Below, in pieces: positions 1 to 64,000 of a DNA stretch of 64,000 nt. The stretch's first letter is position 1, and each line of letters begins with the position of its first letter. The notes under the pieces were generated by a model that did no database searches, was not told the DNA's origin, and worked only from the letters and a program-made list of their open reading frames with translations. The stretch comes from Pedobacter aquae. Its GTDB lineage: Bacteria > Bacteroidota > Bacteroidia > Sphingobacteriales > Sphingobacteriaceae. The position numbers and the translations under genes are program-made. The stretch covers positions 3,162,001 to 3,226,000 of the forward strand of contig NZ_CP043329.1 in assembly GCF_008195825.1 (NCBI RefSeq). The letters are read 5' to 3'.

Positions 1-732
1 TTTGCCAATAGGAACACCAAAATTTCTTGGATTATTTCTATACAAAGTAGTATCTAACATAAAAGTTTGACGGGCAGTACCTGTGCCTAAACGTACACTG
101 AAAAATTTCTCTGGCTTATACTCAAAACCAAAAGACTCTGTTAAATAACCGGGCGACATAAATCTGGAGATAGGGCGTCTGGTTTCTTCTCCGGTTGCTT
201 TATCTTTAGAATAGGTATATCCAAGGTCAAACTGAGATTCAAAACTTATAGAACCAAAGAAATTCCAGTTTTCTGATAATCTAAACGCTGCTTTATTATC
301 CCAAAAAATACGGTCGTTGGTTTTACGCTCCATTTGGTCTTTATTTTTGAGCTTACCATATTGTAAAATAACTTCAGAAATAAAGTTTTTACCATCTTTA
401 TTATACTCAGCTTTATAATTTAACAAAGTACTTAAAGAAATAGAGTTTACCCCACCACTACTCCAATTATCACTAAAAGCAGCTTGGTTTAAATTAAGAC
501 CAAAAGAGCCTGTTGTTTTCCAATAATTAACCTTTCTTTTAATTAGATAAAAAGGTAAATCTTGTTTTTTGATGTAAAAGAAAGGCAATCTGCTGGTTAA
601 TATATTTTTTTTGGGATATATAGGAGATATTTTAATGGTATCTGTTTCAAAATCAAGTAATTGTGCTTTGGTTTTTGTGCTTAATGAAATAATAGCTAGT
701 AAGGAAATGATGCCAATTTTGATAAACTTCAT
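1..732 (-). CDS. DUF3078 domain protein (3' end outside window)
   Basis: The reading frame opens with ATG (complement of 730-732) and runs off the window edge, leaving about 244 N-terminal residues. Residues 1-24 look like a Sec signal peptide (MKFIKIGIISLLAIISL, then a TKA-Q cleavage region). The rest, with motifs such as GSFGLNLNQAAFSDNWSSGG and alternating aromatic/polar strands, resembles the DUF3078 family of Bacteroidota envelope proteins, probably outer-membrane beta-barrels. Function is unknown. It is the last visible member of a minus-strand run of envelope genes. The family name is recalled from motif appearance, so it is moderately secure. Confidence 0.7.
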   Translation of the reverse strand, partial: MKFIKIGIISLLAIISLSTKTKAQLLDFETDTIKISPIYPKKNILTSRLPFFYIKKQDLPFYLIKRKVNYWKTTGSFGLNLNQAAFSDNWSSGGVNSISLSTLLNYKAEYNKDGKNFISEVILQYGKLKNKDQMERKTNDRIFWDNKAAFRLSENWNFFGSISFESQFDLGYTYSKDKATGEETRRPISRFMSPGYLTESFGFEYKPEKFFSVRLGTGTARQTFMLDTTLYRNNPRNFGVPIGK

Positions 733-799
733 ACCACAAAGAACGTAATTTTGATATTTATATTAAGTTTTTATTGTTTTTTCTGATAGAAATTGGCTT

Positions 800-1120
800 T
801 TAAGAGTACAAAAAAGCTAGGAATTTCCGCTTTTTGATATAGTCTAAATGCATATCGTACTTGTAAGCTTCTTGCTCAAAAATAATTTGTAAATAGGCTT
901 TATGATGTTGCCTGTAATACAGCAAATTAACAAGGTAATTGATAATGTAAAACAAGTAAAAAGGTAAAATAAGCAGTTCTATCTGTTGTTTAAAATGGAT
1001 TAATTCATGATTGATAAGTTGCTGATTACTTAAGTTATGTTTTGCTTTAACCAGAATGAAAGGGTATAAAGCCATAGCATTTACATGAAGCCAAGGGCAA
1101 TGTATAGTTTTATGCCACAT
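800..1120 (-). CDS. small membrane protein with HELIH metallopeptidase-like motif
   Basis: A 106-residue protein. Residues 36-42 read NHELIHF, an HExxH zinc-site motif, followed by a hydrophobic stretch (about 48-70) and an FEQEAYKYD segment whose glutamate could be a third zinc ligand, as in minimal gluzincin-like families. The N-terminus (MWHKTIHCPWLH) is not a signal peptide. It sits 2 nt after the CarboxypepD_reg-like gene on the same strand, so the two are probably co-transcribed. No named family is recognised with certainty; peptidase activity is inferred from the motif only. Confidence 0.6.
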   Translation of the reverse strand: MWHKTIHCPWLHVNAMALYPFILVKAKHNLSNQQLINHELIHFKQQIELLILPFYLFYIINYLVNLLYYRQHHKAYLQIIFEQEAYKYDMHLDYIKKRKFLAFLYS

Positions 1121-1122
1121 TC

Positions 1123-1884
1123 TTATTCTATTTTGATAGGTTCTAGGTAAGATAAGTCTTCTAGGTAAGGATATTTTAGAAAGCGGATATAAGCTATTTT
1201 GATGTAAGAAATCAAATCATATTCTGATGCTCCTAAAACAAAAAAGTAAGAAGGTCTGTAATTAAGCATAAAAACCTCTAATTTTCCTCCTCTTAAACCT
1301 GTTGTTTTAGTAACTAGGGCTTTTGTGAAACGTTCATCAATAAAATTATTGACATAATCTCGTTCCATAATTTCCTGTAATTTTCTAGCGTTTTTACCCT
1401 CTCTGGAGAAAGCACTCCATAAAGCATCAACACTTAAGCCTACGCCGCCATTATTGCCAAAGGCTAATAAATCTTTATTGTTTCCAATTCTATTGAGGGT
1501 ACTAAACTGTTTTCGCAATTCCTCATAGCGTTTTCTTGCACTTAAAACCGAGTCTTGTACCAAAACTTCTGCTAGGGGAATGGCTAATCTTTTAAGGTTA
1601 AAAATAAGCGTTGGCCGTGATGGGTTGAATATTAAAGTGTCTGGTTTATAGCCAAATAACGATGCTGTTATTTTATCGCCGGTGGATACACTCAACTTAA
1701 ACTCGCCTTTAGTAGTGTTAAAAATAGAAGTGCCAGTTGTTCTGTTGCTAATTTTTACTCGGGTAAGTCTAAATTTAGTATCGCTATCAAACACAATACC
1801 TTCTGCTTCAATAGATTGTGCTAAAGAGCCTTTTACAAATAGCATAAAGCTAAAAATGAAGAAAAAACTTACTCTTAGTCTCAA
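1123..1884 (-). CDS. carboxypeptidase-like regulatory domain protein
   Basis: 253 residues with a signal peptide (about 1-22, ending SLAQ). Residues 25-100 match the CarboxypepD_reg-like beta-sandwich common in Bacteroidota outer-membrane proteins (EAEGIVFDSDTKFRLTRVKI, then GEFKLSVSTGDKITASLFGY). The remaining 150 residues have no motif I can name. Unlike SusC-like receptors it lacks a barrel, so it is probably a periplasmic or surface accessory protein. It lies 4 nt after the glucosaminidase gene in the same minus-strand cluster. Confidence 0.7.
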   Translation of the reverse strand: MRLRVSFFFIFSFMLFVKGSLAQSIEAEGIVFDSDTKFRLTRVKISNRTTGTSIFNTTKGEFKLSVSTGDKITASLFGYKPDTLIFNPSRPTLIFNLKRLAIPLAEVLVQDSVLSARKRYEELRKQFSTLNRIGNNKDLLAFGNNGGVGLSVDALWSAFSREGKNARKLQEIMERDYVNNFIDERFTKALVTKTTGLRGGKLEVFMLNYRPSYFFVLGASEYDLISYIKIAYIRFLKYPYLEDLSYLEPIKIE

Positions 1885-1888
1885 TGTT

Positions 1889-2731
1889 TTATTTCTTTAT
1901 GATAAGGCTTTGGCCAATTTTAATATTATTATCACTTAAATTGTTAAGTAACATTAAATCATCAACCGTAAGGCCAAAACGTTTAGAAACATTGTATAGT
2001 GTATCTCCCGTTTGCACTACATATTTATTGCCTTCTATTAAAACCGGGGCATTGGTAGTTCTTTCTTTTTGAGTTTCTTTAGGTATATTTTTATTGATAT
2101 CTGCCAAAACACGGTCTTCTCTTTTAATCTTTTCGTATCGTCCTTCCCAGCTATCGTATTGGGTAAGGTTATAGCGCTCTATAATACCAATTAAAAGTTG
2201 CGGATATTTTGGATTGGTAGCATAACCTGCTTGTTTTAATCCGTAAGCCCAGCCTTCGTAATCATTTTTATCTAACTCAAATAAAGGTGCATAACGTTTA
2301 CGTTTTAAAAATTCAGAATGGTCTTTAAAACTTTCTTCGGGGTTGTGGTAAACCCTAAAGCAATCGTCTTTTTTATCATCATCCTTATAATAACCTTTAC
2401 CTTTCCAATCGCTGGTACATTTAATACCAAAATGGTTATTGGCATATTTAGCTAAATCGCTATTTCCTGTTCCAGATTCTAAGATAGCTTGTGCTAAGGT
2501 AATACTAGCTGGTATACCATACTTATTCATAGATGTAATGGCAATATTTTTAAATCTTTCTATGTAAGAAGCGGCGTTATAGCTTGTATAATTACCACTT
2601 GTTTTCTTATCAGCAGTTTTTTCTATTTGCTTATTTTGTTTGTGGTAGCTTTGTGTTTTAGGAGAGCAAGCCTGAAAAATCGTTATACAACAAACAACTA
2701 GTAGAGCAGCATAAAGGTTAAGTCTTTTCAT
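1889..2731 (-). CDS. glucosaminidase (FlgJ/LytD-like) lipoprotein with C-terminal LysM
   Basis: 280 residues. The N-terminus ends in a lipobox-like IFQAC (Cys about 22), so it is probably a lipoprotein. Residues 55-200 carry the mannosyl-glycoprotein endo-beta-N-acetylglucosaminidase fold: GIPASITLAQAILESGTGNS with its catalytic Glu, then HFGIKC and GLKQAGYATNPKYP. Residues 235-280 form a LysM peptidoglycan-binding repeat (YVVQTGDTLYNVSKRFGLTV). Expected role is peptidoglycan hydrolysis in the periplasm. Its start lies 3 nt downstream of the O-methyltransferase stop, suggesting an operon. Confidence 0.88.
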   Translation of the reverse strand: MKRLNLYAALLVVCCITIFQACSPKTQSYHKQNKQIEKTADKKTSGNYTSYNAASYIERFKNIAITSMNKYGIPASITLAQAILESGTGNSDLAKYANNHFGIKCTSDWKGKGYYKDDDKKDDCFRVYHNPEESFKDHSEFLKRKRYAPLFELDKNDYEGWAYGLKQAGYATNPKYPQLLIGIIERYNLTQYDSWEGRYEKIKREDRVLADINKNIPKETQKERTTNAPVLIEGNKYVVQTGDTLYNVSKRFGLTVDDLMLLNNLSDNNIKIGQSLIIKK

Positions 2732-2734
2732 TTT

Positions 2735-3370
2735 CTATTTCTTTCTGATGATGAATAAGCCATCTCTAACAGGTAAAATAAGTTTTTCAACGCGTTGGTC
2801 TTTAGCTATTTCATCATTAAAATTAATAATATTGCTGGTATCTTTATCTTCTTTTTGCGCTACTACTTTACCACTCCATAAAACATTATCAACAATAATT
2901 AACCCACCAGGTTTTACTTGGTTAAAAACCAAGTGATAATAATTAAGGTTGTTTTTCTTATCAGCATCAATAAATACCATGTCAAAAGTTTCTTTAAGCG
3001 TAGGTACTATCTCCATAGCATTACCAATGCGATAATCAATTTTATCCGCGTAAGCAGATTGAGCAAAATAACCTCTTACTCTATCTTCCAACTCTTCGTT
3101 AATATCAAGTGTAATAATTTTACCATCTTCTACCAGTCCTTCAGCAAAGCATAACGTAGCATAACCTGTAAAAGTGCCAATCTCTAGTATATTTTTGGGA
3201 CATACGAGTTTAGTTAACAAGCTAATTACCCTGCCTTGGTAATGGCCAGACACCATTCTGGGCATTAAAACTTTAAGATTGGTTTCCCGGTCTATATGTT
3301 TTAAAAGCTCTGGTTCTGGTTCGCAATACTGTTTTAGGTAAAGCTTTAAGCTTTCGTTAAGAAGTTCCAT
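2735..3370 (-). CDS. SAM-dependent O-methyltransferase (caffeoyl-CoA OMT-like)
   Basis: 211 residues, the normal length for bacterial class I O-methyltransferases. SAM-binding motif I is ILEIGTFTGYATLCFAEGL (about 60-80), the acidic motif II is IITLDIN, and FDMVFIDADKKN (about 130-141) supplies the metal/substrate aspartates. GGLIIVDNVLWSGKV is the typical post-motif strand. The enzyme is cytoplasmic with an unknown acceptor. It is the first gene of the minus-strand cluster that continues into the glucosaminidase. Confidence 0.88.
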   Translation of the reverse strand: MELLNESLKLYLKQYCEPEPELLKHIDRETNLKVLMPRMVSGHYQGRVISLLTKLVCPKNILEIGTFTGYATLCFAEGLVEDGKIITLDINEELEDRVRGYFAQSAYADKIDYRIGNAMEIVPTLKETFDMVFIDADKKNNLNYYHLVFNQVKPGGLIIVDNVLWSGKVVAQKEDKDTSNIINFNDEIAKDQRVEKLILPVRDGLFIIRKK

Positions 3371-3429
3371 GGGGGCTAATTTAAGTATTTATGATGGCTT
3401 CTATTTCTTCCTAATTTAGAAGCGTTTCA

Positions 3430-3849
3430 TTAAAAAAGCGATTGCTGCTCCATATAAGATTGCAAAATAATGGTAGCAGAAATGGTATCAACCAAAGCTT
3501 TGTTATGTTTAGCTTTTTTACTCATACCACTTTGGGCAATTACAGCAGAGGCCATTTTAGAGGTAAAGCGCTCATCTACCATGACTACCTTAATATCAGG
3601 AAAATTCTTTTTCAACAAATTTACAAAAGCATGAACCAATGGTGCAGATTGCGATGCACTACCATCCATTTGTTTGGGTTGGCCAACAATAAAAGCCTCT
3701 ACCTGCTCTGTTTGTAAATAGGTTTTTAAAAAGCTGATGATATCTTTAGGATGTATGGTAGTTAAGCCATTAGCAATCATTTGCATGGGGTCTGTAACGG
3801 CTATTCCTAAACGTTTACTTCCATAATCAAAAGCCATTAATCTTGCCAT
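3430..3849 (-). CDS. ruvX: Holliday junction resolvase-like protein RuvX/YqgF
   Basis: 139 residues, standard for the YqgF/RuvX family. The RNase-H-like catalytic signatures are visible: FDYGSKRLGIAVTD at the N-terminus (first Asp), VDERFTS in the middle (Glu), and VDTISATIILQ near the C-terminus (Asp). Family members process 16S rRNA 5' ends or resolve branched DNA. It stands alone on the minus strand, divergent from holB, with about 100 nt of shared upstream region. Confidence 0.92.
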   Translation of the reverse strand: MARLMAFDYGSKRLGIAVTDPMQMIANGLTTIHPKDIISFLKTYLQTEQVEAFIVGQPKQMDGSASQSAPLVHAFVNLLKKNFPDIKVVMVDERFTSKMASAVIAQSGMSKKAKHNKALVDTISATIILQSYMEQQSLF

Positions 3850-3985
3850 TTTTTGGTATTTAGTATTGAGATATGCGTATAGCGTACCAAATTTAAAGCA
3901 AATGTAATCTCTTTTAGTCTAAAGTAAACAGTGATTTCGCAATACGATGTACGCAAATCTCAATACTTATTTTTATTTTGCAGCA

Positions 3986-5131
3986 ATGCAGTTTAAAGAT
4001 ATTGTAGGACAAGAAACAGTTAAGGCTCATCTAATTAAAACAGTTAAAGATGGTCGTATAAGTCATGCTCAATTATTTTTAGGCCCAGAGGGCTCTGGTA
4101 GTTTGGCTTTAGCGCTTGCTTATGCACAATATATTTGTTGCGAGCAGCCTTTAGAAAACGATTCTTGTGGCGAATGTTCATCATGTAGAAAGTACCAAAA
4201 GCTGGTTCACCCAGATTTACATTTTTCTTATCCTTTTTTTGCAAAGCATAAAGAAGATACTGCACTTACTTTTGTGGAAGAGTGGCGAGCTAGCTTTTTG
4301 CAAAATCCTTATTTAGGTTTAGATGAATGGCGCAATCATTTAAGTGCCGATAATAAACAAGCAAACATAAATATTGCCGAGTGCCACAGCATCATCCAAA
4401 AGCTAAGTTTAAAACCTTTTGAGGCCGAGTATAAGGTTTTGATTATGTGGTTACCCGAGTATCTGGAGAAAGAAGGTAACGCTTTACTCAAAATTATTGA
4501 AGAGCCTGCACAAAAAACTTTGTTTTTATTGGTAGCTCAAAATCAAGAGCAAATTTTAAATACCATCATATCAAGAACGCAAATTGTTAAGATACCAAAG
4601 CAAAGTAATGAAGACGTTTGTAAATTTTTGGTAGAAAAACATCATTTAAGCGAAGAAAAAGCCATGCAGCTTGCCTACCTAAGCAATGGAAACTTACAAG
4701 CAGCGTTAACTTTCATGACACATGAGGAGAATGATTATCATGATTTACTGAGCAATTGGTTAAGAGCATGCTATGGCAACCAAGGCTTAAGATTGGTTGC
4801 TTTTGTTGATGATGATTTTTCTAAGATGGGCCGAGAGAATCAGAAGAATTTGCTGCGTTATGGCATTAATTTAATGCGAGAGTGCATGCTATTTTTGGCA
4901 GAAACACCAGGTTTAATACATTTATCTGCAAAAGAATTAGAATTTATTAGTAATTTTTCGAAAATTTTAAACCTGGCAAAAGCAGAAGCTATTGCAAACG
5001 AGTTAGAAAAAGCTCATTATCATATAGAAAGAAATGCAAATCCGAAGATATTATTTTTAGATGTATCTTTGAATTTGGTTAAAATATTAAAGTTTAATAC
5101 GCTCCCTGCGGGGACTCAACATATATTATAA
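3986..5131 (+). CDS. holB: DNA polymerase III delta' subunit
   Basis: I chose the ATG at 3986 because the family begins MQFKDIVGQE; the longer frame from 3947 adds 13 atypical residues. The protein has about 381 residues. The Walker-A position reads GPEGSGS without lysine, as expected for the non-hydrolysing delta' clamp-loader subunit. A four-cysteine zinc module follows (CGECSSC region, about 45-60), then the sensor-type LKIIEEPAQ and SRTQ segments. It loads the sliding clamp during replication. ricT follows 3 nt downstream. Confidence 0.9.
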   Translation: MQFKDIVGQETVKAHLIKTVKDGRISHAQLFLGPEGSGSLALALAYAQYICCEQPLENDSCGECSSCRKYQKLVHPDLHFSYPFFAKHKEDTALTFVEEWRASFLQNPYLGLDEWRNHLSADNKQANINIAECHSIIQKLSLKPFEAEYKVLIMWLPEYLEKEGNALLKIIEEPAQKTLFLLVAQNQEQILNTIISRTQIVKIPKQSNEDVCKFLVEKHHLSEEKAMQLAYLSNGNLQAALTFMTHEENDYHDLLSNWLRACYGNQGLRLVAFVDDDFSKMGRENQKNLLRYGINLMRECMLFLAETPGLIHLSAKELEFISNFSKILNLAKAEAIANELEKAHYHIERNANPKILFLDVSLNLVKILKFNTLPAGTQHIL

Positions 5132-5134
5132 ATT

Positions 5135-6481
5135 ATGGGATGTGGAAGTTGCTCTTCAGGCGGAGGATGTACGCCTGGTGGCTGCAAAAGTAATGGCTCT
5201 TGTTTAACAGACGGGGGTTGCAGCAAATTAGATGTTTACGATTGGCTTTCCGATATGGATATGCCATCTTCATATAAACCTTTTAACTACGTAGAAGTAA
5301 GATTTAAAGGTTCCAGAAAAGATTTTTATCGTAATGAGGAAAATATTTATCTGGAGGCGGGCGAGCTGATAGCGGTTGAAACCACTACCGGAGGCTATGA
5401 TATTGGCCATGTTACCCTTACCGGAGAATTGGTAAGAATACAAATGAACCGTAAAAGGGTTACCGAGGAAAAAGCACCTTTAAAAATCTTAAGAAAAGCT
5501 ACACCACAGGATGTAGATAAATGGAAAAGCGCAAAAGAGCGTGAGTATGAAACCATGCACAAAGCAAGAACTATTGCTTTAGAATTGGGCTTGGCCATGA
5601 AACTTTCTGATGTAGAATATCAAGGAGATAAATCAAAAGCTACTTTCTTTTACACTGCCGATGGTAGGGTAGATTTTAGAGAACTCATTAAAAAACTAGC
5701 AGAGTCTTTTAGGGTAAGGATAGAAATGCGGCAGATTGGTATGCGCCAAGAAGCCAGCAGATTAGGTGGTATTGGCTCATGCGGAAGAGAGCTTTGCTGC
5801 TCTACCTGGTTAACAGATTTTAAAACTGTTTCTACAGCTGCTGCTCGTTACCAAAACTTATCTTTAAATACCTTAAAACTGGCTGGGCAATGTGGTAAAT
5901 TAAAATGTTGCCTTAACTACGAGCTAGATTCTTACATGGATGCTTTAAAGCATATCCCCGATAATGTAGAAAAATTACGTACCGAAAAAGGCGAAGCCCG
6001 TTTGCAAAAGACCGATATCTTTAAGAAACTGATGTGGTTTAGCTATTATGGTGAAGATAATACGTGGATTCCTTTAGAAATAGATAGGGTTAAGGAAATT
6101 CAGGAAATGAATAAAAAGGGTTTAAAACCCGATGACTTAAAAGACCATGCTGCTGTTTTAGAAGAATTGGTTAAAACCGAGAAATCTTTTGATTATGAAA
6201 ACGTTGTTGGGCAAGATAGCTTAACCAGGTTAGACGAAAAATCTAGAAATAGAAAGAAGAATAATCGTAATAAATCAAAAAACAGAAACCAAAACGGTGG
6301 TCCTGATGCTAGAAATAACAATCAGCAAAATACGCCAGTAGCGCCACAGCAAGCTAAACCGCAACAGGCACAACCTAAGCCACAAGAGCCAGGAGCTGTT
6401 GGAGAAAATAAACCTAAAAAGAATAAGTTTAAAAAGAGGAGAAATCCTAACCAAGATAAAAAGCCAGACCAACAAGGATGA
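5135..6481 (+). CDS. ricT: PSP1/RicT-type regulatory iron-sulfur protein
   Basis: 448 residues. The PSP1 C-terminal domain covers about 50-300, with conserved cysteines in SCGRELCCSTW and GQCGKLKCC; in Bacillus RicT such cysteines help bind a [4Fe-4S] cluster. The first 31 residues are extraordinarily Cys/Gly-rich (MGCGSCSSGGGC and onward). The last 90 residues are a disordered Lys/Asn/Gln/Pro tail that suggests nucleic-acid contact. Bacillus RicT affects RNase Y-dependent mRNA maturation; the role here is inferred. Its TGA overlaps the gldH ATG (ATGA), so translation is coupled. Confidence 0.85.
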   Translation: MGCGSCSSGGGCTPGGCKSNGSCLTDGGCSKLDVYDWLSDMDMPSSYKPFNYVEVRFKGSRKDFYRNEENIYLEAGELIAVETTTGGYDIGHVTLTGELVRIQMNRKRVTEEKAPLKILRKATPQDVDKWKSAKEREYETMHKARTIALELGLAMKLSDVEYQGDKSKATFFYTADGRVDFRELIKKLAESFRVRIEMRQIGMRQEASRLGGIGSCGRELCCSTWLTDFKTVSTAAARYQNLSLNTLKLAGQCGKLKCCLNYELDSYMDALKHIPDNVEKLRTEKGEARLQKTDIFKKLMWFSYYGEDNTWIPLEIDRVKEIQEMNKKGLKPDDLKDHAAVLEELVKTEKSFDYENVVGQDSLTRLDEKSRNRKKNNRNKSKNRNQNGGPDARNNNQQNTPVAPQQAKPQQAQPKPQEPGAVGENKPKKNKFKKRRNPNQDKKPDQQG

Positions 6482-6945
6482 GAAATAGTTTAAAAGGCCT
6501 TATCATACTTTTAGCATTGTTTATGCAAGCTTGCACAGACAATGCTATTATAGATACTTTTGAAGCTACCAAAAACGGAAATTGGTCTTACGATAAACCT
6601 TTAAGAGCACAAGTTGATATTCAGGATACTAATATGCCGTATCATATTTATATTAATTTTAGGCATACCGATGATTATAAATACACCAATGTATGGGTTA
6701 GGGTAAGTTTTACAGATCCGGATAACAAAAAAACCGTTCAAAGAGAAGAATTTCAACTAGCTAAACCAGATGGCGAGTGGCTAGGCAAAGGCTCTGGTAA
6801 CTTATATACCTACCAGCTTATTTTTAAAGAAAATTATCGTTTCCCTAAAAAGGGGAAATACAGTTTTGTTATAGAGCAAAACATGAGAGACAACCCATTA
6901 AAAGCCGTTTCTGATATTGGCTTAAGAATAGAACCTGCACATTAA
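6478..6945 (+). CDS. gldH: gliding motility lipoprotein GldH
   Basis: 155 residues with an N-terminal lipoprotein signal and lipobox LFMQAC (Cys about 19). The following beta-rich domain matches GldH: IDTFEATKNGNWSYDKPL, VRVSFTDPD and NMRDNPLKAVSDIGLRIEP. GldH is needed for gliding in Flavobacterium johnsoniae and is linked to the type IX secretion/gliding machinery. Overlapping translation with ricT and proximity to holB fit a holB-ricT-gldH operon. Confidence 0.9.
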   Translation: MRNSLKGLIILLALFMQACTDNAIIDTFEATKNGNWSYDKPLRAQVDIQDTNMPYHIYINFRHTDDYKYTNVWVRVSFTDPDNKKTVQREEFQLAKPDGEWLGKGSGNLYTYQLIFKENYRFPKKGKYSFVIEQNMRDNPLKAVSDIGLRIEPAH

Positions 6946-6955
6946 AAAATCCATC

Positions 6956-7744
6956 ATGAATAAAATCATTTTAGCCTGCTTATTTGCTTTTTTAGCGATT
7001 AACGTTACAGCCCAAGACAAGAAAACTGTTACTTTAGATTATTTCTATAATAATGAATATCAAACTAAAGAGGGTAAAACCAATCGTTTTCATTATACCT
7101 GGGAAGATAAAGCGATGACAGGTTACTCTAAATGGGGAGAAATGTTTAAGCAACAAGGTGCTGCTCTTAAGAGTTTAACTGTTGCGCCAACTACAGCAAA
7201 TTTAGCTGGTACTGATGTTTATATCATTACAGACCCTGATACTAAAAAGGAAACAGCAAAACCTAATTTTGTTGAGAAAGAGGCTATAAAAGCGATAAAA
7301 AAATGGGTTAAAACTGGTGGTACTTTGGTTTTATTAGCCAATGATTCTATCAACTGCGAGCTTCCGCATTTTAATAAACTAGCCAATACTTTTGGTATCC
7401 ATTTTAATGATAAAATAAGAAACGCGGTTGAGAAAGATTTATCTGTAGGTTTAATTGTGCCAGAAGCAGGAAATGAAATTTTTAAAACAGCTAAGAATTT
7501 ATTCCTTAAGGGGATATCAACCATCAGCGTAAGCAAAAACGCAAAAGCTTTAATTACTGATAAAGGCGACGTAATTATAGCAACTGCCAAATATGGAAAA
7601 GGTAAAGTATTTGCCGCTGGCGACCCTTGGATTTATAATGAATATATAGATAACGATATCCTGAATACTTATAAAGGAAACACCATCGTTTTTGAAAATA
7701 ATAAAGCTGCACAAGAGTTAACAACTTGGTTGTTGTTAGACTAA
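6956..7744 (+). CDS. secreted DUF4350/GATase-like protein
   Basis: 262 residues with a signal peptide (1-19, cleavage near VTAQ). The body looks like a class I glutamine-amidotransferase-like Rossmann domain: GTDVYIITDPDTK, AIKKWVKTGGTLVLLANDS and KYGKGKVFAAGDPWIYNEY are typical of DUF4350-type proteins, which often accompany sugar-degrading enzymes. I see no clear catalytic Cys-His-Glu triad, so it may bind rather than catalyse. It lies 10 nt after gldH and ends at a shared bidirectional terminator. Confidence 0.65.
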   Translation: MNKIILACLFAFLAINVTAQDKKTVTLDYFYNNEYQTKEGKTNRFHYTWEDKAMTGYSKWGEMFKQQGAALKSLTVAPTTANLAGTDVYIITDPDTKKETAKPNFVEKEAIKAIKKWVKTGGTLVLLANDSINCELPHFNKLANTFGIHFNDKIRNAVEKDLSVGLIVPEAGNEIFKTAKNLFLKGISTISVSKNAKALITDKGDVIIATAKYGKGKVFAAGDPWIYNEYIDNDILNTYKGNTIVFENNKAAQELTTWLLLD

Positions 7745-7765
7745 AATTAGCCTATATGGATTTGT

Positions 7766-7802
7766 AAAGCAGAGGTTTTTTATGAGAGCCTCTGCTTTTT
7801 TA
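7766..7802. terminator. bidirectional intrinsic terminator
   Basis: A perfect 10-bp hairpin (AAAGCAGAGG / CCTCTGCTTT, arms 7766-7775 and 7789-7798) has A-rich and T-rich flanks. It sits between the convergent DUF4350-like and SNF2 helicase genes and can end transcription from both sides. Confidence 0.85.
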
Positions 7803-10697
7803 TTATCCTACAATTTCTTTAATATCTTCTTCTGATAAAGATTTAATGAAGCTTTCTTCTGTAGTAATTAAAGATTGGGCTACGGTAAGTTTTCGGTTTT
7901 GTAATGCTACAATTTTCTCTTCTACCGTATTTCTGGTGATAAATTTATAGATGAAAACATTCTTAGTTTGCCCAATACGGTGTGTACGGTCTATGGCTTG
8001 TTGCTCTACAGCAGGGTTCCACCAAGGGTCTAGAATAAAAACATAATCAGCCTCTGTTAAGTTTAAACCAACGCCACCAGCTTTTATAGAAATTAAGAAT
8101 ATTTGGATGTCTTGGTCTTGCTTAAATTCTTCTACAACTTTTCCACGGTTTGCGGTAGAACCATCTAAATAAGAGTATTTCACCTTTTTATCATCAAAAT
8201 ATTGCTTGTAAAGTTCTAACTGTTTTACAAATTGCGAGAATACCAATACTTTATGGCCAGCTTCAACAACACTGTTTAGTTTATGAACAACGTCTTTAAA
8301 CTTGCTTGATTCTCCTTCATATTCAGCATCTACCAAAGCCGGGTGATTAGCAATTTGCCTTAGTTTGGTAAGACCTTGTAAAATTTGAATAGGCGATTTA
8401 GAGAAAGTACCATCTTCTAAAGATTTCATCAACTCGTTACGGTATTCTGATTTCGTTTTCTCATAAAAATCGGCCTGTTCTACGGTCATTTCGCTATAAA
8501 ACAAACTTTCTGTTTTTGGCGGGAGCTCTGTAGCTACTTGCTCTTTGGTACGGCGCATCACAAAAGGTTTTATCAAAACCTGAAGCTTTTGTGCTTTTTC
8601 CTCGTCTTTCTTTTTCTCTATAGGCTGCACAAATTCTTGCTGGAAAAACGTTTGGGAGCCCAGTAAACCTGGGTTGATGAAAGACATCTGCGTCCATAAA
8701 TCGTTAACCGTATTTTCTACCGGCGTACCAGAAAGAATAAGTTTATATTTTGATTTGAGTTGCTTAACCGCTTTAAAAGATTTTGATGATGGGTTTTTGA
8801 TGTTCTGGCTTTCATCTAAAATAATATAGTTGAAATACATCTCTTTAATAACATCAACATCTAAACGGCTGATACCGTAAGTGGTAATTACCAAATCGTA
8901 CTGACTAAAAATACTAATATCTTTCTCTCTATTAGTACCCGTATGTGTACAAATTTTAAGTTGTGGTGTAAAGCGTTTTGCTTCGTTAATCCAGTTATAA
9001 ATTAAAGAAGTGGGCATAATCAATAAAGAAGTGGTATGTATGCCCAAGGCTTGTTGCTCTTCTTTAGCTTTTTGTAATAAGGCCAAAGTTTGTACAGTTT
9101 TACCCAAGCCCATATCATCAGCCAAGCAGCCGCCAAAATTATATTTCTGAAGAAAATGGAACCAGTTGTAGCCAGCTTTTTGGTAAGGTCTTAAAGTCCC
9201 ATTAAAATTTACAGGCTCGGTAACTTCTTCAATAAACTCAAAATCTGCTAGGCGTTGCAGTTTTCTATCCATGGTAACGCTAGCCAAATCGCTATTAGCA
9301 AAATCATGAACCAAACCTACATGTAGTTTCTTAAGTCTTAAACTTTCTGTACCATCTGTAAAAGAAAGCAAATTTCCGTATTGCGAAAACCATTTTTCTG
9401 GGATGATAGCAATCTCGCCATTAGGCAAAATAAACTCTCTTTTTTTATTGAGGATATGATTTCTAAGCTGAATAAAAGGGATTTTATAAATACCAAATTG
9501 CACAATAGCGTTAATATCAAACCAATCATTCTTTTCCTGAATTTCTAAATCGATTTTACTGTTACCAATCACATATTTTTTGGCGCTACTATCTTGTTCA
9601 AACTCAAAACCCTTCGCTATAAGGTCTTCATGATGCTCGCTTATCCAATCAAAAACAGAAAAAGATAAATCAGTTTCATCATGCTGATGCGCTACTTGCA
9701 AATGCACAAAAAGGTTGCTATTGGTTTTAAGGCCTAAAGCTAAAAGCTCGTCTAACTTATTTTTCTCCCATGATAAGGAGCGTTTAATACGATGAAAGAT
9801 ATAATCATCATCAATTTTCTCCATCCTTACGGTTACTTGCCTATCGCTGCCGGCGGCAAAAACATAATCGGCATATTTAAAATAAAGCTGTATTTCTGAT
9901 ACACCTTCTGGCACATAAACCACTTTAAGAATAGGCTTAGCGTCGTATTTTTCTGTATTGATGGTGAAGCCTTCTGCGTAAACGTGGTATTTTTCTATCA
10001 GTGGGGCAACAAATTTCTCGAAATAAGTAGTTTCTGATGATTTTGGTATAGAGATATATCTTTTATTAAGAAAAGGCTGTAGTTTTTTTCCTTCCAAACC
10101 TTGGTCAAAATGATAAAGCATATTATCTAACAACAACAAAGCGGGTTGGTTGGTAATAACCTGCGCATCTTTAAACATAAAATCAATCCTTAAACCCTGA
10201 TACTTGATGGTTGGGAAATAGCGGGTTTCAATCTCATTACGTCTAAAATGAAAAAGGATGGTTGCAGCTTCTTCTGCCAAGTGCAATTGCTTCTCCACAG
10301 GCCAACCTTCTTTACCCATTAAGTAAATTTCCTTATCACGGATAAGTGTCAAAGCCTCGGTAAGTTTCTTTTCTATCTTTGGGCGTACGGTATCACTAAA
10401 CTTATCATCCCAATTCTTGGTAAAAAACTCTAAGGGCCTAATGGTTTTTTTGTAATACTTTTTGATGATGTTGTTTTGCTCAATCTCCTCTAGTAATTTA
10501 ATCAGCTTGATATCGGTAGCATCAATAATAGGAGAAAATTCTTTGGCTGTATTAGAAAAAATACGTTGGTAAGTGAGAGAAAAGCCACCGTTTTGATTTA
10601 ATTGCACCACATGAGGCTCTATTAAAAAACCTAAAAAATCATGTTTGGCTAATGAATAAACCAGTTTACAGGGTTTATCGCTTTCTACTCTTAACAT
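7803..10697 (-). CDS. SNF2-family DEAD/DEAH-box helicase
   Basis: 964 residues. The C-terminal 440 residues form a complete SNF2 ATPase core: Walker A in DDMGLGKTVQT (about 526-536), Walker B variant DESQ in ILDESQNIKN (about 627), SGTPVEN as motif III, and the second lobe with GGVGLNLTEADYVF and DRTHRIGQ (motif VI). The 480-residue N-terminal half matches the poorly characterised extension of bacterial HepA/RapA-like SNF2 proteins. It probably acts on DNA or RNA polymerase complexes as a translocase. It is monocistronic and convergent with the gldH operon. Confidence 0.9.
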   Translation of the reverse strand: MLRVESDKPCKLVYSLAKHDFLGFLIEPHVVQLNQNGGFSLTYQRIFSNTAKEFSPIIDATDIKLIKLLEEIEQNNIIKKYYKKTIRPLEFFTKNWDDKFSDTVRPKIEKKLTEALTLIRDKEIYLMGKEGWPVEKQLHLAEEAATILFHFRRNEIETRYFPTIKYQGLRIDFMFKDAQVITNQPALLLLDNMLYHFDQGLEGKKLQPFLNKRYISIPKSSETTYFEKFVAPLIEKYHVYAEGFTINTEKYDAKPILKVVYVPEGVSEIQLYFKYADYVFAAGSDRQVTVRMEKIDDDYIFHRIKRSLSWEKNKLDELLALGLKTNSNLFVHLQVAHQHDETDLSFSVFDWISEHHEDLIAKGFEFEQDSSAKKYVIGNSKIDLEIQEKNDWFDINAIVQFGIYKIPFIQLRNHILNKKREFILPNGEIAIIPEKWFSQYGNLLSFTDGTESLRLKKLHVGLVHDFANSDLASVTMDRKLQRLADFEFIEEVTEPVNFNGTLRPYQKAGYNWFHFLQKYNFGGCLADDMGLGKTVQTLALLQKAKEEQQALGIHTTSLLIMPTSLIYNWINEAKRFTPQLKICTHTGTNREKDISIFSQYDLVITTYGISRLDVDVIKEMYFNYIILDESQNIKNPSSKSFKAVKQLKSKYKLILSGTPVENTVNDLWTQMSFINPGLLGSQTFFQQEFVQPIEKKKDEEKAQKLQVLIKPFVMRRTKEQVATELPPKTESLFYSEMTVEQADFYEKTKSEYRNELMKSLEDGTFSKSPIQILQGLTKLRQIANHPALVDAEYEGESSKFKDVVHKLNSVVEAGHKVLVFSQFVKQLELYKQYFDDKKVKYSYLDGSTANRGKVVEEFKQDQDIQIFLISIKAGGVGLNLTEADYVFILDPWWNPAVEQQAIDRTHRIGQTKNVFIYKFITRNTVEEKIVALQNRKLTVAQSLITTEESFIKSLSEEDIKEIVG

Positions 10698-10877
10698 CTT
10701 GGAACCGGATAAAAATTTTAAGAAGGTAGCACTAGAAAAAATTCTAAATTATAAAGAGATTTTGGCATTAAGAAATAAATAATTTTTTATGCTAAATTGC
10801 TGTACTATTACAAAAAATAGCTTAAACCAATTAAACCATAATTAGTCTTACTTTATAGAGGGATTTTATCCAAAAAG

Positions 10878-13800
10878 ATGAATCATTTTAAACTGGTATT
10901 GTATTTATGCAGTGTATTATGCTTTGCTGCCATAGGAAATGCTGTGGCCCAAGGTTCATCTAATAAAGGGACAGATTTTTGGGTAGCTTATGCGGGGCAT
11001 ATTGATGGATTAGGCTCTAGATTAACTCTTTTTATTACTTCACAAACCAATGCAACAGTAAACATCAATGCGGGGGGGGTAATTTACCTCCGGTAACGGT
11101 TTTGGCTAACCAAGCTGTTCCGGTTTATATCAATCCTAATACCTATAATACGTATGTTGGGGGCTCAGATATTATTTATCAAGACAGAGGGATACATGTA
11201 ACATCTGATGTTCCTATAGTTTTATATTCGCATATTTCTAGAAGTGCTAGGTCTGCGGCAACATTGGTTTTACCTACAAAGGCATTAGGTAATGAGTATA
11301 TTGCTATGGCTTATGATCAAATAGCTAATAACGCCAATAATTTTAGAGTTTCGCAATTTACTTTAGTGGCTGTTGAGGATAGTACACAAGTAGAAATTTC
11401 GCCTGTTGCTACTATTTATAATAGTCCTAGGATTGGTACAACTACATTTCAAATAAGATTAGATAAAGGAGATGTTTATCAGTACCAATCCACAACCGAT
11501 GTAACTGGTGTAAGGATTAAAACTATTGGTAATTGTAAGCCTTTAGCTGTTTTTTCTGGAAGTACTCAAAACGGTTTCTGCAGTACTTCTGCGAGTTCAA
11601 ACCTTTCAGGTGATAATCTCTATCAGCAGCTCTTCCCTATATCGGCTTGGGGCAAAAATTATGTTACCGCACCATTTTATAATGCGCAGAATGGCGCACA
11701 AGATATCATTAGAATTTATGTAAATGAGGATGATACTCAAATTTCTGTGAATGGTTCAACCACACAAGCAGGTAATACAGTTCTTCAAAATCCTTATTCA
11801 AAGGGCAGTATCATTACTTTTTACGGAAGCATACCATTTGTAATTAAAGGCTCTAAACCTATAAGTTTAGCGCAGTTACAAGTAACCCAAGTATGCAATC
11901 CTAATAATATCGGTACATTAAGGTTTCCAGGTGATCCAGAAATGACGATTTTAAACCCGATAGAGCAAACGCTATCTGATGTTACCCTATATTCTGCTGT
12001 AAGTGTACCAGTAGTTGCCCCAACAAATATTATAGCTCATTATTTAAATATCATTCTTAAAACAGTAGATATACCAAGTTTAAGGGTAGACGGCGCTGTA
12101 CCTCCTGGTAACTTTGTTGCTATTGATAGCGAGTATAGTTATATAACAGTAGATGTTACAGCTTCTTCTGCTACAAATCCGGCACACCGGATTGTTTGTA
12201 ATGGGGGCTTTGTTGCTATCGCCTATGGTTATGGAAATGTGGAATCTTACGCCTATTTAGCCGGCTCTGATTTAAAAAATTTAAATGCTAATATTTCTTT
12301 TTTCCCTCCGGGAAGTACAAATTCAACATCTAATTTATGTATTGGGGAAAATTATTATGTTAAGTTAAAACTTCCCTATCCAACCAACAGGATTATTTGG
12401 GATTTAAAAAACGGTCAAAAAAGAGATACCATAAACCCAATAGCAGCATCGCAAACAGAGGTGGTAAACGGTATAACCAGTTATTTTTATGATTACGAAA
12501 TAGCTGCTAGTGAAATTAATGCTAGTGGGATGTATAATTTAAAAGCCATAGTATTAAACCCAGCTCCAGCCAGCTGCAATGCAGAAGAAGAAATATTAAC
12601 CGAATTTGAAGTCTTTAATCCGCCAACGGCATCTTTTACTTATAATAATAAGCTTTGTCCAGAATCTCCTATTGCTTTTACGCCTATAAGCGATGGCAAG
12701 GGGAATCCTGTAAACAAATGGCTTTGGGATTTTGGCGATGGCAATATCTCAACTTTGCAAAATCCAAATCATGCTTATACCACACCAGGAGATAAAATTG
12801 TTTCGCTATCTGTAGCTATAGATAAGGGCTGTTGGTCTACTATTTTTAAAGATACCATCCATATAAAAGCATTTCCTAACCCCGATTTTAATTTTTCTAG
12901 CACAACATGTGTAAATAAAGAAATTCAGTTTTCTGATATTTCTACAGCAACAGAGCAAACTATAACTTCATGGTTATGGAATTTTGGTGATGGTAATACC
13001 TCTACCTTACAAAACCCCAAACATGTGTTTACTACTGTTGGAGATTTTACGGTAACACTAACTGTTACTACAGATAATGCTTGTATAAAAGCTATCAGTA
13101 AAGTTGTCAAGATTAACCCTTTACCGATTGTAGATTTTATTACGCCAGATTTTTGTTTAAGTGATGCTTTAGCAACTTTTATCAATACAAGTACCATTGC
13201 CGACAATAGCAATATGTCTTATGCTTGGGATTTTGGCGACCCGGCCTCTGGCTCTTTCAATACATCGGTACAAAAAGACGGAACGCATAGTTATAGCGCA
13301 CAAGGTGTTTACAGAGTAAAATTAACAGCTACTTCATTAGTTACAGGCTGCCAAACTGTTTTAGAAAAAGATTTTACTGTAAATGGTAGTACTCCTGTAC
13401 CCAGATTTAATGTTTTAAATGATGCCGCTTTATGTATTAACCAAGCCGTTGTTTTTGAAGATGTAGCGCTGGTAGATTTTGGCGAAATCACAAAAATAGA
13501 ATGGTATTGGGATTATGATCAAAACCCATCTTTAAAATTTGTTGATGAAACACCCGCTTTAAGAAATACTGCCGAGAAAAGGAAATACAGCTATACTTAC
13601 CCCATATTTTATGCTCCGTTAACCAAGCAAGTTAAGGTAAGGATGGTGGTTTATTCTGGCATCTCTTGCTCTGGTTATTTGGATAAAATCATCACGCTTA
13701 AAGCGATTCCACAAGTAAATTTTATACTCCCGCCAACTTGTTTGCCTCAAGGTAAAGCTGCCTTTACCAATAATACTACTATTAACGGAGTAGATGATCC

Positions 13801-15010
13801 GGCTATAAGTTATGTATGGAATTTTGGAGATGGAAATACATCAACACAAAAAAATCCTACTCACCAGTATGCAGCGGCTGGTAATTATCCGGTAATCTTA
13901 ACAGCAACTTTTAATGGTTGTAGCAAATCAGACACTTTAACTTTTAATGTGATAGCTGCCATACCCGATGTAAATTTTGAAGTCATCAACAGTAATAATT
14001 TGTGTAGTAACCAGCCTGTGGTATTTAAAGATTTATCTGCTATCAGTTTTGGGAATATCACAAAGATAGAATGGTTCTTTAATGAATCTACAGAAATTAA
14101 TAATCCAAACTACTATCGAGTTGTAAATGTGCCAGCCTCAGGGGCTGAGTATAGTTTTAGTTATCCGGTATTTCATAGTCCGCTTACAAAAAATATAACT
14201 GTTAAGCTTAAAACTTATTCTGGAACTTGTGTATCCGAGAAAATCATGAATATTACGCTTAAAGCGGTTCCTCAAATTTCTTTTACACCTATGCCAGAAG
14301 TTTGCCAAGAGCAAGCTGATTTTAGCATTACTCAAGCAAAAGAAAATAGTGGTTTTGCGGGTAGCGCAACTTTTACAGGAAGAGGCGTTAGTCCTGATGG
14401 AATGTTTTCACCATCATCGGCTGGTCCTGGCGAACATCAAATCACTTATACTTTTACAGGGACTAATGCTTGTGTAGAAGTTTTAAGCCAGAGCATAAAA
14501 GTTAATCCAACGCCTATCATCAGCGCAGGCGAAAACCAAACTATATTAATTGGTGGTAATGCGGTTTTAAATGCTCTTGCATCTGGGGATGGTTTAACAT
14601 ATAGCTGGTCTCCGGCTACGGGTCTTAGTAATCCTTCTGCATTAAACCCTATTGCTAATCCTACAGATGATATTACTTATACCTTAACGGTTAATAGCGC
14701 CTCGGGCTGTGTTGCCACAGATGAAGTATTTATTAAAGTTTTACAAAAACCAGAAATTCCTAATGTATTTACCCCTAATGGGGATGGTACAAACGATAGA
14801 TGGGAAATTAAATACTTAGACAGTTATCCTTCTGTACAGGTAAATGTTTACAATAGATACGGAAAAGTTGTTTATCAAAGTAATAATTACAGCCAAGCTT
14901 GGGATGGTAGATTTAATGGGGAAGATTTACCAGTTGGTGCTTATTATTACATCATCAATATTGAAGAACGAAATTTAAAATATTCTGGGTCGGTTATGAT
15001 TGTGAGGTAG
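10878..15010 (+). CDS. giant surface protein: IgGFc-binding-like, PKD repeats, type B T9SS sorting domain (frameshifted)
   Basis: The frame opens at ATG 10878, is interrupted at a G8 tract (11072-11079) and continues in the -1 frame to 15010. Nine Gs would give one open frame of about 1377 residues. After a signal peptide (cleavage near AVAQ), residues 25-460 resemble the IgGFc-binding N-terminal domain (GTDFWVAYAGH, SDVPIVLYSHISR). PKD-like repeats lie near 618, 702, 784 and 980 (DFGDGN / NFGDGNTST motifs). The last 85 residues form the gliding-motility-associated CHU_C type B signal (PNVFTPNGDGTNDRW, YNRYGKVVY, DLPVGAYYY). Expected to be exported by T9SS as an adhesin. The PorP/SprF-like partner follows with a 1-nt overlap. 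Confidence 0.85.
11072..11079 (+). repeat. G8 homopolymer at the frame break of the surface protein
   Basis: Eight consecutive Gs in an AT-rich genome, placed at codon 65-67 of a 1377-codon surface-protein gene. Upstream codons read VNINAGG; downstream, the in-frame continuation NLPPVTVLANQ lies in the -1 frame. One G added, or two removed, restores the full protein. This is the arrangement of slipped-strand contingency loci, but a consensus undercall gives the same picture. Confidence 0.8.
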
Positions 15011-16035
15011 TGCAGGGAAAAAGAAGAAGATATTGGATTTTTATTTTGCTCGTTATGATGAGTAATGGTCTTGCTAATGCCCAGCAAAAACCTCAGTATA
15101 CGCAGTATATTCTTAATAATTATATCATTAACCCGGCAGTAACAGGCATAGAAAATTATGTTGATGTAAAATTTGCCAACCGTAAACAATGGGCTGGTTT
15201 ACAAGACGCCCCAGAAAGCAGCTACCTAAGTGTACATTTCCCGCTAGGCAAGAAAGATGAAAGGGTAACACCTACTTCTTTTGATATGACGGGCGAGAGC
15301 TTTTATGTTTATAGGTACCAGTACGAGTATATGACATCGGCACCGCACCATGGTTTAGGCTTTGTTGCAGCTACAGATAAGGCAGGTGCACTAAAACAAA
15401 GTAATTTTAACATCAATTACGCTTATCATTTAGGTTTATCAACGCATGTAAATTTAGCCGTTGGCGTAAGTGTAGGTTTATCTAACAGCAATATCAATTT
15501 TGATGATTTAAAACCGGGCGAAGTGGCAGACCAAGCTTTAGGAAACGGCCAAGTAAGTAGACTTAAACCTGATGTTAATGTTGGTGTTTGGCTTTATTCG
15601 CCCACTTATTTTGCTGGTGCATCTATACAGCAGGTACTGCCTCAAAGCATTGTTTTTAATGATGATAATACTTATAAAGAGGCAATCACTGTGCCTCATT
15701 ATTTTGTAACCGCGGGTTATAAATTTTGGTTTGATGATTATTATACCTTTATACCTTCTGTCATGTTAAAATGGCTAACACCTCTAAAGCCCACACTAGA
15801 CTATAATGTAAAGTTCACTTTTAAAGATAAATTATGGCTTGGTGGTAGTTACAGAAAAGACGACGCCTTTTCTGGGATGTTAGGCTTTAATATATCTTCT
15901 TTGGTAAACATCAGTTATGCTTATGATATTACCACTTCTCCACTAAATTCTGTCTCAAAAGGTACTCAAGAAATTATGATTGGACTAACACTTAACAATA
16001 AATACAAAGTGTTACAACCCACAAGATTCTGGTAA
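15010..16035 (+). CDS. PorP/SprF family type IX secretion system membrane protein
   Basis: 341 residues from a GTG start overlapping the previous TAG by one base. After a signal peptide (cleavage near ANAQ), it opens with the family hallmark QYTQYILNNYIINPAVTGIENY. Repeated amphipathic strands of an outer-membrane beta-barrel run through to the end. PorP/SprF-like proteins are encoded beside type B CTD cargo and are required to export or anchor those partners (SprF with SprB). This pairing strongly suggests it serves the giant PKD protein. No frame problem. Confidence 0.9.
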   Translation: MQGKRRRYWIFILLVMMSNGLANAQQKPQYTQYILNNYIINPAVTGIENYVDVKFANRKQWAGLQDAPESSYLSVHFPLGKKDERVTPTSFDMTGESFYVYRYQYEYMTSAPHHGLGFVAATDKAGALKQSNFNINYAYHLGLSTHVNLAVGVSVGLSNSNINFDDLKPGEVADQALGNGQVSRLKPDVNVGVWLYSPTYFAGASIQQVLPQSIVFNDDNTYKEAITVPHYFVTAGYKFWFDDYYTFIPSVMLKWLTPLKPTLDYNVKFTFKDKLWLGGSYRKDDAFSGMLGFNISSLVNISYAYDITTSPLNSVSKGTQEIMIGLTLNNKYKVLQPTRFW

Positions 16036-16101
16036 ACAGGTAATTTAGAGACAATTTTACGCAAACGTTTTATGGTTATTTAAAGAAATAAAATTAACAA
16101 T

Positions 16102-16197
16102 TTAAGCCTTTACATAATCTAATTGTTGGTTATTATCATTTTTTACGATAGATAATTTCTTTTCTTTTAATATCTCCCTTAGCTTTTTCTTTCTCAT
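16102..16197 (-). CDS. possible 31-residue basic peptide
   Basis: ATG-initiated minus-strand ORF reading MRKKKLREILKEKK and onward, ending VKA. Its Lys/Arg-rich, helix-prone N-terminus is unlike random translation, but at this length coding status is undecided. A palindrome lies just upstream of its start. No family recognised. Confidence 0.25.
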   Translation of the reverse strand: MRKKKLREILKEKKLSIVKNDNNQQLDYVKA

Positions 16198-16220
16198 GCT
16201 GTATTTTGATTTTTAGGCTA

Positions 16221-16239
16221 TTGCTTGATAGTCAAGCAA
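16221..16239. promoter_or_regulatory. 19-bp palindrome, possible operator
   Basis: TTGCTTGA-TAG-TCAAGCAA is a perfect inverted repeat with a 3-nt centre. It has no adjoining T-run on either strand, so it is not an intrinsic terminator. It lies 24 nt upstream of the small minus-strand ORF, so an operator is possible. Confidence 0.35.
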
Positions 16240-16404
16240 AAACAGATATTAGTATAACCAATTGTAACACAAATAATACTCATATTTTAAACTAAAAGTC
16301 CTCTTGAAAAAGGGGAAGAAAGGAGGCTGGAAAATATATCTAAATGACAAATAATCTAATTTAACAAAACTCCAATTAAACAATAAAAACCATACGAAAT
16401 TAAC

Positions 16405-17582
16405 ATGAAAAATAATTTAAATTCTATCCTAAGCTTTTCAATAAAAAAGCTTCTTTATTAACGATAGTTGCAGTATCTACCCTAGTTGTAGCCTGTAAAA
16501 AAGATGCGAAAGAAACATCTGTAGAAACATTAAGTGCAAATGCAGGAAGTAAAAATGCAATTGCTGTAGCAGCGGCAGAAAGTGGTTCTGGTTGGTCAGA
16601 ACTAACCTCTACCGTAGAAGCTAACCAAAGAGTGCATTTAGAAAATTTTGAAGGGAACGGCCTAAAGACAAGATCTTGGAATGCTGGGGCCGCGTGGTAT
16701 TTAAATGCTGCCGAAAGCACATCAGGAAGTTCTTATGGCTCTAATAATGTTGCAAGCTATACTTACAGCGCTAGTAATAACAAAAGACATACTTTTACCT
16801 TACATAAGGCCCCAGGTAACCGCTCAGAAATTAGAATTCAGGATAATTACGATGTAGGAGATATACGCCAATTTGAAGGTGATATTACTATTAACAGTAG
16901 CGTTTTTGCTAGTAATGCAGTTTTTCAAATATGGGGTGGTATTGTAATAAATGGAAGTCAAAGAGCTACTTTATTACAAATTAGAGGTGATGGATCTGTA
17001 AATGGAGGACAATTAAGAGTTGTGCCAAATGGTGTAACAAACGAGGTTGGTAATCGTACTATAGCTACAGGTTTATTAGCTAAATCAACACCAACAAAAA
17101 TAAATGTAGTACACTTTCAAGAGATTGCATCAAGACCGGGACGTATAGTCATATATGTGGATGGTAATCAAGTATATTCATGTGAAGAAAACCAAAAACC
17201 TACTAATGGCGATGGAACTAATTACATGAAATATGGTAATTATGGTAGAGAAGATGAAGATGCTAATGAAACAAATTCTGTTGTTACATGGTCTAATGTT
17301 AGATATTGGGAAATACCAAAAGTAACAGTACGTCAAGGATGCAATTACACAGGATGGAGCGCTAGTTTAAGTGTTGGTGATTATACTTTATCTCAATTAC
17401 AGGCTTTAGGTTTTGTTAATGATGATGCATCATCTATTGTAGTACCTGCTGGTTTAAGAGTAAGGGTTTACACTGATAATAATTTTGCTGGTACTACAGC
17501 AAGTTATACTTCAAGTCAAAGTTGCTTAAATTCTACTTTTAACGATAGAATTTCTTCTATTAGAGTAGAACAGATACCTTAA
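16405..17582 (+). CDS. lipoprotein: alginate-lyase-like jelly-roll plus beta/gamma-crystallin domain (frameshifted)
   Basis: ATG at 16405 begins a lipoprotein signal, but the frame breaks at A6 (16443-16448). Seven As would give MKNNLNSILSFSIKK joined to ASLLTIVAVSTLVVAC, a textbook lipobox with Cys 31. Residues about 75-300 look like a PL7-type jelly-roll: RSEIRIQ, FQIWGG and YMKYGNYGRE echo the RxExR, QIH and YFKAGxY motifs, imperfectly. The C-terminal 85 residues (CNYTGWSASLSVGDYTL, DNNFAGTTASY) are a beta/gamma-crystallin domain. A surface polysaccharide-binding or lyase role is likely; catalysis is unproven. Hairpin terminator follows. Confidence 0.72.
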
Positions 17583-17601
17583 ATAAATTTTCTATTTCAA
17601 T

Positions 17602-17632
17602 AAAAGGGCAGCATTTTTATAGCTGCCCTTTT
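17602..17632. terminator. bidirectional intrinsic terminator
   Basis: Perfect 11-bp stem AAAAGGGCAGC / GCTGCCCTTTT (17602-17612 and 17622-17632) with a 9-nt loop. It follows the lyase-like gene. Before the IS inserted, it would also have terminated the convergent MFS gene, whose ancestral stop codon overlaps the right arm. Confidence 0.88.
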
Positions 17633-17651
17633 ATGATTTATGATTTTTTTT

Positions 17652-18987
17652 CAATACTGTCCTAAACGTTTATGAAAACATCAAAAGTAACGCAATAGCT
17701 TAAAATTTATGAGATAAAAATAGATTTCAGAAAAGAACCCCTTGAATAACTTGTTTATCTTTTAGCTCATCGGGTTCTTCAAAAGGCCTATCGAGCCAAT
17801 TCTGTAGATTTATTTTCACAAATATGTTAAGTCTGATAAATGCGATAAGGTTGGAGAGCTGCCATCCATATTTAGCCATTGCTTTAAGTGCTTTAAGGAT
17901 GAGGATGGTAATTAGCGCTGTCCATATCTGTATCATCACGGCATTTTCTGTGGTTCCGATAAATGATTTGATATGCAGGTTCTGTTTTATCTCTCTAAAA
18001 AAGATTTCAATCTGCCATCTGCTTTTATAAAGCTCACTGATGGTGTTTGCTGTCCAATACATTTGATTGGTAATAATTTCTATAGTTTGTTCATTTTTAT
18101 CATCCCAAACAGCCACTCTTCTTAAGTTTTTGGGATAGCTGTCCTTTGATTTTGCGGTTTTAAGCTCAATAATCTCGTCAATCAGGATATTCTTATGCCT
18201 GTTCTCCGGCAATATATTTTCCTTAACTGTAGTATATTGGAGGTTTTCTTTATGTCTGATCACAAAAAATACGCCGTTGCTGTCCCAAACATTCAGCAGG
18301 GCAAAGTCATTATAGAATCGGTCTGCAACAATAACACTTCCTTTGTGTAAAGGCACATCATAAGCTCCTTTGTTATCCGCAGTTTTGCCGTTGGTAATAT
18401 TGACATATGCTGGTAGATTGCCATCATAATCAAGCAGAGTATGCAGTTTAACCGCTCCTTTAGCTGTTTTGTACCTGGCCCAATCAAATAGAGAAAGACA
18501 CAGACTGATAGTAGTGGAGTCTAACAGGAAGATTTTGGACTTAATCCTGAACTTTATTTGTTTAAAGCCTGCCTGCTGTCCCAAACTTTCTAACAGTATG
18601 AAATAATAGGACTTGAAGATGTTATAGTCCCTGTGCTTGTTCTGATAGCTTACACTAGATTTAGATGGAGCTTTTTGAATACCTAAATGATTGAGGTTGC
18701 CAGTAGCTGAACGAAGACCGTTACTAATATCACGTACCGATTGGCTTTTGGCAAACTGGCAGAACAACATCGATACTAGATGTGTCCAGCTTGTATAACC
18801 TTTATTATGTTTGTCGCTCTGAGATGTAGATACCAGTTTGTTGAACTTTGAACGCTCAAGTTTTGATATGATTTGGGAGAATAGTGTTACATTTACCATT
18901 GAGAAAGGGTTTGTTTTTTTGCACCTCAAAGGTAACGATGAGTTAAAACTTTCCTTTCTCTTTTTTTATTCGTTTAGGACGCTATTG
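17652..18987 (-). mobile_element. IS4-family insertion sequence (1336 bp)
   Basis: The ends are 17-bp inverted repeats matching at 15 of 17 positions: CAATACTGTCCTAAACG at 17652-17668, and at 18971-18987 a copy whose complement reads CAATAGCGTCCTAAACG. They are flanked by an exact 9-bp direct repeat ATTTTTTTT at 17643-17651 and 18988-18996, the target-site duplication. One transposase gene fills the element on the minus strand. Intact ends, duplication and ORF suggest a recent, possibly still active, insertion. Confidence 0.9.
17727..18929 (-). CDS. IS4-family transposase
   Basis: 400 residues; initiation at the internal Met 11 (ATG near 18899) is also plausible. The DDE catalytic domain is complete: LLDSTTISLCLS (first Asp), VIVADRFYND (second Asp), and YKSRWQIEIFFREIK, which fits the IS4 YREK signature Y-x2-R-x3-E-x6-K with its catalytic Glu. 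The N-terminal 100 residues resemble the DUF4372 DNA-binding domain. It catalyses cut-and-paste transposition of the surrounding 1336-bp element. Confidence 0.92.
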   Translation of the reverse strand: MRCKKTNPFSMVNVTLFSQIISKLERSKFNKLVSTSQSDKHNKGYTSWTHLVSMLFCQFAKSQSVRDISNGLRSATGNLNHLGIQKAPSKSSVSYQNKHRDYNIFKSYYFILLESLGQQAGFKQIKFRIKSKIFLLDSTTISLCLSLFDWARYKTAKGAVKLHTLLDYDGNLPAYVNITNGKTADNKGAYDVPLHKGSVIVADRFYNDFALLNVWDSNGVFFVIRHKENLQYTTVKENILPENRHKNILIDEIIELKTAKSKDSYPKNLRRVAVWDDKNEQTIEIITNQMYWTANTISELYKSRWQIEIFFREIKQNLHIKSFIGTTENAVMIQIWTALITILILKALKAMAKYGWQLSNLIAFIRLNIFVKINLQNWLDRPFEEPDELKDKQVIQGVLF

Positions 18988-20187
18988 ATTTTTTTTAGTT
19001 CTTACATGTAGTTTAGATACAAAATAGATGCTTATTAAAGTTATGGCGATACTTATATAACCTGTTATATCATAGTTTAAGATAACATTATCGGCTCTTT
19101 TAACTACAATTAAACCCGATATAACTGATGCTAAACCCACAAAAATTTGTTGTACCGATGAGTTAATGCTCATGAAGCTTCCTCTTCTCTCGCTACTTAC
19201 CACATTACTTACCATAGCTTGTGCAGGTATCATGCGCCCCGTAGACACCACAAACCAAAATCCTGTGATACATAAAACTTGGTAAAATGGAAAATCTGGA
19301 AGATTGGTAACCAAAGCAATAGGTATGGTGGTAATTAAAGCCATCATGATAAATAACCTATGCTTGCCAATTTTATCTGCTAGCTTACCCAAAAAAGGAG
19401 AGCTTACTAGTGTTAAAGCACCTCCTACCATATAAATCATGGGGGTTTGTACTTTGCTGAAGCCTTTATTGAACTCCATAAAAGGGTTTAAAAATGGGAT
19501 AATCATAAAATGGCCCAGCATAATAGTTGCAGATAATGCAAGAGCCAACATTTGGTTTTTATCTTGAGCAATATCTTTTATCAACCTTAAAGGACTAACT
19601 TTTTCTCCTCCAGCAAGTTTAATATGCGTGTCCATTTTAGGCAGATACTTCATTAAAAATGGTATCAGTATGATGCCCAAACCTGCAACAAAGAAGAAAG
19701 GCCCATGCCAGTTGAAAATGTTGGCCAAGTACAAAGAAAACGGAACGCCAAAAACCGATGCTACTGAGAAAGCGGCCATAATAACACCCATAGCGGTTCC
19801 TCTTCTTTCATAAGGGATTAAATCTGCCACGATAGATAAAACTTGAGCGCCTATTAAGCCGCCAAATATGCCTGCAACAACCCTAGAAATTAATAATAAA
19901 CTATAAGTTGGAGATATTGCACAACAAAAAGTACCTATTAAAAACCCGATATATGCTAAAATCAAAACCTGCTTCCGGTCATATTTATCAACAAAAAAAG
20001 CAGCTAAAAAGCCTGATATGCCAGCGCTAAAAGTATAAGCGGCAACCAACATAGAGAATTGCTGAGAAGAAATATTAAAATACGGCATCAGGTAGTTGCC
20101 TAAAGGCATCATAATCATGAAATCAAGAATATGAGTGAAGTTTAAAGCCGCAAGTAATAATAAAATAACCCTTTCTCTGCTGTTCAT
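18982..20187 (-). CDS. MFS transporter (C-terminus altered by IS insertion)
   Basis: 401 residues with 12 predicted membrane helices. The MFS loop 2-3 motif is present as DKYDRKQVL (about 65-73) and ADKIGKHRL is its repeat in the second half, as in drug/sugar efflux proteins of the AraJ/Bcr type. The TAG stop lies inside the right end of the IS. Removing the IS and one target copy gives RTKKNHKS-stop instead of RTKKNQ-stop, so the insertion only replaced the last three residues and function is probably kept. Divergent from the DoxX gene. Substrate unknown. Confidence 0.88.
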   Translation of the reverse strand: MNSRERVILLLLAALNFTHILDFMIMMPLGNYLMPYFNISSQQFSMLVAAYTFSAGISGFLAAFFVDKYDRKQVLILAYIGFLIGTFCCAISPTYSLLLISRVVAGIFGGLIGAQVLSIVADLIPYERRGTAMGVIMAAFSVASVFGVPFSLYLANIFNWHGPFFFVAGLGIILIPFLMKYLPKMDTHIKLAGGEKVSPLRLIKDIAQDKNQMLALALSATIMLGHFMIIPFLNPFMEFNKGFSKVQTPMIYMVGGALTLVSSPFLGKLADKIGKHRLFIMMALITTIPIALVTNLPDFPFYQVLCITGFWFVVSTGRMIPAQAMVSNVVSSERRGSFMSINSSVQQIFVGLASVISGLIVVKRADNVILNYDITGYISIAITLISIYFVSKLHVRTKKNQ

Positions 20188-20345
20188 GTGTATGTGTTTT
20201 AGACAATATTAACCATCTACGTTTAAAACAGTTGCAAATGTTTCAGTATTTCATTGTAATTTGTTCTTTACGTTGGCGCTAATATTTAATATATTTAGAT
20301 AGTAGTATTGAAAAAAGGAAATCTAAACCAAGTAAACCCATTATC

Positions 20346-20723
20346 ATGAAAAGTAAAATTCTATTTGTTTTAAGTCTTCTTTTTGGACTTATGTTTATTA
20401 ACGCTGGACTTAATAAGTTTTTTAACTATATGCCTATGCCAGAAGATATGCCAGAGGCCATGGTAAAACTCATTGCTGCTTACACAACCATAGTTTGGCT
20501 AATGCCCTTGGTTGCTGTAGTAGAAATTATTGGTGGTGTTCTAATCATCATCCCTAGGTTTAGAGCTTTAGCAGCTATTATGGTATTACCCATTACAGTT
20601 GGTATTTTACTTACGCATATTTTTAATGAACCATCGGGTTTACCCATAGCCATAGCTTTTTTTGCTGTAAATATTTGGTTATTATTTGAGTATAGGGAGA
20701 AGTATATGCCCTTGGTTAAATAG
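20346..20723 (+). CDS. DoxX-like membrane protein
   Basis: 125 residues with four hydrophobic segments. The first (LFGLMFINAGLNKFFNY) carries the small-residue/N-x-x-KF pattern of DoxX-like proteins, and helices two and three (PLVAVVEIIGGVLIII) continue it. DoxX family roles are unclear; some act in thiol or redox stress. It is a single-gene unit with a hairpin terminator 25 nt after the stop, divergent from the MFS gene. Confidence 0.78.
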   Translation: MKSKILFVLSLLFGLMFINAGLNKFFNYMPMPEDMPEAMVKLIAAYTTIVWLMPLVAVVEIIGGVLIIIPRFRALAAIMVLPITVGILLTHIFNEPSGLPIAIAFFAVNIWLLFEYREKYMPLVK

Positions 20724-20747
20724 TTATAAGGCGTTGATCGATTTTAA

Positions 20748-20780
20748 AAAAAGCCTCCATAATAACTACAGAGGCTTTTT
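20748..20780. terminator. bidirectional intrinsic terminator
   Basis: Stem AAAAAGCCTC / GAGGCTTTTT (20748-20757 and 20771-20780) with a 13-nt loop. It lies between the convergent DoxX and isocitrate dehydrogenase genes. Confidence 0.85.
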
Positions 20781-20802
20781 GGTTTACAAAAAACAGTTAA
20801 TT

Positions 20803-22236
20803 TTACTGTCCTTGTCCTAATGAGAATCCTGCTTTGCCATCAAAGTGGTAAAGGTTTTCTGTTTTGATAACTTCAATATCATGCGCAATAGCTCTTGCTA
20901 AAAGCTCAACAATTTCTTTATTGTTTAAGCTATCTTTTTGGCTTTGAAATCTGCATCTCCAATGGTCTGTACAAAAGGTTTCTTTAAAACCTTCTGGCCA
21001 TACTTTAATACCTCTGTTGGTAATCATCTTCAAATAAACCTGCTCATTTTCTAGCTGTTTAAGTTTAGCGGCTAATTCATCAGGGTTAAGACCTTTCCAG
21101 TCTACAAAAACATCAACTCCAACAAGTTCTTTTTTTGCAGGCGTTCTTCGCTGATATTTTGGTAGGCTTAAAGCCGAACTATTGGCATAATTAACCGGGT
21201 TGAATACCTTAGGCTTTTGCTCTAAATTTTCTATTACAGCATCCGCAAACTCTTTAGTTCCTACTTTTTTCTTGCTCACCCCTTCTACATAAATATCTGG
21301 CGTATGTGTGCCTTCTTCAATAGTTTTTAACCAAGCATTATGTACTTTCTCGGCAACATCTGTTTGCCCAATATGGTTCAACATCATCACGGCACCTTGT
21401 AATAAGCCCGATGGATTTGCAATGTTTTTACCTTTAATATCTGGAGCTGTACCATGTATGGCTTCAAACATAGCGCATTCTTCGCCTATGTTAGATGAAC
21501 CTGCTAAACCTACAGAGCCTGTTATTTGTGCTGCAATGTCTGATATAATGTCACCATAAAGGTTTTGCATCACTATCACATCAAAATCTTCAGGAGAATC
21601 TGCAACTTTAGCGGCGCCAATATCAACAATCCAGTGTTCGTTTTTAATTTCTGGATATTCAGCAGCTATTTCATTAAACACTTGATGAAATAATCCATCA
21701 GTTTGTTTCATGATATTGTCTTTAGAAAAGCAAGTTACTTTCTTTCTATTTTGTTGTTTTGCATATTCAAAAGCGTAACGAATAATTTTCTCACATCCTG
21801 GTCTGCTTATCAGCTTTAAGCATTGTACAACTTCATCTGTTTGTTGATGCTCTATACCTGCATATAAATCCTCTTCGTTCTCTCTGATGATAACCAAATC
21901 CATTTTAGGGTGTTTGGTACTTACAAAGGGATGTAAACTTACACAAGGGCGTACGTTTGCATATAATCCTAAAAATTTTCTGGTACTAACGTTTAAGCTT
22001 TTGTAGCCACCACCTTGCGGAGTAGTAATTGGCGCTTTTAAAAAAACCTTGTTTGTACGTACGATATCCCAAGATGCTGAAGAAATACCCGAAGTATTCC
22101 CTGAAAGATAAACTTGTTCACCAATAAGAATTTCCTCAACCTCAATACGGGCACCAGCAGCCATTATAATTTTAAGTGTGGCATCCATAATCTCTGGGCC
22201 AATTCCGTCTCCTTTTGCGATAGTTATTTTTTTCAT
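20803..22236 (-). CDS. icd: isocitrate dehydrogenase (NADP-type, Thermus-like long form)
   Basis: 477 residues. Residues 1-330 form the isocitrate/isopropylmalate dehydrogenase fold: GDGIGPEI at the N-terminus, SLNVSTRKFLGLYANVRP for substrate phosphorylation-loop binding, IIRENEEDLYAG, and the metal-site NLYGDIISDIAAQITGS. HGTAPDIKGKNIANP binds the nucleotide. About 140 extra C-terminal residues match the long Thermus-type ICDH rather than LeuB or the E. coli enzyme. It oxidatively decarboxylates isocitrate to 2-oxoglutarate in the TCA cycle. Single gene. Confidence 0.85.
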   Translation of the reverse strand: MKKITIAKGDGIGPEIMDATLKIIMAAGARIEVEEILIGEQVYLSGNTSGISSASWDIVRTNKVFLKAPITTPQGGGYKSLNVSTRKFLGLYANVRPCVSLHPFVSTKHPKMDLVIIRENEEDLYAGIEHQQTDEVVQCLKLISRPGCEKIIRYAFEYAKQQNRKKVTCFSKDNIMKQTDGLFHQVFNEIAAEYPEIKNEHWIVDIGAAKVADSPEDFDVIVMQNLYGDIISDIAAQITGSVGLAGSSNIGEECAMFEAIHGTAPDIKGKNIANPSGLLQGAVMMLNHIGQTDVAEKVHNAWLKTIEEGTHTPDIYVEGVSKKKVGTKEFADAVIENLEQKPKVFNPVNYANSSALSLPKYQRRTPAKKELVGVDVFVDWKGLNPDELAAKLKQLENEQVYLKMITNRGIKVWPEGFKETFCTDHWRCRFQSQKDSLNNKEIVELLARAIAHDIEVIKTENLYHFDGKAGFSLGQGQ

Positions 22237-22456
22237 GATGCTTATGAATTTGTAAAACAGTGCAAATTTGGCTAATCTAATTCATTAATTATTATTTATA
22301 TAAGATATGATATCTATAAGAGTTTTTTATGTTTTTAAATGTAATCTTGAACAGAAATCCACATCTCCGGCAACGATTGCATAGATTTTCATCTCGGCTG
22401 TTGATTTTTTAGAAATATTAATCCTTAAATTCAAATAACCAAAAACTATATTAAAC

Positions 22457-23791
22457 ATGCATCGCAGAAAATTTATTCGTCAAACTGGCTCTGCTATGGC
22501 CGCAACTTTAATAGCCGATACTTTATTGGCAAGCACTTTAAATGCACCTAAAAAAAAGGTTGCCTTAGTTGGTACCGGTGTTAGAGGCATTAGTATGTGG
22601 GGTACTTCAGTCATCAAAGAATTTAAGGATTCGGTAGAATATGTTGGCTTATGCGATATCAACCCGGGTAGGGTTAAAACAGCACAACAATTAATGGATT
22701 TGAGCTGTCCAACCTATACCAATCTGGATAAAATGCTACAAGAAACCAAGCCCGATATTTTAATTGTTACCACGATGGATAGCACCCATCATGAGCAAAT
22801 TGTGAAAGGATTAGAAGCTGGAGCGGATATTATTACAGAAAAGCCCATGACAACCGATGAAGATAAATGCCAAATCATTTTAGATGCCGAGAAGAGAACA
22901 GGTAAAAAGGTTCATGTAACTTTTAACTATCGCTACTCGCCTCATCGTCAGAAAATATACGAGCTCATCAATAAAGGAGAAATTGGTAAAGTTACCTCAG
23001 TAGATTTTCATTGGTATTTAGATACTTCCCATGGGGCAGATTATTTTAGAAGATGGCATCGTAAAAGAGAATTTGGAGGCTCTTTATTGGTACATAAATC
23101 TACCCATCATTTTGATTTATTAAACTGGTGGCTAAACTCAGACCCGGTAGAGGTTTTTGCTTACGGTTCTTTAGAGTTTTATGGTAAAAATGGTCCGTTT
23201 AGGTCTAGCAATTGCAGACCTTGTCCGCATAAAAACGAGTGTAAGTTTTATTTTGATATGACTAAAAACGACCGTTTAATGAAACTCTATGCCGAAAATG
23301 AAAAGTACGATGGCTACTTAAGAGATGGTTGCGTTTTTAGAGAAGATATAGACATTTTTGATAAAATGGCTGTACAAATTAAATATGCAAATAATGTACA
23401 GGTGAGTTATTCTTTAACTGCTTATTCTCCTTATGAAGGTTACCGAATATCATTTAACGGCACAAAAGGAAAAATTGATACTTGGATACACGAAAGTCAG
23501 CCTTGGCCAAAAGAAAAATATGACGAAATACAAATCACCAAAAACTTTGGTGAAACAGCATACATTAGAATAGATAATACCGAAGCGGGACATGGCGGTG
23601 GAGATATCCGTCTAAGAAAACAACTCTTTAACCCAGGAGCAGACCCATTTAAGCAAGCGGCCGGAAGTAGAGATGGCGCTATGTCTTGCCTAACAGGTGT
23701 AGCGGCCAGAAAAAGTATAGATACTGGAATGCCCGTAAAAATAAAAGATTTGTCTTCTATAGTTCCGCATCCTACCAGAGGGAATAGTTAA
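22457..23791 (+). CDS. Gfo/Idh/MocA family oxidoreductase, Tat-exported
   Basis: 444 residues. The N-terminus HRRKFIRQTG followed by a hydrophobic stretch is a twin-arginine signal, so it is probably exported folded with its NAD(P). The Rossmann motif is KVALVGTGVRGISMWG (about 34-49). EKPMTTDED carries the conserved EKP lysine. A Cys cluster (NCRPCPHKNECKFY, about 255-268) could bind metal. Such proteins in Sphingobacteria act on glycans or inositols; the substrate here is unknown. Hairpin terminator follows. Confidence 0.85.
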   Translation: MHRRKFIRQTGSAMAATLIADTLLASTLNAPKKKVALVGTGVRGISMWGTSVIKEFKDSVEYVGLCDINPGRVKTAQQLMDLSCPTYTNLDKMLQETKPDILIVTTMDSTHHEQIVKGLEAGADIITEKPMTTDEDKCQIILDAEKRTGKKVHVTFNYRYSPHRQKIYELINKGEIGKVTSVDFHWYLDTSHGADYFRRWHRKREFGGSLLVHKSTHHFDLLNWWLNSDPVEVFAYGSLEFYGKNGPFRSSNCRPCPHKNECKFYFDMTKNDRLMKLYAENEKYDGYLRDGCVFREDIDIFDKMAVQIKYANNVQVSYSLTAYSPYEGYRISFNGTKGKIDTWIHESQPWPKEKYDEIQITKNFGETAYIRIDNTEAGHGGGDIRLRKQLFNPGADPFKQAAGSRDGAMSCLTGVAARKSIDTGMPVKIKDLSSIVPHPTRGNS

Positions 23792-23805
23792 ACATCTCAA
23801 ATATG

Positions 23806-23845
23806 AACAAGGTCTTCTTTATTAAAAGGAGACTTTGTTTTTTTA
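23806..23845 (+). terminator. intrinsic terminator after oxidoreductase gene
   Basis: Hairpin AACAAGGTCT / AGACTTTGTT (one G-T pair) followed by a seven-T run, 15 nt after the oxidoreductase stop. Confidence 0.75.
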
Positions 23846-23867
23846 TTATGGTTAATAGATGTTTTTA

Positions 23868-24252
23868 CTACCAAATTATTGAAATTGGATATTTTTCAAA
23901 TTGAGTATCTCTGGTAATAATTTTTAGATTTTCTGAGATTGCTTGCGAAATAAGTATTCTATCAAATGGGTCTCTATGGCAGAGTTCTAAATCTAGAATT
24001 CCAGTAGTATGTTCAAAAGTTAATGGTAGAATTTCAAATCCGGTTTTTATGGCCTGTATCAGCAGCTCTTTAGAAGGAACGCCAAGTTCCAATTTTTTGA
24101 GACTTATTTTTATAGAAATTTCCCAGAATGAAGCAATGCTAATGTATTTAAGTTGATTGGTGTCTTCTATTATGGCTTTAGCTTTTATAGACAGCTCTTC
24201 GCTGCCACTGTAAGAACCATAAAAAGGTATGTTTATCTAGTAAGTAAGACAT
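23868..24252 (-). pseudogene. VapC-like PIN-domain toxin, frameshifted
   Basis: The ATG at 24252 starts MSYLLDKHTFLWFL, the PIN N-terminus with its first catalytic Asp. The frame then breaks near 24210, and the +1 frame continues SGSEELSIKAKAI to SFWEISIKISLKKLELG and on to a complete C-terminus: CHRDPFDRILISQAI and TRDTQFEKYP carry the other acidic residues. One extra base inactivates an otherwise complete roughly 128-residue ribonuclease toxin. The break is not in a homopolymer. Its start overlaps the antitoxin stop (TAATG). Confidence 0.75.
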
Positions 24253-24458
24253 TACATATACTCTTTAAAATCATCAATTGGGGCATCAAAATCATTTGAA
24301 ATCTTGATTTTACCTTTTAATTCTCCGAATTTAGGAACTATACTTTCCTTGTTTTTTTTCTTATTTTTTCAATTAAGAAATCAATAAAATCATTCGCCTC
24401 AGATTTTAATTCTGGAGACAAAGTTTCTAGTTTGGCATATAAGGTTAAACTTGTCATC
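24252..24458 (-). pseudogene. DUF2281-like antitoxin, frameshifted
   Basis: From ATG 24458 the frame reads MTSLTLYAKLETLSPEL and FIDFLIEKIRKK, then hits a stop after a T8 run (24352-24359; A8 on the coding strand). Nine As would continue NKESIVPKFGELKGKIKI to FDAPIDDFKEYM, the conserved DUF2281 C-terminus. These small proteins are antitoxins encoded just before PIN toxins, as here, with a TAATG overlap. With both members broken the module is either dead or mis-sequenced. Confidence 0.72.
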
Positions 24459-24521
24459 GTAAGTTACTTTTTGTACAAATTTTTATTACCTATTATAATA
24501 TTAAAACACTGTAACCCAAAT

Positions 24522-24650
24522 TTAAGCAATAATTTCTATTCCTTCTTGAGTTAAAGGGCTAGACTTTGTTTTTAGCTTCTCTTCAAATATCAGTTTATGT
24601 GTTAGCAATCCTAAAATACCTCGAAATGGCTTGCTTATTGTATCTTTGTA
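24522..24650 (-). other. possible C-terminal gene remnant
   Basis: An open minus-strand stretch reads KPFRGILGLLTHKLIFEE and ends PLTQEGIEIIA-stop. Composition looks protein-like, but no start is present before it runs antisense into hflX. It may be the tail of a lost gene. No family recognised. Confidence 0.2.
24641..24648 (+). promoter_or_regulatory. Bacteroidota -7 element for hflX
   Basis: TATCTTTG fits the TAnnTTTG consensus and lies 8 nt before the hflX ATG, implying a very short leader. No clear -33 TTTG was found. Confidence 0.5.
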
Positions 24651-24656
24651 AAAAAT

Positions 24657-25859
24657 ATGGCAAGAAAGAAATTTTATGATACCGCACCAAAGCCCGAAAG
24701 AGCTGTTTTAGTGGGTATAATTACCCCCGGAACCACAGAAATGCAGCAAAAAGAATACCTTGAAGAGCTTGCTTTTTTGGTTGATACAGCCGGTGGGATA
24801 ACAGAAAAAGTATTTACCCAAAGAATGCAAAAGCCAGATAGGGCAACTTTTGTAGGTACAGGTAAACTAGAAGAGATACAAACTTATTTAAAGGCAGAAG
24901 AGATTGATATTGTTGTTTTTGATGATGAGCTTTCGCCGATGCAATTGCGTAACATAGAAAACGAGTTAAAAGTTAAAGTGCTTGATAGAAGTAACTTAAT
25001 CTTAGATATTTTTGCCAGAAGAGCCCAAACTTTTCAAGCTAAAACCCAGGTAGAACTAGCTCAATTACAATATTTATTACCTCGCTTAACGCGGATGTGG
25101 ACCCACTTAGAGAGACAAAAAGGTGGTATTGGTATGCGTGGTCCTGGTGAAACGCAGATAGAGAGCGATAGAAGGATGATTAAAGAAAAAATATCCTTAC
25201 TAAAAGACCGCCTAAAAGAAATTGATAAGCAAAATGAAACCCAACGTAAAAATCGTAAAGAGTTGGTGCGTGTGGCCTTGGTAGGTTATACCAACGTGGG
25301 TAAATCTACCATCATGAATATGCTTTCGAAATCTGAGGTATTTGCAGAAAACAAACTATTTGCAACTTTAGATACCACCGTTAGAAAAGTAGTATTAGAG
25401 AACGTACCTTTCTTAATGTCAGATACGGTAGGTTTCATCAGAAAACTGCCACACCATTTAATAGAATGTTTTAAATCTACTTTAGATGAAGTGCGTGAGG
25501 CTGATATTTTAATGCATGTGGTAGATATTTCGCATCCAAATTTTGAAGATCATATGCAAACCGTAAATGAAACTTTAAAAGATTTAGGTGCTATTGATAA
25601 AGAAACCATCACGGTTTTTAATAAAATTGATGCTTATAACCCTATAGAAGTAGAACAAGATTGGGAAGTAGAGGATGAAGAAAAACCAACCATGGGTTTA
25701 GCAGAATTTAAAAATAGCTGGATGGCTAAAAATAGCAGTCCGGCGGTATTTATATCGGCAACAGCCAAAGAAAATGTAGACGAGTTAAGGGATGTTATTT
25801 ACCACAGAGTGAAAGCGGTAAATGAAAAAATTTATCCCTACAATAATTTCCTATATTAG
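24657..25859 (+). CDS. hflX: GTPase HflX
   Basis: 400 residues. The N-terminal HflX domain includes GTGKLEEIQTYLKA and VFDDELSPMQLRNIE; the glycine-rich linker is GGIGMRGPGETQIE. The G domain follows: G1 GYTNVGKST (about 209), G3 DTVGF, G4 NKID and the G5 SATAKEN region. HflX splits stalled or hibernating 70S/100S ribosomes and acts in heat and antibiotic stress. It is the first gene of a plus-strand run with rbfA, consistent with a translation-related unit. Confidence 0.93.
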   Translation: MARKKFYDTAPKPERAVLVGIITPGTTEMQQKEYLEELAFLVDTAGGITEKVFTQRMQKPDRATFVGTGKLEEIQTYLKAEEIDIVVFDDELSPMQLRNIENELKVKVLDRSNLILDIFARRAQTFQAKTQVELAQLQYLLPRLTRMWTHLERQKGGIGMRGPGETQIESDRRMIKEKISLLKDRLKEIDKQNETQRKNRKELVRVALVGYTNVGKSTIMNMLSKSEVFAENKLFATLDTTVRKVVLENVPFLMSDTVGFIRKLPHHLIECFKSTLDEVREADILMHVVDISHPNFEDHMQTVNETLKDLGAIDKETITVFNKIDAYNPIEVEQDWEVEDEEKPTMGLAEFKNSWMAKNSSPAVFISATAKENVDELRDVIYHRVKAVNEKIYPYNNFLY

Positions 25860-25922
25860 AAATAGTATAGCGCTTTTTAGCTGATGATGAGCTGGGTAAA
25901 ACCAAACAAAAATTAAGAAAAC

Positions 25923-26285
25923 ATGGAATCGAAAAGACAACAAAAATTTGCAAGAGTAATACAGAAAGATTTAGGGGAGATTTTCCAAAGAGATGCAGCT
26001 GCTTTTTTACCTGGCGTAATGATTACGGTAACAAAAGTTAGAGCCACTGCCGATTTAGGCATGGCCCGTGTTTTCTTAAGTTTTTTTAATGCTCCAAATC
26101 CAAATTTAGCCATTAGCACTATCAAAACGCATGCGTCAGAAATCAGATATTTATTAGGAAAGAAAATTAAAGATCAGGTTAGAGGTATCCCTCAGCTAGA
26201 TTTTTTTTTAGACGATACCAATGAATATGTGGATAGAATGGATAAAATATTCAGTAAAATAAGTAAAGAAGAAGATTCAGAATAA
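25923..26285 (+). CDS. rbfA: ribosome-binding factor A
   Basis: 120 residues, the normal RbfA length. KH-like fold motifs are KRQQKFARVIQKDLGEIF, VTKVRATADLGMARVFLSFF and the C-terminal PQLDFFLDDTNEYVDRM. RbfA matures the 16S rRNA 5' end in 30S assembly. It lies 63 nt after hflX and 9 nt before the M23 peptidase gene. Confidence 0.92.
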   Translation: MESKRQQKFARVIQKDLGEIFQRDAAAFLPGVMITVTKVRATADLGMARVFLSFFNAPNPNLAISTIKTHASEIRYLLGKKIKDQVRGIPQLDFFLDDTNEYVDRMDKIFSKISKEEDSE

Positions 26286-26294
26286 AAGTCTGGG

Positions 26295-26984
26295 ATGCTT
26301 ACCAATGCTGATAAAATTAACGAGCTACTAAAAGCTCATCAAAAGGATTTCTATCCGCTGGTTAAGTACAACCATAAAACAGATTTTTTACTTCTTGATT
26401 TCACTGCTGCAAATAACCATTTAACAGCATCTTTATTAGGCAATACCGCTTTATTTGCAAAATATATAGATGAAACTTTAGCCAATGCCAATGCCATTTA
26501 TGGTATAGGGGGTTATTTTGAGCATCGTACAGTTTATGCTAGAAGTAATCATTTTGGTACAGATGAAAATGAAGCCAGAAGACTTCATTTAGGTTTAGAT
26601 ATTTGGGCACCTCAAGGCACTCCAGTTTATAATTTTATGGATGCTAAGGTGCATAGCTTTGCCTTTAACAATAATTTTGGAGATTACGGTGCTACCATTA
26701 TCCTCGAATACCAATTGGAAGGATTTACTTTTTATGGGCTTTATGGCCATTTGTCTTTAAAGGATATTCAACAAATAGCAGAAAACAAAGAGATAGTAAA
26801 AGGGCAAGTTATAGGCTATATGGGCAGTTTTGAAGAAAACGGATTTTGGCCTTCACATGTGCATTTCCAACTAATGTGTAGTATGGATGATAAAAAAGGA
26901 GATTATCCAGGTGTGGTACGTTTTGCAGATAAAGAGCAGTGGCTAACTAAAATTCCCGACCCCAATTTGGTTTTCTCTTTTTAA
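26295..26984 (+). CDS. M23 family metallopeptidase
   Basis: 229 residues with no obvious signal peptide. The LytM/M23 zinc motifs are present: HLGLDIWAPQGTPVYNF (H-x3-D, about 98-114), GLYGHLS, and HVHFQLM (about 190-196). Family members cut peptide crosslinks in peptidoglycan. The lack of a leader is odd for a cell-wall enzyme; either a non-classical route or a non-wall substrate is possible. It follows rbfA closely. Confidence 0.83.
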   Translation: MLTNADKINELLKAHQKDFYPLVKYNHKTDFLLLDFTAANNHLTASLLGNTALFAKYIDETLANANAIYGIGGYFEHRTVYARSNHFGTDENEARRLHLGLDIWAPQGTPVYNFMDAKVHSFAFNNNFGDYGATIILEYQLEGFTFYGLYGHLSLKDIQQIAENKEIVKGQVIGYMGSFEENGFWPSHVHFQLMCSMDDKKGDYPGVVRFADKEQWLTKIPDPNLVFSF

Positions 26985-27017
26985 CAACAATTTTTATTTT
27001 TTAAACGTTATATAAGT

Positions 27018-27548
27018 ATGATTTTGAATTACTTACATATCATATTGGTTTTACTGAGCTCTTTTTTTGTTGCCGATGTACCAACGTTTAAAGGTGGTAC
27101 CAATGCGCTAGAAAATTTCATCAATGAAAATATGAAATACCCTGATTTTTCTAAATCAAACTGTATTGAAGGAAAAATTTTTGTGAAATTTCAGTTAGAT
27201 GAACAAGGAAATGTAGTAAACCCACAAGTAGAGCAAGGCTTAGGTATAGATTTAGACGATGAAGCCATCAGACTGATAAAACTAACGAGTGGTAAATGGC
27301 AAAATCCGCAAGGTGGAACAAGTTTGGTTATACCTGTAAGCTTTAGCTTACAGAATTTTAAATGCGAAAATGTAACTGCGGCAAGTATAAAAGAAGCTAT
27401 AAATTACTATAAAATTAGAAAAGGTTTAGAAAGCTCGGTCATCAACTACTACAAAAATAAAGAGCAAATTAAAACCAATAAGCAAGACGAGGCTGTAATG
27501 AAACAGCTTAAAGAAGAGTTAGGTTTAGAAGAAGAAATAAAAGATTAA
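27018..27548 (+). CDS. TonB C-terminal domain protein
   Basis: 176 residues. A hydrophobic N-terminus (about 1-20) serves as signal or anchor. Residues 22-115 match the TonB C-terminal domain of Bacteroidota: FKGGTNALENFINENMKYP, GKIFVKFQLDEQGNVV and DDEAIRLIKLTSGKWQNP. It lacks the proline-rich spacer of a true energy transducer (compare 41036-41857), so it may be a periplasmic adaptor. The C-terminal 50 residues are charged. It converges with the LuxR-type regulator gene, overlapping by 4 nt. Confidence 0.8.
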   Translation: MILNYLHIILVLLSSFFVADVPTFKGGTNALENFINENMKYPDFSKSNCIEGKIFVKFQLDEQGNVVNPQVEQGLGIDLDDEAIRLIKLTSGKWQNPQGGTSLVIPVSFSLQNFKCENVTAASIKEAINYYKIRKGLESSVINYYKNKEQIKTNKQDEAVMKQLKEELGLEEEIKD

Positions 27549-28210
27549 ACCGTCTTATTATTCATCACTTTAGCTATTAAAGCTGTTTTGGTATTTACAC
27601 CTAATTTGATATAAATATTCTTTAAATGATGATTAACAGTACTTGCTTTTATGTTAAGTTGTTCTGCTGTTTCTTTATGGCTTAAGCCATTAACAATACA
27701 TTTGGTAATGTCTTTTTCGCGGCCTGTAAGCACTTTTAAGATTATTTCTTCCTGTTTTTTGGTATGGTTAAAATGTTCAATCAGTTTTTTAGCAACATTT
27801 GGAGATATGGCAGAGCCATCATTCTCATAATTAGCTAAAGAAGATTTAATGTCGTGTAAAGACATGCCCTTAACCAAATATCCACTTGCACCGTTTTCTA
27901 AAGCCGTAATGATATGGCTATTGCTGCTGTAAGCAGTTAGCATCACAATAATAGCTTTAGGGAAACACTCTTTTAATATTTTAATACCATCTATACCAGA
28001 AGTACCCGGAAGATTAATGTCTAATAAAATAATATCAGGTTGTATATGTTCTTTTTTATCGAAATTTCTTAAAAAATCGTCTACACTAGGGAAACCAAAA
28101 CTTAAGGTATAATTATCCTGAAGCTGGAAAAATTCTGAGTAATTATTTAGCAGCTTCTCGTTATCCTCAATAATACCTATAGAAATGTTTTTGGTCATGG
28201 AAAAATTCAT
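27545..28210 (-). CDS. NarL/LuxR-family response regulator
   Basis: 221 residues. The receiver domain (about 5-125) has the acidic pair IIEDNEKLL, the phospho-acceptor Asp in PDIILLDINLPG, T/S in MLTAYSS and the Lys in YLVKGMSLHD. The LuxR helix-turn-helix (about 155-218) reads LTGREKDITKCIVNGLSHKE and STVNHHLKNIYIKLGV. It is the only DNA-binding output in a five-gene minus-strand operon of kinases and receivers, so it is the probable endpoint of that phosphorelay. Confidence 0.9.
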   Translation of the reverse strand: MNFSMTKNISIGIIEDNEKLLNNYSEFFQLQDNYTLSFGFPSVDDFLRNFDKKEHIQPDIILLDINLPGTSGIDGIKILKECFPKAIIVMLTAYSSNSHIITALENGASGYLVKGMSLHDIKSSLANYENDGSAISPNVAKKLIEHFNHTKKQEEIILKVLTGREKDITKCIVNGLSHKETAEQLNIKASTVNHHLKNIYIKLGVNTKTALIAKVMNNKTV

Positions 28211-28244
28211 CTTTACGAATAAATTTAAGCAATAAAAATTTTAA

Positions 28245-29338
28245 TTAATAGGTGCATTTGATTTTTGTTTTAGCAATAACAAAAGATTCATCTTCCGTTA
28301 AAGTAAACATACAATCAAATAAAGAACATAACTTTTTAATGATAAAAATTCCAAGGCCAAAACCTTGAGAACCGTTTAAAGAATTATTCACCTCCATAAA
28401 CATTTCATTAGGGTTAAACTTAATTTTAAGCTGGCCCTCATTAATTATTTCAATAAATAAGTCTTCTTTCTCTAATTTGAAATTTACAGTAATAGTAGAT
28501 TTTGGACTCGAGAATTTGATAGCATTATCTATTTGTTCTTCAAAAATGGTAAATAGATAAGAATAAGGAATATTCACCTTAAGGGTATTGATAATAGGGT
28601 CTGTTAAAAGATTATATTGTATATCTTCTCCCCTGCTTTTACTTCTAGCAGTAGTATTTATATGCTTAACTAAATTGTCTTGCATTTGGTTAAGATATAC
28701 GAATTCAGCAACTTTTGGCTTGGTAACATTTAACAAATTAAAGAAAACAAGCAGTTTTTGCTTTGTTGTAGTTAGCCTATCGGCAGATGTCATGATAGCT
28801 TCTAGATATTGTCTCATCTCTTCTTTATCAAGACTATCTAAATTTTCTAATAATAAAGCTGTTAAGCCTACTATACCGTTTAAGGGCGTATTTAACTCGT
28901 GACTAAGAATTTTAGGAAAATTGGCAAGCTTATTATTAAGTTCTTTAAATAATCTGGATTTGCTTTTTTCGGCCTTTTCTAATCTTGAATTAACAGAAGC
29001 AGCTAATTGCTTCATGGTAAATGGTTTAATAAGGTAGTCATCGGCCCCAAATCCATGCTATTTCTAACATCAGATTTTTCTGCATGAGCACTTAAAAAAA
29101 CAAATGGTATTTCAGCAGTGGTGTCGTTTTCTTTTAGCTTACCAATAATGTCATGACCAGATAAGCCTGGTAAAGAAATATCACATAAGATTAAATCAGG
29201 TATCTCTCTGTTAATTGCTTCCAGAGCAAGCATACCTTCACTAAAGCCTTCAACATTAAAAGAGTTAAGAGAAAGAAAATCAACTATATTTTCTCTAATA
29301 AGTTCATCGTCTTCTATAACCACAATTTTTTTAAGCAT
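28245..29338 (-). CDS. receiver-histidine kinase hybrid (frameshifted at C4)
   Basis: Two minus-strand frames form one gene. The first (from 29338) is a receiver: VIEDDELIREN, phospho-Asp in LILCDISLPGLSG, and FLSAHAEKSDV, ending abnormally at MDLGPMTT. Adding one C to the C4 run (29045-29048) gives MDLGADDYLIKPFTMKQLA with the receiver Lys-Pro, leading straight into a kinase: H-box LSHELNTPLNGIVGL, N-box EEQIDNAIKFSSP and G-box GSQGFGLGIFII. Restored length is about 365 residues, soluble. It probably takes input through its receiver. Its ATG overlaps the preceding gene. Confidence 0.8.
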
Positions 29339-29782
29339 AATCTACTTTATTAAATACGCTCTTTATAAATTTCTGTGCTACCTGAAAAGGCTTACTAAAA
29401 ACATGTATTCTTTTCTTTTAACAAGTAGTTTTTCTATGGTACTTTTTAACAAAGAAAATTGGGTTGGCTTAAAAAATATTTTACTAACCCCTAAGAGGAA
29501 AAGCTCATTTACATTAGCATTTAAAACTCCAGTGAGTACAATTACAGGGGTTAAGTTAAAGACAGTGTTTGCCCTGATGGTATTAATGATGTCATAGCCA
29601 TCTCCATCTGGTAAATTAAGGTCGCAAATAATTAAATCGGGTTTATTTTCCTTCAAGCCTACTTCTGCCCTTTTTAAAGTTCTATACACATCTACATGAT
29701 AATCATTGATGACCAATAGGTGCTTTAGATTTTCTGATAAATGATAATTGTCATCAATAATAGCAATGTTAACTTTTTTCAT
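29331..29782 (-). CDS. response regulator, receiver domain with short C-terminal tail (probable frameshift)
   Basis: The receiver domain is clear: IAIIDDNYHLSENL, phospho-Asp in LIICDLNLPDGDGYD, VLTGVLN, and Lys-Pro in KIFFKPTQ. As read, the protein stops at 29378 (VSLFR). Adding one A to the A5 run at 29397-29401 extends it with SKPFQVAQKFIKSVFNKVD to a TAA at 29331, overlapping the next ATG by 8 nt as in coupled operon genes. I prefer the extended form, though the short form is also a full receiver. No DNA-binding output. Confidence 0.7.
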
Positions 29783-29784
29783 GC

Positions 29785-31666
29785 TTAATAGGGTAATTTT
29801 ACAGTGAAGGAGGAGCCTACGTTTTCTTCAGAAATAACGCTTACTTCTCCTTTATGCAGTTCAACAAAATATTTTACTAGTATTAATCCTAGCCCAGTTC
29901 CATTAATATTTCCTACGTTTGAAGCTCTTTTAAATGGTTGAAAAAGGAGTTTTATATCATCTTTTGGAAAACCAATTCCATAATCTCTAACAGTAACTTC
30001 TACATCTTTACTATGAAAGTTTATAGTAAGTTCTGGAGATTTTTGCGAGTCTTTTGTGTATTTGATAGCATTACTTAGTAAATTAGTGAAAACATGTTCC
30101 ATAAGTTTCCAATCCATTTTTACTTTTCTTGGTGTACCTTTCACAAATAACTTGATGATGTTGTTTTCTGCAATATTGATATTATTACTAGAGAAGGTTG
30201 ATAAATTGGCAACAAAGTCAACTTCTTCAACATCTAGCTCTATTTTTCCTGATTCTATTTTACCTAAAATCAGTACATCATTCATCAGTTCGCCAATTTT
30301 TATAATTTGGTCTTTAATTCTTGAGTAATGCTTGGTGCTTTTTTCTTTTAAACCAGCATCTATATTTTGATTGATGATTTCTAAGAGCTCAACACTTGAT
30401 AAAATACCCGCTAGCGGAGTTCTTACCTCATGCGATACCATATTAACAAATTTAGACTTTAATTCATTTAGCTCTTTTTCTTTCGTAATAAGCTGTAGTA
30501 ATTTGTCTTTCTCTTTATTTTGCTCATCAACATCACTTATAGTGCCCCAGAAAGACTTTACTTTTTTATCTATACTGAAATTTTTAGAGAAGTAAGCTTC
30601 TACCCATTTTGGTTGTTTCTGAGTTTTTATTTGGAAGTTTAAATTAAGCTCGGTTTTTTCATTATCATGAAGGAAATCCTGTAAGGTTTGTTTAAAGGAA
30701 GTATCTTTTACATAAGTTGTAAGCGCATTACCCATACAAGATCTAACACTAAAACCTGTAATTTTTTCCCAAGCGGGGTTAATATCCACAAATTTACCTT
30801 CGTAATCTGCAGTAAAAACTACTTTCTTGAAATTATCTATCAAGAATTTACTTTTTAGCTCTGTTTCTAGAATTTGTAAGTCTTTCTTTTTAATCTCGGT
30901 AATATCAATGCCGTAACCTACAACAAATTCTACATTGTCTGCTTTGGTAATATATGGATGAAATATGCGTAAAATAACTTTTTTGTCACCATCAGGTTTT
31001 GTAAATTCATCCTCCCAATAAACATCCTCTCTGTTTATTAGTGCTTTTTGGAAGTTCTTACGTCTTTCATCTGCAATATGTGCCGGTTTATTTTTTAAAG
31101 TACAATAATCATAATCAGTCTTACCAATCATCCATTGTCTAAACTCATCATCTTGTACGGCACTTTTGTTTAAGAACATATAGGTGTGCTGCGGGCTAAA
31201 AATGGCAATATCAGCGGGTAAAGAATCTAGAATATGTAAAAAGAAGTCACTTTGCTTTTTTACTTGTAATTCGTGATTTTTTTTGATAGTTACATTGCTG
31301 TAACACCAACTGTGGCCTGCAAATGCGTCATTAACATAGTATGGAATATAATTAAGTTCAACAAATTTGCCATTTACCAGTTCAAACTCGTAAGGCCCGC
31401 TTTTAAATTTTTCTGATATACATTTTTTTATTGTTTGAACAAAGTATTCTTGGTTTTTAAAAGCTTGTTTAACTTGTTCAGCAAGTACTTCACAATCTAA
31501 ACCTACTAAATCTTCTGGCTTAGCATCCATGCCAAAAATTTTAATTAATTCTTGGTTTGCAGAATGTATGCAGCGTTTACCATCTTCTATTAATATTCCA
31601 TAAGGTATATTTTGTAAGAATATAACTTGCCTGATCTAAATGATGTTGGTTAGATGAAGTACTCAT
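29785..31666 (-). CDS. multi-PAS sensor histidine kinase (frameshifted near N-terminus)
   Basis: ATG at 31666 overlaps the upstream receiver gene's TGA (ATGA) and reads MSTSSNQHHLDQASY. The frame then breaks at about 31621 and resumes FLQNIPYGILIEDGKRCIH, the start of a first PAS domain that continues into the long frame (MDAKPEDLVG). Two more PAS domains follow (SLPADIAIFSPQ; VVFTADYEGKFVDINPAW), then H-box MVSHEVRTPLAGIL, N-box TNLLSNAIKYTKD and G-boxes DYGIGFP and GTGLGL. No membrane segment; a cytoplasmic sensor. Paralogous to the kinase at 33306 (both carry GKTDYDYC). Confidence 0.82.
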
Positions 31667-32064
31667 AACAATCTGTTTAAAAGTTCTTTAAACTCCATTA
31701 ATCCAATAGGTTTTGATAGAAAATATTTAACACCTAAGTCTTGACTAATTACGCGTTCATCTAAGTTTGCAGCAGATACAATAACTATAGGCGGCGTACT
31801 TAAATTAAGCGCTTTAATTTGTCTAATAGCCTCTAAACCATCCATTTCCGGCATGTAAACATCCATCAAAATAAGATCGTATTGAGCTTCTTTAAATTTC
31901 TCAACAGCTTCTAACCCGTTTTCGGCTATCACTACATTGAAATTTAGGGGCACTAAAATTTTTTTCAATAATAAAACGTTTATTGAGTCGTCTTCAGCTA
32001 TTAAAATTGTTTTAGGTACTCTGTTCTTTTTTAAAAGCTCTTCATTAATATTTTGATTCTGCAT
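31663..32064 (-). CDS. single-domain response regulator (CheY-like)
   Basis: 133 residues: an 18-residue polar lead, then a receiver domain with AEDDSINVLLLKKIL, phospho-Asp in LILMDVYMPEMDG, VSAANLDE and KPIG. The AEDDxxN pattern and absence of an output domain are typical of phosphotransfer receivers. First gene of the minus-strand signalling operon; its stop overlaps the kinase start. The 774-bp upstream spacer carries several ATCCCTWA-type motifs, one ending 26 nt before the ATG. Confidence 0.9.
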   Translation of the reverse strand: MQNQNINEELLKKNRVPKTILIAEDDSINVLLLKKILVPLNFNVVIAENGLEAVEKFKEAQYDLILMDVYMPEMDGLEAIRQIKALNLSTPPIVIVSAANLDERVISQDLGVKYFLSKPIGLMEFKELLNRLL

Positions 32065-32145
32065 AACTCAAAAAATTCTCTCACAATATAATTAGGGACA
32101 TACTTTGTACCAATTACGAATTACTATATAATTATTTTATAAAAT

Positions 32146-32163
32146 ATCCCTTATTATAGGGGT
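32146..32163. repeat. palindromic ATCCCT/AGGGGT motif, copy 1
   Basis: ATCCCTTATTATAGGGGT, an imperfect dyad. It shares its arms with copies at 32508 and 32596. Position upstream of the receiver/kinase operon suggests an operator. Confidence 0.55.
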
Positions 32164-32507
32164 GTTTTTATTATTCAAAGTAGGTTTTTAGGGGCTTAAA
32201 TAAGATGATGAAAGTTGCTTTTTAACATCATATTTATCACTAATTACTTGTATTTTAAGTATTTTAAATAAAAAACTTGGTTTTGTTATTATATCCCTAA
32301 CTTTTATGTTAATCTTATTGTTTGCTATGCTTTGCTAAAAATTCATGAGTTAAAGAATTTTTATCCCTCAAACATGGCATTAAAAACTCTTAATAGGAGG
32401 AAATCAAAACTCGAAGACTTCTTTCATTTTATATAATGTGAGGTTAAGTTGTTTTAGCAGCAGTAAAATTAAATATAGCTTTTTTTAAGCATCTTTTCTT
32501 ATCTCTC

Positions 32508-32527
32508 ATCCCTTAATTTAAGGAGTA
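32508..32527. repeat. palindromic ATCCCT motif, copy 2
   Basis: ATCCCTTAATTTAAGGAGTA contains the perfect 13-nt dyad CCTTAA-T-TTAAGG. It is related to the copies at 32146 and 32596. Confidence 0.55.
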
Positions 32528-32595
32528 TACTGGAACTACGTAAAATAGTTGCTTTAGTTCAAAAAAAAGCAGCTCTAAAAAAAGAATTTTTTTAT

Positions 32596-32613
32596 ATCCC
32601 TAATTTAGGGGAT
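32596..32613. repeat. palindromic ATCCCT motif, copy 3
   Basis: ATCCCTAATTTAGGGGAT contains the perfect 13-nt dyad CCCTAA-T-TTAGGG. It is the most regular of the three copies. Confidence 0.6.
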
Positions 32614-32689
32614 GCTGGGCCTTTTTATATCTTTTAACTTAGCATTATAAAGCAAAAGCGATTTATATTGTTTATCAGCTTTACTTAAA

Positions 32690-32815
32690 TTGAAATGATA
32701 TTGTATCTAAAGTGCGAGGCTTCTGATACAGAACAATATATCAAACTAAGTTAATCTTAGTGAAAGAAACATGCCAGATAGTGTGGCCTGTAGTTTAAAA
32801 TGAGAGTAGGCCTTG
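32690..32815 (+). rRNA. degenerate 5S rRNA-like relic (tentative)
   Basis: Landmarks of the 5S rRNA 3' two-thirds occur in order: CTTCTGATACAGAACA (5S: CTTCCCATTCCGAACA), AAGTTAA, GCCAGATAGT (5S: GCxGATGGT) and ATGAGAGTAGG (5S: GGGAGAGTAGG), followed by a strong terminator. Spacing between GAACA and AAGTTAA is about 9 nt too long and the 5' helix is not recognisable, so it cannot be a working 5S gene. No 16S or 23S sequence is nearby. Confidence 0.35.
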
Positions 32816-32840
32816 TCGATGTGAATCGGCAAGGTTTTTT
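32811..32840 (+). terminator. intrinsic terminator on plus strand
   Basis: CCTTGTCGAT-GTGA-ATCGGCAAGG forms a 10-bp stem with one G-T pair, followed by six Ts. It terminates plus-strand transcription although no plus-strand ORF lies upstream, so some non-coding transcript (compare the 5S-like relic) is implied. Confidence 0.8.
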
Positions 32841-33204
32841 AGATTTTGGATGTAAGTTCTTTAATATTTTTTAGCAAATCATCTGTAAGAAAAGGTTTTT
32901 TAATATAACAATTAGCTCCTCTGCTTAGTCCCTCTTTCACATCTTCTGGGTCTACTTTTGCGGTTAACAAAATAATAGGGATATGAGCTAAATTCGTTTG
33001 CTTAATTTTAGAAACAAAATCTAATCCGTTTAAATTAGGCATCATTACATCACAGAGAATAATGTCTGGTTCTACCTCAAGAGCTTTGGCAAAACCATCT
33101 AAGCCATCTACTGCAGCGTGTACTTCATAATCGTAAAGCTCGAGTATTTCAATAAGATTCTCTCTTAATCGAAATTCATCCTCGATAAGCAAAATTTTTG
33201 ACAT
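32839..33204 (-). CDS. single-domain response regulator
   Basis: 121 residues, a bare receiver: ILLIEDEFRLRENL, phospho-Asp in PDIILCDVMMPNLNG, LLTAKVDPED and the Lys-Pro of CYIKKPF. Its start is 101 nt from the divergent multi-PAS kinase at 33306, an obvious cognate. It resembles PilH/CheY-like receivers with no output domain. Its stop abuts a plus-strand terminator, not one of its own. Confidence 0.9.
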   Translation of the reverse strand: MSKILLIEDEFRLRENLIEILELYDYEVHAAVDGLDGFAKALEVEPDIILCDVMMPNLNGLDFVSKIKQTNLAHIPIILLTAKVDPEDVKEGLSRGANCYIKKPFLTDDLLKNIKELTSKI

Positions 33205-33305
33205 AAGTTGGCAACTAAAATAAGCTTGTATAAAATGCCAAAATGAGAGTGAAGGCGAATTTACACTTAAATCTATATAATTTTAATTAATAAAAATAAT
33301 TTTAG

Positions 33306-35756
33306 ATGACACATAAAAGTAATTTAAACCAATCTAAAGAGATGCTTCCATTACAATTTCTATTACAGTCATCGAACGTTTTTTTATATTCTGGCTTTAA
33401 TAACGAAAGTGCTATAGATAAAGTTTTAGCCTTACTAGGTGATTATTTAGACGTAAAGGGTTTATATATTTATAAAAACATTTATGATGCTGATGAACTT
33501 AAGAATTTTGCATACACCTATAAATGGGTAGCGCATAATAAACAGCATAATTATGATTTAGCTTTTAAAGATGCGGATTGGAGCTCTTTAATTAACCTAG
33601 AAAGCGCTTTAAAAACTGGCTTACCTTTTCTAAGAAATCAAAAACCTGATTATAAAATTGCAGAAAAAGAATTGGTGACTTTATTTGGAGATCATAGCGT
33701 TATGCTATTGCCAATTCTTACACAGGAAAATTTTTGGGGTTTTATAGTAGCAGATTTTTCTACTGATTTAGAGCATATAAGTGATGCTGATATCATTGCC
33801 TTACAAACTTTTTGTATGAATTTTGGCTCTTTTGTAGGCCAGCAGAGTATTTTAAAAGATTGTAAAGAACAACAAGTTAAGTTAAAACAACTCACTCTAT
33901 TCTACGAAAACATCATCAACCATATACCAGCTTATATTTCTGTAATAGACAAAAATCAGAAGTATTTGTATTTAAGTGATAATTGTGTTTCTAACGATGA
34001 AACTAAAAATTGGTTGCTAGGTAAAACAGATTATGATTATTGTAAGCATCGAGAAAAACCTATCCAGTTAGCACAAGACCGCGAGAAGCTTTTCCGTAAA
34101 GTTCTTAAGGATAAGCAACCAGCATCCATCAAAGAGAAATTTCTAACAAAAGACGGAGTTAAATATCAGTTAAGAATGTTGACTCCTGTTTACGATGAGC
34201 AACAAAGATTACTGTATGTAATTGGTTTTGGTGCAGATGTATCAGAGTTAAAAGAAAAAGAAGAAATAATTGCAAAACAGTATTTAGCCATTGATAATTC
34301 CTCTGTAGGGATTGCTTTGCTAGATGAAAATGGCAACTACTCTTTCATGAATCAATACCATGCAGAAGTATTTGGTTATACACCAGAAGAGTTGATGGGC
34401 CAAAGTTGGCAAATTATTTATGAGCAAGACGAGATAGATAAGATAAGCTCAGAATACTTTCCTATTTTAATGAAAGAAGGTAAATGGAGTGGCGAGACCC
34501 TTGGCATTAGAAAAGATAAAACTAAGATTCTCCAAGAGATTTCTTTAGCAGCTTTTGAAGACGGCGGTTTAGTTTGTATTACGAGGGATGTTACACATGT
34601 AAAAGAAGAGCTTATAAAAGTACAAAACTTAAATAACCAATTTGAGTTAGCGCTAGAAGCGGCAAAATTAGGTATGTGGACATTAGATGTAAACTCTGGT
34701 TCTATTATACATAACGACAACTTCTTGAAAATGCTTGGCTTTTCTAGAGAAGACCTTACTGATGTTAACTTAAACCTGATGCTTAGCTTGGTTCACCCAG
34801 ATGATCGTGATAATGTTAGAGCAAATATTTTTAGCCATGTGGAGAATTATAAAAGAAATCCAAATGATTTATTTAGGGTTGAAGTTCGTATTCTTAATAA
34901 GGAAGGTAAATACATTTGGTTGTTAGCTATAGGCAAAGTTTTCCAAAATAATGCTGCTGGTACAGCACCAGAAATGACTGGTTTTATTATGGATATTACA
35001 GCAACTAAAGAAGCTGAAATTGAACTAACCAAAGCACTCACTAAAGAAAGAGAGCTTAACGAGTTAAAATCTAGGTTTGTTACTTTGGCATCGCATGAAT
35101 TTAGAACACCTTTAGCTACTATAAGATTAGCGGTAGAATTATGCCAGGCTGTGCTCAATAAAGAAAATGCTTCAGAAAAATTAAGTAGTTACCCAAAAAT
35201 AAATAACAAATTAGATAGTATTATTTTAGATGTAGATAGAATCACAGATTTGATGTCTGATATCTTAACTATGGGTAAGATTGAAGCCAAAAAAGTTCCT
35301 TTCAACCCGGTAACATTATCCATAAGTGAATTTCTAGAAAACTATATCCATCATGATGCTCATAGAATTTTAAATGGAAGAACTTTAATTAAACAATTCA
35401 GTAATAAAAAGGATAAAGTAAATATAGATACTAAATTATTTGTTCAGGTATTAGAAAATACCCTTAGCAATGCTAAAAAGTATTCTCCAGATGATGCTCC
35501 AATAGAAGTTAAACTTTATGATAGCCAAGATCATGTGGTGATTGAAGTTAAGGATTATGGAATGGGAATAGCAGAGGATGAAATGCCGCATTTATTTGAA
35601 TCTTTTTTCCGTTCTAAAAATGTAGAAAATATAGCAGGTACAGGTTTAGGAATGCCTATTATGAAGCTATTTGTTGAAACCAATAAAGGAGAAATAAAAG
35701 TAGAAAGTAAGCTTCATGAAGGTACAGCAGTTAAAATTTATTTACCAGTAAGCTAA
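33306..35756 (+). CDS. GAF/multi-PAS sensor histidine kinase
   Basis: 816 residues, no membrane segment. The first 190 residues look GAF-like (VLALLGDYLDVKGLYIYK, HSVMLLPI, WGFIVADF). Three PAS/PAC units follow at about 200-315 (NHIPAYISVIDKNQKYLYLS), 325-440 and 445-580 (LAAIGKVFQ-type PAC). The kinase core has H-box ASHEFRTPLATIRLA (about 597), N-box ENTLSNAKKYSPDD (about 717), G1 DYGMGIAED and G2 GTGLGMPI. The receiver at 32839 is divergently encoded and likely its partner. Signal unknown. Confidence 0.9.
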   Translation: MTHKSNLNQSKEMLPLQFLLQSSNVFLYSGFNNESAIDKVLALLGDYLDVKGLYIYKNIYDADELKNFAYTYKWVAHNKQHNYDLAFKDADWSSLINLESALKTGLPFLRNQKPDYKIAEKELVTLFGDHSVMLLPILTQENFWGFIVADFSTDLEHISDADIIALQTFCMNFGSFVGQQSILKDCKEQQVKLKQLTLFYENIINHIPAYISVIDKNQKYLYLSDNCVSNDETKNWLLGKTDYDYCKHREKPIQLAQDREKLFRKVLKDKQPASIKEKFLTKDGVKYQLRMLTPVYDEQQRLLYVIGFGADVSELKEKEEIIAKQYLAIDNSSVGIALLDENGNYSFMNQYHAEVFGYTPEELMGQSWQIIYEQDEIDKISSEYFPILMKEGKWSGETLGIRKDKTKILQEISLAAFEDGGLVCITRDVTHVKEELIKVQNLNNQFELALEAAKLGMWTLDVNSGSIIHNDNFLKMLGFSREDLTDVNLNLMLSLVHPDDRDNVRANIFSHVENYKRNPNDLFRVEVRILNKEGKYIWLLAIGKVFQNNAAGTAPEMTGFIMDITATKEAEIELTKALTKERELNELKSRFVTLASHEFRTPLATIRLAVELCQAVLNKENASEKLSSYPKINNKLDSIILDVDRITDLMSDILTMGKIEAKKVPFNPVTLSISEFLENYIHHDAHRILNGRTLIKQFSNKKDKVNIDTKLFVQVLENTLSNAKKYSPDDAPIEVKLYDSQDHVVIEVKDYGMGIAEDEMPHLFESFFRSKNVENIAGTGLGMPIMKLFVETNKGEIKVESKLHEGTAVKIYLPVS

Positions 35757-35783
35757 AAGAATTTAAAGTGCTATTAAACAAAT

Positions 35784-35812
35784 AAGAGCCGATGCGCAGC
35801 ATCGGCTCTTTT
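35784..35812. terminator. intrinsic terminator
   Basis: Perfect 12-bp stem AAGAGCCGATGC / GCATCGGCTCTT (35784-35795 and 35799-35810) with a 3-nt loop, flanked by A and T. It lies between the kinase gene and convergent metK and serves both. Confidence 0.85.
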
Positions 35813-35832
35813 CATATGATTAAAGCAGTATT

Positions 35833-37085
35833 TTATAATCCAAATGCTACTTTTACTTGATCAACAAAATCTAGTTTCTCCCAAGTAAATAGTTCTACTT
35901 CAATGGTTTTTCTTCTCCGTTAGCACCAGTAAAAGTTTTCTTAACAACTTCATTTTTACGCCCCATGTGGCCATAAGCAGCAGTTTCTGCGTAAATTGGG
36001 TTTCTCAACTTTAAGCGTTGCTCAATAAAGTAAGGGCGCATATCAAAAACCTGCGCTACTTTTTTAGCAATCTCGCCATCAGTTAAATCAACTTTTGCAG
36101 TACCATGTGTATTGATAAAAATACCACAAGGCTCTGCCACGCCAATAGCATAAGATACTTGTACCAAAACTTCATCTGCTACACCTGCAGCAACAAGGTT
36201 TTTAGCAATATGACGCGTTGCATAAGCAGCAGAACGGTCTACCTTAGAAGGGTCTTTTCCAGAGAAAGCGCCACCACCATGTGCGCCTTTACCGCCATAA
36301 GTATCAACAATAATTTTTCTTCCTGTTAAGCCAGTATCGCCATGTGGGCCACCAATAACAAACTTACCTGTAGGGTTTATATGATATTTAATTTGAGTGT
36401 TAAATAAAGCTTGAAGCTCAGCTTTTAACTGCTTTTGCACTCTCGGAATCAAAATATGAATCATATCCGATTTAATTTTTGCCAGCATAGCCTCATCCTT
36501 ATCAAAATCATCATGCTGGGTAGAAATCACAATACTATCAATTCTTATTGGTTGATGATGGTCATCATACTCAATAGTTACTTGAGATTTAGCATCCGGA
36601 CGCAAATAAGTAATTTCCTTATTTTCTCTTCTTAAAGCAGCAAGTTCTATTAATAGTTTATGCGCAATGTCTAAAGCCAAAGGCATGTAATTTTCTGTTT
36701 CATTGGTAGCATAACCAAACATCATACCTTGGTCTCCTGCACCTTGTTCCTCTGGTTTAGAGCGGTCTACCCCTTGGTTAATATCTTGAGATTGCTCATG
36801 AATAGCAGAAAGTATACCGCAAGAATTGGCTTCAAACATGTATTCAGATTTGGTATAACCAATCTTTCTAATCACATCGCGAGCAATTCTTTGAACATCT
36901 AAATAAGTTTTAGATTTTACCTCACCAGCCAATACCACCTGACCTGTAGTAACTAATGTTTCACAAGCTACTTTTGATTCTTTATCAAAAGCTAAAAAGT
37001 TATCAATTAAAGCGTCTGAAATTTGATCCGCAACTTTATCCGGATGACCTTCAGAAACAGATTCTGATGTAAATAAATAAGGCAT
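35833..37085 (-). CDS. metK: S-adenosylmethionine synthetase (frameshifted at T5)
   Basis: MetK makes SAM from methionine and ATP. Motifs are intact: [31 protein letters not shown] and [19 protein letters not shown]. As read, the frame ends at 35895 (EEKPLK). Adding one T to T5 at 35907-35911 restores [17 protein letters not shown] and the family C-terminus VAFGL, ending with TAA at 35833, about 417 residues. Because metK is normally essential, the break is probably a consensus error. A candidate SAM riboswitch occupies its leader. Confidence 0.93.
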
Positions 37086-37149
37086 ATTAAATAAAATTTA
37101 ATTTCAAAAAAATTGGGAATAGAAGAAAGACTGCTGATGGTAAAAGCAA

Positions 37150-37218
37150 TTTTGGCTTTAGCACTTTTTAATGTGGTTGCAATCCTGGCTTTAGAAGCGT
37201 CTCAAATCATTCCACTTG
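37150..37218 (-). promoter_or_regulatory. candidate SAM-II-type (long-loop) riboswitch in metK leader
   Basis: Minus-strand leader. P1 GTGG (37212-37215) can pair with CCAC (37173-37176). The loop starts with ATGATTTG, compared with the SAM-II GAUUUAA segment, and ends with ATTGCA directly before the P1 3' strand, as in SAM-II (AUUGCA-AGCG). After P1 comes an A-rich linker and GCTAAA (complement of 37157-37162), the SAM-II AGCUAAA segment. The loop is longer than in proteobacterial SAM-II; long-loop versions are known in Bacteroidota. Position before metK fits feedback by SAM. Confidence 0.65.
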
Positions 37219-37224
37219 AAGGCA

Positions 37225-37232
37225 CAAAGGTA
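37225..37232 (-). promoter_or_regulatory. -7 promoter element for metK
   Basis: On the minus strand this reads TACCTTTG, matching TAnnTTTG. Transcription would start just before the candidate riboswitch, giving a leader of about 130 nt. Confidence 0.55.
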
Positions 37233-37298
37233 TAACAATTTTTATTTTTTTAGAAATTAGAATTACTTTGCATGCATGTACTTAATTAGGTTAAAGTT

Positions 37299-38171
37299 TT
37301 GAGAAGCAGGATTCTTTTTATTGTAAATCCTATTTCAGGAGGGCAGGTTAAAACCTTTATGCCATCACTGATAGATCAATATCTGGATGATAGTTTATAT
37401 GATGCCGAGATTATTTTTACGGAGTATGCCGGGCATGCAACTAAAATTGCAGAAGAAGCAGTTGCAGCAAACATAGATATTGTAGCATGTGTTGGTGGCG
37501 ATGGTACTATTAATGAAGTAGCGTCGGCTTTAGAATCGTCTGGTAAAACCATGGCTATTGTCCCTTGTGGCTCTGGCAATGGTTTGGCTCGTACCTTACA
37601 AATTCCGCTTGATAATCGTAAGGCAATACAAAGACTTAATACGGCTAAAACTTGTAAAATAGACTCTGGAACTTTTAACGAACGAAAATTCTTCAATATG
37701 GCAGGTATTGGTTTTGATGCTCATATAAGTGCATTATTTGCTGAAGATAAAAACAGAGGTTTTAAAGGATATATACAATCTACATTTAAAGAAATAGCGC
37801 AATACCAAGCACAAGAGTATGAAATTAATGTTGATGGAAAGATTTATACAGAAAAAGCCTTTATGATTAGTATAGCCAATTCATCACAATACGGTAATAA
37901 CGCACACATATCTCCATTTGCATCTTTAAATGATGGTTTATTAGATGTTTGCATTATAAAACCATTTCCAGTATACAAGTTTCCTTTATTAGCCTACCGT
38001 ATGTTTACTAAATTGGCTCATCAATCTAATTATGTTGATATTTATAAAGGTAGAAATATTAAAATCACTAGAGCTACGGAAGGCCCCGTTCATATAGATG
38101 GAGAACCTTTATTTTTTCCAAAAGAGATAACAATAGGTGTTAAACCTTTATCGTTAACTTTATTAGTTTAA
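37299..38171 (+). CDS. diacylglycerol/lipid kinase family protein (YegS/DagK-like)
   Basis: 290 residues from a TTG start; this start is chosen because the family begins with the strand FIVNPISGG found right after it. CVGGDGTINEVASAL (about 65-79) is the kinase GGDGT nucleotide motif and VPCGSGNGLARTL continues it. The C-terminal lobe carries VHIDGEPLFF. Such kinases phosphorylate diacylglycerol or related lipids at the inner membrane. The SUI1-like gene follows 4 nt later. Confidence 0.88.
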   Translation: MRSRILFIVNPISGGQVKTFMPSLIDQYLDDSLYDAEIIFTEYAGHATKIAEEAVAANIDIVACVGGDGTINEVASALESSGKTMAIVPCGSGNGLARTLQIPLDNRKAIQRLNTAKTCKIDSGTFNERKFFNMAGIGFDAHISALFAEDKNRGFKGYIQSTFKEIAQYQAQEYEINVDGKIYTEKAFMISIANSSQYGNNAHISPFASLNDGLLDVCIIKPFPVYKFPLLAYRMFTKLAHQSNYVDIYKGRNIKITRATEGPVHIDGEPLFFPKEITIGVKPLSLTLLV

Positions 38172-38175
38172 GCGC

Positions 38176-38532
38176 ATGAACCATAAAAAGTCAAAAAAAT
38201 TTAACAGCTTCGATGGGATAGTCTTCTCAACCAATCCAGATCATGTATATGAAGCTCCTGATGAAGATAAAGAAGAAAAGCTTGAAAATAAACATCAGGA
38301 TTTAAGAGTGCAATTAGATAAGAAACAAAGAGGCGGTAAAGCCGTAACTTTAATTACAGGTTTTGTAGGTGATTTTGATGATTTAACAGCGCTTGGTAAA
38401 ATGCTAAAAACCAAATGTGGCGTTGGCGGAACAGTAAAAGATGGAGAGATTTTAGTACAAGGAGACTTCAGACAAAAAATAATTGATATTCTTTTAAAAG
38501 AAGGCTATAAAGTGAAAAAAATTGGCGGATAG
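38176..38532 (+). CDS. SUI1/YciH-like translation initiation factor
   Basis: 118 residues. After a charged 50-residue lead, the SUI1/eIF1 fold is plain: KQRGGKAVTLITGFVG, LGKMLKTKCGVGGTVKDG and EILVQGDFRQKIIDILLKEG. E. coli YciH can influence start-codon selection; its role in Bacteroidota is not established. Probably co-transcribed with the lipid kinase. Confidence 0.88.
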   Translation: MNHKKSKKFNSFDGIVFSTNPDHVYEAPDEDKEEKLENKHQDLRVQLDKKQRGGKAVTLITGFVGDFDDLTALGKMLKTKCGVGGTVKDGEILVQGDFRQKIIDILLKEGYKVKKIGG

Positions 38533-38698
38533 GCCTAAAAAATTACAAGTTTCAACACTAATTATTTAAAAAATTAGCAACTTCTTAATTATAGCAAGCT
38601 AAAAGGGCTTCTATTTGGCTATTTTCTATATGAAGTCAATGTTAATTTTTTGTTCATAATTTGCATTTTTAAATAAAAATAGTTTTAATTGCATTTGC

Positions 38699-38726
38699 AT
38701 TGTCCTCACGAGGGCAATTTTTTTTT
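38699..38726 (+). terminator. intrinsic terminator
   Basis: Stem ATTGTCCT-CACG-AGGGCAAT (one G-T pair) is followed by about nine Ts. It lies 167 nt after the SUI1-like gene, probably ending that operon. Confidence 0.7.
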
Positions 38727-38804
38727 AAAATTGCGTTAATAGAAATCCAGAATCTGCTGAAGAAGTTTAACAAAATTTTAATTGTAAATGATGTGGCAAA
38801 AGAT

Positions 38805-38833
38805 TTGATATTAAAGGATAAATGATAAATTTG
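38805..38833 (+). promoter_or_regulatory. promoter of exbB operon
   Basis: TTTG (38805-38808), 17 nt, then TAAATTTG (38826-38833) matches the Bacteroidota TTTG / TAnnTTTG arrangement. It is 72 nt upstream of the exbB ATG. Confidence 0.6.
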
Positions 38834-38905
38834 TTATTCATCATACAAAAAGAAACCAAGTAACACACATAAAAATTAATTCAAAAACTAAAAATTAAAA
38901 CAAAA

Positions 38906-39733
38906 ATGGCAAACGCACCAAAACCAAGTACAGCTAAGAAAGAGAAATCAGGCGGTTCAAGTATTTTCGCAGGATTAGCTATCGTTATTTGTATAGTTAT
39001 TGCATGGGGACTTTATTTATTTGTGATGGGAAATCCAGCAAACTTTGAAGGAGGAGACCCGGCTAATCACCCACTTCCAGGAAATTATTTCGGTATGGTT
39101 TACAAAGGTGGGGTAGTTGTACCTTTCCTAATGGGTATGTTTTTAATGGTAATCGTGTTTTCTATTGAGCGTTTCTTTGTAATTAGCAAAGCAGCAGGAA
39201 ATGGAAACGTAGATGCTTTTGTTAAAAAAGTACAACAATTTCTTGCTTCTAATAATGTAGAAAGTGCAATTTCTGAGTGCGACAAACAAAAAGGATCTGT
39301 TGCAGCGGTAATTAAATCAGGACTTTTAAAATACAAAGAAGTAGAAATGGATTCTTCTATGGATACAGAACAAAAATGTTTAGCAATCCAAAAAGATATT
39401 GAAGAAGCTACTTCATTAGAAATGCCAATGTTAGAGCAAAACTTAACTGTAATTGCAACATTAGTATCAATTGGTACACTTGCTGGTCTATTAGGAACAG
39501 TTGTGGGTATGATTAAAGCTTTCGGTGCGTTGGCAACTTCTGGTGCTCCGGATCAAGCGGCTTTAGCAAACGGTATATCTGAGGCGTTAATTAATACAGC
39601 TACTGGTATTGGTACTTCTACTTTAGCTATTATTTCTTACAACTTCTTTACTTCTAAAATTGATAGCTTAACTTACTCAATTGACGAAGCAGGTTTCTCA
39701 ATTGTACAAACTTACGCTGCAACTCATAAATAA
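38906..39733 (+). CDS. exbB: MotA/TolQ/ExbB proton channel protein
   Basis: 275 residues with one N-terminal and two C-terminal membrane segments, plus an extra helix near 70-90. The conserved channel domain is LEQNLTVIATLVSIGTLAGL and GTVVGMIKAFGALATSGA, then ISEALINTATGIGTSTLAII. ExbB forms the proton-driven motor with ExbD to energise TonB at the inner membrane. First gene of an exbB-exbD-exbD-tonB cluster. Confidence 0.92.
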   Translation: MANAPKPSTAKKEKSGGSSIFAGLAIVICIVIAWGLYLFVMGNPANFEGGDPANHPLPGNYFGMVYKGGVVVPFLMGMFLMVIVFSIERFFVISKAAGNGNVDAFVKKVQQFLASNNVESAISECDKQKGSVAAVIKSGLLKYKEVEMDSSMDTEQKCLAIQKDIEEATSLEMPMLEQNLTVIATLVSIGTLAGLLGTVVGMIKAFGALATSGAPDQAALANGISEALINTATGIGTSTLAIISYNFFTSKIDSLTYSIDEAGFSIVQTYAATHK

Positions 39734-39813
39734 TAAATTAGTGATACACGCTTTTAAATTCTAAAAGCAATGGTATTAATAAAGTAAAACACTAATTATT
39801 TAAATTTAAGAAG

Positions 39814-40422
39814 ATGCCAAAAGTAAAAATTAAAAGAAAGAGTACCGCGATAGATATGACCGCCATGTGTGATGTGGCGTTCCTATTGCTTACTTTCTTT
39901 ATATTGACGGCAACAGCCAGACAGCCGGAACCACTTCCGGTAGACACCCCTTCTTCTACGGTAACTATTAAGTTACCAGATAGCGATATCTCTATGCTTA
40001 CAGTAGGACAAGGAAAAGTGTTTTTTGGAGTTGTTGGCCAAGATGTAAGGATGAGAGCTCTAGAGAGAATGGCTGAAGAGTATAAAGTTACTTTCACCGA
40101 AGAAGAGAAAAAGCGTTTTGCGCTTGTTGAATCTTTTGGTGTACCTATGGCTAATTTAAAGGAATATATTGCTTTAAATGGCGCCGAGCGTAATAACTTA
40201 AACCAGCCAGGAATCCCTACAGACTCTACAAATAACGAGTTACACCAGTGGATTTTACAGGCCAGATATGCTACAAAAGAGCTTCATGGTCAAGAATTAA
40301 GATTCACTATCAAAGGAGATTCTAATGAAGAATATCCTACGATAAGAAAAGTAGTAGACATACTACAAAAGCAAAACATTAACAAATTTAGTTTAGTAAC
40401 TTCTTTAGAAGGCCTTAACTAA
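39814..40422 (+). CDS. exbD: ExbD/TolR biopolymer transport protein, copy 1
   Basis: 202 residues with one N-terminal membrane helix. The proton-relay aspartate is in DMTAMCDVAFLLLTFFILT (about 15-33). The periplasmic part is longer than in E. coli ExbD (141 aa). It is followed by a second exbD paralogue; two unequal ExbDs are characteristic of Bacteroidota Ton systems. Confidence 0.9.
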   Translation: MPKVKIKRKSTAIDMTAMCDVAFLLLTFFILTATARQPEPLPVDTPSSTVTIKLPDSDISMLTVGQGKVFFGVVGQDVRMRALERMAEEYKVTFTEEEKKRFALVESFGVPMANLKEYIALNGAERNNLNQPGIPTDSTNNELHQWILQARYATKELHGQELRFTIKGDSNEEYPTIRKVVDILQKQNINKFSLVTSLEGLN

Positions 40423-40437
40423 TAAAAATTTACAGCA

Positions 40438-40989
40438 ATGGCAGAATTAGATACCTCCGGCGGGGGTGGCGGTAAAGGTAAAAAGGTAAGAAGTAAAAAA
40501 ATGTCAACCAGAGTAGATTTAACTGCGATGGTGGATTTAGCTTTCTTATTAATTACCTTCTTCATGTTAACCACTACCCTTGCTAAACCACAGGCAATGG
40601 ATATGTTCATGCCAGATAAGGACGATGAACAGAAAGATGAATTACCTGTAAAAGCTTCTAGAACCATGACAGTTCTTTTAGGATCAGACGATAAAATTGT
40701 TTGGTACATGGGCGTTATGGGTTCTACCGCACCAACAGTGGATAACTTTGGAAAAAGCGGAATTCGTCAAGCTTTTATCGATAACAACAAAAAGGTTTTA
40801 GCCCAAACTGGAGATCCTAAAAAAGGATTAATGGTAATTTTAAAACCTACGGATAAGTCTAATTATAAGAACTTCGTTGATCTTTTAGATGAAATCAAAA
40901 TCGCTGGTGTTCCTTCTTATGGTATTGTAAATAAGATAGAGCCAGAGGAATTGAATTTGATGAAAGAGCAGGGAGCTTTTAAAGACTAA
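40438..40989 (+). CDS. exbD: ExbD/TolR biopolymer transport protein, copy 2
   Basis: 183 residues. A Gly/Lys-rich cytosolic lead (SGGGGGKGKKVRSKK) precedes the helix with its channel Asp in DLTAMVDLAFLLITFFMLT. The periplasmic domain ends PSYGIVNKIEPEELNL. It works with copy 1 and ExbB. It begins 15 nt after copy 1. Confidence 0.9.
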   Translation: MAELDTSGGGGGKGKKVRSKKMSTRVDLTAMVDLAFLLITFFMLTTTLAKPQAMDMFMPDKDDEQKDELPVKASRTMTVLLGSDDKIVWYMGVMGSTAPTVDNFGKSGIRQAFIDNNKKVLAQTGDPKKGLMVILKPTDKSNYKNFVDLLDEIKIAGVPSYGIVNKIEPEELNLMKEQGAFKD

Positions 40990-41035
40990 AATATCATTGT
41001 AATTAACACGTTATTAATTAAAAAAGGAAAACATT

Positions 41036-41857
41036 ATGTCTAAATTGGACATCCTAAATCAGAATTGGATAGACATAGTTTTTGAAGGTAGAAACAAAGA
41101 ATACGGAGCTTATCAGCTTCGTAAAGACAATGCTAAAAATACCAACAAAGCTGTGATCATAGGAGGATTGTTTTTTATCCTTGCTATTTCTTCTCCAATC
41201 ATCATAAAGTTGTTAAGCAGCAATGGTGACGAAGAAGATAAAGTATTCCAACAAACAGAGGTAGTACTTGCTACACCTCCGCCAATTGACAAAAAGGCAC
41301 CACCTCCGCCACCTCCGGTAGAGCCACCTCCACCCAAAGTGGATCAGGTAAGGTTCCCGCCTCCAGTTGTAAAACCGGATGATCAGGTAGTAGAGGAAGA
41401 GCCACCAACCATTAAAGATTTGGAAAAAGCAGATCCAGGACAAAAAACTTTAAAAGGTAACCCTGATGCTGATATTCAAATTGAAAACCCAACTTTTGGT
41501 GACGGACCAGTTAACCAAAAAGTAACGGAGGATAGCAATGAAATCTTCACTAACGTGGAGCAACTTCCTAGATTCCCAGGTGGCGATGCAGCATTCGGTA
41601 ATTTCTTAAGAAAGAACTTAATGTATCCTGCGGTTGCTCGTGAGAATAATATACAAGGAAGAGTAATTGTAAACTTCGTTGTGGAGAAAGATGGTTCTCT
41701 AACCGATATTAAAGTATTAAGAGGTTTAGAGGGTGGTTTAAATGAAGAAGCCATCAGAGTATTAAAGAGGACTCCTAAATGGGAGCCAGGAATTCAAAAC
41801 GGACGTCCAGTACGTGTATCGTTTACCATTCCAATCTTGTTCCAATTAAGTGAATAA
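41036..41857 (+). CDS. tonB: TonB energy transducer
   Basis: 273 residues. A conserved N-terminal segment (NKEYGAYQLRKDNAKNTNKA) precedes one membrane helix at about 39-60. A proline-rich spacer (about 82-110, APPPPPPVEPPPP) spans the periplasm. The C-terminal TonB domain (about 185-272) reads LPRFPGGDAAFGNFLRKNL, NIQGRVIVNFVVEKDG and LKRTPKWEPG. It couples ExbBD motion to outer-membrane receptors. The stop overlaps the next start (TAATG). Confidence 0.92.
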   Translation: MSKLDILNQNWIDIVFEGRNKEYGAYQLRKDNAKNTNKAVIIGGLFFILAISSPIIIKLLSSNGDEEDKVFQQTEVVLATPPPIDKKAPPPPPPVEPPPPKVDQVRFPPPVVKPDDQVVEEEPPTIKDLEKADPGQKTLKGNPDADIQIENPTFGDGPVNQKVTEDSNEIFTNVEQLPRFPGGDAAFGNFLRKNLMYPAVARENNIQGRVIVNFVVEKDGSLTDIKVLRGLEGGLNEEAIRVLKRTPKWEPGIQNGRPVRVSFTIPILFQLSE

Positions 41858-42093
41858 TGGAATATCAAAAATTTAGAGATAGACAGAAATCGCCCACAAA
41901 GCGATTTCTGTTCATTTTAGGCCTAACCATGTTTGGCGTATATTTCGCTTTGGGCTTAATGATTATATTTTGGGATAATTTTCCCTTATTAATTGGGGTT
42001 GATAAAGTTTGGAAAATAGCTTTTGCAGTTCTCTTAATTGTTTATTCATTTTTCAGATTTGTAAGGTTGATTAGGCAACAGCAATATGAATAG
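41857..42093 (+). CDS. small two-helix membrane protein
   Basis: 78 residues with two hydrophobic segments (about 16-40 and 50-70) and basic ends (FRDRQKSPTKRF; FVRLIRQQQYE). Not a family I can name. It overlaps tonB by 1 nt and the PstS-like gene by 8 nt, so it is a translation-coupled member of the Ton cluster. Confidence 0.75.
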   Translation: MEYQKFRDRQKSPTKRFLFILGLTMFGVYFALGLMIIFWDNFPLLIGVDKVWKIAFAVLLIVYSFFRFVRLIRQQQYE

Positions 42094-42979
42094 TTTATCT
42101 AAAGCTTTAGCGCTTCTTTTATTATTTTTTTCTATCGGCTGCCAGCAAAGAACGCCAGAATCTCAAGGCGAAGAAAATTATACTTTTGGTACAGCACAGA
42201 TATTAGCTGATGAATCTCTTTATACCATTATAGATGATGAGCATCAAATATTCTCTAACCAGTATAAGAGAGCTCAAATTAAAATGGTTTATAAACCTTT
42301 AAAAGAGGTTTTAGATTTATTTGTGAATGATAGTATCGCCATTGCTGTTCTTCCAAGAGAACTTAAAGCAAATGAGGCTCAATACTTTGAGGATAAAAAA
42401 ATCAAGATTAGAGCAACTAAATTTGCTACTGATGGCATTGCAATTATTACAGGTAAAAGCAATATAGATAGCTTAATTACCTTAGATGAGCTTAAAGCTA
42501 TTTTGTCAGGAAAGTCTAATAATAATATTGATTTAGTATTTGATAACCCCAAGTCTAGTACAGTAGAATACCTCATGGAACTTGCCGCAATAAGCAAATT
42601 GCCAGAAAATAACGTATACGCACTAAAATCTAGTAAAGAAGTTATTCGGTACGTTAAAAATAATCCTAATGCTATAGGCGTTTTAAGTGTAAGTTGGTTA
42701 AAAAGACCAACACCAGATTTGGTAGAGGATATAGAAAAAATTAAATTTATGGCGGTTAAGGATAAAAAGGGCAAATATCAATTACCAACACAAAGTAATC
42801 TAAAAACTGGTTCTTATCCTTTGATAAGAGATTTGTATTTAATAGATTGCCAAGGTAAAGCTGGTTTAGGTACAGGTTTTGCAGCCTTCTTAGCTAGCGA
42901 TATAGGCCAAAGAATTATTTTAAAAGCGGGTATAGCACCAGATTCTTTACCGTCTAGGCAAATAAATGTATATAATTAG
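42086..42979 (+). CDS. PstS-like substrate-binding lipoprotein
   Basis: 297 residues with lipobox FFSIGC (Cys about 19). The body resembles PBP-like/PstS domains: YTIIDDEHQIFSNQYK, ITLDELKAILSGKSN, SKEVIRYVKNNPNAIGVLSV and ASDIGQRIILKAGIAP. No ABC transporter gene is adjacent; such PstS-like genes recur at this position in Bacteroidota exb/ton clusters, and the ligand is not known. Hence phosphate binding should not be assumed. Confidence 0.8.
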   Translation: MNSLSKALALLLLFFSIGCQQRTPESQGEENYTFGTAQILADESLYTIIDDEHQIFSNQYKRAQIKMVYKPLKEVLDLFVNDSIAIAVLPRELKANEAQYFEDKKIKIRATKFATDGIAIITGKSNIDSLITLDELKAILSGKSNNNIDLVFDNPKSSTVEYLMELAAISKLPENNVYALKSSKEVIRYVKNNPNAIGVLSVSWLKRPTPDLVEDIEKIKFMAVKDKKGKYQLPTQSNLKTGSYPLIRDLYLIDCQGKAGLGTGFAAFLASDIGQRIILKAGIAPDSLPSRQINVYN

Positions 42980-43009
42980 AATAGGAACCATAAATTAAAA
43001 ACGAAGATC

Positions 43010-44701
43010 ATGAACATGAATAAGAGAGTTGCGATCGGAGTCATAGGTTTGTTAACGTGGGGAACGGTAACTATGGCTCAGAGTTTACAAGATGCCCGCA
43101 AGGCTGTTACTGCAGAGCAGTTTCAAAAAGCAAAATCAATTTTTAATAACTTAATTACTACTCAAGCTACCAATGCCGAGAATTATTATTATTTCGGTGA
43201 TTTGTACTTACAATTAAATAATCCGGATTCGGCAAAAATCATTTTTAATAAAGGTATTGCTGCCAATCCCAAATTTTCTTTAAACTACATAGGTTTAGGC
43301 GCTACAGATCTTTTTGCAAAAAATGTATCGGCAGCACTGGCAAATTTTGCAAAAGCAACTGCCGATATGAAAAAGAAGGACTATAAAGAGTTCATCTATA
43401 TTGGTAAAGCTTATACCTATGAAGGCTCACAAGATTTAGACAAAGCTTTTGAGTGGTTTAATAAAGCCAAAGAAAATGGCGAAAAAGACCCAGAGTTACA
43501 CATTGCTATGGCTAATGCGTACAAAGCTCAAAAGAAAAATAGTGAAGCCGCTGATGCTTACAGAGCTGCAAAAGGCTATCAGGCAGATTTGCTAATTGTT
43601 GATGTTAATGTTGGTGAAATCTGGACTCAGGCCTATAATTTTGAGTTAGCAGAAACAACTTTAAACGGAGTTATCCAGAAAGACGCAAATTTTGGTCCGG
43701 CATACAGGGCTTTAGCAGAAAACTATTACCGTTGGGCTTCTCAGTTTCCGGCTAAAAGACCAGAGCTTTTACCTAAAGCAAAGGATATGTACTCAAAATA
43801 TCTTGATTTAACAGATCGTTCTTCAGATTCAAGATATAGATATTTAATATTCTTATTAAACGCTACAGACTGGGCTACTTTAGAAAAAGAAGCTAAAAGC
43901 TTTATTAGCCAGTATGGTACAAATCCAGAATATAAATTAGCCGAGAGATTTTTAGGCTACGCTGCTGCAGAAAACGGTAATAGCGATTTGGCTATAGAAA
44001 CGCTTTCTAAGTTTCAAAACTCAGTTGATAAAAGCAGATTAATTGCTACTGATTATGTTTTCTTAGGAAGAGCATACCAAAGTAAAAAGCAAGATTCATT
44101 AGCTATAGGAAGCTATTTAAAAGCTTATGAATTAGATACAACCAATTCAGAGGTTCTTGGTATTATTGCTAAAGCATATTTTGTTGCAAAGAAATACGGT
44201 AAAGCAGCAGAGTTTTATGAGAAAATTTCTAAAAGACCAAATGCATCTTTTACAGATTGGTTTTATTTAGGATACTCTAACTATTTCTACTATGCTATAG
44301 AATTAGCTAACAAACAACCACAAGACGCTGTACAAATAAAGAAAACCTTATTGGTAGCAGACAGCGCCTTTACTTATGTGGCAGAAAAAGCTAAAAATGC
44401 TGATGCTTATTTGTATTTAGCGAGAGTTGAATATTATTTAGACCCAACAGATACTGAGCAAAAAGGCGTTAAAGCTTACGATAAGTATATCGAACTTACT
44501 TTGGCTAAGCAAACGGCTACTCCGCCTGTAGCTTTAACAGAGCGTGATAAAACCAATTTAGTAGAAGCATATTCTTATAATGGCGGTTATTACATCACTA
44601 AAGATAAAGCTAAAGCCAAAGAATATTTTGATAAGGCATTGGCAATAGATCCAGGAAATGCAAAAATTCAGGATGCTTTAAAAGCTTTAAAAGCATCATA
44701 A
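43010..44701 (+). CDS. secreted tetratricopeptide-repeat protein
   Basis: 563 residues with a signal peptide ending near VTMAQ. Many TPR units run through it: AENYYYFGDLYLQLNNPDSA, FGPAYRALAENYYRWA, DYVFLGRAYQSKKQDSLA and AKEYFDKALAIDPGNAKIQ. TPR arrays mediate protein contacts in the periplasm. As last gene of the exb/ton cluster it may scaffold the Ton complex. A terminator follows. Confidence 0.85.
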   Translation: MNMNKRVAIGVIGLLTWGTVTMAQSLQDARKAVTAEQFQKAKSIFNNLITTQATNAENYYYFGDLYLQLNNPDSAKIIFNKGIAANPKFSLNYIGLGATDLFAKNVSAALANFAKATADMKKKDYKEFIYIGKAYTYEGSQDLDKAFEWFNKAKENGEKDPELHIAMANAYKAQKKNSEAADAYRAAKGYQADLLIVDVNVGEIWTQAYNFELAETTLNGVIQKDANFGPAYRALAENYYRWASQFPAKRPELLPKAKDMYSKYLDLTDRSSDSRYRYLIFLLNATDWATLEKEAKSFISQYGTNPEYKLAERFLGYAAAENGNSDLAIETLSKFQNSVDKSRLIATDYVFLGRAYQSKKQDSLAIGSYLKAYELDTTNSEVLGIIAKAYFVAKKYGKAAEFYEKISKRPNASFTDWFYLGYSNYFYYAIELANKQPQDAVQIKKTLLVADSAFTYVAEKAKNADAYLYLARVEYYLDPTDTEQKGVKAYDKYIELTLAKQTATPPVALTERDKTNLVEAYSYNGGYYITKDKAKAKEYFDKALAIDPGNAKIQDALKALKAS

Positions 44702-44710
44702 TAAAAAATA

Positions 44711-44741
44711 AAAAGGGGATAGCTTAAAACTATCCCTTTTT
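44711..44741 (+). terminator. intrinsic terminator of ExbB/TonB operon
   Basis: AAAAGGGGATAG / CTATCCCTTTTT forms an 11-bp stem with one bulged G, followed by T5. It separates the TPR gene from nuoA. Confidence 0.82.
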
Positions 44742-44758
44742 CAATTTGTATTTATCAT

Positions 44759-44766
44759 TATATTTG
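44759..44766 (+). promoter_or_regulatory. -7 promoter element for nuoA
   Basis: TATATTTG fits TAnnTTTG, 17 nt before the nuoA ATG and just after the upstream terminator. The -33 region is not clear. Confidence 0.55.
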
Positions 44767-44783
44767 CGCCAAAATAAAGAATA

Positions 44784-45149
44784 ATGAGTGCTCCGGTAGA
44801 TTATCTTCCTATTATCATGCAACTTTTAGTTGCTTTAGGCTTTGTTGCTTTAACCATGGGTATTACACACCTTATTGGTCCTAAGCGAAAAACAACAGAC
44901 ATTAAATTAACAGCGTTTGAATCTGGTATTGAAGTAGTGGGTAATGCTCGTCAGCCTTTCTCTATTAAATACTTTGTTGTGGCTATACTTTTTGTACTTT
45001 TTGATGTCGAGGTTATTTTCATGTATCCATGGGCGGTAAACTTTAGAGAATTTGGTCTTAACGGTCTAATTGAAATGTTTATTTTCATGGGAACATTGCT
45101 TTTAGGCTTCATTTATGTGTTAAAAAAGAAAGCCCTAGAGTGGGATTAA
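44784..45149 (+). CDS. nuoA: NADH-quinone oxidoreductase subunit A
   Basis: 121 residues, three membrane helices. LTAFESGIEVVGNARQPFSI and KYFVVAILFVLFDVEVIFMY are NuoA hallmarks (the DVE acidic site lies in helix 2). Membrane-arm subunit at the quinone-site junction. First gene of nuoA-N. Confidence 0.95.
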   Translation: MSAPVDYLPIIMQLLVALGFVALTMGITHLIGPKRKTTDIKLTAFESGIEVVGNARQPFSIKYFVVAILFVLFDVEVIFMYPWAVNFREFGLNGLIEMFIFMGTLLLGFIYVLKKKALEWD

Positions 45150-45200
45150 GTAGAATTATTCTAAATAAGCATAATGGGCTTCGTTTAGTTTAAATCTTAA

Positions 45201-45208
45201 TAAATTTG
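45201..45208 (+). promoter_or_regulatory. possible internal promoter before nuoB
   Basis: TAAATTTG matches TAnnTTTG in the 114-nt nuoA-nuoB gap, 55 nt before nuoB. A weak 5-bp hairpin with a T-run (45214-45241) follows it. Confidence 0.4.
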
Positions 45209-45263
45209 CGGCTTACTGAAACATCAGTGGGCCTTTTTAGTTTTCTAAGAAAAGGATACAGTT

Positions 45264-45806
45264 ATGAGTGAAATTAATATTGTTGAAGCACCTGCAGGAG
45301 TAGAAGGATCAGGATTCTTTGCTACTTCACTAGATAAAGTAATTGGTCTGGCTCGTTCTCACTCGTTGTGGCCTCTACCTTTTGCTACATCTTGTTGTGG
45401 AATCGAGTTTATGGCAACCATGGGCTCTCATTATGATTTTTCTAGATTTGGATCAGAAAGACCTTCTTTTTCTCCTCGTCAAGCAGATTTATTAATGGTA
45501 ATGGGTACCATTGCAAAGAAGATGGCTCCTGTTTTAAAGCAGGTTTATATACAAATGGCAGAGCCACGTTGGGTAATATCGGTAGGCGCTTGTGCATCTA
45601 GCGGTGGTATTTTTGATACTTATTCTGTCTTACAAGGAATAGATGAAATTATACCGGTAGACGTTTATGTACCTGGCTGTCCGCCAAGGCCAGAAGCTAT
45701 CATTGATGGTTTCAACAAAATACAGGAGTTGGTTAAAAATGAATCTTTAAGAAGAAGAAATTCTCCTGAGTACGCACAATTATTAGCTAAATACGGAATC
45801 CAGTAA
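45264..45806 (+). CDS. nuoB: NADH-quinone oxidoreductase subunit B
   Basis: 180 residues. The four ligands of cluster N2 are visible: the tandem cysteines in ATSCCGIEFM, a third in SVGACASSGG, and the fourth in YVPGCPPRPEAI. N2 passes electrons to quinone. The stop overlaps nuoC (TAATG). Confidence 0.95.
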   Translation: MSEINIVEAPAGVEGSGFFATSLDKVIGLARSHSLWPLPFATSCCGIEFMATMGSHYDFSRFGSERPSFSPRQADLLMVMGTIAKKMAPVLKQVYIQMAEPRWVISVGACASSGGIFDTYSVLQGIDEIIPVDVYVPGCPPRPEAIIDGFNKIQELVKNESLRRRNSPEYAQLLAKYGIQ

Positions 45807-46309
45807 TGGGCAAGATTTCAAATCAGCACTTGATAGAAAAACTAACAGCTAAGTATGGCGAGCAAATCTCTGCCATTTCTGAGCCTTATGGTTTATTAAC
45901 TTTTGAAGCTACAAGACCAGTAATTTCAGAACTTCTAGCATTTTTAAAAAATGATGAAGAACTAAAATTTAACTACTTAACTGATATTACAGCTATTCAT
46001 TATCCTGAAAAGGAAAATGCTTTAGGTGTAATTTATCATTTACATAGCTTTTACAACAATGTAAGAATTAGGATAAAAGTGTTTCTTCCTGTTTCAGACC
46101 CAACAATTCCTACGGCATCTGTGTTATGGGATGGGGCCAATTGGATGGAACGTGAAACTTTTGACTTTTTTGGAATCCAGTTTACCGGTCATCCAGATTT
46201 AAGAAGAATCTTAAATGTAGATGATATGACGGTATTCCCAATGAGAAGAGAGTATCCTTTAGAAGACCCTAACAGGGTAGATAAAAAAGATTATTTTTTT
46301 GGACGATAA
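45806..46309 (+). CDS. nuoC: NADH-quinone oxidoreductase subunit C
   Basis: 167 residues, the 30-kDa subunit. The signature is ERETFDFFGIQFTGHPDLRR followed by FPMRREYPLEDPNR. It is separate from NuoD, unlike the fused form in E. coli. Peripheral-arm subunit; overlaps nuoB by 1 nt. Confidence 0.94.
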   Translation: MGKISNQHLIEKLTAKYGEQISAISEPYGLLTFEATRPVISELLAFLKNDEELKFNYLTDITAIHYPEKENALGVIYHLHSFYNNVRIRIKVFLPVSDPTIPTASVLWDGANWMERETFDFFGIQFTGHPDLRRILNVDDMTVFPMRREYPLEDPNRVDKKDYFFGR

Positions 46310-46317
46310 GCTAAATC

Positions 46318-47553
46318 ATGAGCAATTTTATTACAGAAATAACTCCGAACCGTCCGGTATATACAGATAACGACCCACAAGGTGAGCTAACAACACTTAA
46401 CCTTGGGCCAACACACCCTGCAACACATGGTGTTTTCCAGAACGTGTTACAGATGGATGGAGAACGTATCGTAAGCGGTGTTTCCACCATAGGTTATATC
46501 CATAGGGCTTTTGAAAAAATTGCAGAGCATCGCCCTTTTTATCAAATCACCACCCTTACCGATAGATTAAACTACTGCTCATCTCCTATCAATAATATGG
46601 GGTGGCACATGACAGTTGAAAAGCTTTTAGATATTAAAACACCTAAAAGAGTAGACTACATGAGGGTTATCGTGATGGAGCTAAGCCGTATTGCAGACCA
46701 TTTAATATGTAACGGTATTTTGGGTGTTGATACAGGCGCTTTCTCTGGTTTCTTATACTTGATGGAAGAGCGTGAACATATTTACGAAATTTTTGAGGAA
46801 GTATGTGGTGCCCGTTTAACTACCAATATTGGTAGAATAGGCGGTTTTGAGCGTGATTTTAATGAAATTACCTTCCAAAAAATTAAGAAGTTTATTAAAA
46901 ACTTCCCTCCTATTTTAAAAGAATTTGAAGCGCTGTTTAATCGTAACAGAATATTTATTGAAAGAACATCGGGTGTTGGTGCAGTAAGCCCAGAAGTAGC
47001 TATGAGTTATAGCTGGAGTGGACCAATTTTAAGAGCTACCGGTGTTGATTATGATGTTCGTGTGAACGAGCCTTATGCTTCTTATGAAGATTTTGATTTT
47101 GAGATTCCGGTAGGCACCACAGGTGATGTTTATGACAGATTCATTTTACGAAATGAAGAAATGTGGCAGTCTCTAAGAATTATAGAGCAAGCATTAGAGA
47201 AAATAGAGAAAGAGCCAAAAGGTGTTTTCCATGCTGATGTTCCAGAATTTTACTTGCCACCAAAAGAGCAGGTTTATAACAATATGGAGGCTTTAATTTA
47301 TCACTTTAAAATAGTGATGGGTGAGGTAGAAACTCCAAAAACAGAAGTTTATCATGCTGTAGAAGGGGGTAACGGCGAGCTTGGTTTTTATTTAGTAAAT
47401 GATGGAGGAAGAACTCCTTACCGTTTACATTTCCGTAGACCAAGTTTTATAAATTACCAAATGTATGCCCCTATGAGTGGTGGCATGCTGCTGTCTGATG
47501 CAATTATTAACATGTCTAGTTTAAACATTATAGCGGGAGAGTTAGATGCTTAG
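46318..47553 (+). CDS. nuoD: NADH-quinone oxidoreductase subunit D
   Basis: 411 residues, the 49-kDa subunit. LGPTHPATHGVFQNVLQMDG near the N-terminus lines the quinone pocket (conserved His). Further motifs are IGYIHRAFEKIAEHR, GRIGGFERDF and MSGGMLLSDAI. It forms the quinone site with NuoB. The stop overlaps nuoE by 8 nt. Confidence 0.95.
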   Translation: MSNFITEITPNRPVYTDNDPQGELTTLNLGPTHPATHGVFQNVLQMDGERIVSGVSTIGYIHRAFEKIAEHRPFYQITTLTDRLNYCSSPINNMGWHMTVEKLLDIKTPKRVDYMRVIVMELSRIADHLICNGILGVDTGAFSGFLYLMEEREHIYEIFEEVCGARLTTNIGRIGGFERDFNEITFQKIKKFIKNFPPILKEFEALFNRNRIFIERTSGVGAVSPEVAMSYSWSGPILRATGVDYDVRVNEPYASYEDFDFEIPVGTTGDVYDRFILRNEEMWQSLRIIEQALEKIEKEPKGVFHADVPEFYLPPKEQVYNNMEALIYHFKIVMGEVETPKTEVYHAVEGGNGELGFYLVNDGGRTPYRLHFRRPSFINYQMYAPMSGGMLLSDAIINMSSLNIIAGELDA

Positions 47554-48058
47554 AGTTGAAGAAGTACAATCGGTAGAATTTTCATCAGCATTGATTTTAA
47601 AGTTTGATGAAATTGTTAGCCGTTATCCGGAAGGAAAAAGTAAATCTGCTTTACTACCAATTTTACATGAAGTACAAGCGGTTTATGGTTGGTTAAGTTC
47701 AGCCGCCATGGATAAAGTAGCAGAATATCTACAGATACAGTCTATAGAAGTATATGAGGTTGCTACCTTCTATACGATGTTTTTCTTAAAGCCTCAAGGT
47801 AAATTTGTTTTGGAGGTTTGCCGTACAGGACCTTGCTGTCTAGTTGGTGCAGAAAAAATTATGGATTATATAGGTGATAAACTAGGAGTAAAAGAAGGGG
47901 AAGTTACTGCCGATGGTTTATTTAGCTATCGTGGGGTAGAGTGTTTAGCCGCTTGTGGTTATGCTCCGGTTTTACAAATTGGTCCAGAGTATACATTCTA
48001 CGAGAATTTAACTCCAGAATCTGTAGATCAGTTAATTGAAAATTTGAAAAATAAATAG
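47546..48058 (+). CDS. nuoE: NADH-quinone oxidoreductase subunit E
   Basis: 170 residues, the 24-kDa thioredoxin-fold subunit. The [2Fe-2S] ligands are CRTGPCC (C-x4-C) and CLAACGYAP (C-x3-C). It contacts NuoF in the NADH-oxidising module. A heptad-repeat element begins 1 nt after its stop. Confidence 0.94.
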   Translation: MLRVEEVQSVEFSSALILKFDEIVSRYPEGKSKSALLPILHEVQAVYGWLSSAAMDKVAEYLQIQSIEVYEVATFYTMFFLKPQGKFVLEVCRTGPCCLVGAEKIMDYIGDKLGVKEGEVTADGLFSYRGVECLAACGYAPVLQIGPEYTFYENLTPESVDQLIENLKNK

Positions 48059-48195
48059 ATTGAGTATTGGGATATGAGATTTGAGACTTTCATGGTCGTT
48101 CAAGTTTCATGATCACAAATAATATAAGGTTCAAAATGATGTGAGATTAGGTTGTGGGAATTTTATTTCTCAATACTCAATACTCACATCTCATA
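48059..48195. repeat. heptad-bracketed element A (four heptads, 81-nt cargo, four inverted heptads)
   Basis: Left arm 48059-48086 reads ATTGAGT, ATTGGGA, TATGAGA, TTTGAGA. Right arm 48168-48195 reads TCTCAAT, ACTCAAT, ACTCACA, TCTCATA, the same heptad class inverted. Left units 1-2 are complementary to right units 1-2 at 13 of 14 positions, so the RNA can fold into a hairpin. The 81-nt centre is non-coding. It fills the nuoE-nuoF gap, ending 11 nt before the nuoF ATG. Confidence 0.75.
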
Positions 48196-48206
48196 GCTAA
48201 TAAAAG

Positions 48207-49574
48207 ATGGGTCGTAAACTATTACTTGAGCATATTAACGTACCTGGTATCAACACTTTTCAGGTTTATAAAGAAAAGGGTGGATATAGAGCGGTAGAAA
48301 AAGCCCTTAAAACCATGTCTTCAGACGATATGGTGGAAGAGGTAAAGAAATCGGGATTACGTGGACGTGGAGGAGCAGGTTTCCCTACCGGGATGAAATG
48401 GAGCTTTTTGGCTAAGCCAGAAGGTGTGCCTCGTTATTTAGTTTGTAATGCTGATGAATCAGAACCTGGAACTTTTAAGGATAGGTATTTGATGACACAT
48501 ATTCCTCATGCTTTAATTGAGGGGATGATAGTTGGTAGTTACGCTCTAGGTGCAAACACTAGTTATATCTACGTACGTGGCGAAATGATGCCGCAAATAA
48601 GAATCTTAGAGAAAGCCATTGCAGAAGCAAAAGCAGCTGGTTTTTTAGGTAAAAATATATTAGGTTCTGGTTACGATTTAGAGATTTACGTACAGCCAGG
48701 TGGCGGTGCTTATATTTGCGGTGAAGAAACTGCTTTGTTAGAATCTTTAGAAGGTAAAAGAGGAAACCCAAGAATTAAACCTCCTTTTCCGGCAATTGCA
48801 GGTTTATATGGCTGCCCAACCGTAGTAAATAACGTTGAATCTATTGCGGCTACAGTGCCTATTGTAAATGAAGGTGGCGAAGAGTATGCTAAAATTGGTA
48901 TTGGAAGATCAACAGGTACTAAATTAATTTCGGCATCGGGTAATATTAATAAGCCGGGTGTTTATGAAATTGAGTTAGGCTTATCTGTAGAAGATTTTAT
49001 TTATTCTGATGAGTATTGCGGAGGCATAGCTAACGGTAAGAGATTAAAAGCAGTTGTTGCTGGTGGTTCATCAGTACCTATCTTGCCTGCTAACTTAATC
49101 TTAAATTTAGCTAATGGCGATAAACGTTTAATGTCTTACGAGTCTTTATCAGAAGGTGGTTTTGCTACAGGAACCATGTTGGGTTCTGGCGGTTTTGTAG
49201 TTTTAGATGAAGACCAATGTATCGTAAGAAATACTTGGAACTTTAGTCGTTTCTACCACCACGAGTCTTGCGGACAGTGTTCTCCTTGCCGTGAAGGTAC
49301 AGGTTGGATGGAAAAAGTTTTACACCGTTTAGAATACGGACATGGTAAAATGAGTGATATTGACCTTTTAGTAGATGTTTCTAAAAAGATAGAAGGTAAT
49401 ACCATTTGCCCGCTAGGTGATGCAGCAGCTTGGCCAGTAGCTAGTGCTATTCGTCATTTTAGGGATGAGTTTGAATGGCATGTTAAAGAGCCAAAATTAG
49501 CTTTAGAAAAAAATTATGGATTAGCCCATTATGCTGATCCTATAAAAGTAGCAGAAGAAGTAAGTGTGAATTAA
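48207..49574 (+). CDS. nuoF: NADH-quinone oxidoreductase subunit F
   Basis: 455 residues, the 51-kDa NADH-binding subunit. [16 protein letters not shown] binds [23 protein letters not shown] binds FMN, and [11 protein letters not shown] plus a later Cys (NTICPLGD) ligate the [4Fe-4S] N3 cluster. Entry point for electrons. Heptad-bracketed elements lie on both sides of the gene. Confidence 0.95.
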
Positions 49575-49988
49575 AAATTAAAAAATAAAAATTCAAAAGC
49601 TTGTCAAAGCCATATGATATAAAAGAAAGAACATTCCAATTTTCAAAAGATTTAATCTTCTTTATCAAAGAAACAAATACAGATAGAACATATAATTCTA
49701 TTATAGATCAGGTACTAAGAAGTGGTACATCTGTAGGAGCAAATGTTGAAGAAGGGAAGTCTGGAAGTTCAAAAAATGATTTTAAAAAGTTTTATATCAT
49801 AGCTCTTAAATCTGCCAATGAAACGAAATATTGGCTTAGATTATTGAAAGAGACAAACATAATTGAAACTGAAAGTATTAAAAGAGTAGATATATTAATA
49901 AATGAAATCAATGAAATCTCCAAAATTATAGCAACTATAGTTATTAATATGGGTAAGTGATTTTTGATTTTTTAATTTTGATTTTTTA
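49571..49988. mobile_element. heptad-bracketed element B carrying a four-helix-bundle gene
   Basis: Left arm 49571-49598: TTAAAAA, TTAAAAA, ATAAAAA, TTCAAAA. Right arm 49961-49988: TTTTTGA, TTTTTTA, ATTTTGA, TTTTTTA, which is the left pattern inverted. A further view shows 17 of 18 complementary bases (49576-49593 with 49974-49991). The arms enclose exactly one gene, 49601-49960. The element overlaps the nuoF stop and ends 10 nt before the nuoG start. Layout matches element A. Low-complexity AT sequence weakens the arm evidence, and mobility is inferred. Confidence 0.55.
49601..49960 (+). CDS. four-helix-bundle protein (23S rRNA intervening-sequence/S23 family)
   Basis: 119 residues from a TTG start. 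Family motifs are clear: FQFSKDLIFFIKE, QVLRSGTSVGANVEEGKSGS, DFKKFYIIALKSANETKYWL and ISKIIATIVIN. Relatives are encoded inside 23S rRNA intervening sequences and resemble the Avd accessory protein of diversity-generating retroelements; biochemical function is unknown. It has no relation to Complex I yet sits between nuoF and nuoG inside inverted heptad arms, so it looks inserted. Confidence 0.88.
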   Translation: MSKPYDIKERTFQFSKDLIFFIKETNTDRTYNSIIDQVLRSGTSVGANVEEGKSGSSKNDFKKFYIIALKSANETKYWLRLLKETNIIETESIKRVDILINEINEISKIIATIVINMGK

Positions 49989-49998
49989 ATTAAAGATA

Positions 49999-51003
49999 GT
50001 GTCTGATAAAATTAAAGTTACGATAGACGGAATTCCCGTTGAAGTAGAGCCAGGAACCTCTATTCTAAATGCTGCAAGGCAGATAGGTGGAGATATAGTG
50101 CCTCCGGCAATGTGTTATTACTCTAAATTAGAGGGTAGTGGAGGTAAGTGCCGTACTTGTTTGGTTAAGGTGAGCAAAGGTTCTGAAAAAGACCCTAGGC
50201 CTATGCCTAAGCTGGTAGCAAGTTGCAGAACTACTGTGATGGATGGTATGGAGGTGCAGAATATTACTTCGCCTGAGGTAATTGAAGCCAGAAAAGGCGT
50301 GGTAGAAATGCTATTGATTAATCACCCTTTGGATTGCCCTATTTGCGACCAAGCTGGTGAATGTCATTTGCAAGATTTAAGCTATGAGCATGGTGCGGCT
50401 ACTACACGTTATGAGTTTGACAGAAGAACTTTTGATAGGGTAGATATTGGCGATAAAATTCAACTTCACATGAACCGTTGTATTTTATGTTACCGTTGTG
50501 TGTTTACAGCCGACCAAATTACCAATAACCGCGTTCACGGAGTTTTAGGTAGAGGAGATCATGCAGAAATTTCTACTTACATAGAGAAAGCTATTGATAA
50601 TGATTTCTCTGGTAATGTGATAGATGTTTGCCCTGTAGGCGCTTTAACAGATAAAACTTTCCGCTTTAAAAATAGGGTTTGGTTTACAAAACCTGTGGAA
50701 GCACACAGAGATTGTCCTACTTGTTCAGGTAAAGTTACTTTGTGGTACAAAGGCGAAGAGGTGTTAAGAGTAACAGCAAGAAAAGATGTTTATGGCGAGG
50801 TAGAAGAGTTTATCTGTAATACTTGTCGTTTTGATAAGAAAAGCACAAATGATTGGGTAATTGAAGGACCAAGACAGGTATCAAGACAATCGGTTATCAA
50901 CTCAAACCATTACGATACTTTACAACCTTTACCGGTAATTAAGAAAAATCCGGAGTTGATGGAAGCAAATAAGGAACAATTCGAAAGAGCAACTAAATTT
51001 TAA
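49999..51003 (+). CDS. nuoG: NADH-quinone oxidoreductase subunit G (short form)
   Basis: 334 residues from a GTG start. Iron-sulfur sites are intact: the N-terminal 2Fe-2S cysteines ending KCRTCLVKV, HPLDCPICDQAGECHLQD with the His-Cys3 ligands, CILCYRC and VCPVGALTDK. The molybdopterin-like C-terminal domain of the roughly 900-residue E. coli NuoG is missing, as is usual in this phylum. The stop overlaps the nuoH start (TAATG). Confidence 0.93.
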   Translation: MSDKIKVTIDGIPVEVEPGTSILNAARQIGGDIVPPAMCYYSKLEGSGGKCRTCLVKVSKGSEKDPRPMPKLVASCRTTVMDGMEVQNITSPEVIEARKGVVEMLLINHPLDCPICDQAGECHLQDLSYEHGAATTRYEFDRRTFDRVDIGDKIQLHMNRCILCYRCVFTADQITNNRVHGVLGRGDHAEISTYIEKAIDNDFSGNVIDVCPVGALTDKTFRFKNRVWFTKPVEAHRDCPTCSGKVTLWYKGEEVLRVTARKDVYGEVEEFICNTCRFDKKSTNDWVIEGPRQVSRQSVINSNHYDTLQPLPVIKKNPELMEANKEQFERATKF

Positions 51004-52049
51004 TGGAACTAGAATTTTTAATAGAAAAGACAGCTTTAGTTTTAGTATTATTTGTACTAACGCTAACTATTGCGGCTTATTCTACTTGGGCAGAGCGTAA
51101 AGTTGCTGCTTGGTTACAAGATAGAGTTGGGCCAAACAGAGCTGGACCATTTGGTTTATTACAACCTTTGGCAGATGGTGGAAAAATGTTCTTTAAAGAA
51201 GAGATTATCCCTTCTGGGGCAAATAAATATTTATTTATTGCTGGGCCCTCTTTAGCACTATTAGTATCTTTTTTAGGTACAGCGGTTATCCCTTTTGGGC
51301 AGAATATTGAAATATTTGGAAGGGTTGTTCCTTTGCAGGTAACAGATATTAACGTTGGTATTTTATACATTTTTGGCGTGGTCTCTTTAGGTGTTTATGG
51401 TATCATGATTGGTGGGTGGGCATCTAATAACAAGTATTCTTTAATGGGGGCTATACGTGGTGCATCACAAAATATCAGTTATGAAATTGCGATGGGACTT
51501 TCCATCATTGCACTTTTAATGGTAACCAATACACTTTCATTTAAAGAAATTGCAGCACAACAACACGGCTGGCACTGGAATGTTATTTACCAACCTTTAG
51601 GTTTTTTAATATTCTTGATTTGTGCTTTTGCAGAAACCAACCGTGTTCCTTTTGATTTACCAGAGTGCGAGACTGAATTAATTGGAGGATACCAAACAGA
51701 ATACTCGGCTTTTAAAATGGGAGCTTACATGTTTGCAGAATACATCAACATGTTTGTGTCTTCTGTAGTGATGGCAGTTTTATATTTTGGGGGCTATAAC
51801 TATCCGGGTATGGATGCCGTTAACCAAGCTTTAGGCCCAACATGGGGTCCGTTGATTGGTGTTGGCGTCATGTTCTTTAAAATTATTGCTTTCATTTTCT
51901 TCTTCATGTGGGTGCGTTGGACAGTACCGCGTTTCCGTTATGATCAGTTAATGGATTTGGGATGGAAAGTGTTAATTCCACTAGCCATAGCCAATATTGT
52001 AATTACAGCAATTGTAATTGTAGGATTTGATTTATTTAATAAACTATAG
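51003..52049 (+). CDS. nuoH: NADH-quinone oxidoreductase subunit H
   Basis: 348 residues with about eight membrane helices. WAERKVAAWLQDRVGPNRAG near the N-terminus and FAETNRVPFDLPECETELIG with its conserved Glu cluster are hallmarks. It forms the quinone channel and links both arms of Complex I. Confidence 0.95.
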   Translation: MELEFLIEKTALVLVLFVLTLTIAAYSTWAERKVAAWLQDRVGPNRAGPFGLLQPLADGGKMFFKEEIIPSGANKYLFIAGPSLALLVSFLGTAVIPFGQNIEIFGRVVPLQVTDINVGILYIFGVVSLGVYGIMIGGWASNNKYSLMGAIRGASQNISYEIAMGLSIIALLMVTNTLSFKEIAAQQHGWHWNVIYQPLGFLIFLICAFAETNRVPFDLPECETELIGGYQTEYSAFKMGAYMFAEYINMFVSSVVMAVLYFGGYNYPGMDAVNQALGPTWGPLIGVGVMFFKIIAFIFFFMWVRWTVPRFRYDQLMDLGWKVLIPLAIANIVITAIVIVGFDLFNKL

Positions 52050-52084
52050 GATTTAATACCCTTTTAGGGATTAATGGAGGATTC

Positions 52085-52609
52085 ATGGAATCATTAAGTG
52101 GTAGAAAAAAAGTATTAGAACAAAAGCCAATGAATTTTTGGGAGCGTATGTACCTTCCAGCAATTTTCAAAGGTATGGCTATTACTTTTAGTCATATGTT
52201 TAAGAAAAAAGAAACCATACACTATCCAGAGCAGGAAAGAGAGTTTTCTGAAAATTGGAGAGGTATGCATTCTTTAAAAAGGGATGAACACGGCAGAGAA
52301 CGTTGTACGGCTTGTGGATTATGTGCCTTATCTTGCCCTGCAGAAGCTATTACCATGATTTCTGCTGAAAGAGAAAAAGGCGAAGAGCATCTTTACAGAG
52401 AGGAAAAATATGCAGCAGTTTATGAAATTAATATGCTACGTTGTATTTTCTGCGGTTTGTGTGAAGAGGCTTGCCCTAAAGAGGCTATCTATTTAGATGG
52501 GCCAATTGTTCCTTCAGATTATTTACGTAAAGATTTTATATACGGTAAAGATAAATTAGTAGAAAAACCACTTAAAGAAATTGAGGCAGAGAAAGCCATT
52601 TCAAGATAA
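52085..52609 (+). CDS. nuoI: NADH-quinone oxidoreductase subunit I
   Basis: 174 residues. Two ferredoxin-type [4Fe-4S] motifs carry clusters N6a and N6b: CTACGLCALSCPAEAI (about 78-93) and CIFCGLCEEACPKEAI (about 121-136). Electrons pass from here to NuoB. A GGAGG-like sequence lies upstream of the ATG. Confidence 0.95.
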   Translation: MESLSGRKKVLEQKPMNFWERMYLPAIFKGMAITFSHMFKKKETIHYPEQEREFSENWRGMHSLKRDEHGRERCTACGLCALSCPAEAITMISAEREKGEEHLYREEKYAAVYEINMLRCIFCGLCEEACPKEAIYLDGPIVPSDYLRKDFIYGKDKLVEKPLKEIEAEKAISR

Positions 52610-52684
52610 GCGGTATTTAATGATATAATTAAATCAAAAATTTTACCTTTGCCCCATTTAAAGGCAAATTACAATCATAAACAA

Positions 52685-53182
52685 ATGAGTTTATTTTACG
52701 TTGTTGCGTTTCTGTCTATAATCTTCGCTCTGCTCGTGATTTTTACAAAAAATCCGGTTCATAGCGTTTTGTACCTGATAGCAACTTTCTTCACCTTTAC
52801 CATTCACTACATTATTTTAAATGCCCAATTTCTAGCAGTAGTGAATTTCATTGTTTACATGGGAGCAATTATGGTATTATTCCTATTTGTTTTGATGTTG
52901 ATGAACTTAAATACGGATACAGAGCCCATGAAGTCTACCTTATTGAAGGTAGTTGGTGCTATTGCCGGAGGCTGCTTACTGGTAACTTTGATAGGTTCTA
53001 TGAAAACCTTATCAACAGCAAGTACTACAACCATGGATAATACCGGAATTGGTTTAGTAGAAAATTTGGGTAAAGTATTATTCAGTGATTTCTTACTTCC
53101 GTTCGAGTTAAGCTCTATCCTATTGCTAGCCGCAATGGTAGGAGCTGTATTGTTAGCTAAAAAAGAAAATAAAACCGCATAA
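52685..53182 (+). CDS. nuoJ: NADH-quinone oxidoreductase subunit J
   Basis: About 165 residues and five membrane helices. I prefer ATG 52685 (MSLFYVVAFLSIIFALLVIF) over the TTG 36 nt upstream, because the family starts directly with helix 1. FIVYMGAIMVLFLFVLMLMN is the conserved helix with the pi-bulge region. Overlaps nuoK by 1 nt (TAATG). Confidence 0.92.
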   Translation: MSLFYVVAFLSIIFALLVIFTKNPVHSVLYLIATFFTFTIHYIILNAQFLAVVNFIVYMGAIMVLFLFVLMLMNLNTDTEPMKSTLLKVVGAIAGGCLLVTLIGSMKTLSTASTTTMDNTGIGLVENLGKVLFSDFLLPFELSSILLLAAMVGAVLLAKKENKTA

Positions 53183-53511
53183 TGGAAAATATAAGCTCAA
53201 CCATTCAGGCAGTTCCACTTAATCATTATATTTTATTAAGTGCCATTATCTTCACCATAGGTGTGATAGGTGTATTGGTTAGAAGAAATGCGATTATCAT
53301 CTTCATGTCGGTAGAATTGATGCTAAATGCCGTAAACTTATTATTGGCAGCATTTTCATCATACAGTGGCGATGCATCAGGGCAGGTATTCGTTTTCTTT
53401 ATTATGGCCCTTGCTGCCGCAGAAGTTGCGGTAGGCTTGGCAATTATAGTCATGGTATATCGTAATACCAGCTCTATAGATATTAATATTCTTAACAGGT
53501 TAAAGTGGTAA
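53182..53511 (+). CDS. nuoK: NADH-quinone oxidoreductase subunit K
   Basis: 109 residues, three helices. The proton-path glutamates are in IFMSVELMLNAVNLLL and MALAAAEVAVGLAIIV, exactly as in NuoK families. Membrane-arm subunit between NuoJ and the antiporter-like subunits. Confidence 0.95.
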   Translation: MENISSTIQAVPLNHYILLSAIIFTIGVIGVLVRRNAIIIFMSVELMLNAVNLLLAAFSSYSGDASGQVFVFFIMALAAAEVAVGLAIIVMVYRNTSSIDINILNRLKW

Positions 53512-53524
53512 TTTTATAATAAGG

Positions 53525-55423
53525 ATGATAGATTTAGTTTGGTTAATTCCTTTGTTGCCTTTTATAGGTTTCTTAATAAACGGATTGGGTAGAAACGTTT
53601 TACCTAAACCTTTAATTGGTACTATTGCCAGTTTAGCGGTTATAGGTTCTTTTGCAATAAGCTTAAGTATATTTTTAACTTTTGATGCTGCTCAACCTCA
53701 GGTTATCCACCTTTTTGATTGGATAAACGTTGGCACTTTAAGTATTCCTTTTGCTTTCCAGATAGATCAGCTAAGCATCATGATGTTGCTGATTATCACA
53801 GGTATAGGGTCTTTAATACATATATATTCAGCTGGTTATATGAGCCATGATGCTGGTTTCGGTAAGTTTTTCGCTTATTTAAATCTGTTTGTATTCTTCA
53901 TGCTATTGTTAGTAATGGGGTCAAACTATGTCATCATGTTTATTGGCTGGGAAGGTGTAGGTTTATGTTCTTACCTATTAATTGGTTTTTGGTATGCTAA
54001 TGGCGCTTACGCTGATGCAGCTAAGAAAGCTTTTATCATGAACCGTATTGGAGATTTAGGTTTTTTACTAGGTGTATTCTTAATCATCAGCACTTTTGGA
54101 AGTGTAAGTTTTACAGAAATCTTCCCTAAAGCAGCAGGTATGGTATCTGGCGATGCTACCTTAGTTTTAATTACCATCTTACTATTTATAGGTGCAACAG
54201 GTAAATCTGCACAATTACCATTATTTACTTGGTTACCAGATGCGATGGCTGGTCCAACGCCAGTTTCTGCTTTAATACACGCTGCAACTATGGTAACGGC
54301 TGGTATTTATATGATAGCAAGGTCTAATATCTTATTTGCTTTATCTCCGGTAACTTTAGATATTATTGCAGTTGTAGGTTTATTAACTGCAGTAGTAGCC
54401 GCATTTATTGCCTTAACACAAACTGATATTAAAAAAGTATTGGCATATTCAACCGTTTCACAGTTGGGCTATATGTTCTTAGGTTTAGGTGTTGGTGCTT
54501 TTACTGGCGCATTTTTCCATGTATTAACGCATGCTTTCTTTAAGGCTTTATTGTTCTTAGGCGCTGGTTCTGTTATTCATGCTATGAGTAATGAGCAAGA
54601 CATGCGTAACATGGGTGGTTTACGTAAAAAACTTCCTATTACCTTTTTAACCATGTTAATTGGTACAATTGCCATTGCAGGTTTACCACCGTTTGCGGGT
54701 TTCTTCTCTAAAGATGAAATTTTAGCACATGTTTATGAGCATAATAAATTATTATGGGTTATAGGTTTATTTGGTGCTTTCTTAACCGCAGCTTATATGT
54801 TTAGGATGATGTTCTTAACCTTCTGGGGTAACTTCCGAGGAACAGAAGATCAAAAGCATCATTTGCATGAGTCGCCAGTATCAATGACTTTCCCATTAAT
54901 TGTTCTCGCTATTTTATCTATGGTTGGTGGTTTTATGGGGGTTCCTCACGCATTAGGTGGTCATCATTGGTTAAATGAATACTTAAGCCCTGTATTAGCG
55001 GCTACTAACAATATTTTACCAGCATTAAGTTTAGACCACGCAACAGAATATATGTTGATGGGAATTTCTGTAGGTGGGGTAATTATCTCTATCATTATTG
55101 CTTACGTTAAATATGTAAGTAAAGGATACGTACCAAAAGAAGAAGAACTACAGTCTGGTATTAATAAATTGTCTTACAATAAATTGTATTTAGATGAGCT
55201 TTACACAGCTATCATACAAAAACCTTTAGACGCTTTATCTGCATTTTTCTTTAAAGTGGTTGATAAATCTGGTATAGATGGTTTGGTAAACGGTTTGGGT
55301 AAAGTATCTATAGAGGCAAGTAAAACATTAAGGCTTTTACAAACCGGAAATGTTGGTTTCTACATTTTTGCCATGGTGATAGGTATTGTTGCCGTATTAG
55401 TTTACAGTTTTATAATTATTTGA
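53525..55423 (+). CDS. nuoL: NADH-quinone oxidoreductase subunit L
   Basis: 632 residues, antiporter-like. MFIGWEGVGLCSYLLIGFW (functional Glu), GKSAQLPLFTWLPDAMAGPTP and VSALIHAATMVTAGIYMI mark the family. The C-terminal long lateral helix region (about 540-632) is present. Distal proton-pumping subunit. Confidence 0.95.
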   Translation: MIDLVWLIPLLPFIGFLINGLGRNVLPKPLIGTIASLAVIGSFAISLSIFLTFDAAQPQVIHLFDWINVGTLSIPFAFQIDQLSIMMLLIITGIGSLIHIYSAGYMSHDAGFGKFFAYLNLFVFFMLLLVMGSNYVIMFIGWEGVGLCSYLLIGFWYANGAYADAAKKAFIMNRIGDLGFLLGVFLIISTFGSVSFTEIFPKAAGMVSGDATLVLITILLFIGATGKSAQLPLFTWLPDAMAGPTPVSALIHAATMVTAGIYMIARSNILFALSPVTLDIIAVVGLLTAVVAAFIALTQTDIKKVLAYSTVSQLGYMFLGLGVGAFTGAFFHVLTHAFFKALLFLGAGSVIHAMSNEQDMRNMGGLRKKLPITFLTMLIGTIAIAGLPPFAGFFSKDEILAHVYEHNKLLWVIGLFGAFLTAAYMFRMMFLTFWGNFRGTEDQKHHLHESPVSMTFPLIVLAILSMVGGFMGVPHALGGHHWLNEYLSPVLAATNNILPALSLDHATEYMLMGISVGGVIISIIIAYVKYVSKGYVPKEEELQSGINKLSYNKLYLDELYTAIIQKPLDALSAFFFKVVDKSGIDGLVNGLGKVSIEASKTLRLLQTGNVGFYIFAMVIGIVAVLVYSFIII

Positions 55424-55442
55424 GCTTAGCGATTACAGATAG

Positions 55443-56894
55443 ATGAACTTATTATTATTAATTTTCTTCCCCTTGGTGGGAGCGCTTGTAACCCTGCTAA
55501 ATGGCAAGTTTGCTAAACAATCGGCTTTCATAAGCTCTTTGGTAACTCTAGCTTTTGCTTTGCTTTTATTGGGAGATTTTGTTCCAGATGCAAGCAGTCA
55601 ATTCGCAGTTAATTATCCATGGATTCCTGCATTAGGAATTAATTTTGCAATTGCTATAGATGGTATCAGTATGCCTTTGGTGCTTTTAACCACAGGTCTT
55701 TTTCCATTAATTATACTTTCAAGTTTTGGTAGAAATATCAGCCAAGCATCTTTTTATGCACTAACCCTGTTTATGCAATTTGGCTTATTATTGGTTTTTA
55801 CTGCAACAGATGCCTTTTTATTTTATGTAGGTTGGGAAGTTGCCTTAATACCTATTTATTTTATTTGTGCATTATGGGGTGGTGAGAACAGGATAAAAGT
55901 AAACATGAAGTTTTTTGTTTACACCATTGCTGGTTCTTTGTTTATGCTTTTAGGTATCATTTACTTGCATTTACAAACAGCAGATAACTCTTTCTCCATA
56001 GCGTCTTTTTACAATCTAAATTTAGATGCAGCAACACAAGGATGGTTATTCTGGTGTTTTTTCTTAGCATTTGCTATTAAAATGCCGATTTTTCCTTTCC
56101 ATACTTGGCAGCCCGACACCTATACAGAAGCACCTACAACTGGCACCATGTTATTATCGGGTATCATGTTGAAGATGGGTATTTACGGCGTTATCAGATG
56201 GTTAATACCAGTTACTCCTTTAGGCTTTTTAACTTGGGGTCATTTAGCATTGATATTATCCATTATAGGAATTGTTTACGCCTCTATTATCGCCTTTACG
56301 CAAAAAGATGTTAAACGTTTAATCGCATATTCATCTATTGGCCACGTAGGTTTAATTGCTGCAGGTATTTTTGTTTGGAATGTACAAGGCTTACAAGGTG
56401 CAATGATACAAATGATTAATCACGGTATCAACGTAGTAGGTATGTTTTTAATTGCGGATATTCTTATCGATAGGTTAAAAACAAGAGAAATTGCTACTAT
56501 GGGTGGTATTGCTAAAGTAGCGCCAAAATTTGCTATTGCGTTTTTAATTATTGTTTTGGGTACCGTAGCTTTACCATTAACCAACGGTTTTATTGGTGAG
56601 TTTTTGCTGCTTCATGGTGTTTATCAATTTAATATTTGGTATGCAGCTATTGCAGGTTTAACCATTATTTTTGGTGCAGTTTACATGTTGAGGATGTATA
56701 AAGCCGTTATGCAAGGAGAAACCAATGAAACTACAGCATCTTTTAAAGACATCAACGGTTCAGAATTTTTAGTGTTAGCAGTGGTTTGCCTTTTAATTAT
56801 TGTAATTGGCGTTTACCCTAATGCACTTCTTCATATTTCAGAAGCATCAGTAGAAAATCTGATCAATCAGGTAAATAGTAAATTAGCATTTTAA
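55443..56894 (+). CDS. nuoM: NADH-quinone oxidoreductase subunit M
   Basis: 483 residues. FYVGWEVALIPIYFICALWG (key Glu), KMPIFPFHTWQPDTYTEAPT and AYSSIGHVGLIAAGIF mark NuoM. Antiporter-like proton-pumping subunit; 19 nt after nuoL. Confidence 0.95.
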   Translation: MNLLLLIFFPLVGALVTLLNGKFAKQSAFISSLVTLAFALLLLGDFVPDASSQFAVNYPWIPALGINFAIAIDGISMPLVLLTTGLFPLIILSSFGRNISQASFYALTLFMQFGLLLVFTATDAFLFYVGWEVALIPIYFICALWGGENRIKVNMKFFVYTIAGSLFMLLGIIYLHLQTADNSFSIASFYNLNLDAATQGWLFWCFFLAFAIKMPIFPFHTWQPDTYTEAPTTGTMLLSGIMLKMGIYGVIRWLIPVTPLGFLTWGHLALILSIIGIVYASIIAFTQKDVKRLIAYSSIGHVGLIAAGIFVWNVQGLQGAMIQMINHGINVVGMFLIADILIDRLKTREIATMGGIAKVAPKFAIAFLIIVLGTVALPLTNGFIGEFLLLHGVYQFNIWYAAIAGLTIIFGAVYMLRMYKAVMQGETNETTASFKDINGSEFLVLAVVCLLIIVIGVYPNALLHISEASVENLINQVNSKLAF

Positions 56895-56902
56895 TCATAG
56901 GA

Positions 56903-58282
56903 ATGAGTACTTTAATAGTAATATCTATATTAGCCATAATAGTTCTTTATTTAGGATTATTTAAAGCAAAACAAGCTTTATTGCCTGTAAGTGTATTAGG
57001 TCTTGTTGCTGCTTTGGCATTAGCTATCATGGAGTGGAATTCTAATGCTGCTCCTATTTTTAGTGGCATGATGCATTTTGATAATTTTGCTGTAGCTTTT
57101 TCTTCTATCTGTATCATCACTACCATTTTGGTTTTCTTATTATCGAAAAACTATTTCGAAAAAATCAGTGAAAACGTAGCAGAATATTATACCCTAATAT
57201 TGTTTGCTTTAAGCGGTATCATTGTGATGGTATCTTACCATAACCTATCTATGCTTTTTGTGGGTTTAGAGATTATGTCTGTAAGTTTATATATTCTAGC
57301 AGGTATTAAAAGAAAAGATTTTGCTTCTAATGAAGCAGCTTTAAAATATTTCCTAATGGGAGCTTTCTCTACAGGTTTCTTATTATTTGGTATTGCTTTA
57401 ATATATGGCGCTTCAAAATCTTTTGATTTAGCTGTTATAGCGCAGTATGTGATAGACCACCCAACAGGCATTGATCCAATTTTCTATGTAGGTTTAGTTT
57501 TAATGATTGTAGGTTTATGTTTTAAAGTAGGCGCTGCACCTTTCCACTTCTGGACACCAGATGTTTACGAAGGCGCACCAACTTTAATTACAGCTTTCAT
57601 GTCTACGGTAGTTAAAATTGCAGGTTTCGCAGCATTTCTAAGATTATTTAGCATTTGTTTTGCTCCGTTACAAGACTTCTGGATGCCTACCCTTTTGGTG
57701 ATTACCATTCTAACTTTATTTGTGGGTAATATTACAGCACTTTATCAAACCAACTTTAAGAGGATGTTAGCTTTCTCTAGTATCTCACATGCTGGTTATA
57801 TGCTTTTTGCAATAGTTGCTTTAGGTGCTGCATCAACAAACGCCATTTTTATATATGCTGCTGCTTATGCAGTTTCTTCTATAACCGCTTTTGCAGTATT
57901 AATGTTAGTGAAGGCTAAAACAGGTGGAGAGAATTTTGAAGATTTTAATGGATTAGCAAAATCTAATCCTTTCTTAGCTTTTACTTTAACTGTAGCTATG
58001 TTATCTTTTGCTGGTATACCTTTAACAGCCGGATTTATAGGAAAGTTCTTTGTTTTTAATGTTGCTTTAACTCAATATCATACTTGGTTAGTGGCTATAG
58101 CAGTTGTAAATGCCATTATTGGGGTGTTTTATTACTTTAAAGTTATTGTTGCCATGTACTTTAAAGACAACCAAACAAAGCAAATTGCTACACCAGCTTA
58201 TTTTAATTTTGTGTTAGGCGTAAGTTTGATTATAACACTTGTTTTAGGTATTTATCCAGGTTTCATTACTAATTTATTTTAA
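56903..58282 (+). CDS. nuoN: NADH-quinone oxidoreductase subunit N
   Basis: 459 residues. LFVGLEIMSVSLYILAGIKR, KVGAAPFHFWTPDVYEGAPT and AFSSISHAGYMLFAIVALG identify NuoN. Third antiporter-like subunit and last gene of the operon. DedA follows after 46 nt. Confidence 0.95.
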   Translation: MSTLIVISILAIIVLYLGLFKAKQALLPVSVLGLVAALALAIMEWNSNAAPIFSGMMHFDNFAVAFSSICIITTILVFLLSKNYFEKISENVAEYYTLILFALSGIIVMVSYHNLSMLFVGLEIMSVSLYILAGIKRKDFASNEAALKYFLMGAFSTGFLLFGIALIYGASKSFDLAVIAQYVIDHPTGIDPIFYVGLVLMIVGLCFKVGAAPFHFWTPDVYEGAPTLITAFMSTVVKIAGFAAFLRLFSICFAPLQDFWMPTLLVITILTLFVGNITALYQTNFKRMLAFSSISHAGYMLFAIVALGAASTNAIFIYAAAYAVSSITAFAVLMLVKAKTGGENFEDFNGLAKSNPFLAFTLTVAMLSFAGIPLTAGFIGKFFVFNVALTQYHTWLVAIAVVNAIIGVFYYFKVIVAMYFKDNQTKQIATPAYFNFVLGVSLIITLVLGIYPGFITNLF

Positions 58283-58328
58283 TGCCATAGCTATACTGCA
58301 ATAATATTTGTAGTTTTATGGCAATACT

Positions 58329-58958
58329 ATGCATGAATATTGGGAATATTTAACAAATCTGGCAGACGCTCAGCAAATCATACATAAAGGTGGCTTCTAC
58401 CTCATCATGTTTGTAGTATTTGCGGAGACTGGTCTTTTCTTTGGTTTTTTCTTGCCGGGTGATTATTTGCTTTTTTTGGCAGGTATGTTTGTTGCAACCC
58501 AAAAATTAGATGTTGGTATTACCACCATGATTATTGGCTTAATAGCAGCAGCCATTGCAGGTAATTTTGTTGGCTACTGGTTTGGCTACCGTACAGGGCC
58601 TGTTTTATATAATCGGCAAGATTCTTTCTTTTTCAAAAAGAAATATCTGGTAGCAGCAGAAGAGTATTATAAAAAGCAAGGAGCCTTTACTTTAATTATT
58701 GGCAGATTTGTACCTATTGTAAGAACATTTGCACCCATTTTTGCCGGTATTGTGAAGTTAGATTTTAAAAAGTTTGCTTTTTACAATATTTTAGGTGCAT
58801 TCTTTTGGATAACTTCTTTAACCTTATTAGGGTATTTTCTGGGAATGAAATTTGAGAAGGAAGTAAATCAATATTTAAGCTATATCATATTAGGATTTAT
58901 TGTGATTACCACGATACCGTTAATCACAACGTTTTTTAAAAAGAGTTTTAACAAATAA
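58329..58958 (+). CDS. DedA family membrane protein
   Basis: 209 residues. DedA/VTT motifs: FAETGLFFGFFLPGDYLLFLAG near the N-terminus, GNFVGYWFGYRTGP, and GRFVPIVRTFAPIFAGI with its conserved R-P-x-R-like pattern. Family members flip or handle undecaprenyl phosphate and other lipids at the inner membrane. Confidence 0.88.
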   Translation: MHEYWEYLTNLADAQQIIHKGGFYLIMFVVFAETGLFFGFFLPGDYLLFLAGMFVATQKLDVGITTMIIGLIAAAIAGNFVGYWFGYRTGPVLYNRQDSFFFKKKYLVAAEEYYKKQGAFTLIIGRFVPIVRTFAPIFAGIVKLDFKKFAFYNILGAFFWITSLTLLGYFLGMKFEKEVNQYLSYIILGFIVITTIPLITTFFKKSFNK

Positions 58959-58982
58959 ATACACATAAATTTTAAACTTTCA

Positions 58983-59522
58983 ATGGCCGATAATCATCCG
59001 TGGCACTCAATCCCTCCAGGAGAGGATTCACCGAATACAGTTACAGCAATTATAGAGATTCCTAAAGGTTCTAAAGCGAAGTACGAAATAGATAAAGACT
59101 CTGGTTTATTAAAATTAGACCGTATTCTTTTTTCATCTGTAATGTATCCTGCAAACTACGGATTCATCCCGCAAACGTATTGCGATGACCATGACCCACT
59201 TGATATTCTAGTTCTTTGCTCCGCAGATGTATATCCTATGTCTATTATAGAAGCCAAAGTTGTAGGTGTGATGCACATGGTAGATAATGGTGAGCAAGAT
59301 GATAAAATTATCGCGGTAGCTAAAAATGATATGTCTGTTAATTATATTAATGATTTATCTGAGCTGCCTCCGCATACCATGAAAGAAATTGTTCGTTTCT
59401 TCCAAGATTATAAAGCTTTAGAAGAAAAGAATGTAACCATAGAGCACCTTCTTGGTAAGAGATATGCTTATAAAGTGATAGAAGAAAGTATAGAACTTTA
59501 TAAAAAAACATTTAATAAATAA
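58983..59522 (+). CDS. ppa: inorganic pyrophosphatase (family I)
   Basis: 179 residues, typical soluble family I length. [38 protein letters not shown] (the D-x-D-P-x-D type metal signature) and [17 protein letters not shown] match. It hydrolyses pyrophosphate to drive biosynthesis in the cytoplasm. The CNNM-type gene follows 5 nt after it. Confidence 0.94.
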
Positions 59523-59527
59523 TCTTT

Positions 59528-60868
59528 ATGGACCCCGATTTTGAAATAAGCGGTTTTCAGATTTTTCTGACCCTGTTTTTAGTTTTACTAAATGGTTTTT
59601 TTGTTGCAGCAGAGTTTGCAATAGTTAAAGTTAGGGGTTCACAAATAGAGATTAAAGCTAAAACAGGCAGCAGGGTAGCCGGCATTGCGAAACACATGAC
59701 ATCGCATTTAGATGGCTACCTTGCCGCTACACAGCTAGGTATTACCCTTGCATCATTAGGTTTAGGTTGGGTTGGCGAGGAAGTGATGTCTAACATCGTT
59801 CTTAAAACACTAGGGTTTTTCTCTTTACCTATTTCTGATGCTGTAGCTACTAATTTGGGGCATATCTTAGCCTTCTTAGTCATCACCATATTACATATTG
59901 TTTTTGGCGAGTTAGCGCCTAAAACGCTAGCTATACAAAGGCCGGTAAATACAACCATGGCTATTGCATTGCCACTACAGTTCTTTTACCTGGTGTTTAA
60001 GCCCTTTATTTATGTTTTAAATGGTTTTGCTAATGTTATCTTAAGATTAGTAGGTATTAACACCGCCAATGCGCATGAGGCCATACATTCATCAGAAGAG
60101 TTACAATATTTACTAGATCAGGGTAAGGAATCTGGTGCTTTAGATAAAGCCGAACATGAATTGATTAAAAATGTTTTTGATTTTAATGAGCGTGTAGTTA
60201 AAAACATCATGGTTCCTAGAACCAAAATTTCTGCTATTGATATTACCTCAACCCCAGAAGAGGTTTTAAATACCATCATTGCGGAGGGTTATTCTCGTGT
60301 TCCTGTTTATGATGATACCATAGATAAAATTATAGGTATTGTACACGCTAAAGATATTTTGTCTTTGGTGGTAAGGAAAGAAAGCTTTAACCTGCAAGAC
60401 ATCCTAAGAAAGCCTTTATTTGTTCCAGAATCTAAAAAAATAAACGATTTAATGGCAGAACTGAAGCTTAAAAGAATTCAGATTGCTATTGTTTTAGATG
60501 AGTTTGGTGGCACCGCCGGTATGGTAACCTTAGAAGATATTGTGGAAGAACTTGTAGGTGAGATTCAGGATGAGTACGATGAAGAAAAGCCTATTGTAGA
60601 GAAAGTTTCTGAAACAGAATTTATCGTAACAGCATCTGCTACGGTTTATGATGTTAACGAGTTTTTACCTCACGATTTACCAGAAGACGAAGATTACGAT
60701 ACCATTGTTGGTTTGGTGAGCGAAATTTTTGAAAAAATACCAGAAGTAGGAGAAACCAAAGAATTTAATGGGTATAATTTCACCATCTTGAAAAAGGTTG
60801 GTCAAAATATAGAAGCTGTTAAATTAGAACTTTTACTTCCTGAAGACCAAGTGGTTAATAATCATTAA
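59528..60868 (+). CDS. HlyC/CorC (CNNM) family transporter
   Basis: 446 residues. Residues 1-190 are the DUF21/CNNM membrane domain (LNGFFVAAEFAIVKVRGSQI, FGELAPKTLAIQRP). Two CBS domains follow (about 210-335, VPRTKISAIDI; LDEFGGTAGMVTLEDIVEEL), then a CorC_HlyC domain to about 435. The family is tied to Mg2+/Co2+ export; GldE is a gliding-associated paralogue, but nothing here shows it is GldE. Confidence 0.88.
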   Translation: MDPDFEISGFQIFLTLFLVLLNGFFVAAEFAIVKVRGSQIEIKAKTGSRVAGIAKHMTSHLDGYLAATQLGITLASLGLGWVGEEVMSNIVLKTLGFFSLPISDAVATNLGHILAFLVITILHIVFGELAPKTLAIQRPVNTTMAIALPLQFFYLVFKPFIYVLNGFANVILRLVGINTANAHEAIHSSEELQYLLDQGKESGALDKAEHELIKNVFDFNERVVKNIMVPRTKISAIDITSTPEEVLNTIIAEGYSRVPVYDDTIDKIIGIVHAKDILSLVVRKESFNLQDILRKPLFVPESKKINDLMAELKLKRIQIAIVLDEFGGTAGMVTLEDIVEELVGEIQDEYDEEKPIVEKVSETEFIVTASATVYDVNEFLPHDLPEDEDYDTIVGLVSEIFEKIPEVGETKEFNGYNFTILKKVGQNIEAVKLELLLPEDQVVNNH

Positions 60869-60873
60869 TCAAG

Positions 60874-61575
60874 ATGCATATTTTCTATACTCCTGATATT
60901 GATAGCACTCAATATACTTTAAGTGAGGAAGAGAGTAAACATTGCTCTAGAGTTTTACGCTTACAGAAAAAAAACCTTGTTCATTTGGTAGATGGAAAAG
61001 GCGGACTTTTTGTAGCTGAGATTTTGGACGACCATCCTAAAAGAACCGTTCTTCAGGTTTTAGATACGCAATTAGAATATCAAAAAAGAAATCATCATCT
61101 ACATATTGCCATAGCGCCAACAAAAAATATGGATAGGTTAGAGTGGTTTCTAGAGAAAGCAACAGAAATAGGTATTGATGAAATTACGCCTATTATTTGC
61201 GAGCGCTCTGAAAGAAAAGAAGTGAAAACAGAAAGGTTGGAAAAAGTTGTTGTTGCAGCTATGAAGCAATCTTTAAAAGCTTATATACCCAAAATTAATG
61301 AGCCTATCACCATCCAAAAATTGATAGCTAAAGCCGATGATGGTTTTAAATATATTGCGCATTGCCTACCTCAAGATAAACAAGAAATAAAAGATTCTTT
61401 TAAAGAACATCAATCTTATACCATCTTGATAGGCCCCGAGGGCGATTTCTCTGAAATAGAAATAAATAATGCTTTGCAAAGTGGATTTCTTCCCATAACT
61501 TTAGGAAACAGCAGGCTTAGAACAGAAACCGCTGCATTACAGGCATGCTTCGAAATCAATTATTTAAACAGATAG
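60874..61575 (+). CDS. rsmE: 16S rRNA (uracil-1498-N3)-methyltransferase
   Basis: 233 residues. A PUA-like N-terminus (EESKHCSRVLRLQKKNLVHL) precedes the SPOUT domain with KATEIGIDEITPIICERSER and the trefoil-knot SAM site IGPEGDFSEIE and LGNSRLRTETAAL. It methylates U1498 of 16S rRNA in the 30S subunit. A heptad array starts 3 nt after its stop. Confidence 0.93.
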   Translation: MHIFYTPDIDSTQYTLSEEESKHCSRVLRLQKKNLVHLVDGKGGLFVAEILDDHPKRTVLQVLDTQLEYQKRNHHLHIAIAPTKNMDRLEWFLEKATEIGIDEITPIICERSERKEVKTERLEKVVVAAMKQSLKAYIPKINEPITIQKLIAKADDGFKYIAHCLPQDKQEIKDSFKEHQSYTILIGPEGDFSEIEINNALQSGFLPITLGNSRLRTETAALQACFEINYLNR

Positions 61576-61578
61576 GAT

Positions 61579-61634
61579 ATAAAGTAGAAAGTAGAAAGTA
61601 CAGAGTAGAAAGTACTGGGTGTAAAGTAGAAAGT
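61579..61634 (+). repeat. heptad array C (eight direct 7-nt units)
   Basis: Units are ATAAAGT, AGAAAGT, AGAAAGT, ACAGAGT, AGAAAGT, ACTGGGT, GTAAAGT, AGAAAGT: exactly 56 nt. The consensus is AGAAAGT. It lies between rsmE and the DUF4159 gene, ending 12 nt before the GTG I take as the DUF4159 start. Unlike elements A and B there is no inverted half. Confidence 0.85.
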
Positions 61635-61646
61635 ACATGTTTTAAG

Positions 61647-62294
61647 GTGCTTTTGGTTTTTTTTGTAGTTTTTCTTACAGCTTTTAAAATTGATGATGCT
61701 TCCTTTAAAATAGCCAAAGTAAAATATAACGGTGGTGGAGATTGGTATGCCAACCGAACAGCCTTACCTAATTTAATAGCCTACTTTAACAGCATTTTTT
61801 CTGCTAAAATTGCCCCTCAAGACGCTGTGGTAGAAGTTGGCAGTCAGGAACTTTTTAATTACCCTTTTGTTTACCTCACCGGGCATGGTAATATTTCTTT
61901 TACTGATGCTGAAGCCAAGAATTTACGAAACTATTTAATAGCTGGAGGGTTCTTACATCTTGATGATAACTATGGTTTAGATAAATTCATCAGAGTACAA
62001 ATGAAAAAAGTTTTTCCAGAATTAGCTTTTCAGGAGTTGCCTTCATCACATCCTATTTATCATCAGAAATTTAAATTTCCGCAGGGTTTACCAAAAATTC
62101 ACGAGCATGATAATAAAAGGCCGCAGGGTTTAGCTTTGATATATAAAGGTCGTATAGTTTGTTTTTATTCTTACGAGAGCGATTTAGGTAATGGCTGGGA
62201 AGATTTTGGCACTTATCCAGAAGACACCAAAGAGCGCAGAGAACAGGCTTTAAAAATGGGTGTAAATTTATTACAATACGTCTTAACCAATTGA
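61647..62294 (+). CDS. DUF4159 domain protein
   Basis: I place the start at GTG 61647, giving a signal-like LLVFFVVFLTAFK followed by KVKYNGGGDWYANRTALPNL. The longer frame from 61545 overlaps rsmE and simply translates the heptad array into a 7-residue repeat (KVES). The DUF4159 fold includes YLTGHGNISF, NYLIAGGFLHLDDNYGLDK and SHPIYHQKFKFPQGLPKIHE. Function is unknown; it is GATase-like and probably periplasmic. Length is about 215 residues. Confidence 0.8.
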   Translation: MLLVFFVVFLTAFKIDDASFKIAKVKYNGGGDWYANRTALPNLIAYFNSIFSAKIAPQDAVVEVGSQELFNYPFVYLTGHGNISFTDAEAKNLRNYLIAGGFLHLDDNYGLDKFIRVQMKKVFPELAFQELPSSHPIYHQKFKFPQGLPKIHEHDNKRPQGLALIYKGRIVCFYSYESDLGNGWEDFGTYPEDTKERREQALKMGVNLLQYVLTN

Positions 62295-62295
62295 T

Positions 62296-62793
62296 ATGTA
62301 TACTTTAAAATCGGAACATCAACATTATAAAATTGAAGAACGTGAGGGAAAGCTTTACCTGAATGATGTTTCACTAGATTTAGATATGAGTGATTTGGGT
62401 AATCAGCATTTTCATGTTATAGAAAACCATAAATCATTTGAAGCCGAATTGCTGGAGCTCAATAAAGAAGAGAAATATGTATTGATTAAGGTTAATAGTA
62501 ACGTTTACAGATTTGATGTAAGTGACCAGTATGATATCTTACTTAAAGAAATGGGCTTAGATAAGCTCAACCAACACATCGTTAAAGAATTAAAAGCGCC
62601 TATGCCAGGTTTGGTGCTACAAGTAATGGTACAGGCTGGCGATGAAATTAAAAAAGGCGATAATTTATTAGTTTTAGAAGCCATGAAGATGGAAAATATT
62701 TTAAAAGCTCCGGCTGATGCTACTGTAAAATCTATACTCATAAAAGCTGGAGATAAAGTAGAGAAAAACCAAGTACTTATTCAGTTTGCTTAA
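62296..62793 (+). CDS. biotin/lipoyl carrier protein (BCCP-like)
   Basis: 165 residues. The C-terminal 75 residues are a biotinyl domain: KAPMPGLVLQVMVQAGDEI and LEAMKMENILKAPADA, where the Met-Lys-Met Lys (about 130) takes biotin. The N-terminal 85 residues resemble the linker region of acyl-CoA (propionyl/methylcrotonyl-type) carboxylase carriers rather than AccB. No carboxylase subunit is adjacent. It starts 1 nt after the DUF4159 gene. Confidence 0.85.
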   Translation: MYTLKSEHQHYKIEEREGKLYLNDVSLDLDMSDLGNQHFHVIENHKSFEAELLELNKEEKYVLIKVNSNVYRFDVSDQYDILLKEMGLDKLNQHIVKELKAPMPGLVLQVMVQAGDEIKKGDNLLVLEAMKMENILKAPADATVKSILIKAGDKVEKNQVLIQFA

Positions 62794-62796
62794 GCT

Positions 62797-63753
62797 TTAC
62801 TGTTGTTGCATCTGCTGCATTTCTAAAAATCTTCTGTAAGAATTACCATCAAACTGTGTGTTATTGATGCTGTCTTCTTTGGTTTCATCTTCCTTTACGA
62901 TGGGGTCATTCTCATAAGAAACAATAACTTTTACTTCCAAAGTATGGTGTGAGGTGCCTTTATAAGTGCCTTTTACAGGGCTAACATCAATAAAATTTCT
63001 TCCCGTGGCTAATCTTACATGGTTTTCTTCAACAATACAGTTATTGGTTGGGTCTAAACCTAGCCAACCATAATCAGGAATATAAGCTTCTACCCAAGCA
63101 TGGGTTGCCCCTTCGCCACGCATACCGTTTCTGTTAGGGCAAATGTAACCACTAACGTACCGAGCTGGAATATTTACATAACGTAACATCACCAATAGAA
63201 TATGGGCAAAATCTTGGCATACGCCTGATTTTAATTTCCATATCTCATCTACAGTTGTTTCTACAGATGTAATGCCTTTGATATATTTAAAGTTCTCGAA
63301 AACGTAAGTACAATATTTCTTAGCCACTTCTACGGGAGAGAATGCAAACTGTTCATCGGGTTTGATAATAGCTTTTAACTCTTCCTCGGCTTCAAAATGC
63401 TCTTGCTTTAAGAAGTTGATGTATGGGATTTGGTATTTAAGCTCATGAAGCATTTTCCATTGTTCAGAAGTAAAAATATTAGCCTCTGGTGCAGCTTTCT
63501 TTTTTACTAATACAATGGTAGATGACTCAATAACCAGTTCATTATGCATTTCTACATTGGTAAAGGTGCCAACTGTATTTTCATAATAATCTGTAAAGGT
63601 TTCTACCTTAGGGTCATTACTGATGTTGATTTGATGTTGAATAACCTCTTGATCATCATCTTTAATAGGATAAAGCATAATCTGGTTAGCACTATCATGC
63701 ACCGGATGATCGTATTTGTATGTTGTAATATGCTTTATCGTAAATTTAGACAT
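62797..63753 (-). CDS. transglutaminase-like cysteine protease family protein
   Basis: 318 residues. An N-terminal Bact_transglu_N domain (FTIKHITTYKYDHPVHDSAN) precedes the catalytic core with Cys in GVCQDFAHILLVMLRY, His in GATHAWVEAYIP and Asp in LGLDPTNNC. No signal peptide, so it is cytoplasmic. It usually pairs with alpha-E and ATP-grasp proteins, and the alpha-E tail is indeed just upstream. The role may be peptide or amide processing. Confidence 0.9.
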   Translation of the reverse strand: MSKFTIKHITTYKYDHPVHDSANQIMLYPIKDDDQEVIQHQINISNDPKVETFTDYYENTVGTFTNVEMHNELVIESSTIVLVKKKAAPEANIFTSEQWKMLHELKYQIPYINFLKQEHFEAEEELKAIIKPDEQFAFSPVEVAKKYCTYVFENFKYIKGITSVETTVDEIWKLKSGVCQDFAHILLVMLRYVNIPARYVSGYICPNRNGMRGEGATHAWVEAYIPDYGWLGLDPTNNCIVEENHVRLATGRNFIDVSPVKGTYKGTSHHTLEVKVIVSYENDPIVKEDETKEDSINNTQFDGNSYRRFLEMQQMQQQ

Positions 63754-63822
63754 GCTATTAGAAATGTGGAGCTAAAAATGAATCAATTTTTAAATATTCT
63801 ATAATTAATTTATCAACAGCAA

Positions 63823-64000
63823 TTAGTTGAAAGCGAAATAGTAATGACTTAAAGCATCTCCTATAGCAAAAAGCTCTCCTTTTATTTTTTTTAAATATTC
63901 TTTTAATCCCATGGCTTCTAAGTCTTTTAAATCAGAATATTCTAGGCTACAGCCCAATTTACCAATCATATAACTCATGGTTTTATAACTCTCTTTGTTT
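63823..64000 (-). CDS. alpha-E domain protein, C-terminal 58 residues only
   Basis: An open frame enters from the window edge and ends at TAA (complement of 63823-63825). It reads KTMSYMIGKLGCSLEYSDLK, then LKEYLKKIKGELFAIGDAL and ends FAFN. This resembles the end of alpha-E (DUF403) proteins, which are encoded beside transglutaminase-like and circularly permuted ATP-grasp genes. The gene order supports the call; the start lies outside the window. Confidence 0.7.
   Translation of the reverse strand, partial: NKESYKTMSYMIGKLGCSLEYSDLKDLEAMGLKEYLKKIKGELFAIGDALSHYYFAFN

Follow-up and report, generated by a model that had tools for sequence, protein, structure and literature searches.

The closest described relatives of the element reported here are the intervening sequences (IVS) of rRNA genes. 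The IVS of the Coxiella 23S rRNA gene, as presented in the available part of one study (PMC4990558), has a 28-bp terminal stem and tandem heptamers (GACAGAT) before the start codon of S23p; the number of repeats depends on the strain, RNase III cleaves the stem at the first of these heptamers, and S23p appeared not to be made in vivo. Heptamer repeats have also been described apart from rRNA, as TAACTGA repeats in Beggiatoaceae, Cyanobacteria and Bacteroidetes (MacGregor 2015, PMC4679880) and as the GGGAATC and GGGGA(C/T)T heptamers of Xanthomonas and Nostoc, which were treated as G-quadruplex sequences (Rehm 2015, PMC4692102). In the available portions of these two articles, the intergenic arrays of Cyanobacteria, Xanthomonas, Beggiatoaceae and Bacteroidetes are described without a partner protein. 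The main text of the former contains none of the terms "intervening", "four helix", "S23" or "23S rRNA", and that of the latter contains neither "four helix" nor "intervening". PF05635, one of the profiles matched by the protein studied here, was noted to resemble Avd in the accessible part of another article (PMC10053308). Within the open-licence literature, no paper was recognised as joining heptamer repeats to the IVP family beyond the Coxiella IVS.

The window (the whole 64-kb stretch of DNA that was analysed) carries a gene of this IVP/S23p family between two genes read as nuoF and nuoG (Table 1). The initial annotation had described four 7-nt units before the gene and four inverted units after it, the whole overlapping the nuoF stop and ending 10 nt before nuoG, and the positions of both arms, the stop and the GTG start agree with this to the nucleotide. 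The IVP frame is the only frame of at least 60 codons between the arms, and no transposase gene lies inside the inverted repeats. The element sits outside any rRNA gene, with no rRNA match at 44–57 kb of the window, where Rfam gave three weak matches and none at the IVP element. Its terminal inverted repeats are able to form a stem around the gene, as in an rRNA intervening sequence, and its arms are tandem 7-nt units in intergenic DNA, as in the described heptamer arrays.

Table 1. Positions of the IVP element, its neighbours and the other heptad arrays in the window.
Feature	Positions	Strand	Description
nuoF, upstream neighbour	48207..49574	+	Stop 49572–49574; open reading frame and gene order; name by reading
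5′ arm	49571..49598	+	Four 7-nt units TTAAAAA TTAAAAA ATAAAAA TTCAAAA; overlaps nuoF stop codon
IVP / S23p / four-helix-bundle gene	49601..49960	+	119 aa, TTG start; PF05635 and TIGR02436 matches
3′ arm	49961..49988	+	Four inverted 7-nt units TTTTTGA TTTTTTA ATTTTGA TTTTTTA
nuoG, downstream neighbour	49999..51003	+	GTG start at 49999; name by reading
5′ arm, gene-less hairpin, nuoE–nuoF junction	48060..48087	+	GAG/GGG heptads; 1.4 kb before IVP element
3′ arm, gene-less hairpin	48168..48196	+	CTCAATA CTCAATA CTCACAT CTCATAG
Solo heptad array	61569..61620	+	GTAGAAA/GTACAGA type; best inverted match within 1.5 kb only 8.5

Profile searches with the IVP of the window gave matches to PF05635 (E 6e-23, 81.5 bits, curated cut-off 33.8) and TIGR02436 (E 4e-25, 88.2 bits, cut-off 24), and no catalytic domain was seen by these matches. 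The predicted structure has four helices at residues 7–24, 29–54, 58–84 and 90–118 (pLDDT 92). Its best PDB matches were 2rld (2rld_E, E 2e-6) and 2gsc, each solved with five chains per entry, followed by Avd both alone (4dwl) and in the ribonucleoprotein of a diversity-generating retroelement (DGR; 8ub7). IVP matches numbered eight in the genome of the window and 91 in the genus, with at least one in each of its 18 genomes, and phage records gave no IVP match to the one query used (L140).

The arms and the IVP gene at nuoF–nuoG are not a product of chance and are not peculiar to this site. The best inverted match of the window element pairs 49569–49598 with 49962–49991 at a score of 20.0, which was reached by none of 2000 dinucleotide shuffles of the flanks, by none of 62 swapped partners (L028, L029, L030 and L033 being excluded for truncated flanks) and by 3 of 5000 shuffles when the AT-rich 40-nt arms alone were shuffled. 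Identity at lag 7 was 18/21 in the 5′ arm, with 10 of 5000 shuffles as high, and 16/21 in the 3′ arm, where 155 of 5000 shuffles were as high, so that the lag-7 score of the 3′ arm is weak taken alone. RNA folding of 49560–50002 paired both arms around the IVP gene (z = −2.0, with as low a value in 3 of 100 shuffles). Both arms are almost pure A/T, with four units each and no AG chain; the window copy is therefore an atypical member of its kind, in which the fivefold AG pattern described below is not seen.

The inverted arms recur across IVP loci. In a set of 130 loci (76 of the genus, plus 26 of the family and 28 of the phylum that were the best-scoring matches and are thus biased to typical IVPs), the 200 nt upstream of each gene were compared by alignment with the 200 nt downstream, reverse-complemented, taken either from the locus itself or from 40 other loci. 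The mean score was 16.5 for own flanks, 8.9 for swapped flanks, 11.7 in direct orientation and 8.4 for control flanks 500–700 nt away (127 loci). The reading given in the initial annotation depended on homologues carrying inverted heptad arms, and most of them do. The own inverted match exceeded the 95th percentile of the swaps in 97 of the 130 loci, 68 of which lay above all 40 swaps, in 48 of 79 loci of named genomes (threshold 14.0; L180, the 80th, was omitted), in 21 of 25 loci of viral contigs (threshold 14.0) and in 6 of the 8 plasmid loci, which come from Cyanobacteria, Spirochaetota and Chloroflexota; it did not do so in 33 of the 130 and 31 of the 79. The 25 viral loci were hand-picked from 43 as longer or non-duplicate matches, and two of them, L249 and L250, have like scores and possibly represent a single virus. 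The plasmid loci, from Nostoc (two), Anabaena, Dolichospermum, Planktothrix, Gloeocapsa, Treponema and Chlorohelix, were inspected out of 23 matching plasmid records, and heptads were visible by eye in all eight. Further clear arms were found in loci labelled Terriglobia (27.5), Planctomycetaceae (25.0), Harrisonbacteria (21.0) and Alphaproteobacteria (21.0), and unclear ones in loci labelled Nitrospirales (11.0), Actinomycetota (9.5) and Desulfuromonadales (13.0, flank partly masked); all of these are metagenome bins, so the taxon labels may err. In a control sample of 254 small genes of the window's own genome, IVP genes included, 7 scored at least 14 with 200-nt flanks, and 2 of these 7 were IVP genes.

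The second-best score among these 254 controls (21.0) belonged to a GIY-YIG gene, which was considered as a second cargo and rejected, the flanks being a longer repeat of the GGAGTCGAAGG type and not heptads. At G000:C1:2472620-2476509, a run of tandem small nuclease genes gives eight GIY-YIG matches; their E-values are identical, and seven are spaced at exactly 358 bp. In two of the plasmid loci (L157 and L158, of Nostoc and Anabaena), heptad arrays accompany an IVP gene that is flanked by cas2 and cas1 and lies antisense to the two of them, and three others from Cyanobacteria and Chloroflexota (L161, L162 and L164) have IVP and heptad arrays inside operons annotated drmD–pglX and DUF1156–Swt1 HEPN. 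Downstream of another Nostoc IVP gene (L160, 1902–2214), a chain of 26 CT heptads of the GACTTGC type is followed by xisH and xisI.

The period of the arms is seven. Arm identity at lag 7 was 0.46 in the phylum set and 0.50 and 0.51 in the other two sets, against 0.26 in control flanks, with echoes at 14 and 21; other lags gave 0.22–0.32, and a smaller peak at lag 8 (0.34) occurred in the first, 130-locus set only. The repeat word differs from one IVP element to the next. G outnumbers C in the 5′ arm of 139 of 153 elements (154 elements scored at least 14), and a logo of 135 elements, its phase chosen by G, has G at 83 percent in one phase and A at 62 percent in the preceding position, giving AG every 7 nt. 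The lag-7 identity peaks at the G, and all seven phases lie above background. Rows with N were omitted from the mismatch, logo and arm-distance analyses.

Chains of AG at this spacing have a preferred length. In 234 loci, the longest upstream AG chain had 1, 2, 3, 4, 5, 6, 7 and at least 8 units in 30, 71, 37, 27, 45, 18, 3 and 3 loci, respectively, and the longest downstream CT chain in 61, 54, 26, 17, 59, 8, 5 and 4. The upstream chain is thus no longer than three in 138 loci, and among long chains a length of exactly five is the most frequent; the fullest cell of the two-way table, with 30 of the 234 loci, is that of exactly five units on each side. The peak was kept in 189 non-redundant loci, where chains of 4, 5 and 6 numbered 25, 36 and 16 upstream and 14, 47 and 7 downstream. 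Chains longer than three occurred in at most 6 of the 234 loci at spacings 5, 6 and 9, and in 16 upstream and 12 downstream at spacing 8. Chains of at least four on both sides were present in 71 of the 234 IVP loci (230-nt flanks) versus none of the 254 small genes (200-nt flanks). Five AG units as a universal rule was rejected, being contradicted by the window copy and by 4 of the 8 plasmid loci, which lack AG chains.

The elements fit closely between the genes of an operon. Both neighbours were found for 205 of 209 loci, and in 184 of these the IVP gene is co-directional with both. Upstream, the 5′ arm begins a median of 2 nt past the stop of the preceding gene (measured in 112 of 136 elements). 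Downstream, a median of 11.5 nt separates the end of the 3′ arm from the next ATG (118 of 136 elements), this ATG being the first one in frame when reading from 20 nt upstream of the arm's end. The arms form the termini of the element, one next to the preceding stop and the other next to the following start, so that their stem would restore normal operon spacing. Some junctions recur, with 45 loci before a thiolase-type, 16 before an acyl-CoA-dehydrogenase-type and 12 before an argD-type gene (names read from translations).

The IVP tree is built on few columns, and many of its forks are weak. Three of the seven same-junction groups form single clades on it, and the seven taken together are clustered (16 changes versus 55.9 in shuffles), indicating that IVP copies were often inherited in place. 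Each of the two largest groups requires 10 changes, no fewer than 4 of which are imposed by well-supported forks, and some of the co-change of arms in them may therefore reflect separate insertions. Arm similarity between species has been lost in 228 of 439 same-junction pairs, although each element's own arms match; the two largest groups supply 366 of the 439 pairs, and the three single-clade groups have 23 of 46 pairs unmatched. Both arms have changed together in such pairs, and the large groups may partly hold separate insertions. A DNA word kept alike at two places about 400 nt apart and yet differing between species asks for a copying mechanism. Mismatches within arms were 112 G-U versus 157 A-C (P = 0.007), no excess of G-U but rather the reverse, which speaks against selection on an RNA stem, with register slips as a confounding factor. 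Of the proposal in the initial annotation that the arms fold the mRNA into a stem, the predicted fold speaks in favour, and the tendency expected of RNA-level constraint was not seen.

The nuoF–IVP–nuoG order is not conserved within the genus, as the cassette idea of the initial annotation required. A nuoG match was found in all 18 genomes; the IVP gene lies between nuoF and nuoG in three of them, all of one clade: G000, G010 and G001, the last with an in-frame TGA. In 12 genomes nuoF and nuoG are adjacent without IVP, and the remaining 3 are uninformative. Some of the IVP-free junctions are bare and some have other inserts. The earlier idea of a mobile cassette is in keeping with this varying occupancy; copies are commonly inherited in place and may still move.

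Other insertions were noted at the same junction. Flavo-1 RNA (RF01705) was confirmed at one of six loci scanned (L046, 2559–2654), and inserts resembling it by eye occur at nuoF–nuoG in several other genomes of the genus, and because of these the junction looks like a repeated landing site. In G013, a heptad-like array precedes nuoG, and the genes before nuoG in G013 and G011 are presumably HEPN-like and ORF6N-like, as read by eye.

Heptad arrays also occur away from IVP genes. A lag-7 scan of the window gave three arrays, and scans at lags 4–6 and 8–13 gave none. One site is a gene-less hairpin in the nuoE–nuoF junction, the RNA fold of which (48050–48212) has z = −4.1, with 0 of 200 shuffles as low. 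This junction is 128–351 nt long, with heptads visible by eye, in 12 of the 16 genus genomes with a nuoE match, and is a bare gap of 18–19 nt in 2, the other 2 being uninformative. Inverted scores in 11 of the 12 junctions ranged from 8.0 to 16.5, the three at 8.0 being background. Concerted change of the arms was considered for these gene-less hairpins as well and was not borne out (own mean 12.2 versus cross mean 11.2, 11 genomes). Another site is a solo array at the junction of a gene that we take to be RsmE-like and a following frame that reads through the array.

In 800 kb of the window's own genome, 22 arrays were found at lag 7, two of them near an IVP gene, along with 9 at lag 8, 13 at lag 9, 8 at lag 11 and none at lags 5, 6 and 10. 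For 16 of 18 arrays checked there, no inverted partner scoring at least 12 was present within 1.5 kb. Six IVP-rich genomes, sampled as 40 stretches of 20 kb (800 kb), had 17 lag-7 arrays, distributed over five of the six, and six genomes without IVP, sampled to the same extent, had none in any genome. The sampled stretches contained two IVP genes, and none of the 17 arrays lay within 1 kb of them, indicating that the detector is strict enough to miss some IVP arms.

The explanation judged best, with somewhat better than even confidence, is that the window element and its relatives are elements of the rRNA-intervening-sequence type placed in mRNA junctions, the heptad arms of which form a stem and, it seems, provide the sites of an IVP ring. 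The window element would be one copy of a widespread kind, with the IVP gene in the loop of a heptad-armed hairpin, and the intervening-sequence design may have moved to mRNA junctions or be native to them. In the transcript, the stem would bring the nuoF stop and the nuoG start near each other again and is probably a substrate of RNase III, as in rRNA. The chances are about even that the IVP recognises heptads, either in RNA or in single-stranded DNA. By analogy with the five-chain structures, the protein is probably a five-membered ring gripping the heptad arrays with one heptad per subunit, which would explain the number five. TRAP, an 11-membered ring that grips eleven (G/U)AG triplets, offers a likeness for such a grip. 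The IVP may bind in cis and also at gene-less arrays elsewhere in the genome. Both arms appear to have been rewritten together in evolution, probably with one copied from the other in the hairpin, and hairpin template switching is the plainest guess for a copying that keeps the arms alike. A wider picture is offered tentatively, as a possibility we would not bet on: the IVP would be a five-membered counting ring for heptad-spaced AG, bacterial heptamer repeats its sites, the element a self-propagating hairpin that rewrites both arms, the rRNA IVS a special case that landed in rRNA, and Avd a relative of this kind taken into DGRs.

Several other explanations have to be weighed. An element acting at the level of DNA, with arms that are terminal inverted repeats, (NNNNNAG)n pointing inward, and an IVP working on DNA or single-stranded DNA together with host enzymes of replication or repair, would make the RNA stem incidental. 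Symmetric ends of this sort fit the AG strand that runs inward at both ends (G over C in 139 of the 153 5′ arms), and the reading also accommodates the lack of a G-U excess, the gene-less hairpin and solo arrays, arms that match within elements but differ between species, and the separate insertions that the two largest junction groups may hold. It does not explain why 184 of 205 genes are co-directional with both neighbours, which a DNA element need not obey; the IVP has no catalytic domain that we could see, and much of the family was inherited in place, given that three of the seven junction groups are single clades. We regard the DNA-level element as a serious though rather unlikely explanation. 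An autoregulatory leader, in which the IVP would attach, in a TRAP-like manner, to AG heptads both in the mRNA that encodes it and in other leaders and control translation or RNA decay with neither mobility nor self-copying, is less probable still. The placement of the 5′ arm, after the upstream stop and ahead of the IVP gene, and of the 3′ arm before the next start would suit such a role, as would five AG units beside five-chain structures and, in the available part of PMC4679880, the Beggiatoaceae TAACTGA arrays found mostly just upstream of start codons. Such a leader by itself leaves unexplained that one word is used in both arms and that this word differs between species.

Polymerase slippage with hairpin correction by quasi-palindrome template switching could also generate such arms, with the IVP taking no part and merely surviving there. 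Repeats above background in all seven phases are consistent with slippage, and so are the Cyanothece strains, most of whose differences, according to PMC4679880, are indels in steps of 7 nt within TAACTGA regions. This explanation is nevertheless improbable, because arms occur at IVP genes and are rare at other small genes, no arrays were found in the six IVP-free genomes sampled, a peak at five units is unlike open-ended slippage, and heptads recur in several phyla. That AT-rich intergenic DNA looks inverted and periodic by chance might be argued from the almost pure A/T arms of the window and the weak periodicity of its 3′ arm; it is contradicted by the shuffles, the swaps and the family-wide result and deserves practically no credence. 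An intervening-sequence-type element in mRNA junctions remains the reading preferred here.

These arms tie an orphan protein family to long-known, unexplained heptamer repeats, most of the relatives examined being boxed in the same way. Two puzzles meet here, the IVP/S23p family, which has solved structures and lacks an established function, and the heptamer arrays, which lack a partner protein, and the link makes both testable by a single binding assay.

Among known systems, REP/RAYT combines short intergenic hairpins in many copies with a transposase encoded by a few. The heptad arrays are alike in the many short intergenic hairpins with few protein genes; they differ in that no catalytic domain was found in the IVP and in that the unit word changes from element to element. 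Avd shares the fold of the IVP, and in this neighbourhood, read by eye, the genes are nuo genes with no reverse transcriptase, unlike a DGR. The TAACTGA repeats are likewise intergenic heptamer arrays, and TAACTGA itself occurs in the arms of two IVP loci (L011 and L026); in the available part of PMC4679880, a single word is followed and the repeats are mostly direct, unlike the arms of IVP elements. The GGGAATC heptamers share the intergenic setting, with 70 convergent pairs in X. campestris in the accessible part of PMC4692102, and X. campestris is the species of the solved IVP 2gsc. The rRNA IVS differs from the present elements, which sit in mRNA junctions, have their own heptad word each, occur in several copies per genome and would be cut by RNase III only by analogy. 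It resembles the window element in that terminal inverted repeats enclose the IVP gene as a loop, with heptamers before the gene, a likeness stronger than the initial annotation had claimed, as the Coxiella IVS, in the available part of PMC4990558, has heptamers of its own and is cut by RNase III at the first of them.
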